A DNA stretch of 28,284 nucleotides from a virus: positions 1 through 28,284 of IMG/VR virus record IMGVR_UViG_3300048597_000291; one strand, 5' to 3'. Below are positions 1 to 28,284 of the stretch, one piece after another. A model generated the notes under the pieces. That model saw only the letters and a list, made by a program, of their open reading frames with translations. It made no database searches and was not told the DNA's origin. Positions within the stretch are counted from its first letter, which is position 1; every line of letters starts with the position of its first letter. Both the position numbers and the translations under genes were made by a program.

Positions 1-107
1 AGGTAGGCGGCAAGGACCTTGCAGGGCTGGTGCAGACGCTCGGAAATGGCGTTGAGGGAGGACTGGCCGGCGATGAGGTCGCGGAGGATTTCGAGTTTGG
101 TGGTCAT
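1..107 (-). CDS. Hypothetical early protein, cut by the left edge
   Basis: A reading frame starts at ATG 107-105 and runs off the left edge, giving 35 full codons (begins MTTKLEILRDLIAG). Its start overlaps the stop of the preceding gene by 4 bases (ATGA), which supports it as a translationally coupled member of the leftward operon. The visible part is helical and could be the first helices of a helix-turn-helix domain, but too little is present to assign a family. I do not recognise it. Confidence 0.55.
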   Translation of the reverse strand, partial: MTTKLEILRDLIAGQSSLNAISERLHQPCKVLAAY

Positions 108-397
108 GGGAGGGAGAGGTAGGTTTCGCGCCAGGGCGATTTGTCGCGGAGAAGCGCACCAGTGTTGTTGCGGTCGTAGGCGGTTTGCCATGGGAGCCGC
201 AGGGCCTTGGAGAGAACGGTGAGTGAGAGCGAGTGGTGGGTGTGGAGGCGGTAGATGACGAGGGCCTGGAGGCGGCATCCGAGGTAGCCGCGGCGGAGGC
301 ATTCGACGCGGTCCAACAATGCTTCCGGCTTGATTGGCTTGGGGGATGCCGCGGCGGCGGCGGTGAGGGTGCGGGCGATGAGTTGGGAGGTGGTCAT
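104..397 (-). CDS. Small hypothetical early protein with possible HTH
   Basis: 97 residues, basic in its middle (LRRGYLGCRLQ). A segment reading LSLTVLSKALRLPWQTAYD near residues 56-74 resembles the spacing of a helix-turn-helix. It sits downstream of the ATPase and the winged-helix-like gene and overlaps the next gene by 4 bases, so it belongs to the transposition operon. In Mu the genes after B are small, mostly accessory early genes; a similar place is inferred here. No family was recognised and DNA binding is only suggested. Confidence 0.6.
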   Translation of the reverse strand: MTTSQLIARTLTAAAAASPKPIKPEALLDRVECLRRGYLGCRLQALVIYRLHTHHSLSLTVLSKALRLPWQTAYDRNNTGALLRDKSPWRETYLSLP

Positions 398-401
398 GGC
401 G

Positions 402-737
402 TCAGCGGATGAGGTTGTGTGCGCGGCGGCGGATGCGGATGGAGCGGGCGATCATGTGGCGGGCCTGGGAGCGTAGCGTGTCGGCGATGTGGGCGAGGGT
501 TTCGGTGGGGCAGTGGTAGAGGTGGCAGTATCCTGGGGAGCCGGGACCGGAGATGATGAGGCCATCGGAGGACTCGGCGAGCTGGCGGATCTTGCGGTCG
601 GACATGTCGAGTGCGTTGGAGAGACGGGCGGCGGTGTGGAAACCGGGGTTGTTGGAAAGGTGGTTGAGGAGGCGCTCCAGATCATCGACCTGGGCGGGCG
701 ACGGCTCGGTGAAGGTGAAGGCGGCTTGAGTGATCAT
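402..737 (-). CDS. Winged-helix-like small early protein
   Basis: 111 residues. After a short N-terminal arm, residues about 15-75 read as a winged helix: an alpha segment (DDLERLLNHLSNNPGFHTAARLSNAL), a recognition-like helix (SDRKIRQLAE), then a short beta-rich part (GLIISGPGSPGYCHLYHC). The C-terminus is very basic (RSIRIRRRAHNLIR), which fits nucleic-acid binding. The start codon overlaps the stop of the MuB-like ATPase gene by 4 bases (ATGA at 737-734), so translation is likely coupled to it. Exact role unknown; a transposition accessory or early regulator is plausible by position. Confidence 0.65.
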   Translation of the reverse strand: MITQAAFTFTEPSPAQVDDLERLLNHLSNNPGFHTAARLSNALDMSDRKIRQLAESSDGLIISGPGSPGYCHLYHCPTETLAHIADTLRSQARHMIARSIRIRRRAHNLIR

Positions 738-1789
738 TTTGACAGGGCTTGGATGGCTTGGAAGGCGGCGGTGAAATGGTGCCAGGCATAGGGTTCCTCT
801 TTTTTGTTAGAGTATGCCTTGCCGTCGCGGAGGTGGAGGGTGAGCTTGCGGAGGCCGGCGGAGCGGATGAGGTCGTTGAGAATCTCGGCGGCTTCGGGAT
901 CGGTGGAGGGGTTGGGGAAATCGAGGCCATAGGCTTTGAGAAACTTGTGGATGTCCTTCTGGGTGGCCTTGGCGGGGAGCGGGACGGGTACGGTGCCGCG
1001 GTCCACGAGCTGGGCGAGGGCTTCCTTGTGGGGGCCTTTGAACATCTGCTCCTGCATGAGTTGGGTGCCGATGAGGACGAGGCCGCAGCCGGCGAGGTCG
1101 TGAACCTCGCGCAGGAACTCACAGCATTTGATGGCCGTGTCGGTGCGGGTGGTGAGGAATGCCTGGTGGAGTTCATCGACGATGAGGAGGCGCTGGCCCA
1201 TGGCGAGGAGTTGGATGATGCGCTCGCGGGTGGCGGCGGTTTGACCGAGGCGTGCGACGCCGAGGGTGCGGGCGATGGTTTGCAGAAACTGGCCGAAGGT
1301 GGTGCCGGCGGGGAAGCGGACGAGATAGGTGCGGCCGATGGGTTGGCGGCGGACATACTCATCGGCGATGGCAGTCTTGCCGATGCCCATCGGACCCCAA
1401 AGGATGGAGACGTTGTGCATGGCGCGGGTCTTGTCGAAAACGGCGAACATGCGGGCGGAAAGGTTGGTCTCAATAAACTCGGGGTTTTCCGCGCCGGCGG
1501 CGAGGTTGTGGCGCGCGGCATCGAGCGATGCGATGGCCGAGGTGGGATCGGCGGGATACTCGCCGCGGAAAAGCCGATAGATGACCGTGGTGGAGACGCC
1601 GGTGACGTTGGAGAGCTTGCGCAAATTCCAACCCTTTTGTTTGGCGGTGAAAAACCAGAAGCGGAGGACCTCGCTGCTGTGCTCGTTGTAATGGTTGCTG
1701 AGGACAAGCTCAAAATCGTGGGCGGCGATGTTGAGGCTGCCGGTGTGCGACGGGGATGCGACGATGGTGGTGGTGGCGGTTTTGGTCAT
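734..1789 (-). CDS. MuB-like AAA+ transposition ATPase
   Basis: 351 residues from ATG 1789. An N-terminal helix-turn-helix (about residues 54-77, WNLRKLSNVTGVSTTVIYRL) is followed by a AAA+ core with Walker A GPMGIGKT at 132-139 and Walker B LLIVDEL at 201-207. MuB has the same build (HTH domain, then AAA+) and about 312 residues. MuB/TnsC-type ATPases polymerise on DNA, choose and deliver target DNA, and stimulate the transposase. The gene lies 28 bases downstream of the transposase, as A-B do in Mu. The open frame extends upstream to 1972, but that part overlaps the transposase and is low complexity, so 1789 is preferred. No Shine-Dalgarno is visible; the leader is C-rich. Confidence 0.9.
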   Translation of the reverse strand: MTKTATTTIVASPSHTGSLNIAAHDFELVLSNHYNEHSSEVLRFWFFTAKQKGWNLRKLSNVTGVSTTVIYRLFRGEYPADPTSAIASLDAARHNLAAGAENPEFIETNLSARMFAVFDKTRAMHNVSILWGPMGIGKTAIADEYVRRQPIGRTYLVRFPAGTTFGQFLQTIARTLGVARLGQTAATRERIIQLLAMGQRLLIVDELHQAFLTTRTDTAIKCCEFLREVHDLAGCGLVLIGTQLMQEQMFKGPHKEALAQLVDRGTVPVPLPAKATQKDIHKFLKAYGLDFPNPSTDPEAAEILNDLIRSAGLRKLTLHLRDGKAYSNKKEEPYAWHHFTAAFQAIQALSK

Positions 1790-1817
1790 GTTGGTATGGG
1801 TGGAGAGGTGGGAGGTG

Positions 1818-3932
1818 TTAGAGTGCGTCCGGGAGTTCAACGTCTTCGGGGAGTTCGTCCCAGGCGTTGCGGATTTCGTGGTCGGGTTCGGGTTGGTAGT
1901 TGTCCCAATCGATCTGGGCGGCGTGGGATTGCAGGCGGTTTGCAGCGGCGGTGCGCTGGCCCTGCACGGCACCTGCGGAGCGGCGCTCGTGCTCGGTGAG
2001 GGCCTCGCCGGAGATCACGCGGCGATTGTGCTCGCGGATCTCGCGGGCCTCGGCGACCTGGTCACGGTGGAGGATGCGCGAAGGTTCGAGGATGTCGGCG
2101 ATGCGCGAATGCTTCTCGCCGGCGGCGCGGGTGAGATCCGCAGAGCGGATGTCCGGGCGATCTTCGAACGGCGCGTCCGATCCGAAGGCGGCGGGGTTGA
2201 TGGGGACGACGCGCTTGTAAAGCGGGACCTCACCGAGGAAGCGTTCCTTGGCATCGACGACGATGGCGGTGGCATCATTGAAGGGCAGGACAAACATCTT
2301 GATCTTCTCGCCGTGCGGGATCTCGCGGCCATGGCGCGGGCCGGAGCAATAACGGGCCTGATAGATGAGAGGATCGGCGGATATTTCCTGATCGGAGAAC
2401 TCAAGGAATCCGCGACGGGCGGTGACTTCGCGGGCGAGGTCCGCTCCTAACATATCGCAAAGGACAGTAGGGGGAATCGGTAGGAACTTCTCGCGGCGAT
2501 TCCAAACCTCGGCCGGAGACAGGTTGCGGCGGCGGGACCATGCTGACGGGTTTTCCTGGGCGGCGGCGCGGATGGCCATCTGTGATGGCATGGGCAGCTT
2601 GAGAAATGTTTCCTCATCGAAAAACTGCCCGCTGCCTGGGATGGTGGTGTATTCGTTGATGATATGTCCCAGCGCGGTCCAACCTTCCAGCTCGTGATCG
2701 GTGCGGCCGTTGAGACCGAACTGATAGTAATCGACAAGGAAGGGATAGAATTGGGTGTGGAAGTCGAGGGTGGGGAGGCGCAGTAGGTCGATGCGGTGGG
2801 GAGCCTTTTCGGCGATGGTTCTGATGACGCGCTCGATATAGGCCAGCATGCGGTCGGTGGTGACTGGCGCGGCGAGGCCGGACGAGGGGGAGCCGGTCTG
2901 CATGGGGAGGGCGGAGAAATCATTGTGCATCAGGTTATGCGTGGATTCGAGGCAGGCCTTGGCGCGGAAGTTGCCGCCCTCGGTGCCGGACCAGAATCCG
3001 CAGAGCGCGGCCTGCTTGCCCTCGATGGGCTGATAGTCCACGCGGATCATGCCGCCGGTGGCGTCATAGAGTGAGCGGGCGATGTGTTCGGAGACCTTGG
3101 CGGTGTTGTGCTCTGACATGAGCATAGTGCCTTGGGGGGAATATCCGAAGCGGTGGAACATGCCGGCGATGAACATGCGCATGTCCGCGCCGCCGATGGT
3201 TTCCCAAGATCCCGACTCGCGGCGGAGGCGGGGCTTCGCGCCGAAGTGGAAACGGTTGGCGGAAAAGAGATCGAGCGCGCCGAGTTCGAGGACGCGGGCG
3301 GGGCGGCGGTTCTTGCCGAAGGTGACGATGTTATCATGCCAGACGTCGTCGAGCTGGATGACAGCGCCGGGCCAGAGACCGACACGGGTGGTGAGAACGT
3401 GGGGGAGGAAGGGGTTGGTTTTGGAGGATGTGCCGACTCTGAGCGAGCGGAGGCGCGCGAGGTTGCCGTATTCCTTGACGACGCGCGAGAGGTTGGCATC
3501 GCTCCATCCGGCGGGGATCTTGGGCCAGCCCGGCCATGCCTCATATCCGGGGATGGCCTCGCGGCGTGCGGCCCAGCGGCGGCGCAGGGTTTTGAATGCG
3601 GAGAGGTTCTTGCGTTGGTGCTGCTCCACGAGATCCAGCAAAGCCGCGCCAAAGAGCGGGGACCGGCACAGGGCTTTGGGGGCGCAATGTCCCTGGCAGC
3701 GGCGCTTGTCGATGAGGCAGGTCCAATCCCCATGATGCTGGCGGAGGTTGTAGTAGTGCCTGCGGAAGGTTTGGGGGGAGATGCCGAGAGATGCGGCCTG
3801 GGTGACGAACCACGAGGTGATGCCGGTGGCGGGAGGGTTTCGCAGCGCGTCCATGAGGTCCTGCAATTCCGCACGGTGCGGGCCTGGCACGGATTCCCAA
3901 GAGGGGGAGGAGTAATCGACGGTGGTGATCAT
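1818..3932 (-). CDS. MuA-type DDE transposase
   Basis: 704 residues; MuA is 663. The N-terminal 190 residues contain helical DNA-binding segments. The RNase H-fold core begins near residue 190. By hand alignment to MuA, QLDDVWHDN (193-201) matches the first catalytic aspartate (D195 or D196). RFGYSPQGTMLMSEHNTAK (261-279) matches the block with the second acidic residue, where an E (E274) stands in place of D. RAKACLEST (323-331) matches the MuA QAKPVER block, giving E329 as the third. Residues about 515-580 form a beta-rich C-terminal domain and the last 100 are charged and helical, where MuA binds MuB and ClpX. It should cut phage ends and join them to target DNA together with the downstream ATPase. 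Confidence 0.9.
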   Translation of the reverse strand: MITTVDYSSPSWESVPGPHRAELQDLMDALRNPPATGITSWFVTQAASLGISPQTFRRHYYNLRQHHGDWTCLIDKRRCQGHCAPKALCRSPLFGAALLDLVEQHQRKNLSAFKTLRRRWAARREAIPGYEAWPGWPKIPAGWSDANLSRVVKEYGNLARLRSLRVGTSSKTNPFLPHVLTTRVGLWPGAVIQLDDVWHDNIVTFGKNRRPARVLELGALDLFSANRFHFGAKPRLRRESGSWETIGGADMRMFIAGMFHRFGYSPQGTMLMSEHNTAKVSEHIARSLYDATGGMIRVDYQPIEGKQAALCGFWSGTEGGNFRAKACLESTHNLMHNDFSALPMQTGSPSSGLAAPVTTDRMLAYIERVIRTIAEKAPHRIDLLRLPTLDFHTQFYPFLVDYYQFGLNGRTDHELEGWTALGHIINEYTTIPGSGQFFDEETFLKLPMPSQMAIRAAAQENPSAWSRRRNLSPAEVWNRREKFLPIPPTVLCDMLGADLAREVTARRGFLEFSDQEISADPLIYQARYCSGPRHGREIPHGEKIKMFVLPFNDATAIVVDAKERFLGEVPLYKRVVPINPAAFGSDAPFEDRPDIRSADLTRAAGEKHSRIADILEPSRILHRDQVAEAREIREHNRRVISGEALTEHERRSAGAVQGQRTAAANRLQSHAAQIDWDNYQPEPDHEIRNAWDELPEDVELPDAL

Positions 3933-3945
3933 GACGCGCTACGGG

Positions 3946-4662
3946 TTAGAGGGTGGAAAGGCGGGCGTTGATGCGGTCGCGGAGCCAGCCCTGAAACTCC
4001 TTCATTTCGAGCAGGCCGGCCTTGTCGAGATTGTCGAGGGAGCCGATGCGGACGAGGCGTTCGCCGTTGGCTCGCCAGGTGGCCCAGTATTCGCGGGCGT
4101 CTTCAAGCTGGGCCTGCTTCTGGCTTTTCCGAGGTGCGGGCGGCTGTTTGTTCTCCGGGGTGGATTTTTCCCGTGAGGTGATGATTTCGAGGTCGAGGTA
4201 GAGTTGGCGCAGGTTGCGGCCCTCGGTGAGTTTTTCCAGCCAGTTGCGGGATTCCTCGTCGATCTCCGGGGCTTCGGCGATGGCGGAAAGGCGCTTGTTG
4301 GCCTTGACGGAGAGGTTCTGTTCGGCGCGGAGATTCTTGACGAGGTTGATGTATCGGCGGGCAGTATCGACGGAAAATTCAAATGCCGCACACTCGCCGA
4401 TCTGTGCGGCATTTGGTGTTAGATTTTGGGATTTTCGGTCACTAAAAAGACGGCCCCATTCGCCGTGCGGCAAAGATTCCTGCAGGGATTCCAGGCGTGT
4501 CCCGGCGAGGATGGCGTAGTGGCTGGCCTCGGCGGCTTTCTGGCGTGCCGCGGCGGCCGCGCCATGGGCGAGACGGTGGAGGCTGTTGATGTCTTGGATC
4601 TCGCGGGTGGCAAGCGGGGCGGCGTCGGTGACGATTTCGGGGTCGATGATTTCGGTTTTCAT
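3946..4662 (-). CDS. DUF3102-like early protein
   Basis: 238 residues. Residues about 25-110 match the pattern I know from DUF3102 proteins: an Ala-rich helix (AAAAARQKAAEASHYAILAGTRL), then LPHGEWGRLF, then an HTH-like FEFSVDTARRYINLVKN. DUF3102 proteins occur in phages and integrative elements and are thought to bind DNA; their function is not settled. The C-terminal part is charged (EKSTPENKQPPAPRKSQK linker) and ends in a short helical domain with two W residues. It is transcribed just ahead of the transposase (13 bases apart), so it is probably made early and may help regulate transposition; that role is inference. Confidence 0.7.
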   Translation of the reverse strand: MKTEIIDPEIVTDAAPLATREIQDINSLHRLAHGAAAAARQKAAEASHYAILAGTRLESLQESLPHGEWGRLFSDRKSQNLTPNAAQIGECAAFEFSVDTARRYINLVKNLRAEQNLSVKANKRLSAIAEAPEIDEESRNWLEKLTEGRNLRQLYLDLEIITSREKSTPENKQPPAPRKSQKQAQLEDAREYWATWRANGERLVRIGSLDNLDKAGLLEMKEFQGWLRDRINARLSTL

Positions 4663-4668
4663 GGGGTA

Positions 4669-4884
4669 TCAGATTTCGGAAAATTTCGCGGTGCGGGCGG
4701 CGAGGGCGGAGAAGGTGCATTCGAGGGACGCGAGGATGTCCAGGGCGTCGGAGGCGCAGAGTTTCGCGCCGTCGAGGTTGCCGTTCGATTCCTCGTCGGC
4801 GGCTTCGCGGAGGAGGCCCATGGCCTGGCCGATTTCCTCCAGGGTGTCGGCGAGGTCGCGGCGGATTTGGTTGGGGGTGTTCAT
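4669..4884 (-). CDS. Small acidic helical early protein
   Basis: 71 residues, almost entirely predicted helix by eye (IRRDLADTLEEIGQAMGLLREAADEE..., ASDALDILASLECTFSALAAR), acidic, no cysteine motif or membrane span. Its ATG overlaps the stop of the upstream 70-residue gene by 4 bases and it ends 6 bases before the DUF3102-like gene. It is therefore a well-packed operon member. The product is not recognised; a small helical-bundle protein binding a partner is the most that can be said. Confidence 0.6.
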   Translation of the reverse strand: MNTPNQIRRDLADTLEEIGQAMGLLREAADEESNGNLDGAKLCASDALDILASLECTFSALAARTAKFSEI

Positions 4885-5093
4885 GGGTGGGTGGCTTCGC
4901 GGTTGGAGAGTTCGGCATCGGCGGCGATGACCAGGGCATCGGGCGGGAAATCGTCGCGCAGGGGATCGCCCTCGGTGAGATCCTCGATGGTGACGAGGGC
5001 GGCGGGTTCGAGATCGCCCCAGGGATCGAGGATGAGGAGGCGGGTTAGGGCCGGCATGCCGGCGGTGAGGCGGTGGAATTGTTCGAGGGTCAT
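4881..5093 (-). CDS. Small acidic hypothetical early protein
   Basis: 70 residues, acidic (IEDLTEGDPLRDDFPPDAL), no signal or membrane segment. It starts with ATG at 5093 and runs into the next gene with a 4-base overlap. A 125-base spacer with a heptamer repeat and a hairpin separates it from the upstream membrane-protein gene, so it may begin a separately processed part of the early transcript. Not recognised. Confidence 0.55.
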   Translation of the reverse strand: MTLEQFHRLTAGMPALTRLLILDPWGDLEPAALVTIEDLTEGDPLRDDFPPDALVIAADAELSNREATHP

Positions 5094-5108
5094 GGGAAGA
5101 AGTGGGAA

Positions 5109-5132
5109 GTGATCAGTGAGCAGTGAGCAGTG
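5109..5132. repeat. Heptamer tandem repeat (GTGAKCA)3
   Basis: Three consecutive 7-base units (GTGATCA, GTGAGCA, GTGAGCA) plus GTG lie in the spacer between two early genes. A related run lies inside the protease gene at 16100-16134. Both are flanked by purine-rich GGAAG and AAGA. Such heptamer arrays resemble the short tandemly repeated repetitive sequences known from some cyanobacterial and other genomes. Confidence 0.75.
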
Positions 5133-5142
5133 GAAGAGAGGC

Positions 5143-5205
5143 GGGGCGGATGCTTAGTGCCGGTCATCAAGCCGGTGCCTGCCTTGCGGATGGGCCATCC
5201 GCCCC
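5143..5205. repeat. Inverted repeat / hairpin in the early operon spacer
   Basis: GGGGCGGATG (5143-5152) pairs perfectly with CATCCGCCCC (5196-5205). Within the right side, GCGGATGG-G-CCATCCGC (5186-5202) forms a tight 8-base palindrome of its own, so two alternative hairpins compete. It lies between the genes at 5219-5437 and 4881-5093, both minus strand. No T-run follows, so it could be an mRNA-processing or attenuation structure, or a genomic REP-type repeat, rather than a classical terminator. Confidence 0.6.
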
Positions 5206-5218
5206 ATTGGTTGGGTGG

Positions 5219-5437
5219 TTAGAGGAGGATGGCTACGGCGGCGACGATGGGGAACCCGATGGCGACGGCGACGAGGGACCAGCCGATCATGGCCTCATGA
5301 CGGCGGTGGTTGAGTGAGCGGCGCTCGGCATACATGGCGCCCATGAGGTCGATGTCGGCTTGGATCTGGGCGGCGGTTTTGCGGTCGGCGGAGTGCTCGC
5401 GGAGCGGGCGCGGGCTGTAGTGGTATGTGGTGTTCAT
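5219..5437 (-). CDS. Small one-span membrane protein
   Basis: 72 residues. The first 45 are polar and charged (HYSPRPLREHSADRKTAAQIQADIDLM). Residues about 50-72 are a hydrophobic span (MIGWSLVAVAIGFPIVAAVAILL) ending at the C-terminus, so it should be a tail-anchored inner-membrane protein with the bulk in the cytoplasm. It lies in the early operon, where Mu-like phages carry host-takeover or superinfection-exclusion genes; whether this is one cannot be told. The start is preceded by a nine-base poly-A run on the coding strand and no Shine-Dalgarno. Confidence 0.6.
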   Translation of the reverse strand: MNTTYHYSPRPLREHSADRKTAAQIQADIDLMGAMYAERRSLNHRRHEAMIGWSLVAVAIGFPIVAAVAILL

Positions 5438-5461
5438 TTTTTTTTGGGTTGGGGTTGGTGG

Positions 5462-5710
5462 TTAGATGTAGAGGCGGCAGCGGCCGACGGGGGAGAGCGG
5501 GGCATCGAGGGGGATGCCCTTTTCGCGGCGGTAGCGGAGGCGGTTTTGCTCGCGCATTTTGAAGACGCACTCGGGGCAGTTCTGGCTGACGAGGGCGATG
5601 GGGTTGGGAGCGTTGCAACGGCGGCAGCGGCCGGAGGTGACGCGGGCGAGCTGGCCGTGCACCGTGGCGATGCTCTTACGGCGTTTTCTGGCGGCGGTGG
5701 CAGTTTTCAT
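5462..5710 (-). CDS. Small zinc-ribbon protein
   Basis: 82 residues. Two CxxC pairs (CRRCN at about 29-32 and CPEC at about 45-48) separated by about a dozen residues form a zinc ribbon. It is flanked by strongly basic stretches (AARKRRKS, REQNRLRYRREKG), so it probably binds nucleic acid. The start overlaps the stop of the upstream 55-residue gene by 4 bases. It resembles the small zinc-ribbon proteins often seen in phage early regions; no specific family was recognised. Confidence 0.65.
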   Translation of the reverse strand: MKTATAARKRRKSIATVHGQLARVTSGRCRRCNAPNPIALVSQNCPECVFKMREQNRLRYRREKGIPLDAPLSPVGRCRLYI

Positions 5711-5874
5711 GGGAGGATGGCGATGCCGAGGTTGTGGAGTTGTTGGGCGGCCTGGGCGGGGGAGAGATCCCCGTCTTGGGCCATGGCAAGGATGCGGCGC
5801 ACGGCGGCGGCATCGGCTTCGAGTTGCTCGGCGAGCGCCTGGATGCGGCCGAGGGTTATGGTGTTGGCGGTCAT
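5707..5874 (-). CDS. 55-residue helical hypothetical protein
   Basis: Starts at ATG 5874 and overlaps both neighbours by 4 bases (5871-5874 and 5707-5710). That overlap is the main reason for accepting it and for choosing this start over the longer frame back to 6090, which runs antisense-like Pro/Arg-rich sequence across the neighbouring gene. The product is helical (LGRIQALAEQLEADAAAVRRILAMAQDG) followed by LSPAQAAQQLHNLG. No function is recognised. Confidence 0.6.
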   Translation of the reverse strand: MTANTITLGRIQALAEQLEADAAAVRRILAMAQDGDLSPAQAAQQLHNLGIAILP

Positions 5875-6140
5875 GGTTTTTGTTGGATGGAGTGGAGAGC
5901 GAGGAGGCAGAGAGGGTGGTGGCGGAGTTTGAGGAGGGCGTCGTCGTGGATCTGGCGGAGGCGGCGGTCGGTGATGCCGTGCTCGGCGGCGAGTTCGGCG
6001 GTGGTCATGTCTGCCGGGGCCTTGCGGAGGCCGGCGGCACGGAGGGCGAGGCGGCGGAGGTTGGCGTCCACTGCGGCGCGCTCGATCCATGCGTCGGCCA
6101 GGGCCTCGGCTAGGGAGTCGTCATCGTGGAGGTCGTGCAT
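5871..6140 (-). CDS. Sigma-70 region 4-like HTH regulator
   Basis: 89 residues from ATG 6140. Residues about 42-75 (APADMTTAELAAEHGITDRRLRQIHDDALLKLRH) match the helix-turn-helix of sigma-70 region 4: 'TTAELAAEHGIT' then the recognition helix 'DRRLRQIHDDALLKLR', which corresponds to the S.ERVRQI...AL.KLR consensus. The N-terminal half is an acidic helix. Mu's middle and late activators Mor and C also use a C-terminal HTH and act at promoters beside sigma; this protein could play that part here, but this is inference from position and fold. It overlaps the next gene by 4 bases. The frame extends upstream to 6284 without support. Confidence 0.7.
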   Translation of the reverse strand: MHDLHDDDSLAEALADAWIERAAVDANLRRLALRAAGLRKAPADMTTAELAAEHGITDRRLRQIHDDALLKLRHHPLCLLALHSIQQKP

Positions 6141-6150
6141 GGGGAGGGGT

Positions 6151-6330
6151 TCAGGCGGTCTTGAGATAGACTTCGATGGCCCGGCGGACGGTGGCGGAGA
6201 ACGAACGGTCCTCGGCGTCGGCCTTGCGGATGATGGCCTCCTGCAACTGCTTGGGCATCGTGACCGAGCAGGGCTTGGCATCATCGCCAGAGCGTTTGCG
6301 GCAGGCTTTTCTCGTGTTGGTCTGGTTCAT
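6151..6330 (-). CDS. Ribbon-helix-helix regulator, first early gene
   Basis: 59 residues from ATG 6330. After a basic N-terminal arm (TRKACRKRSGDD), residues about 20-57 form a ribbon-helix-helix: beta strand KPCSVTMPKQL, helix A QEAIIRKADAE, turn DRSFS, helix B ATVRRAIEVYLKT. RHH proteins of the Arc/CopG type bind operators as dimers through the strand. It is the first gene of the leftward operon and faces a second RHH gene at 6447 across a 116-base control region. A repressor or autoregulator of the lysis-lysogeny switch is the natural reading. The start has no Shine-Dalgarno sequence. Confidence 0.8.
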   Translation of the reverse strand: MNQTNTRKACRKRSGDDAKPCSVTMPKQLQEAIIRKADAEDRSFSATVRRAIEVYLKTA

Positions 6331-6387
6331 ATTATTTCGGGTGGGACGTTAGCGAATCGCGTTGAATATGCACGGACATTATTCAGT

Positions 6388-6417
6388 ATTATACCCACGA
6401 CAAGGAAAATCTTGCAA
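6388..6417 (-). promoter_or_regulatory. Leftward early promoter
   Basis: Read on the minus strand, TTGCAA (6417-6412), an 18-base spacer and a perfect TATAAT (6393-6388) form a sigma-70-type promoter. Transcription would start near 6381, about 50 bases before the RHH gene at 6330. It is the only good consensus promoter found at the head of the early operon. Functional assignment is by inspection. Confidence 0.6.
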
Positions 6418-6439
6418 AATAGGAAAAAAAATTATACCC
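6412..6439 (+). promoter_or_regulatory. Possible rightward promoter sharing the TTGCAA box
   Basis: TTGCAA is its own reverse complement, so the box at 6412-6417 also reads as a -35 to the right. After 16 bases comes TATACC (6434-6439), a four-of-six match to the -10 consensus. Transcription would begin at or just before the ATG at 6447, implying a leaderless or nearly leaderless message. Weak evidence; an activator may be needed. Confidence 0.3.
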
Positions 6440-6446
6440 ATGAGGC

Positions 6447-6674
6447 ATGGCCAATTCTCCCCACCCCGAAACCGTCACGGTATCGTTCACGCTGCCGCGA
6501 GAATTGGCGGCAGCCGTAGAGCAACGGGCAAGGCAGGGATTGACGAACAAGAGCGACATCATCCGCCGGGCCTTGCTGAATTACCTGAGCCCCGAGGAAG
6601 CGCAACAAATCATGAGCAGCGTGTTGCGCGATGACGTCGTGAGATACAGAACCAAGAAACCCCCGAAGAAATGA
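6447..6674 (+). CDS. Ribbon-helix-helix regulator, first rightward gene
   Basis: 75 residues. A clear CopG/Arc-like ribbon-helix-helix spans residues about 8-47: strand ETVTVSFTLPREL, helix AAAVEQRARQG, turn LTNKS, helix DIIRRALLNYLS. A charged tail follows (DDVVRYRTKKPPKK). It is divergent from the other RHH gene and its start lies a few bases after a putative operator repeat, so it is likely autoregulated. The two RHH proteins may be the repressor and anti-repressor of this phage, in place of Mu's c and Ner; inference. The only purine stretch (GAGG) touches the ATG, too close for a normal ribosome site. Confidence 0.8.
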   Translation: MANSPHPETVTVSFTLPRELAAAVEQRARQGLTNKSDIIRRALLNYLSPEEAQQIMSSVLRDDVVRYRTKKPPKK

Positions 6675-6988
6675 AAACCCCACGATTTTGGATTTATGGT
6701 GCGTTGGCGATGTTCGCGTTGGTGATGTGGGCATGGGTATCGAATGCCCGGAGCAAGGCGGATCGGCTGGATGCGGCGGAGCGCGAGGCGGCTGCGGCAT
6801 ATGAGCGTATGGAGGTGGAGATGACGCGGGAGCGCGAGGAGTTTGAAGCGATGGACGCGGATCAACGGGCGGAGTATTTGCGCCAGACGCATCTTGAGAG
6901 CATGCGGCGGCGGGTGACGGAGGCGCGGACGCCTGGAGAAATCGCGGCGGCGCAGGCGGAATATGAGCGGGCGCTGAATGAGCGGTGA
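6671..6988 (+). CDS. N-terminally anchored coiled-coil protein
   Basis: 105 residues. Residues about 8-24 are a single membrane span (IYGALAMFALVMWAWVS). The rest is a charged heptad-rich coiled coil (SKADRLDAAEREAAAAYERMEVEMTREREEFEAMDADQRAEYL). It overlaps the RHH gene by 4 bases. An N-terminal anchor plus coiled coil is the build of an i-spanin (Rz), and lysis genes follow, but no o-spanin partner was recognised, so this is only a suggestion. A membrane-tethered scaffold is the alternative. Confidence 0.6.
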   Translation: MKTPRFWIYGALAMFALVMWAWVSNARSKADRLDAAEREAAAAYERMEVEMTREREEFEAMDADQRAEYLRQTHLESMRRRVTEARTPGEIAAAQAEYERALNER

Positions 6989-7024
6989 TTTTTGGTCATT
7001 TCCGGGGGGTGCTATGATGCGGCC

Positions 7025-7324
7025 ATGGCCGAGCAGATGCAGCTTCTGATATGGGAGACGGAGGTGACTCCGGCGGGTGACGGGCGGGCGGTGGTAACAG
7101 CGCGCAAGCCGTTGCACCGGATGAGCGTGGCGCAAGCGGCGAAGCTGTTAGGATGCAGCAAGGACAATGTGTGGCGGGCATTCCGTGCCGGATTGATCAC
7201 GGGATGGAAACCGGGCGCGCGGGCGAGCCGGCGTGATGGAAGGCAGAGCAATGCGGCATTGGTTCTTGATGCGGGGAGCGTGCTGGGATACAAGGAAAGC
7301 GTGACGCGCAGAGGGATGTTTTAG
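7025..7324 (+). CDS. Helix-turn-helix (excisionase/MerR-type) DNA-binding protein
   Basis: 99 residues from ATG 7025; the open frame back to a TTG at 6992 has no support. Residues about 32-65 (RMSVAQAAKLLGCSKDNVWRAFRAGLITGWKPG) fit an HTH_17/excisionase-type domain: SVAQAAKLLGCS as the first two helices, VWRAFRAG as the recognition helix and LITGWKPG as the wing. A basic segment follows (RASRRDGRQSN), then a beta-like VLDAGSVLGYKES. It may regulate the late genes that begin just downstream. No specific partner can be named. Confidence 0.65.
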   Translation: MAEQMQLLIWETEVTPAGDGRAVVTARKPLHRMSVAQAAKLLGCSKDNVWRAFRAGLITGWKPGARASRRDGRQSNAALVLDAGSVLGYKESVTRRGMF

Positions 7325-7340
7325 ACGTGAAGATGAAGTG

Positions 7341-7364
7341 CGACGGTCATAGACCGCCGCTACA
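7341..7364 (+). repeat. REP-like palindromic repeat, copy 1
   Basis: 24 bases, beginning CGACGGTCATAGACCGCCG and ending CTACA. The core CGGTC-ATA-GACCG is a perfect 5-base stem with a 3-base loop, extended by CG/CG across one A-C mismatch. It lies in the 112-base gap before the membrane-protein gene at 7437. Identical copies lie at 8668, 16853 and 23303, all in this orientation. Confidence 0.9.
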
Positions 7365-7436
7365 ATTCACAGGGAAGGTGCGGTAGTTGCGGCAAGTGCG
7401 CGCCGGGTTGCGCGGCGGGTGTGATTGGGTGCGGGC

Positions 7437-7880
7437 ATGCAGATTGCAACGCACGTCCGACACCAGCTCACGTTCCTTGCGGGACTTGGTGGTCTTCTGT
7501 TAGGTTGGCGGTTGATCGGCCCGGATGACGTGGCGGCGGTGAATGAGGCGGGGTCGAAACTGATCGACCCGCTGGTGATCATCGTGGGCGCGGTGGGCGC
7601 GTTCCTGGGGCGGCTGGCGATTTCATGGGTCTCGGACATTTTCCGGCGCGGCGCTGGAATGTTGGAAAAAGAAGAAAGCGGAGAGAGTGGCGGCGCGTCC
7701 GGCGGCGGATCTGCGCTGCTGCTGCTCGCCTGCACGGCGGGACTGCTGGGAGGCGTCCCGTCGTGCAGCATGGGCGAGTATCCGATCACCGGCAGCGTGA
7801 CGTGGCGTGACGAGTCCACGGGCGCGAAGGCCGGCCTGACATTCCATTCACCGCCGCGGCGCATCGTGGCAGAAAAATGA
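7437..7880 (+). CDS. Multi-span membrane protein, holin candidate
   Basis: 147 residues from ATG 7437. Two hydrophobic spans lie at about residues 11-27 (LTFLAGLGGLLLGWRLI) and 43-60 (IDPLVIIVGAVGAFLGRLA). A charged linker and a Gly/Ser run are followed by a third hydrophobic stretch (SALLLLACTAGLLGGVPSC) holding cysteines in lipobox-like surroundings, then a polar tail (GEYPITGSVTWRD...). The first half looks like a two-span holin. The second half looks like a small lipoprotein fused to it, which is odd. It sits upstream of the endolysin, in keeping with a lysis role. Holin function is inferred from topology and place only. Confidence 0.55.
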   Translation: MQIATHVRHQLTFLAGLGGLLLGWRLIGPDDVAAVNEAGSKLIDPLVIIVGAVGAFLGRLAISWVSDIFRRGAGMLEKEESGESGGASGGGSALLLLACTAGLLGGVPSCSMGEYPITGSVTWRDESTGAKAGLTFHSPPRRIVAEK

Positions 7881-7956
7881 TTTACGGAGGGCCGGCATGA
7901 GAGGCAGTGAGCAACCTGAATCCTTGGACCCGGCCCCCACACTCTAACCGAAACAA

Positions 7957-8112
7957 ATGAACCCCTGGCTCGCCATACTGCTCTGCCTGCTGCTGCTCGC
8001 CGCCTTGGCGATGATCGGCAGCGTGGCGCGCGACATCTGGCGCGAGATGGCTGGACCGGATGAGGACGAGGAAACCCGCAAGGAGATCGAAAATTGGAGG
8101 GACGGGAAATGA
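7957..8112 (+). CDS. 51-residue membrane-anchored peptide
   Basis: ATG 7957 to TGA 8112. Residues 3-21 are a strongly hydrophobic span (PWLAILLCLLLLAALAMIG). A charged cytoplasmic or periplasmic tail follows (ARDIWREMAGPDEDEETRKEIENWRDGK). Its stop overlaps the start of the FN3 gene by 4 bases (ATGA), which supports it as real. In the lysis block it may be a holin partner (antiholin or pinholin-like) or a spanin part; not recognised. Confidence 0.55.
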   Translation: MNPWLAILLCLLLLAALAMIGSVARDIWREMAGPDEDEETRKEIENWRDGK

Positions 8113-8555
8113 AAATGTCACTGGCCATCCTCACGGGCATGACGCTGGCGGTGCTGCTCATTGCGGCGGGGATCGCGCGCTGCGCGGAGATCAAGCTGGC
8201 CTGGAATCCGAATCCAGCGGCGGAGAACGTGACGGGCTATGAGGTGCGCGCCGAGGAGGTGTGGGGCTTGCATGAGGTGGTGATGAAAACCACCGATCCG
8301 GCGTCGACGGTGACGGGGCTGAAGCCGGATGTGATGTATTTTTTCAAGGTCCGTGCGGAGAACGCGGCGGGGTTTTCTGATTTCTCGCCGACTGTGACCG
8401 CGATTCCGTTGCCACGCTATCGGGTGACGATCCAGAAGAGTGACAGCCTGGCGAATTGGACGGATACGGAGACGGTGCTGACGGGGCCGGCGCATGGTAG
8501 CGGGTTTTTCCGGCTCAAGATCGAGATGGATGATGACCAGGGGGTGGCACCATGA
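8109..8555 (+). CDS. Exported fibronectin type III protein
   Basis: 148 residues from ATG 8109. A signal peptide (KMSLAILTGMTLAVLLIAAGIARCA, cleavage near residue 26) is followed by a fibronectin type III fold at about 27-100: KLAWNPNPAAENVTGYEVRAEE at the start and YFFKVRAENAAGFSDFSPTVTA at the end. Residues about 103-140 (YRVTIQKSDSLANWTDTET...GSGFFRLKIE) match a short 'sdsLanW...ffRl' module that I associate with verrucomicrobial exported proteins. It is coupled to the endolysin gene (4-base overlap), so it may work at the cell wall during lysis; adhesion is another option. Confidence 0.7.
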   Translation: MKMSLAILTGMTLAVLLIAAGIARCAEIKLAWNPNPAAENVTGYEVRAEEVWGLHEVVMKTTDPASTVTGLKPDVMYFFKVRAENAAGFSDFSPTVTAIPLPRYRVTIQKSDSLANWTDTETVLTGPAHGSGFFRLKIEMDDDQGVAP

Positions 8556-9136
8556 GCCTTGTGGAGGACATCAAGACCATCCAGCGGCATGTGGGTGCGG
8601 AGGTAGACGGAATTTTTGGGCCACGCACGGCGGCGAAGGTGCTGGCGGAGTTGCAGAAGGATTCCAGCGACGGTCATAGACCGCCGCTACAGGAGCTGGA
8701 TGCGCGGACGCTCAAGACGATCGGCACGCTTGATCCGAAAGCCCAGGCGGCGATGACGACGTTTGCGCTGCTGGCCAAGGCGACGGCGGCGACGCTGGGC
8801 TGCGACTATGTGGCGATCTCCGGACACCGGACATGGGCGGAGCAGGATGAGCTTTACGAGCGGGGCGTGACACTGGCGCGCGGTGGCGAGAGCAATCACA
8901 ACTTCGGCATCGCTGCGGACTTCGCGGTGTTCCGGGGGAAAGTCTATCTGGACGACTCGAAACCGGAGCTTGCACGCCGCGTGCATGCCGCCTGCGCGGC
9001 CCATGCAAAGGACTGCGGGCTGGAATGGGGCGGCGATTGGAAGCGCTTCGTTGACCCGCCGCATTACGAGTTGGCCACCGGCCTGACACTCGCGGCGAAA
9101 TGCAAACTCTACAAGGAAAGGGGGAGTGTGCTGTGA
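8552..9136 (+). CDS. Endolysin: peptidoglycan-binding plus M15 peptidase
   Basis: 194 residues. Residues 1-36 are a peptidoglycan-binding type 1 repeat (IKTIQRHVGAEVDGIFGPRTAAKVLAEL). Residues about 60-180 are an M15-family (VanY/L-Ala-D-Glu type) zinc peptidase: SGHRTWAEQDELY (90-102), SNHNFGIAADF (114-124) giving ligands H116 and D123, LEWGGDW with E158 as likely catalytic acid, and PPHYEL giving ligand H171. It should cleave stem peptides in the host wall for release. No signal peptide is present, so it needs a holin. The linker between the domains is encoded by a copy of the REP-like repeat, read as SDGHRPPLQ (residues 39-47). Confidence 0.9.
   Translation: MSLVEDIKTIQRHVGAEVDGIFGPRTAAKVLAELQKDSSDGHRPPLQELDARTLKTIGTLDPKAQAAMTTFALLAKATAATLGCDYVAISGHRTWAEQDELYERGVTLARGGESNHNFGIAADFAVFRGKVYLDDSKPELARRVHAACAAHAKDCGLEWGGDWKRFVDPPHYELATGLTLAAKCKLYKERGSVL
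8668..8691 (+). repeat. REP-like repeat, copy 2, inside the endolysin gene
   Basis: Identical to the 24-base repeats at 7341, 16853 and 23303. Here it is in frame within the endolysin and codes for the linker residues SDGHRPPLQ between the wall-binding and catalytic domains. It does not interrupt the frame. This shows the element can enter coding DNA at a permissive linker. Confidence 0.9.
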
Positions 9137-9366
9137 GCAACGAATTGGATGAGGACCGCGCCGATCTGATGGATACGCACATGCGCAATCTCTATGTGTG
9201 GCTCTGCTGCCAGCGGGATGAGGCGGCGGCCGTCTCCTCGCTGGAGGACTACGCGCTGCGCGACCTCCTCGGCTGGCTGGCCCGTCTCAATGTGTTCTCC
9301 GGCATCCCCGGCATGATTTACGGCCACGCGATGGTCGAGGCCTCGAAACGATTTCAAAAAACATGA
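9133..9366 (+). CDS. Small hypothetical protein in the lysis block
   Basis: 77 residues starting with GTG 9133, which overlaps the endolysin stop by 4 bases (GTGA). A purine-rich GGAAAGGGGGAG lies just upstream, one of the few good ribosome sites in the window. The frame is open back to an ATG at 9100, but the overlap and ribosome site favour GTG. The product is helical (DLMDTHMRNLYVWLCCQRDEAAAVSSLEDYALRDLLGWLARL) with a Gly-rich apolar end (FSGIPGMIYGHAMVEA). Not recognised. Confidence 0.6.
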   Translation: MSNELDEDRADLMDTHMRNLYVWLCCQRDEAAAVSSLEDYALRDLLGWLARLNVFSGIPGMIYGHAMVEASKRFQKT

Positions 9367-9797
9367 ACCTGCTCCCCCTGCTCTTCGCCAACCTCACACC
9401 GCCGGACACGATGATTTCCGGCGACTGGATGCTCAAGCTCGTCGCCGCCCTGTTCACGGGCGCTGCGCTGGTGCTGGGGCGGTATTGGGGAAAAAAGGAG
9501 GCATCTGAAATGACCATCAATAGCCCGGTGCCGGAGGTTCCTACGCGGAAAGTCAGCACGCCGCCGAGTTGGGACGCGCATGTGGCACTCTCCGACCGAG
9601 TGACAAGGCAGGAATTGATTTCCAACGAGCTCCGCCACGATCTGAGCGAGGTGAGGAAGGATATGGGCGTGCAATACCGCGAACTGATCAAGGCCGGCCA
9701 TGACAGGGAACAGAATTTGTCCGACAAGCTGGACGGAATTTCGCGCAGCATCCACGCGCGCATTGATGAACTCATGAAGCCCAAGACACCACGATGA
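9363..9797 (+). CDS. One-span coiled-coil membrane protein
   Basis: 144 residues. Residues about 24-41 are a membrane span (LKLVAALFTGAALVLGRY), followed by a basic stop (WGKK), a Pro-rich linker, and from about residue 72 a heptad-rich helix (ALSDRVTRQELISNELRHDLSEVRKDM...) to the end. This is the layout of many phage lysis-region proteins of the i-spanin or holin-associated sort. Both ends overlap neighbours by 4 bases (9363-9366, 9794-9797). Function is not established. Confidence 0.6.
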   Translation: MNLLPLLFANLTPPDTMISGDWMLKLVAALFTGAALVLGRYWGKKEASEMTINSPVPEVPTRKVSTPPSWDAHVALSDRVTRQELISNELRHDLSEVRKDMGVQYRELIKAGHDREQNLSDKLDGISRSIHARIDELMKPKTPR

Positions 9798-10030
9798 TCA
9801 ATTTGCAACGCACCATCCTGCGCAACCTCGACGAACGCTCGAGCGGCATGTGTCCGACTGGCACGCTGTGGGCGGACGTAGGCCTGGATGAACCCGGCAC
9901 GAGCTACAGCGAGTTTAAGCGCGCCCTGGATGCGCTTGAACAAAAGGGTCAGGTGGTGGTGATCACCGGAGAGGACAGGCAGAAGGCCAAGATCACGGAC
10001 GCGGGACGGGCCAGACTGTTAGAACAATGA
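9794..10030 (+). CDS. Winged-helix protein before terminase
   Basis: 78 residues with a compact winged-helix pattern: helix LQRTILRNLDERS, helix TLWADVGLD, recognition-like helix TSYSEFKRALDALEQKG, then wing strands QVVVITGEDRQKAKITDAGRARLLEQ ('itdaGrarLl' is a common winged-helix ending). It sits just before the small terminase, in the place of the Mu gp25-gp26 small proteins. It could be a late regulator or a packaging accessory factor. Start overlaps the previous gene by 4 bases. Confidence 0.65.
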   Translation: MINLQRTILRNLDERSSGMCPTGTLWADVGLDEPGTSYSEFKRALDALEQKGQVVVITGEDRQKAKITDAGRARLLEQ

Positions 10031-10033
10031 ACC

Positions 10034-10552
10034 ATGGCAAGGAAACCACGCGGAGATTCAAAGCTCGACAACCTGCCGGAAGCACAGCGGGAGGAGCTGG
10101 TGCAGGGCATCATGACGGGCTGGTCTTACGAGGCGGCACGGCAATTCGTGATGGAATCCTGCGGGGTCTCGGTCTCGTTGTCTGCATTCACGCCATTCTA
10201 TTCGCGTCACGTAGCGCCGGTGTTGAAGGAGCGGAAACAATTCGCGGCCCTCTCGGCGCGCACGCTGGCGAAACTGGCCAAGGAAACGGAAGCATTCGAT
10301 GCGGCGGCGATCGGGGAGCTCAAAGAATTTGCCTACCGGCTGATCCGCGATCCGAACAGCCAGCCGGAGGAGGCAAGGAGGTGGATGGAAACGCTGATCA
10401 AGGCGCAGGCCGGCGCGCGGGACTCGCGGAAGCTGGCGATGCTGGAGGCAAAGGCGGCGCAGGCGGACGAGGCGGCCGGAGTGGCGAACGACAAGAAACT
10501 CACGCCGGAAGAAAAGGCGGCGGAACTGAAACGGATTTTCCGGATGGGCTGA
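10034..10552 (+). CDS. Mu gp27-like small terminase subunit (DUF3486-like)
   Basis: 172 residues. The N-terminus (MARKPRGDSKLDNLPEAQREELVQGIMTGWSYEAARQFV...GVSVSLSAFTPFYSRHV, residues 1-58) follows the DUF3486/Mu gp27 plan: a basic arm, 'LD.LP', then an HTH whose second half is 'VSLSAFTPFY'. Residues 65-150 are long helices typical of small-terminase oligomerisation. Small terminases recognise phage DNA and start packaging; in Mu they act at the left phage end within host DNA. The large terminase follows after 2 bases. The C-terminal KLTPEEKAAELKRIFRMG is a likely contact for the large subunit (inference). Confidence 0.8.
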   Translation: MARKPRGDSKLDNLPEAQREELVQGIMTGWSYEAARQFVMESCGVSVSLSAFTPFYSRHVAPVLKERKQFAALSARTLAKLAKETEAFDAAAIGELKEFAYRLIRDPNSQPEEARRWMETLIKAQAGARDSRKLAMLEAKAAQADEAAGVANDKKLTPEEKAAELKRIFRMG

Positions 10553-10554
10553 CC

Positions 10555-12090
10555 ATGGCAAACAAGCAGAAAGACGCGATTGAGCAACTCCGCAGCCAAG
10601 TGGCCGCGGCGAATGTGGCGGCGCGCGAGAATCCGCTGTGGCAGATGGAAGTGCCGGAGCTTGAGAAGCTGGTGGAGACGCACACGCTGGGCAGCTCATA
10701 CAGCGGATGGAAGAATCCCTACCCGGCGGGCGATCCGCGTAGCGTTTATTTCGAGTATCAATTCGCGGCACACCACGACCGCAGCCGCGCCAAAATCCAG
10801 ATCCAGAGCCGCCAGACGGGCAAGGATTTCACGATGAACGGCGAGGCGGTGGAAGATTGCCTGTCTCAGATCACGGAATGGATGCTGGCCGCGCCATCGG
10901 AACGCCAGGCGTTGGATTCGATGGACCAGGGCAAGCTGTGGGCGGATGCGTTTGATTTCCACATCAAGGACATCTTCGAAGAGCGCGAGGGCAACAGCTC
11001 GCAGCACTTGCTCAAGAGTGCGGAGATCCTGTTTGAGAACGGCAGCCGGATGCGCGCGGTGCCAGGCAAACCGGATACGGTGCGCGGAAGGTCGTGCAAT
11101 GTGATCCTCACGGAGTTTGATTTCTTCGAACAGCCGGCAGCGACATGGAAGGCGATTCTGCCATCGATCACCAATCCTTTGCGCGGGGGCGAGAAAAAGA
11201 TCCGGATCGGCACGACTCCGAACGGGGTGGGCAGCGCGGCGCACAAGATTTTCACGAAGGATGACAGCAAGGACAAACTGCGGTGGAGCCGGCACCTGGT
11301 GACGATCTACCATGCGGTGCTGATGGGCCTGCCGGTGGACGTGCAGCAGATCCGCGAACTGATGGATGACGAGGAAGGATTCGCACAGGAATTTCTCTGC
11401 CAGTTTCTGGACACGGTGAACGTGCTGCTGCCTTACGAACTGATCGCCATGGCGGAGAGCGCCGAGGCCACGGAATTCTGGGGACTCGACGACGCGAAAA
11501 GCGCGGGCAATGTTTTCATGGGCATCGACTTCGGCCGGAGCAATGACCCGACGGTGGCGTGGACGCTGCAACGGGTGGGTGACATCCTGTGGACGCGCGA
11601 GGTGCTGGTGCTTGAAAAAACCAGCACGCCGGACCAGGAGCGGATTTTATCCGACCGCATCGCGGCGAGCGGCAAGGTTTGTTTCGACTACACCGGCCCC
11701 GGCATCGGACTGGGGGATTACATGGTAGAGAAGCACAAACGCTGGCGGCCGGAGGCGCATGAGTTCGGCAAGGTGGAACTCTGCACCTTCACGAGCAAGT
11801 TCAAGCGGGAGATTTTCCCGAAGCTGCGGCGCGTCTTCGAGGCCCCCACGAAGCTGCGTATCCCGATCTCCACCAAGATCCGCGAGGACCTGCACGAGAT
11901 GAAGCAGGTGATTTCCAATGGCGAATACAACTACTGGGCTGCGCGCACCAAGGAAGGCCACAGCGACCGTTGCACGGCGCTTGCATTGGCCGTGCGTGCG
12001 GCCGGCGGGGAGACCGCTCCGGTGGCCTTCGACGTTCTAACCACTCCGGGACTCTCCAAGAGCGGGCGAGGCCGCAAAAGTGCTCTATGA
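10555..12090 (+). CDS. Large terminase (Mu gp28-like ATPase-nuclease)
   Basis: 511 residues from ATG 10555. The ATPase half has a terminase-type Walker A IQSRQTGKDFT (83-93), a Walker B-like CNVILTEFDFF (181-191) with E-F-D in place of D-E, and the coupling motif IRIGTTPNG (217-224). The nuclease half has the RNase H-like strand MGIDFGRSNDPT (322-333), a central VCFDYTGPGIGLGDY (375-389) and a late acidic GHSDRCTALALA (468-479). This motor pumps DNA into the prohead and makes the headful cut. The frame is open upstream to 10027 in a different frame from the small terminase, but that part is out-of-frame shadow. Its stop overlaps a small coupled ORF by 4 bases. Confidence 0.9.
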   Translation: MANKQKDAIEQLRSQVAAANVAARENPLWQMEVPELEKLVETHTLGSSYSGWKNPYPAGDPRSVYFEYQFAAHHDRSRAKIQIQSRQTGKDFTMNGEAVEDCLSQITEWMLAAPSERQALDSMDQGKLWADAFDFHIKDIFEEREGNSSQHLLKSAEILFENGSRMRAVPGKPDTVRGRSCNVILTEFDFFEQPAATWKAILPSITNPLRGGEKKIRIGTTPNGVGSAAHKIFTKDDSKDKLRWSRHLVTIYHAVLMGLPVDVQQIRELMDDEEGFAQEFLCQFLDTVNVLLPYELIAMAESAEATEFWGLDDAKSAGNVFMGIDFGRSNDPTVAWTLQRVGDILWTREVLVLEKTSTPDQERILSDRIAASGKVCFDYTGPGIGLGDYMVEKHKRWRPEAHEFGKVELCTFTSKFKREIFPKLRRVFEAPTKLRIPISTKIREDLHEMKQVISNGEYNYWAARTKEGHSDRCTALALAVRAAGGETAPVAFDVLTTPGLSKSGRGRKSAL

Positions 12091-12227
12091 AAAATTTCGC
12101 GTTAAAATCAATTTCTAGGGGGGGGTGCCCGTTTTTGGCATCATCACCCATCCCGGAGCTTGCGGCAAAAATGCACAGCCTTGCACACGGCTTTATGGCG
12201 AAGTCAGAGGAAAGGGGGCATCGTTGA
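12087..12227 (+). CDS. Putative 46-residue coupled ORF between terminase and portal
   Basis: ATG 12087 overlaps the terminase stop (ATGA), and its TGA at 12225-12227 overlaps a TTG at 12224 that is in frame with the portal (TTGA). This double 4-base overlap matches the rest of the operon and argues for a real, translated link. The product (begins MKNFALKSIS) is short and basic and not recognised. It contains a run of eight G at 12118-12125. It may act only to pass ribosomes from terminase to portal, or it may be part of an N-terminal portal extension reached by slippage. Confidence 0.45.
   Translation: MKNFALKSISRGGCPFLASSPIPELAAKMHSLAHGFMAKSEERGHR
12118..12125 (+). repeat. Eight-G homopolymer
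   Basis: Eight consecutive G lie inside the 46-residue ORF. One extra G, or a -1 slip, would join that ORF to the open frame that continues as the portal from 12125. It is a candidate for programmed slippage, phase variation or a sequencing error. Confidence 0.7.
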
Positions 12228-15200
12228 ATCTCACAATGGAAAATCTGGGCCTGCGGTGGCGGCAAATGCGGTTCAATCCGCTGCGCTCGCTCACCCCGGA
12301 GCGGCTGGCTTCGGCACTGGATCAATCGGCCGCCGGCTGGCTGCGCGAACAGGCGCTCATTTGCGAGGTGATTGAGCAGCGCGAGGCCATCGTGCGCAGC
12401 GTGATGACCAAGCGGCGCGCGGCGGTGGCCCGGCGGGATTGGCAGATCGTCATGCCCGACCCGGACGATCCGAAGGCGGAGGCGCACAAGGCCACCCTTG
12501 AACACTTCTACAACAACCTCACGGTGACGGATGCCGCGGACCTGAATGTGCGCACCGGATTCTCCGGCCTGCTGCGCCAGATGATGGATGCCATCATCCA
12601 GCGCTACGCGGTGCATGAGATCATCTGGAAACCCGGAGCCGACGGCCTGACCGCCGAGCTGCGCCGCGTGCCGCTCTATTTTTTCGAAAACCGCACGGGC
12701 AAGCTGCGCTTTGTGGGGCCGGAGACCCGCGCCGATGGCGTGGATCTGGAAGAGGACGGCTGGATGGTCACGGTGGCGGACGGCATCGGCGAGGCGATTT
12801 CCATCTGCTACATGTACAAGCGCATGGGGGTTCAGGACCTGCTGGCGTTCTCCGAAAAATTCTCCATCCCCGGCGTGCTGGGCCGGACCTCCGCCAAGAA
12901 GGACAGCCCGGAAGGCATCGCCATGCGCGACAGCGTGCTGGCCTACGCCTCCGAGTGGGTGGGCCTGGTCTATGGCGACGACGGCGCGATCAAGGACCCC
13001 ATCCAGGTGATCCAGACGCCCGGCGCCGCCACCCTGCCGCAGATGACCATCGCGGAATACATGGACCGCATGATCGCCACCCTGGTGCGCGGCGGCGACC
13101 TGAGCACGATTTCCCGGAAGGACTCGACCGGCAGCAATCCGCAGGAGGATGAAACGGCGGCACTGCTGGAAGACGACTGCGCGCTGGTTTCCGAAACCCT
13201 GCAAACCCAACTCGACCGGCTGGTGATCCGGATGGTGCATGGCGACGAGACGCCGGCGGCTTACATCGTCGTCAACCCGCCGGACACCACGGACGCGAGA
13301 CGCGAGATCGAGATCGACGAGGCCCTGGCCCGCCTGGGGGTGAAGCAGAAGCCGGAGGATCTGGCGGAGCGGTATGGGCGGGAATATGCGGAAGATCAGG
13401 AGTCGGAGGAAGAGGTGAACCGCAAAGCCGCAGAGGGCGCAAAGGGCCGCGAAGGGGAAGAGGAAGAGATGGCGGCGGAGAATTACAATCCGGACCAAGC
13501 ACGCAATCCTGCCGGGCAAACCGGAGGAGGCCGATGGATGGGGCTTTTGGAAGGAATCAAACCCTCACACGAATATGTCGGCGGAGACGCCTGGCAGAAG
13601 GATATGCGTTCCTCGATTCGAAAGGGTGAAGAGGAAATCGCTTACGCCGATTGGGATTATGACAAGTTTGAGAAAATCCCACGGATCAAAATGATCGAAG
13701 TCTCTCCGAATTACCAGCGCAAGGGCGTCGGTGCCCGTTTGGTGAAGGACATCATGCAAAGCATCGGTGCTGGAAAAGTTGAATGGACGTATGCAACGCC
13801 GGCCGGTGATGCGCTGCGCCAAAGTCTGATCAAATCCGGGATTGTTTTTCACGACCCTGATATGGCGGAGAATTACAATCCGGACCAGCCGCGCGTGCCG
13901 AAAGGTCTTGGCGATCCCAGCGGCGAATGGACGGACGATCCGGAGCATGCCGGCGATTGGAAGCCAAAGGGCAAAAAGGGAACAGAGTCAGGCAAGCTGA
14001 AATGGAAAAAGAGAGAAGGAACCAGGGTTATGGCACCGCTAACCTACACGGATGACTACACGATTTCCCATCGACCGGGCCGTCACAACCTGACGCATAC
14101 AACCGAAGGAAAAAACGACCACCTTGGTGAATTCACAACTGCCGATGAAGCCAAGGCGGCGGCGGAAGTACACGCGACAAAAAGCGTTGTTGAAACCCAA
14201 TCCAAACCCTACATCAAACCCGACACCGCCAAGCTGCTTGGGGAATTTGGAGGGGTCAATATGCCGGGTGTCGGGACATTACAATTGACCCAGCAAGGTG
14301 AGATGTGGGTAGGAAGCATCGACGGCAAACCGGAGCTGGCATTCAAAAAGAAGGATGACACGGTGACAAGTCTTGTCACTCTGGCGGAATACCGGAAGTC
14401 CCAAACCAAAACGCTCCGCAAACCCGCCGCCAACGAAGCGCAGTCCTCAGATTTAGCCCAGCGGCTAACAGGGGCTTTATCCGCGGATCTGCAACCGCTC
14501 GGCGAGGCGCTTGCAGGGGCTTTGCAGGCGGGCGACATGCCGGCGTTCCAGGCGGCGCTCAAGAAGATCTCGAAACGGATGCCGGAGTTTCTGGAAAGCC
14601 CGGCAATGGAAGACCTGATGGCCAGCGAATTTGTGAAAGCACTCACCCAAGACGAAACCGAGATGGCGGAGAATTATAATCCGGACCAGGCGCGGGCACC
14701 GAAGGGTAGCCCTGATGGAGGGAAGTGGACGGCGGGAGGAGATGGCGGCAATCAAACAAAGGAAGCCAGTGAATCACCAACTTTGTTGGAAGCCAACGGA
14801 ACACGAAATCCTGAATACGTAGAGCCTGTAAACGAAATTTATCCCGGACGGGAGGCCGATGTTGATGAGATGGCGGAAGACATGAGGAAAAACGGATGGA
14901 CCGGCCGCCCGATTGGTGTCGTGGGAGATAATGCCATTACAGGCAGTCATCGGATCTTCGCCGCCAGAAAAGCAGGGCTTGAAGAGATTCCCGTAATTGA
15001 GATTGATGAAGAAACAGCGGATCAATTTAACGAGTGGTTTACAACTACCGAGGAATCGACCTGGGGCATTGATTATTCCCATTGGGCAACTCAAGACGAC
15101 GAGTCAAAACTTGCTGACATCAGCAAAGCACTGAAAAGCGGCATCGAAGGTTTGGCGGATATGGAAGCACTGCTTCGTGCGGAAGTCGCCAGTAATAATG

Positions 15201-15280
15201 TGGGTAAAGACTTCGTGGGTTTCAAAGGACAAATCGCATACACCCCAACAGGTATTTTTTCAGCCAAGCGGAATCAATGA
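12224..15280 (+). CDS. DUF935 portal protein carrying GNAT-like and ParB-like cargo domains
   Basis: 1018 residues; Mu gp29-type portals have about 500. Residues 1-410 are the DUF935 portal core (GLRWRQMRFNPLRSLTPERLASAL..., KRMGVQDLLAFSEKFSIPGVLGR). From 416 come three linkers of type ENYNPDQ (416, 547, 814). Between the first two lies a GNAT-like acetyltransferase fold with the acetyl-CoA loop YQRKGVGARL (497-506). Between the second and third lie an unrecognised segment (about 575-735) and a helical tail (about 741-811) resembling the usual DUF935 C-terminus. After the third comes a ParB-like domain (866-930) with ITGSHRIFAARKAGLEEIPV. TTG 12224 is chosen because it overlaps the previous ORF and follows AGAGGAAAGGGGG; ATG 12236 is the alternative. 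Cargo G+C is lower than that of the core. Confidence 0.85.
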   Translation: MNLTMENLGLRWRQMRFNPLRSLTPERLASALDQSAAGWLREQALICEVIEQREAIVRSVMTKRRAAVARRDWQIVMPDPDDPKAEAHKATLEHFYNNLTVTDAADLNVRTGFSGLLRQMMDAIIQRYAVHEIIWKPGADGLTAELRRVPLYFFENRTGKLRFVGPETRADGVDLEEDGWMVTVADGIGEAISICYMYKRMGVQDLLAFSEKFSIPGVLGRTSAKKDSPEGIAMRDSVLAYASEWVGLVYGDDGAIKDPIQVIQTPGAATLPQMTIAEYMDRMIATLVRGGDLSTISRKDSTGSNPQEDETAALLEDDCALVSETLQTQLDRLVIRMVHGDETPAAYIVVNPPDTTDARREIEIDEALARLGVKQKPEDLAERYGREYAEDQESEEEVNRKAAEGAKGREGEEEEMAAENYNPDQARNPAGQTGGGRWMGLLEGIKPSHEYVGGDAWQKDMRSSIRKGEEEIAYADWDYDKFEKIPRIKMIEVSPNYQRKGVGARLVKDIMQSIGAGKVEWTYATPAGDALRQSLIKSGIVFHDPDMAENYNPDQPRVPKGLGDPSGEWTDDPEHAGDWKPKGKKGTESGKLKWKKREGTRVMAPLTYTDDYTISHRPGRHNLTHTTEGKNDHLGEFTTADEAKAAAEVHATKSVVETQSKPYIKPDTAKLLGEFGGVNMPGVGTLQLTQQGEMWVGSIDGKPELAFKKKDDTVTSLVTLAEYRKSQTKTLRKPAANEAQSSDLAQRLTGALSADLQPLGEALAGALQAGDMPAFQAALKKISKRMPEFLESPAMEDLMASEFVKALTQDETEMAENYNPDQARAPKGSPDGGKWTAGGDGGNQTKEASESPTLLEANGTRNPEYVEPVNEIYPGREADVDEMAEDMRKNGWTGRPIGVVGDNAITGSHRIFAARKAGLEEIPVIEIDEETADQFNEWFTTTEESTWGIDYSHWATQDDESKLADISKALKSGIEGLADMEALLRAEVASNNVGKDFVGFKGQIAYTPTGIFSAKRNQ
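13474..13497 (+). repeat. Portal linker repeat, copy 1
   Basis: The 24 bases beginning GGCGGAGAATTACAATCC and ending GGACCA code for AENYNPDQ. They are identical to the copy at 13864 and one base different from that at 14665, while the flanking sequence differs. It marks the boundary between the portal core and the GNAT-like module. Confidence 0.85.
13864..13887 (+). repeat. Portal linker repeat, copy 2
   Basis: All 24 bases match copy 1. The protein continues PRVPKGLGDPSGEWTDD, a fuller form of the 'NPDQPR.p.G.WT' linker known from phage head proteins and polyvalent proteins. It separates the GNAT-like module from the unrecognised segment. Confidence 0.85.
14665..14688 (+). repeat. Portal linker repeat, copy 3
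   Basis: 23 of 24 bases match copies 1 and 2; the single change (TAC to TAT) is silent. The protein continues ARAPKGSPDGGKWTAGG. It separates the portal C-terminal helices from the ParB-like module. Confidence 0.85.
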
Positions 15281-15510
15281 AGCAACTCGGACATTACATT
15301 CAAAGCGGCCGTTGTGGGCATGCGACCTTGCTCCCAACCTTCGACGGTGCGGGGAGAAACTCCGCACGCATCGGCGAGGGCTTGTACGGACAGGCCGGTC
15401 TTGTCGCGGATGGCCTTGATGCCGGGAGCGTAATCCATGACTTGGCCGTGATCGTCCAGAATGACGGGCTGGCCGTAGGAAGAAGCGCTGTGATCTGTGG
15501 TGACTTTCAT
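15274..15510 (-). CDS. Solo XRE-type HTH regulator (moron)
   Basis: 78 residues on the strand opposite to all late genes. The first 30 residues are a short leader (SSYGQPVILDDHGQVMDYAPG). Residues about 31-78 are an XRE/Cro-type HTH: IKAIRDKTGLSVQALADACGVSPRTVEGWEQGRMPTTAALNVMSELL, with the recognition helix SPRTVEGWEQG as in HigA-like antitoxins and short-chain regulators. It ends 7 bases inside the portal gene's 3' end, tail to tail. It has its own promoter with a dyad operator at 15555-15583, so autoregulation is likely. No toxin partner gene lies beside it. It is probably expressed from the prophage; its target is unknown. Confidence 0.75.
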   Translation of the reverse strand: MKVTTDHSASSYGQPVILDDHGQVMDYAPGIKAIRDKTGLSVQALADACGVSPRTVEGWEQGRMPTTAALNVMSELLH

Positions 15511-15554
15511 TTTTTCAATGGGTTTGCCGGGGCGTCATCTCCGCCTGCATTTGG

Positions 15555-15583
15555 AAAATACGCAACATTGCGTAATCAATCAA
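15555..15583 (-). promoter_or_regulatory. Promoter with dyad operator for the XRE gene
   Basis: On the minus strand, TTGATT (15583-15578), a 17-base spacer and TATTTT (15560-15555) form a promoter about 38 bases upstream of the XRE start. Spanning the spacer and -10 edge is a perfect dyad, TACGCAACATTGCGTA (15559-15574), with 7-base arms around a 2-base centre. That is the expected size of an XRE-dimer operator placed to block its own transcription. Confidence 0.65.
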
Positions 15584-15601
15584 ATCCTTTTTTCAACTGA
15601 C

Positions 15602-16816
15602 ATGAACACAGACACCATCCTCGCCAACGCCGCCGATGGCGGATCGCCATTCGCCATCCTGCAACCGGACGGTTTTCTCGTGCCCTTCGGCGAGTTTCCG
15701 CACAAGCAGGGCCTGCAACTCTTCGACCGCGCGGCGGCGGAGGAGATCGTGAAGGCGCACAACTCGGCGCTGTCCAAGCTCACGCGGCTGGTGACGGGCG
15801 GCTCGTATCCGGTCTATGTGGGGCATCCGGACCTCCCCGGCAGCAAGGACACGGACAAGCGGGCTTACGGTTGGATCGAGAACATGCGGGTGACGGATGA
15901 GGGATTGCACCTCTCCGCCAAGTGGAGCGACGCCGGCCGCGAGCTGGTGGAGAACGCGCACTTCAAATTCTACTCGCCGCTCTGGTGGACCAGGAAGGTC
16001 AAGGGCGGCATCCGGCCCATCGCGCTCAAAAGCATGGGCCTGACCAACGATCCGAATATCCCCGTACCGGCGCTGGCGAATGAGGCGGAAGGGGAAGAAG
16101 TGATCAGTGATCAGTCATCAGTGATCAGTGAAGAATCACAGAGCGAAGACGAAACCAAAGAACCAATCGAAAACATGAAACCAGAAATCCTGGCAGCCCT
16201 CGGGCTCGACGAAGGGGCCACACCCGAAAGCGTGCTGGCCAAGATCACGGAGATCCAGGCGGCGGCGAATGAAGCCGAGGCCCGCATCTCCGAATGGCAA
16301 ACCGCAGTGGCAAACGCCAACGCCGAAATCGCGCGGTTTGAAACCGAACTGGCCGCCGCCAACCAATCCGCCAGCGAGGCCACCGCCGCCCTGGCCGCCG
16401 CCAATGAAAAGGTGGAGGAAATCGAAGCCAACCTCGCCATCGCCGCCAATGCCGCGGTGCAGGCGGCGGTGACGGCCGGCCGGATCACCCCGGCGGAGGC
16501 GGAAGCCAAGGCCAGCGAGATCCTCGCGGCGAATGACTTCGATGTGGCGCTCAAGGAACTCGCCAAAGCCCCGGCCAGGTTCAAGACCGCCAGCACCACC
16601 GGCGACCTAGGCGAGGCCAAGAGCCGCCTGGTCGTGGCCGCCAATGACGAGAGCGCGGCCAAGCGCAACGAGCGCGCGGTGCTGGTGGCCAACGAATACG
16701 CCAACACCAACCCCGCCCTGAGCGAGGGCGAGCGCAAGCGCATCGCCTGGCAGCGGGCACAGAAGAAGCACCCCGAACTCTTCGCCAAGAAAGACTCTTC
16801 CGGATCGGCCGCGTGA
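15602..16816 (+). CDS. Mu I-type head maturation protease with scaffold region
   Basis: 404 residues from ATG 15602. Residues 1-160 match the Mu I-protein protease: SYPVYVGHPDLPGS (68-81), KRAYGWIENMRVTDEGLHLSAKW (86-108), FKFYSPLWWT (121-130) and LTNDPNIPVPAL (147-158). Residues 192-404 are Ala/Glu-rich and helical, forming an internal scaffold with a long coiled coil (220-300) and the family's 'AGRITPAEAEAKASEIL' block. In Mu an in-frame internal start makes the free scaffold Z; Met192 (ATG 16175) is the candidate here, although no ribosome site is visible. The linker before it (165-182) is encoded by a GTGATCA heptamer array. Confidence 0.85.
   Translation: MNTDTILANAADGGSPFAILQPDGFLVPFGEFPHKQGLQLFDRAAAEEIVKAHNSALSKLTRLVTGGSYPVYVGHPDLPGSKDTDKRAYGWIENMRVTDEGLHLSAKWSDAGRELVENAHFKFYSPLWWTRKVKGGIRPIALKSMGLTNDPNIPVPALANEAEGEEVISDQSSVISEESQSEDETKEPIENMKPEILAALGLDEGATPESVLAKITEIQAAANEAEARISEWQTAVANANAEIARFETELAAANQSASEATAALAAANEKVEEIEANLAIAANAAVQAAVTAGRITPAEAEAKASEILAANDFDVALKELAKAPARFKTASTTGDLGEAKSRLVVAANDESAAKRNERAVLVANEYANTNPALSEGERKRIAWQRAQKKHPELFAKKDSSGSAA
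16100..16134 (+). repeat. GTGATCA heptamer tandem repeat in the protease gene
   Basis: Units GTGATCA, GTGATCA, GTCATCA, GTGATCA and then the degenerate GTGAAGA run head to tail. They code for the serine-rich linker VISDQSSVISEE between the protease and scaffold domains. The array is related to that at 5109-5132 and sits at a tolerant linker. Confidence 0.75.
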
Positions 16817-16852
16817 CCGCCCGGTAGCATAGCAACACGCACAGACAAAATC

Positions 16853-16876
16853 CGACGGTCATAGACCGCCGCTACA
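16853..16876 (+). repeat. REP-like palindromic repeat, copy 3
   Basis: Identical to copies at 7341, 8668 and 23303. It lies in the 75-base gap between the protease/scaffold gene and the cement protein gene, 16 bases before the latter's start, and could form a small hairpin in the late mRNA. Confidence 0.9.
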
Positions 16877-16891
16877 ACCAATACCAAAAAC

Positions 16892-17368
16892 ATGAAAACA
16901 CTGAAATTGAACATCATCCTGGCGGTTGCTGCCATGGTGTCCGCGTTCCGGGGCCTGCGCCTCGCCGCGAACGTCTATGACGCGGCCGTGGAAACGCACG
17001 ACACATCCGTGACCCGCACCAACGACGCGGCCATCACCGCCCGCCATCTCCTCTGGGGACAGGGCAGCACCGATGGCGGCGTGGCCGTGAACATCGCCAC
17101 CACCCCGCCCCTCGGCACCATTGACAACATCGAAACCGGCACCGGATTGCGCCAAAGCGTGCTCCTGCTCGGCAAGGGTTCCACCAAGAAAATGGTGGCC
17201 AATGCCGCGATCACCGCCGGCTCGCGTGTCTTCACCGCTGCCGCTGGCAAAGTGAGCCCCACGCACGGTTCCACCCTGTATCAGGTCGGCATCGCCCTGA
17301 CTGCTGCCGCCGCCGATGGCGACATCATCGAGGTGGCCGATTGCGCCCCCATCAAAACGAACAGCTAA
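16892..17368 (+). CDS. DUF2190-like capsid cement/decoration protein
   Basis: 158 residues. Residues about 35-155 follow the DUF2190 pattern of small beta-rich cement proteins: an N-terminal YDAAVETHDTSVTRTNDAAITARHLL, the central PPLGTIDNIETGTGLRQSVLLLGKG, then AAITAGSRVFTAAAGKVSP and YQVGIALTAAAADGDIIEVADCAP. Such proteins trimerise on the capsid surface. The first 25 residues are hydrophobic (KTLKLNIILAVAAMVSAFRGLRLAA) like a signal peptide, which is unexpected for a cytoplasmically assembled head part and may be a short arm instead. It lies between scaffold and major capsid, as decoration genes often do. Confidence 0.7.
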   Translation: MKTLKLNIILAVAAMVSAFRGLRLAANVYDAAVETHDTSVTRTNDAAITARHLLWGQGSTDGGVAVNIATTPPLGTIDNIETGTGLRQSVLLLGKGSTKKMVANAAITAGSRVFTAAAGKVSPTHGSTLYQVGIALTAAAADGDIIEVADCAPIKTNS

Positions 17369-17381
17369 CAGACACCACATC

Positions 17382-18398
17382 ATGAACAAATTCCAATCAC
17401 TGGCAGGCAACACCGCCGAACTCAACGACCACTCGAAAGTCTTCGCCGGCTACAATCCGGACGGCCCGAGCGGTATCATCATGGCGGCCAACGACGCCAA
17501 CTTCGACCAGACCCACCTCTCCGAACCGCTCACCGAGTATCTCGTGGACGTGCCGGATGCCGAGGGCCTGGACACCCTGATCGAGGCCGCCTTCCCGTCC
17601 GTGCCCGTGGGCCGGAGTTTCTCCTATCGCGTCCATGACGAGAAGGAGAGCTTCCAAGCCGCGATCAATGACGAGGACATCCGCGAGATCGGCGGCGACT
17701 TCGCGCAGATCCGCCGCACCGGCACGCAGGCCGACGGACGCACCGATAACAAGGGCCTCGTCATGATCCTGGACAACGACCAGGGCGGTGAGGATGCCGC
17801 GGTGCAGCAACGCGCCGTGGCCAACCTCCGCAACCGCCTGCTCCGCACGGAACTCTACCGCGGCGAGGCACTGCTCGAAGCCAACGACACGGCCACCACT
17901 CCGAACTGGGGCGGCAGCAATGCCAGCGCCGATCCGGATGGCAACGTGTTCGAGGCCATCGATCTCTCGGGCGACGCCCGCGGCATCGATGCGAACATCG
18001 TGCTCTTCGGCGGCGGCGCATGGACCAAGCGTTTCCTGAGCCTCGGCCTCGGCAGCAATGCCGCGCGCCATCAGACGCGCAACCTGACGCCCGACCAACT
18101 CCGCGACCTTCTCGGCGTGGAGGCGGTGCTCAAGAGCAAGTTCCGGTATCAATCCAGCGGCACTGCCAAGAGCAAGCTGGTGGCCGACAAGGTGTATGTC
18201 TATTACGCCAAGCGCGGCGCGATGGCGGACGATCCGTCCAACATCAAGCGTTTCGTCACCAGCGTTCCCGGTGGCGGCCTGCTGCGCGTCTACATCGAGC
18301 CGCGCCTCAAGCGCACGGTGATCGCCGTGGAGCATTATAGCCGCCTGGTGCTGACCAGCTCGCTGGGCATCCGCAAGATCGCCCCGACCTTCAGTTGA
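17382..18398 (+). CDS. Major capsid protein (Mu T-like position)
   Basis: 338 residues from ATG 17382. It follows the protease/scaffold and cement genes, the usual place for the major head subunit (gene T, gp34, in Mu). Readable features of an HK97-type shell protein are an N-terminal arm, an extended E-loop-like region (FPSVPVGRSFSYRVHDEKESFQAAINDEDIREIGGDF, residues 68-104), the spine-like helix DAAVQQRAVANLRNRLLRTELYRGEALLEAN, and a beta-rich C-terminal P domain (YVYYAKRGAMADDP...LLRVYIEPRLKRTVIAVEHYSRLVL). A strong perfect hairpin follows the gene. The start has no Shine-Dalgarno sequence, notable for what should be the most strongly made protein. Confidence 0.75.
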   Translation: MNKFQSLAGNTAELNDHSKVFAGYNPDGPSGIIMAANDANFDQTHLSEPLTEYLVDVPDAEGLDTLIEAAFPSVPVGRSFSYRVHDEKESFQAAINDEDIREIGGDFAQIRRTGTQADGRTDNKGLVMILDNDQGGEDAAVQQRAVANLRNRLLRTELYRGEALLEANDTATTPNWGGSNASADPDGNVFEAIDLSGDARGIDANIVLFGGGAWTKRFLSLGLGSNAARHQTRNLTPDQLRDLLGVEAVLKSKFRYQSSGTAKSKLVADKVYVYYAKRGAMADDPSNIKRFVTSVPGGGLLRVYIEPRLKRTVIAVEHYSRLVLTSSLGIRKIAPTFS

Positions 18399-18428
18399 TC
18401 GGCGTGACGGATTAGGACTCCGGTCCGT

Positions 18429-18474
18429 GCCCCTGGCTGGTGAGCTATGGCTCTCCTCACGACCAGCCAGGGGC
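18429..18474 (+). terminator. Perfect 13-base stem-loop after the capsid gene
   Basis: GCCCCTGGCTGGT (18429-18441) pairs perfectly with ACCAGCCAGGGGC (18462-18474) around a 20-base loop. It lies in the 117-base gap after the major capsid gene. No T-run follows, so partial termination or 3'-end protection of the capsid message is more likely than full termination, since genes in the same direction follow at once. Confidence 0.6.
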
Positions 18475-18515
18475 ATCATCGGGGATCTAATTGGACATAC
18501 TAAAAATCTGAAACC

Positions 18516-18956
18516 ATGTGGCGCGAAATCACAGAAGACGACATCTACGGAGTGCTCTCCCAACCGGAGGCGGCGGCTTACCAAACGGCGGCCGTCGCCG
18601 TGGGGCAGGATGTGCTGACGGATGTGACCACCAAGGTGATCGAACAATGCCGCGGCTACATTGCGGACAATCCGGCCAACACGCTGGCGGCGGGATTGAC
18701 GCTGCCGGACCGCGCGATCCTGCCGGCCCTCCACCTGATGCGCGTGGAGCTGCTCACGCGGCTGGACATGGAAGTGAGCAAGGACCGCATGGACGCCAAG
18801 CGCGATGCGATCCGTTTCTTCGAACGCGTGAGCGAAGGCAAGGTGGCGCTTGAAAGCCCCGACGGCGAGACGGATGACAGCGGCACCAGCACCCGCGTGG
18901 AAACCCTCAACTCCCGCGAGCGCATCGCGGACCGCTCCAAACTCTCCGGACTATGA
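18516..18956 (+). CDS. Mu gp36-like head-tail connector (DUF1320-like)
   Basis: 146 residues. It reads like the Mu gp36/DUF1320 head-completion family: an N-terminal EITEDDIYGVLSQPEAAAY, a helical middle (VTTKVIEQCRGYIADNPANT...LTLPDRAILPALHLMRVELLTRLDM) and the late KDRMDAKRDAIRFFERVSEGKVALESPD, matching the 'K..Ai.ff..va.GK..l..p' block. Such proteins form a ring below the portal. It is the first gene after the capsid hairpin and overlaps the next gene by 4 bases (ATGA). Confidence 0.7.
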   Translation: MWREITEDDIYGVLSQPEAAAYQTAAVAVGQDVLTDVTTKVIEQCRGYIADNPANTLAAGLTLPDRAILPALHLMRVELLTRLDMEVSKDRMDAKRDAIRFFERVSEGKVALESPDGETDDSGTSTRVETLNSRERIADRSKLSGL

Positions 18957-19348
18957 TCATCCACGGCCTCCACCACCAGATCGCCATGAATCGGCTCTCC
19001 GCCGGCGAACTCGCGCGCCAGGCCCGCGGCCCGGCGGGAGACCCGCGCACGGCCTACGAAAAGAACTGCGAGGCCGAGCGGCTGGCCAAAGAAGCGGAGG
19101 ACCTCGCCGAGCACGTCAAGGGCAACGAGCAACTCATGGAAGGCATCCTGCACCAGATCCTCTATCTCGCCAAAAGCCCGCACCAGAGCCGCTACCGCAG
19201 CCTCACCCTCACGGCCCTGGAACAGGCCCACTCGTGGCTCATGCGGGAGAACGGCGAGCGCGAGCCGGAGCGCGATTTCAAAATCCTTTCACCCACGCCC
19301 GCCATCAATGGCGCGGGCAAACATCCCACACCGAACGCCGAACATTGA
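18953..19348 (+). CDS. Acb2/Tad1-like helical protein, possible anti-CBASS
   Basis: 131 residues. The segment SRYRSLTLTALEQAHSWL (79-96) matches the closing helix I recall for the Acb2/Tad1 (DUF7681-like) family, 'R.lalT.LEeA..W'. It is preceded by a helix pair (AYEKNCEAERLAKEAEDLAEHVKGNEQLMEGILHQILYL) of the right size. Acb2 of Pseudomonas phages forms a hexamer that sequesters cyclic di- and trinucleotides and so blocks CBASS immunity. It lies among structural genes and overlaps both neighbours by 4 bases. The N-terminal 35 residues and the low-complexity tail do not match anything I know. A plain head-tail accessory protein is the alternative. Confidence 0.5.
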   Translation: MIIHGLHHQIAMNRLSAGELARQARGPAGDPRTAYEKNCEAERLAKEAEDLAEHVKGNEQLMEGILHQILYLAKSPHQSRYRSLTLTALEQAHSWLMRENGEREPERDFKILSPTPAINGAGKHPTPNAEH

Positions 19349-20382
19349 AGGAAGACCTGCCAGCCGCCGCGCAAGTGGCCATGATCCGCGACCTGCTCCC
19401 CACCACGCTGGGCAGCCGCGAGGTCCGCGAAGCGATTGCGGCGGACATCCGCGCCCGGTCGGTGTTTTCGGCGCGGGTGGGAAATGCGGATGTGCTCTCC
19501 GAGATCAAGCGGCAGGTGGATGCGCTGGCCGCCGGGGAAACGAATCTGGCATCCGCGCGGCTGGCGCTGCGGGACGTGCTCAAGGCGGTAGGCTATACGC
19601 CGGAGGGCGGTTTCCCGGAAGACATGGGAGACGTGCCACCGGCCAAGGAAGGCGGCCTGCAAGACATCTCTTCCACGCGGCGGCTGGAGTTCATCCTCAA
19701 CACCCAGACGGCGCTGGTGCGCGGGCGCGGCCAGCAGATGCGCGGCATGCAGCCAGCCCGGCTGCGGCAATTCCCGGCTTGGGAGTTGGATCGGTATTTC
19801 GAAAAGGCGGAACCGCGGTGGTGGGGCGGCAAGCACCTCGGCACCGCGCCAGTGAAAGAGAAGCGTGTGGACCCGCGGCCCCGGTGGATCATCGCCGGCG
19901 GACAACCTACCGAGGATGGCCGCCTGATCGCGCTCAAGGGTGATCCGATCTGGGGAGAACTTGGCTCAAGCGGGAATTTCGACGACGCGCTCGATGTGGA
20001 TTTTCCGCCGTTTGCCTTCAACTCCGGCATGCGATGGATCGAGGTTTCACGCGGCGAGTGCCTGGCACTCGGCATCAAGGGACCGGATGGCGAAAGCATC
20101 GACGAATGGCAGGCGAGGGACCACCCGCTGCTGGTGGACACGCAGAGCGGCATCCCTGCGCCGCAGGCATCGGTGAAGAATCTGGACCCGGAAATCCGCA
20201 AGGCATTCGAAAAATCCGCCGGCGCGGTCATCGTGGAAGACACGGCGACCACCAATGGCAATGCGGATGAGATCCGCGCCAAGCTGGAAGAACGCCGCGC
20301 GGCACGGGAGGCACGCAAGGCGGAACGGCTGGCGAGATCCATCGAATCCCGGCAACTCGAATATGAAGGGAGGGGCGCATGA
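19345..20382 (+). CDS. Minor head protein, Mu gp30 (F)-like, displaced
   Basis: 345 residues from TTG 19345, which overlaps the previous stop (TTGA); ATG 19381 is an alternative start. Residues about 110-140 (LQDISSTRRLEFILNTQTALVRGRGQQMRGMQ) resemble the central helix of Mu F/SPP1 gp7-type head morphogenesis proteins ('yrtn.q.a...gr...m'). Further on are PRWIIAGGQPTEDGRLIALKGDPIWGEL and FPPFAFNSGMRWIEVSRGECLALG, a 'yPPfaFnSGm.W' block seen in such minor head proteins. In Mu this gene follows the portal directly; here it comes after capsid and connector. The C-terminus is a charged helix with repeated AR.A..RKAERLAR. Confidence 0.65.
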   Translation: MKEDLPAAAQVAMIRDLLPTTLGSREVREAIAADIRARSVFSARVGNADVLSEIKRQVDALAAGETNLASARLALRDVLKAVGYTPEGGFPEDMGDVPPAKEGGLQDISSTRRLEFILNTQTALVRGRGQQMRGMQPARLRQFPAWELDRYFEKAEPRWWGGKHLGTAPVKEKRVDPRPRWIIAGGQPTEDGRLIALKGDPIWGELGSSGNFDDALDVDFPPFAFNSGMRWIEVSRGECLALGIKGPDGESIDEWQARDHPLLVDTQSGIPAPQASVKNLDPEIRKAFEKSAGAVIVEDTATTNGNADEIRAKLEERRAAREARKAERLARSIESRQLEYEGRGA

Positions 20383-20972
20383 GCCTGCGGGTGGACATCG
20401 ACGTGTCCGGACTGGACCAGGCGGACCTCGCCGCACTCGGGGCGAGGATGCGCGACGGCGCGGGGCTGCATGCGCGAATGGCCGGCGATGCCGAGATCTT
20501 TGTGAAACAACGCGGCAAGGTGACGGCGGCGGGAGAACACCGCAGCGCATCGCGCCTGGGCGCGCAACCCACCGGCCACTTGTCGGACGCTTACGAGGCC
20601 ATCGAAGGCACCAGCACGGAAGCCAGCGCCAGCCTGTTGGTGCCCCGTGCCAGCCGCCTCCGCGCCGCCTTCGGCCGCTATGTGATCACGCCGAAAAACG
20701 GCAGCAAATTCCTCACCATCCCGGTGGCGCGCGAGGCCTATGGCAAGCGCGCCGGCGAGTTTGATGATCTGTTTTTCATGCGGGCAGGGCCGAAGAAAAC
20801 CCCGCTGCTGGCGCGGGACGTCGGGCGGGGATTCCAGACCATGTATCTGCTCACGCCCAAGGCCGACATCCCGGAAGATAAGAACCTCATCCCATTCGAT
20901 GACCTTGCCGAAGAGGCGCGCGACAGCGCCGAGGCATTCATCGACGAAGCCATCGCCGCCACCTTGTCATGA
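20379..20972 (+). CDS. Virion morphogenesis protein, Mu gp31 (G)-like
   Basis: 197 residues. The N-terminus (VDIDVSGLDQADLAALGARMRDGAGLHARMAGDAEIFVKQRG) and the middle (GAQPTGHLSDAYEAIEGTSTEASASLLVP) follow the plan of the Mu G / P2 S tail-completion and virion-morphogenesis family: an 'a.a..i..r' helix, then 'tg.L..s......ss..a.v.v', then a late ARDVGRGFQTMYLL. As in Mu it directly follows the gp30-like gene (4-base overlap), which strengthens the call. It probably joins head and tail. Similarity is weak and read by eye. Confidence 0.5.
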   Translation: MSLRVDIDVSGLDQADLAALGARMRDGAGLHARMAGDAEIFVKQRGKVTAAGEHRSASRLGAQPTGHLSDAYEAIEGTSTEASASLLVPRASRLRAAFGRYVITPKNGSKFLTIPVAREAYGKRAGEFDDLFFMRAGPKKTPLLARDVGRGFQTMYLLTPKADIPEDKNLIPFDDLAEEARDSAEAFIDEAIAATLS

Positions 20973-22333
20973 GTGATCGTTTTGACATGCTCGAGATTTT
21001 GCAGGCCGACGTGACGGCGCTCCTGAAAAACGTCCCGGCCCTGGCGGATGCCGTGATCCTCGCGGACAACGAGGGAGACATCGAAAGCAAGGTGGTGCGC
21101 AATCTCGCGCCGCTCACGGGCAGCAAGCGGGGATTGGCCGTGGTGGTGCTTTTGCCCGAGATCACCGAGACCGAAACCAATCTCCCCGGCCCTCCGGTGA
21201 CGGTGGAGATCGAGATCCAAACCATCGAGGCAGTGACCATCAACCGCCAAGCCAACGCAGGCACCGGCTTGCGGAGTTCGCAGGCCGCGATGATCGTCCT
21301 CAATGCCCTCCACCATCACAACACCGGCACATGCGGCATCTACGCGGAGAACGACCCGGTCACGCCGGTGAAGGTGAAGCCCGGATACGTCTCTCACGCG
21401 GTGAAACTGAAAGTTGCAGGCGGCATGCAAGGCCCCGGCAAGCCCGCCCAAGTGACGGCCGAGGAGACGGATGACGTCGTCTATTTGTCATGTGCCACGG
21501 CAGGGGCCTCGATCTGGTACACCATCGACGGCTCCTACCCGACGCCGGCCAACGGCACGGAGTATGTGGGGGGCATTTCCGACCTGACGCCGGGCACCGT
21601 GCTGCGTGCCGCCGCGTACAAGACCGGGCTCAATCCCGGCGATGTCACCGAGATCCTCATCGTGGCTCCGGCCACCCAGCCACTGCCCACTGGCGGGCTT
21701 TACGATGGCTTGCTGGCCTACTACAAAATGGACGACGCCCCCGCACCCAGCGGCCCATCGATCCAAACCGACAGCCACGGGACCAATGACCTCACGGGCA
21801 ACAACAGCATCGCCATCCTCAACATTGCCGGGGTTGGCGGCGGGATCGCGGTTGCCGGAAATGCGGAGGCCTATCTCGCGGGCAACTCGCCCATCAGCGA
21901 TATTTCCGGCCCATGGACGATTGTGGGGTGGTTCAAGACCAGTGACAGCAGCCCCTCCGGCATAAGCAACATTCTCGCCGGCGGTTCGGCATACCGCATC
22001 GGAATTTTCGATGGCTTTTTCAGTCTGATTCTGGGAGATGGCGCCTTAACCGGCGAGTTCGGCGCCAACGTCACCGAAGGCGCTTGGCACCAACTGGCCA
22101 TCGTCAATGATGCCGGCGGCTACCAGCAGATCTACGTCGACGGGACAGACGTCTATTTGGCATCCGAACCAACCTTGCTGGAGGGTGGTGGCGGACTGAC
22201 CATTTTCGGCGACCTCGATTGCGGGGTGGACGAGCTGGGTTTCTGGGGCCGCGCGCTGAGCGGCCCCGAGATTGCCCAGCTTTACAACAGCGGGCAGTCC
22301 CTGCCTTACGAGGATTTCAACGCGCCAGGATAA
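20969..22333 (+). CDS. Tail terminator-like protein with chitobiase-like and LamG-like domains
   Basis: 454 residues. Residues 1-150 look like a tail terminator (Mu gp37 position): helix MLEILQADVTALLKNVP, then RGLAVVVLLPEITETETNLPGPPVTVEIEIQTIEAVTINR and a helix with ALHHHNTG. Residues about 155-235 are a chitobiase-type beta sandwich (VYLSCATAGASIWYTIDGSYPTPANG, TVLRAAAYKTGLNPGDV). Residues about 245-450 are a concanavalin A/LamG-type domain (GLLAYYKMDDAP, GPWTIVGWFKTSD, WHQLAIVNDAGGYQQIYVDGT, GVDELGFWGRALSGPEIAQLYNSG). The last two domain types often bind carbohydrate, so this protein may display a surface-binding module at the head-tail joint. Confidence 0.7.
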   Translation: MSDRFDMLEILQADVTALLKNVPALADAVILADNEGDIESKVVRNLAPLTGSKRGLAVVVLLPEITETETNLPGPPVTVEIEIQTIEAVTINRQANAGTGLRSSQAAMIVLNALHHHNTGTCGIYAENDPVTPVKVKPGYVSHAVKLKVAGGMQGPGKPAQVTAEETDDVVYLSCATAGASIWYTIDGSYPTPANGTEYVGGISDLTPGTVLRAAAYKTGLNPGDVTEILIVAPATQPLPTGGLYDGLLAYYKMDDAPAPSGPSIQTDSHGTNDLTGNNSIAILNIAGVGGGIAVAGNAEAYLAGNSPISDISGPWTIVGWFKTSDSSPSGISNILAGGSAYRIGIFDGFFSLILGDGALTGEFGANVTEGAWHQLAIVNDAGGYQQIYVDGTDVYLASEPTLLEGGGGLTIFGDLDCGVDELGFWGRALSGPEIAQLYNSGQSLPYEDFNAPG

Positions 22334-22363
22334 ACCAATCACCACCAATAGAAGACCAAGACC

Positions 22364-23293
22364 ATGCCAGCCATCAACCGCACCAGCATCATCTCAGGGC
22401 CTGCCCTGATCAAATACAATACCTCGTCGAGCTTTTGGAGCAAAGGCAACGTCGAGGTCAAAATCATCAACGACCGCTTCCCGGTCGAAACCGCTCACTT
22501 CGGCAAAGTGGATGAGCGCATCCAGGACCGCCGCGTGGAGGTGACCTTCGAGCCGTCCGGCGCGATCACCTCTGGCCTGGCCGCCGTGCTGTGGCCTTAC
22601 GGTGCGTCCACGGTGGGCAGCTCCATCTTCACCGGCACGGACAAGCCGCTGGAAATCTTCGGGCGAGACGGGCGCAAGATCACGGTGCATGCCGCGGCCA
22701 TCACCAAGATGGCGACCCTTCGCCTCGGCGTGAACAGCACGCTCATCGGCCCCATCACCTTCACCGGCCTGGTGAAAAACAACACCGATCCCACCAACGC
22801 CGCGGCCTACTATACCGAGGCCGCCGTGGCCTATCCGGGAGATACCGGATTCACGATCGCGGACATCAAGACCGCTGCCGCCAGCGCCGTATGGGGAGCC
22901 TCCTCGCCATGGAACTCGTTCACGTCCGAGAATGGATTTGAGGTGGACTTCAACCTCAACCTCGCGCCGCAAAAGGTGGATGGCATCGGCACGGTGGACA
23001 TGACCTTCCAGTCGCTGGATGTGATGCTTAAAGCCATCCCCGTGGGACCTGCCGCGTTGGACATCCTCGCGGCACTCGCACCGACCACCGGGTTGGGCGC
23101 GTCCATCGCCACGGCCAACAACCTGACGGTCACCGCGGGCACCGTGGCGGTGATGATTTCCAAGGCGGCCATCACCGAGAGCGGGCTGCTCTTCGGAGCC
23201 GTGCCGAAACGCATCGGCGCCACCACCTGGATGGCCACGCGCACCATCACCACTGGCACTGCGGACCCACTGTTTACGGTGACGGTGTCCTAA
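22364..23293 (+). CDS. Major tail tube protein
   Basis: 309 residues, beta-rich throughout, lying between the terminator-like gene and the tail tip genes. It begins MPAINRTSIISGPALIKYN and contains KVDERIQDRRVEVTFEPSG, KITVHAAAITKMATLRLG and NGFEVDFNLNLAPQKVDGIGTVDMTFQSLDVM, a pattern usual for siphovirus tube proteins of this size. The tube polymerises around the tape measure. No sheath gene is found near it, which supports a non-contractile tail. No G and GT-type chaperone pair with a frameshift was seen downstream. Confidence 0.6.
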   Translation: MPAINRTSIISGPALIKYNTSSSFWSKGNVEVKIINDRFPVETAHFGKVDERIQDRRVEVTFEPSGAITSGLAAVLWPYGASTVGSSIFTGTDKPLEIFGRDGRKITVHAAAITKMATLRLGVNSTLIGPITFTGLVKNNTDPTNAAAYYTEAAVAYPGDTGFTIADIKTAAASAVWGASSPWNSFTSENGFEVDFNLNLAPQKVDGIGTVDMTFQSLDVMLKAIPVGPAALDILAALAPTTGLGASIATANNLTVTAGTVAVMISKAAITESGLLFGAVPKRIGATTWMATRTITTGTADPLFTVTVS

Positions 23294-23302
23294 CCTAACC
23301 GG

Positions 23303-23326
23303 CGACGGTCATAGACCGCCGCTACA
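23303..23326 (+). repeat. REP-like palindromic repeat, copy 4
   Basis: Identical to the copies at 7341, 8668 and 16853. It fills most of the gap between the tube gene and the next tail gene, ending 10 bases before the ATG at 23337. Its final A joins the following GGAA to make AGGAA, a possible ribosome site, so the repeat may influence translation of that gene. Confidence 0.9.
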
Positions 23327-23336
23327 GGAATCCACC

Positions 23337-24035
23337 ATGCGCATCTCGCTCCATTCCGGCAGCACGCTCTACCCCCTCGCCGGGGAGGGCGGGGTGTCCG
23401 AGCGCACTCACAGCAGTGTGGCGGACTTCCAGCTCACGCCGGAGAGCGAGGTGCAGGTGGCGGCCTTCGTGCGCGGCGCGTATGCCAAACCGATCGACCG
23501 CGGCAACCTGCTCAACGTGGTGAGTTTCACCACGACCCGGCAGTTCGCCACGCCGGCGGCGGCGGAGTTGTGGTGTCTGGATTACCATGGGTCATTCCCC
23601 TCCAGCGGCACGCTCTATTTCGACGCGGTGGCACCTAACGGCACAGTATCGCGCCGGACCATGGAAAACGCCGTCGTCGATCCCCCGCGCCGGCGCTGCA
23701 TCGGCGCGACGGCATTGGTGGATTACACCGTCAGGGGCGGTTCCATTGCGGTGGGATCGGCGGAGAGTTATCCGACAACGATCACCGTGAGCGGCGTGTC
23801 CAGCCCATCCGGTGCCAACAGCACATGGAGCCTCGATGAATATGCGCCGGTCTTCAATGGCCGCCCGAATTACAACTCGGGGATTTATTGGATTCAGTGG
23901 AGCGGCACACGATGGGAGTTCACTACCGACATGGGCACGGATTATTTCTACTCCACCGAAAACGTGGATGATCCGACACTCGTGACCTCATGGACCAACG
24001 GGCCGGGAGCGGCAGGCACTTTGACAGTGACATGA
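23337..24035 (+). CDS. Tail protein, paralog of the following gene
   Basis: 232 residues, beta-rich. The first 135 residues align with the start of the next protein: LYPLAGEGG/FIFLAGDGR, VAAFVRGAYAKPIDRGNLLNVVSF/IVRKVRGGHARALNRGNIRHRAFF, FPSSGTLYF/FPRTGTLYF and the 'DYTVRGGSI'/'QYQVEGGQF' block. The C-terminal 90 residues (SGVSSPSGANSTWSLDEYAPVFNGRPNYNSGIYWIQWSGTRWEF) form a small Tyr/Trp-rich domain that resembles a surface-exposed or carbohydrate-facing beta fold. It overlaps the paralog by 4 bases. A minor tail or tail-decoration role fits its place; the exact function is unknown. Confidence 0.6.
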   Translation: MRISLHSGSTLYPLAGEGGVSERTHSSVADFQLTPESEVQVAAFVRGAYAKPIDRGNLLNVVSFTTTRQFATPAAAELWCLDYHGSFPSSGTLYFDAVAPNGTVSRRTMENAVVDPPRRRCIGATALVDYTVRGGSIAVGSAESYPTTITVSGVSSPSGANSTWSLDEYAPVFNGRPNYNSGIYWIQWSGTRWEFTTDMGTDYFYSTENVDDPTLVTSWTNGPGAAGTLTVT

Positions 24036-25366
24036 AAATCCTCCTCCAGACCGCCGACGATTTCATCTTCCTGGCCGGCGACGGGCGCCTGGGTGAGCGG
24101 GTTTTCCCGAAGGCCGACGGCTTCGAGCTGGCCGGCGAGCTGGAGCGGCAGATCGTGCGCAAGGTGCGCGGCGGCCACGCCCGCGCGCTCAACCGCGGCA
24201 ACATCCGCCACCGGGCATTCTTCCGGACGCGGCGCTTGTTTCCCAGCGAGCAGGAGGCGGAGGATTACGCGGCCAATGCCGAGCGGTCGTTTCCGCGCAC
24301 CGGCACGCTTTATTTCGTCACCGGCGGCGGCACCCGCAAGCTCCTGCAGGCCCGCGTCAACCCGCCTGCAACCACCGTGCAGGGCTGCGAGGCGAGATTG
24401 CAATACCAGGTGGAGGGCGGCCAGTTCACCCCGCTGGAGCCGGAGCTGGTGATCGACGGGCTGGAGGGCATCAAACAGCGTTTCGTATCGGACGAGGCGG
24501 GCGAGTGGTTCGAGTGCGGATTCGACTCGCCGGAAATCCTCTCGGGCAATGCGGCGGATGGCTGGACCGATGAGTTCGGCCACTGGCGGCTGCGGCTGGA
24601 ACGCTCGATCGATCTGGTCAACTGGGATTACCAATGGGAGGACGCGCCAGGCAGCCCGGTGCTCGCCAGCGGAGTCTATACCTACTGGGGCCGTTCCAAG
24701 GTTCCGCGCCTGTGGAAATACGTCACCGTGGACGAGACGCTGACCAGTGACCGGGCCAACAAGAGCATCACCATGCTCAATCTGTTTGGTGCGAACATCA
24801 CCGCCGGAATGTCCTATCCCTATGCCATGCCATCCCAAGCCGCCACCCTCCAGGCGCATCTCATCGCGGCAGGCTACACCGGCACCGTGGTTTCCAACGT
24901 GGCCAAGAGCATGAGCGTGGTCGTCACCAACTGGACCAACGGCGGCGCGGACGATTTCCCGGTCACTTTGAGCGGCAGCAATGTGACGATGGTGAAAAAC
25001 GCCTCCGGCGCGAACATCTCACTGCCCGGCTACCCCTACGCGATGCCGGCTCAGATCACCAACCTGCAAGCCGCCCTCATCGCCGCCGGTTTTCCCTACG
25101 CCAGTGCGCGCGTCTTCGGCGACGAGTGGACGATTTTCATCCCCAACCGCAACGCCATCCTCAACCAGCGCCAGTTCATTGCGACCATCAGTCCGGCCGA
25201 TCCCTACACCTACCAAGGCCCCACCGGCACCGGCACCGATGCCGGATCCACCCTCACGGGTACCGTTTCCAACATCCGGGCCACCACCGGACTCGCGCCG
25301 CTGAGCGAGGCACCCAACCAATTCGCCCGCCTCGGTGCCAGCCGTGGCCCGAACCACCTCTATTGA
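24032..25366 (+). CDS. Tail protein, larger paralog with internal repeats
   Basis: 444 residues from ATG 24032. Residues 1-140 are the domain shared with the preceding protein. Residues about 150-235 include LRLERSIDLVNWDYQWEDAP, close to the 'sdLvnW' module of verrucomicrobial proteins. Two repeats follow, at about 255-305 and 325-375, each with YPYAMP.Q...LQA.LIAAG and a beta unit (TGTVVSNVAKSMSVVV; ASARVFGDEWTIFIP). The last 60 residues are Gly/Thr-rich. The frame extends back to 23990 without support. It is probably a minor tail protein before the tape measure; function not known. Confidence 0.6.
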   Translation: MKILLQTADDFIFLAGDGRLGERVFPKADGFELAGELERQIVRKVRGGHARALNRGNIRHRAFFRTRRLFPSEQEAEDYAANAERSFPRTGTLYFVTGGGTRKLLQARVNPPATTVQGCEARLQYQVEGGQFTPLEPELVIDGLEGIKQRFVSDEAGEWFECGFDSPEILSGNAADGWTDEFGHWRLRLERSIDLVNWDYQWEDAPGSPVLASGVYTYWGRSKVPRLWKYVTVDETLTSDRANKSITMLNLFGANITAGMSYPYAMPSQAATLQAHLIAAGYTGTVVSNVAKSMSVVVTNWTNGGADDFPVTLSGSNVTMVKNASGANISLPGYPYAMPAQITNLQAALIAAGFPYASARVFGDEWTIFIPNRNAILNQRQFIATISPADPYTYQGPTGTGTDAGSTLTGTVSNIRATTGLAPLSEAPNQFARLGASRGPNHLY

Positions 25367-25369
25367 CCC

Positions 25370-26977
25370 ATGGCCGAGAAGAAAATCGAGATCAAGATCG
25401 CAGCGACCGGCGGCAGCCAGGCGGCCGCCGAGGTGGGCAAGGTGGGCGCGGCGGTGGAGGCGGTGCAAAAGGCAGCGAGCAACAACAAAGGATTCGGCGG
25501 GATGTTGGATGGCTCGCCCGAACGGCTGGATGACGTGGCCGATGCCATGGAAAACGTGGCGGAAAAGGCCGACGAAATGGAGAAGGCATTGCCGGACCTC
25601 ACGAGTTTCGATTTTGCGGCGGAGGGATTGGAGAAACTGACCGGCGCAGCGCAGACGGCAGCACCGGCGGCGGCAGCGGCAAGCGGCGGGTTGGGAACAC
25701 TAGCGACGGTGGCGTTGCGAATGGTGGGTGGTCCATTGGGAGTTCTAACTGCTGCCGTCGGATTGGCAGCATCCGCTTTCCGGAATTGGTATGACAGCAT
25801 CCAGGCAACGATTGCCCAGCTTGACAAAGAGGAGCAGATTGCGCGCGAAGGGGCGGCAGCAATCCGTGATGCCGGAGTAGCTGCCGAACGCACCGCGGAA
25901 CAAAAGCGGGAAGCGGCGGATCGGGCGCGAGACCTCGCCGACGCCATCGCGTCCATTGAGACCAGCCAAAGCAGCTATAACGACGCGTTGGAGAGAGAGA
26001 TCGGGCTGCTGCTGCAAAAACAAAAAGCCGAGAATGAGATTGCCAAAGCCAAGGGAGATACCGAACTGGCGGCGGAAGATGACCCGGTGAAAAAAGAGGA
26101 GATCCGGCAGAGATTGAGGAAAGAGGCACAAGATCGGGAACTCGCCGGCATCGAGGAGGAGAAACGCAAGAGGCAGGATTTGTTGGATCGCAAGGAACAG
26201 GATGTCCCGCGTGTCCAAACCGAGGGTGACAACGCGGCGGGAGCGTTTAGGGCGAAGGCCGCAGAAGCCGAAGCATCCGCGGAGAATCAACGCGAAATTG
26301 CCCGAATCGCCAAGATGCGCGAAGAGCAGTTCAAAAGCCGGATGAATAACGAGGATTTGCCGTTCGAAGATCGGCAAGCGGCGGCGCGGGAGAGGTTTGT
26401 GACTGGCAATGCGAGGCAAGCCGCAGAAGACGAAGCCAAACGGCAGGAGGCAGCGGCAAAAGACTTCAACGACCAGGCGGACAAGATCGATGCCGCCACC
26501 AAGAAAGTGGTGGATGACATCACCGCCGAAATGCAGCGGCTATACGAAGAAATCCAGAAGCTGCAACTGGAAGGGGCAACCAAGCGCGAGGTGTTCGGCG
26601 AGCGTGACAAGCAGGGCGACATTGCGGTCAACAGGACGCGCAGCCAGGCGGAAGAACGCGCCAAAGCCAAGGCGGACGAAGAAGAAAAACAACGACTCCA
26701 AGCGGAACTCCAGACGGGTGAATCCGGACTGGATGCCAATGCCCGCGAGAGAGGTCTTGGGCTGCGAGGCAACCGCAACGACACCGTCGCCGCTGTGGGC
26801 AAGGCGCTCTCTGATGGTACGGACGCCGCGGAATTGCAAAAACTCGGCGACATGGTGCGAGACGCGGCCGGCAGAAATTCGGCAGCCATGACGCAGGCCC
26901 TCCTCGGTCTCATCGGCAAACTGGATCAACAGGAACGCGATTTGGAAGTGATCCGGCAGAAGCTCAAAAACAAATAA
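25370..26977 (+). CDS. Short tape measure protein
   Basis: 535 residues. After a short beta start (EKKIEIKIAATGGS) come Ala-rich helices, a hydrophobic stretch at about 105-140 (LGTLATVALRMVGGPLGVLTAAVGLAASAF) and then nearly 350 residues of charged coiled coil (NEIAKAKGDTELAAEDDPVKKEEIRQRLRKEAQDREL...). This is the usual build of a tape measure protein, which fixes tail length and can pass into the host membrane. By the common ruler of about 0.15 nm per residue the tail would be near 80 nm (estimate). It lies between the tail-tube block and the hub-like gene. Confidence 0.7.
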   Translation: MAEKKIEIKIAATGGSQAAAEVGKVGAAVEAVQKAASNNKGFGGMLDGSPERLDDVADAMENVAEKADEMEKALPDLTSFDFAAEGLEKLTGAAQTAAPAAAAASGGLGTLATVALRMVGGPLGVLTAAVGLAASAFRNWYDSIQATIAQLDKEEQIAREGAAAIRDAGVAAERTAEQKREAADRARDLADAIASIETSQSSYNDALEREIGLLLQKQKAENEIAKAKGDTELAAEDDPVKKEEIRQRLRKEAQDRELAGIEEEKRKRQDLLDRKEQDVPRVQTEGDNAAGAFRAKAAEAEASAENQREIARIAKMREEQFKSRMNNEDLPFEDRQAAARERFVTGNARQAAEDEAKRQEAAAKDFNDQADKIDAATKKVVDDITAEMQRLYEEIQKLQLEGATKREVFGERDKQGDIAVNRTRSQAEERAKAKADEEEKQRLQAELQTGESGLDANARERGLGLRGNRNDTVAAVGKALSDGTDAAELQKLGDMVRDAAGRNSAAMTQALLGLIGKLDQQERDLEVIRQKLKNK

Positions 26978-26978
26978 C

Positions 26979-28284
26979 ATGGCATCCTGGCTCATCAACG
27001 GTAGCACTCCGGAAGCCCTCGGCCTTGAGGTGGTGGGCGGCGAGTTTGTCACGGGCCGCGCGTCAAGCGTGCGGCTGCGGCAGGTGGCGGATTTCGATGG
27101 CACGGAGACCTTCGCTTTCAATGCGGCGGTGGCGATCACGCGGGACGGATCGCCTTTTTTCAAAGGCAAGGTCCGGGCCATCCCCAAGAGCGCCGACGGC
27201 GGCGGCGAGGGCATGGACTACCTGGTGGAGGACGCATGGGCGGAACTGGAGCGCCTCACCTATCAGGAACCATGGGCGATCCGGCAATCGGATTACGTCG
27301 GCACGATTTATTCGCCGACGGTGATCCTCGGGATCAACTCGTCCGGCGTGCGGATCAACGTCGGCCAGCAAATCACCGAGGTGCTCAATTTTGCCATCGA
27401 TCAGGAAGTTGACCTACTGGCCGGCACGATGCCGAGCGGCATGATGCTGTGGCCCTCCGAAGTGACGGGGATGTCATGCGCCCAGGTGATCCGGGACTGC
27501 CTCAAGTATTACCCGGACTGGATTCCGTGGTTTGACCATTCCACCTCGCCGCCGACATTCCGCGTGACGCCGCGGGCGAGCGCCACGGCGTTGAGCGTGC
27601 CGATCACCGACTGCTCGGCCATCGACGTGGAGCGCACCCATGACCGCGTGCCGGATGGCGTGCGGATCGTCTATCTCACGGCAGGCCTGATCGACGGTGC
27701 GGTCTATCGCACCGTCACCATCGACCAATTTCCCACGGTCTCCACCGCCGCCCTGGTGGCCGCGGCACCGCCGGGGATTCTGGTGGCCACCGTCGAGCTG
27801 GCCGGGATGCAGATGCAGATCCAGAAGCAGCAGGTGCAGGTGAGGGATTTGCCGACGACCAGCACGGACGCGAAAGCCTATCTCAAATCGAAATTTCCGG
27901 CGGTCAAGGATCTGGCGGATGGCGATTGGACGATCACCGCATGGAGCACGGCGGTGATCCCGGATGATTACACCGGCGACCCCATCGATGAAAAGCTGGA
28001 GCGCAAGTATGGCGCGGACCGCACGGAACTGCCGCGCGAGCTAGTGCGCGGAAACATCGCCGAATGGATGCAGAAGAAGGTGGGCCGGGTGCTCGTGGAG
28101 TTCGAGGTTGAGGCTACTGGAACGGCGACGGATGAGGAAAAGAAAAAGATCGAGAGCCTGCCGAAAAATTTCACGGTGATCGCCACCGATGCGGTGACGA
28201 AGATTTACAAAGGGATCAGCAGTTTCGAAGCGGCGGATGATGTGCCGGTGGGCATCGCGCAAGCCTACTACAACACCATCCTCA
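26979..28284 (+). CDS. Tail hub/tip protein, cut by the right edge
   Basis: The frame opens at ATG 26979, one base after the tape measure stop, and stays open for 435 codons to the edge. The N-terminal part (ALGLEVVGGEFVTGRASSVRLRQVADFDGTETFAFNAAVAITRDGSPFFKGKVRAIPKS) resembles the first barrel of tail hub (gp27-like/Mu P-like) proteins: a two-strand module with 'pfFkGkV'. Then come ITEVLNFAID and SCAQVIRDCLKYYPDWIPWFDHST, as in hub domains ('.vl.....p....f'), and a charged helix (TDEEKKKIESL). It should form the hub where the tail meets the cell. The C-terminus is missing. Confidence 0.6.
   Translation, partial: MASWLINGSTPEALGLEVVGGEFVTGRASSVRLRQVADFDGTETFAFNAAVAITRDGSPFFKGKVRAIPKSADGGGEGMDYLVEDAWAELERLTYQEPWAIRQSDYVGTIYSPTVILGINSSGVRINVGQQITEVLNFAIDQEVDLLAGTMPSGMMLWPSEVTGMSCAQVIRDCLKYYPDWIPWFDHSTSPPTFRVTPRASATALSVPITDCSAIDVERTHDRVPDGVRIVYLTAGLIDGAVYRTVTIDQFPTVSTAALVAAAPPGILVATVELAGMQMQIQKQQVQVRDLPTTSTDAKAYLKSKFPAVKDLADGDWTITAWSTAVIPDDYTGDPIDEKLERKYGADRTELPRELVRGNIAEWMQKKVGRVLVEFEVEATGTATDEEKKKIESLPKNFTVIATDAVTKIYKGISSFEAADDVPVGIAQAYYNTIL

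Follow-up and report, generated by a model that had tools for sequence, protein, structure and literature searches.

Effector domains attached to phage head proteins have been described before: in the MuF polymorphic toxins they are carried on MuF head proteins (PMC5576092; Jamet et al., which concerns MuF only), and work on polyvalent proteins (PMC5512222) mentions portal domains to which PBECR, 2H and InPase domains are fused. For gp29, the portal protein of phage Mu, PMC11915804 reports that the last 124 residues are absent from the virion as seen by cryo-EM, and ascribes the loss to cleavage by protease I, a deduction from the missing density and from Grimaud 1996, which is cited there. 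A preliminary description of the locus studied here had proposed that a DUF935 portal was loaded with GNAT-like and ParB-like cargo, and had taken this set in such a portal to be without a described case. Because effector fusions to portal or MuF proteins are known (PMC5512222), the idea of portal cargo is less unprecedented than first thought; what stands of the claim is that the exact GNAT/ParB set was not found elsewhere. None of the open-licence papers found in our searches describes a DUF935 portal that contains a GNAT or ParB module, places modules both before and after the end helices, or connects cargo with a cleaved portal propeptide and a site motif specific to a clade.

The window, by which we mean the whole 28,284-base virus record that was analysed, has a late gene order of terminase, portal, protease/scaffold, capsid protein, then neck and tail genes, with transposition genes at its left end on the (-) strand, and belongs to a Mu-like phage of Verrucomicrobia-type bacteria (Table 1; L-numbers below denote loci of relatives). 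The portal reading frame (12125-15280) is free of stops and gives 1051 aa if started at GTG 12125, TTG 12224 being another alternative start. PF06074 covers residues 81-418 of the protein (E 2e-48, 165.9 bits; curated cut-off 23.9 bits), and phmmer relates the core to two portals of solved structure, 8rka (E 7e-7) and that of Mu (gp29, 9khx, E 1e-5); with Portal_Mu above its cut-off and a place after the terminase and before the protease and capsid genes, this is a portal of the Mu type. MuF polymorphic toxins are defined by an N-terminal MuF domain, and the N-terminal part here is DUF935. A portal-MuF fusion was likewise rejected, given that the MuF-like gene of the window stands separately; such fusions are seen in L044:5833-8598 and L060:5746-8433, where distant DUF935 portals share one frame with a MuF-type domain.

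Table 1. Features of the portal region and neighbouring head genes in the window.
Feature	Position	Strand	Remark
Portal gene with cargo	12236..15280	+	open frame; 1014 aa from ATG 12236
DUF935/Portal_Mu core	12365..13378	+	PF06074
Linker 1	13469..13537	+	MAAENYNPDQARNPAGQTGGGRW
Module 1, GNAT-like acetyltransferase domain (marginal)	13538..13861	+	best-matching part 13616-13840
Linker 2	13862..13933	+	MAENYNPDQPRVPKGLGDPSGEWT
Module 2	13934..14422	+	weakly like a module on the L120 protease
PAANEAQSS, candidate site for the head protease, ahead of the end helices	14423..14449	+	motif enrichment
DUF935 C-terminal helices	14444..14647	+	~340 residues away from the core; sequence matches to relatives
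Linker 3	14663..14731	+	MAENYNPDQARAPKGSPDGGKWT
Module 3, ParB/Srx-like domain and C-terminal helices	14732..15277	+	domain about 14807-15040
Small HTH (Cro/C1-type) gene	15274-15510	-	between portal and protease
Head maturation protease and scaffold (Mu I-like)	15602..16816	+	homology to clade proteases
LANEAEG	16073-16093	+	protease/scaffold junction
Major capsid protein	17382..18398	+	variable prosegment
MAANDAN, candidate site	17481-17501	+	end of capsid-protein prosegment
MuF-like minor head protein	19381..20382	+	without cargo in the window

Beyond its core the window portal carries about 600 further residues, arranged as linker 1, GNAT-like module, linker 2, module 2, PAANEA, DUF935 end helices, linker 3 and ParB-like module. 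The end helices match the portal ends of L086, L146, L172, L209 and L007 (E 1e-15 to 2e-11), and in tblastn against other genomes residues 423-763 stand out as inserted sequence that separates the core from the helices; in relatives, the segments matching 764-880 directly adjoin 422. The architecture first proposed therefore holds: the DUF935 core is normal and followed by a module-loaded tail in a frame that is open throughout, the end helices are displaced behind the first two inserts, and cargo is both threaded into the portal and added at its end, with relatives showing exchange before as well as after the helices. Comparison with relatives had been set beforehand, next to profile searches, as a test on which this picture could fail, and the segments proved not to be common to the close relatives L087 and L086; their interpretation as ordinary DUF935 parts was rejected, as they are missing from L087 and from Mu-type relatives. 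A small separate gene in L092 and L145 (L092/L145:11273-11785) encodes a duplicate of the portal's end helices (E 4e-5) and lies about 4 kb downstream of a portal without a full tail. The small HTH gene behind the window portal was considered as a cognate antitoxin, which is unsupported, there being no homologue beside the portal in relatives; it may be a regulator of the moron type, or an antitoxin left over from a former pair.

The inserted modules differ in how well they can be assigned. Module 1 contains a QRKGVGA motif at 13715-13735, and the RKGVGA reported earlier begins at nt 13718, which is residue 499 counted from TTG 12224 and 495 from ATG 12236. In a search with this segment by itself, Acetyltransf_1 reaches 21.9 bits, just above the cut-off of 20.7; the GNAT stayed under the cut-offs in the whole-protein search, and the remaining GNAT profiles were sub-threshold for the segment too. 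The nearest relative of the segment is a GNAT within a giant polyvalent-type protein of L222 (BLASTP E 3e-10 as a single comparison; phmmer E 3.5e-5), and a low-confidence single-sequence AlphaFold model (pLDDT 50) retrieved mostly GNATs as top Foldseek matches (best E 4e-3). The profile search thus agrees with the GNAT first suggested, as a marginal prediction. A GNAT match in a Verrucomicrobiota genome was rejected, being an ordinary acetyltransferase. Module 2 gave no family match in profile searches and no match in phages or in 289 genomes; it weakly matches the L120 ORF 7386-8669 (phmmer E 0.03). For module 3, which has a G-SHR box at 14936 (ITGSHRIF), the best ParB-like PHROG is 8071 (E 5e-7), tblastn finds annotated ParB-like proteins (E 6e-8 to Virus Rctr197k), and a single BLASTP comparison gives E 7e-10 to a protein that itself carries PF02195 (E 1e-12). 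On the window segment PF02195 scores 14, below its cut-off of 26.3, and the single-sequence AlphaFold model has a pLDDT of 34. Judged from these sequence matches, support for the C-terminal ParB-like domain predicted earlier is good. The segment following it was considered as a second copy of the DUF935 helices and rejected, since it aligns within a ParB-family protein.

Three linkers of the NPDQ type separate the modules, as had been noted, and have in common the near-identical DNA AATTAYAATCCGGACCA despite free codon choice: nearly the same codons are used over MAENYNPDQ, with two AAT in each linker, although the genome prefers AAC. The inserts are joined via this repeated DNA element. Linker 3 matches the sole linker of L086 at 80% over 69 nt, with 21 nt identical; the L086 linker stands before the end helices, not after them, and is followed by different cargo. 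The inserts are foreign to judge from their GC3, which lies at 0.56 for the GNAT, 0.61 for module 2 and 0.47 for the ParB module as against 0.88 in the portal core; that of the protease and capsid genes is 0.81-0.84.

Relatives were collected by profile-guided scans, which gave 60 viral and 75 genomic loci, the latter almost all from Verrucomicrobiota with a few from Kiritimatiellota, Lentisphaerota and Fibrobacter. Single-sequence scans of viral_contigs with the portal and with the linker DNA gave no match, so that alignments were required to detect relatives; each window module was also scanned for in viral_contigs, and none was found there. The core is conserved across related portals and the tail varies: among 112 distinct portals, with tails of 4 to 611 aa, 52 have no tail, 47 the helices only and 13 carry cargo. 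The portal of Cerasicoccus is one that lacks a tail. L087, whose core is 76% identical, has no cargo, and L086 (75% identical core) has a PHROG 18666 domain at the same site. Pfam families recognised as cargo are PBECR1 (L172), PBECR2 (L007), PBECR3 (L186, L204) and ART-PolyVal (L137); the exact set of GNAT, module 2 and ParB was not found on any other portal. Sister phages with core DNA 76-85% identical can have wholly different cargo, as in the sets window/L086/L087, L137/L138 and L172/L186. Between L137 and L138 the DNA is 84.6% identical to just past the core, the cargo is unrelated, and identity returns to 82% after it. On well supported branches the cargo label switches at least seven times. 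Exchange of cargo, and insertion at two sites before and after the end helices, are evident from these sequence comparisons, and the exchangeability that had been proposed is confirmed: the close relatives L087 and L086 have no cargo or a different one, and other relatives have PBECR1/2/3, ART or others at these sites. The portal C-termini of L140 and L141 hold a domain AAKRALDWRRQFNRGGTEIGVARARDILNG...AWDLWGGDAGKAWA, preceded by PLANEK, which is likely another portal cargo.

In alignment, residue 388 of Mu gp29 falls on residue 368 of the window portal (counted from ATG), ahead of all cargo, so the cargo lies in the part that Mu discards. An L-A-N-E motif marks the scaffold, the capsid-protein prosegment and the portal tails of the clade: [AGS]N[EASDQ] occurs 197 times in the scaffold against 63 expected (3.1-fold), 50 times in the capsid-protein prosegment against 11 (4.6-fold) and 48 times in the first 70 aa of portal tails against 19 (2.5-fold). 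Portal cores and capsid bodies contain it less often than expected, control ORFs about as often as expected, and tail-less portals at chance level (4/52). Two places before the Asn, the scaffold, capsid prosegment and portal tail favour hydrophobic residues; at chance sites in the core this preference is weaker. When no motif is preset, the top scaffold tripeptide is ANE in the clade (73 vs 8) and ALN in the related B3/B23-like group (95 vs 5), in which portal tails show an excess of A[LQ]N (29 vs 5.5) and none of the other motif. Within each group, the portal tails carry the motif of that group's scaffold; the z-scores of these motifs are upper bounds, because the sequences are related and the Q of A[LQ]N was picked after the portal tails were viewed. 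An Asn lies at most 12 residues upstream in 21/21 cargo-linker matches (one counted twice; background 0.36), and in 18 of the 21 it has the form [AGSTE]N (0.16 by chance). The corresponding sites of the window are its three AEN-Y linkers, which read A-E-N-Y and are off consensus, and LLEANG just before the ParB domain. If PAANEA alone is cut, the GNAT and module 2 would remain on the portal. Together with the case of Mu, the motif statistics suggest that in this clade the portal tail is probably removed by the viral head protease.

Other head proteins could serve in the same way. Portal linker types and cargo families recur on MuF-like and protease-scaffold proteins: PBECR1 is found on the MuF-like proteins of L150 and L207 and PBECR2 on that of L110, and a GWETRR-type linker on the protease/scaffold genes of L088, L118 and L120, the L120 homologue of the protease being one in which PF10123 was detected. 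These three protease/scaffold genes (L120:7386-8669, L118:7464-8843, L088:5994-7472) have a LAN-x-GTSEGAxKGWETRR linker and extra C-terminal sequence, which in L120 resembles window module 2. A MuF-like protein in L099 (10324-12114) has a putative C-terminal metallopeptidase domain (HEIGHEVDH) missed by Pfam, and the tail-region protein at 20969-22333 of the window has an end that by eye resembles a LamG/concanavalin-like domain. The chances are about even that Verrucomicrobiota transposable phages use a protease-coded form of cargo loading, in which the removable tails of portal, MuF-like and protease-scaffold proteins would be interchangeable handles, a protease site and a stock linker would bound each cargo, release in the head would be followed by injection, and portal-tail sites would co-evolve with protease specificity (LAN-E versus A-L/Q-N in the B3/B23-like group).

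For the window itself we consider it fairly probable that the C-terminal tail of the portal is a disposable propeptide carrying exchangeable cargo, which is freed by the protease in the head and possibly ejected. Such a pathway would start from what is evident in the portal, the in-frame fusion of foreign modules via short linkers between core and end helices or after the helices, and from what comparison of sister phages makes evident, the swapping of cargo by recombination at linker sites while core and flanking genes stay. As the head is nucleated by a dodecamer of the portal, portal structure suggests that up to 12 copies of each module would be present inside the procapsid. The head maturation protease encoded beside the portal would then cut the tail at L-A-N-E-like sites and free the cargo in the head, as Mu and the motif statistics suggest, and probably cuts the scaffold and the capsid-protein prosegment likewise. 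Once released, the modules may be ejected, enter the host with the DNA and act early there, the ParB-like domain as an NTP-dependent nuclease or DNA-binding protein and the GNAT by acetylating a target of host or phage origin. By analogy with what has been proposed for polyvalent proteins (PMC5512222), it is plausible that both serve early on to counter host defences or to take over the host. A domain fused to the portal would normally remain at the vertex; if the tail is a propeptide, an effector on a vertex-bound protein could still enter the host.

The modules might instead stay attached in the head as structural or packaging parts of the portal, with the ParB-like domain for instance binding the DNA ends, and never be released. 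ParB-like domains do bind nucleotide and DNA, and two of the window modules lie upstream of the sole consensus site (PAANEAQ), as this scenario would have it; yet the closest relatives do without modules or carry unrelated ones, nuclease and ART folds make no sense as structural parts, the whole tail is missing from the Mu virion portal, and the Asn motif is present in the cargo linkers, so that we regard permanent attachment as unlikely. It is very improbable that the cargo is made also or mainly as separate proteins from internal starts, in the manner of scaffold Z inside the Mu protease gene I. An in-frame ATG does open each window linker (13469, 13862, 14663), a GAGG lies five nt upstream of the first of these, and Mu gene I itself provides the example of a nested internal start, but ribosome-site-like sequence is missing ahead of the second and third ATG, and Met is missing from the L086 linker and from all linker types of other relatives.

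We give less credence still to the tandem modules being an assembly chimera or a decaying, non-functional accretion. The frame is single and open over 1053 codons, the catalytic-type motifs (QRKGVGA, GSHR) are intact, and the same layout of linker and cargo is found in the independent 75% relative L086 and in 11 other portals, even if short near-identical repeats might mislead an assembler and the exact module set was not found elsewhere. Should the portal tail be a cleavable, cargo-bearing propeptide, metagenomes could be searched for injected effectors on portals, MuF proteins and proteases by a sequence rule that combines linker and protease-type site, and Mu-type head proteases would have a testable cut-site code. 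The observations point to a rapidly exchanged pool of effectors in phages of a little-studied bacterial phylum.

The IPs of phage T4 are encoded by separate genes and have short N-terminal targeting peptides; in the window the targeting part would be the portal itself. In how they would work, the modules resemble internal or ejection proteins, which go into the prohead, are cut by the head protease and are ejected with the DNA (SPN3US, PMC7411985). With Mu gp29 (portal H) and protease I the locus shares a homologous core and the gene order terminase, portal, protease, and differs in that the Mu tail is without cargo. Polyvalent proteins are multi-domain effector chains of phages and conjugative elements that include the GNAT and ParB superfamilies, among them DdrB-like ParB (PMC5512222); the window protein likewise holds at least two effector domains (GNAT and ParB-like) in one chain, encoded with virion genes, and the nearest relative found for its GNAT is in such a protein (L222). 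The window chain additionally has a portal core and so belongs to the essential portal, not to a stand-alone protein, and its ParB module matches ParB-partition-like families, matches that do not show likeness to DdrB. Closest in design are the MuF and portal-effector fusions, also of temperate phages, with exchangeable effectors on head proteins by the portal that are proposed to be packaged and delivered (PMC5576092; PMC5512222). The locus described here differs from these in that its main carrier is the DUF935 portal tail, cleavable as we propose, in having up to three modules per chain, including GNAT and ParB, and in that insertion occurs both before and after the end helices and is accompanied by a candidate code of protease sites.
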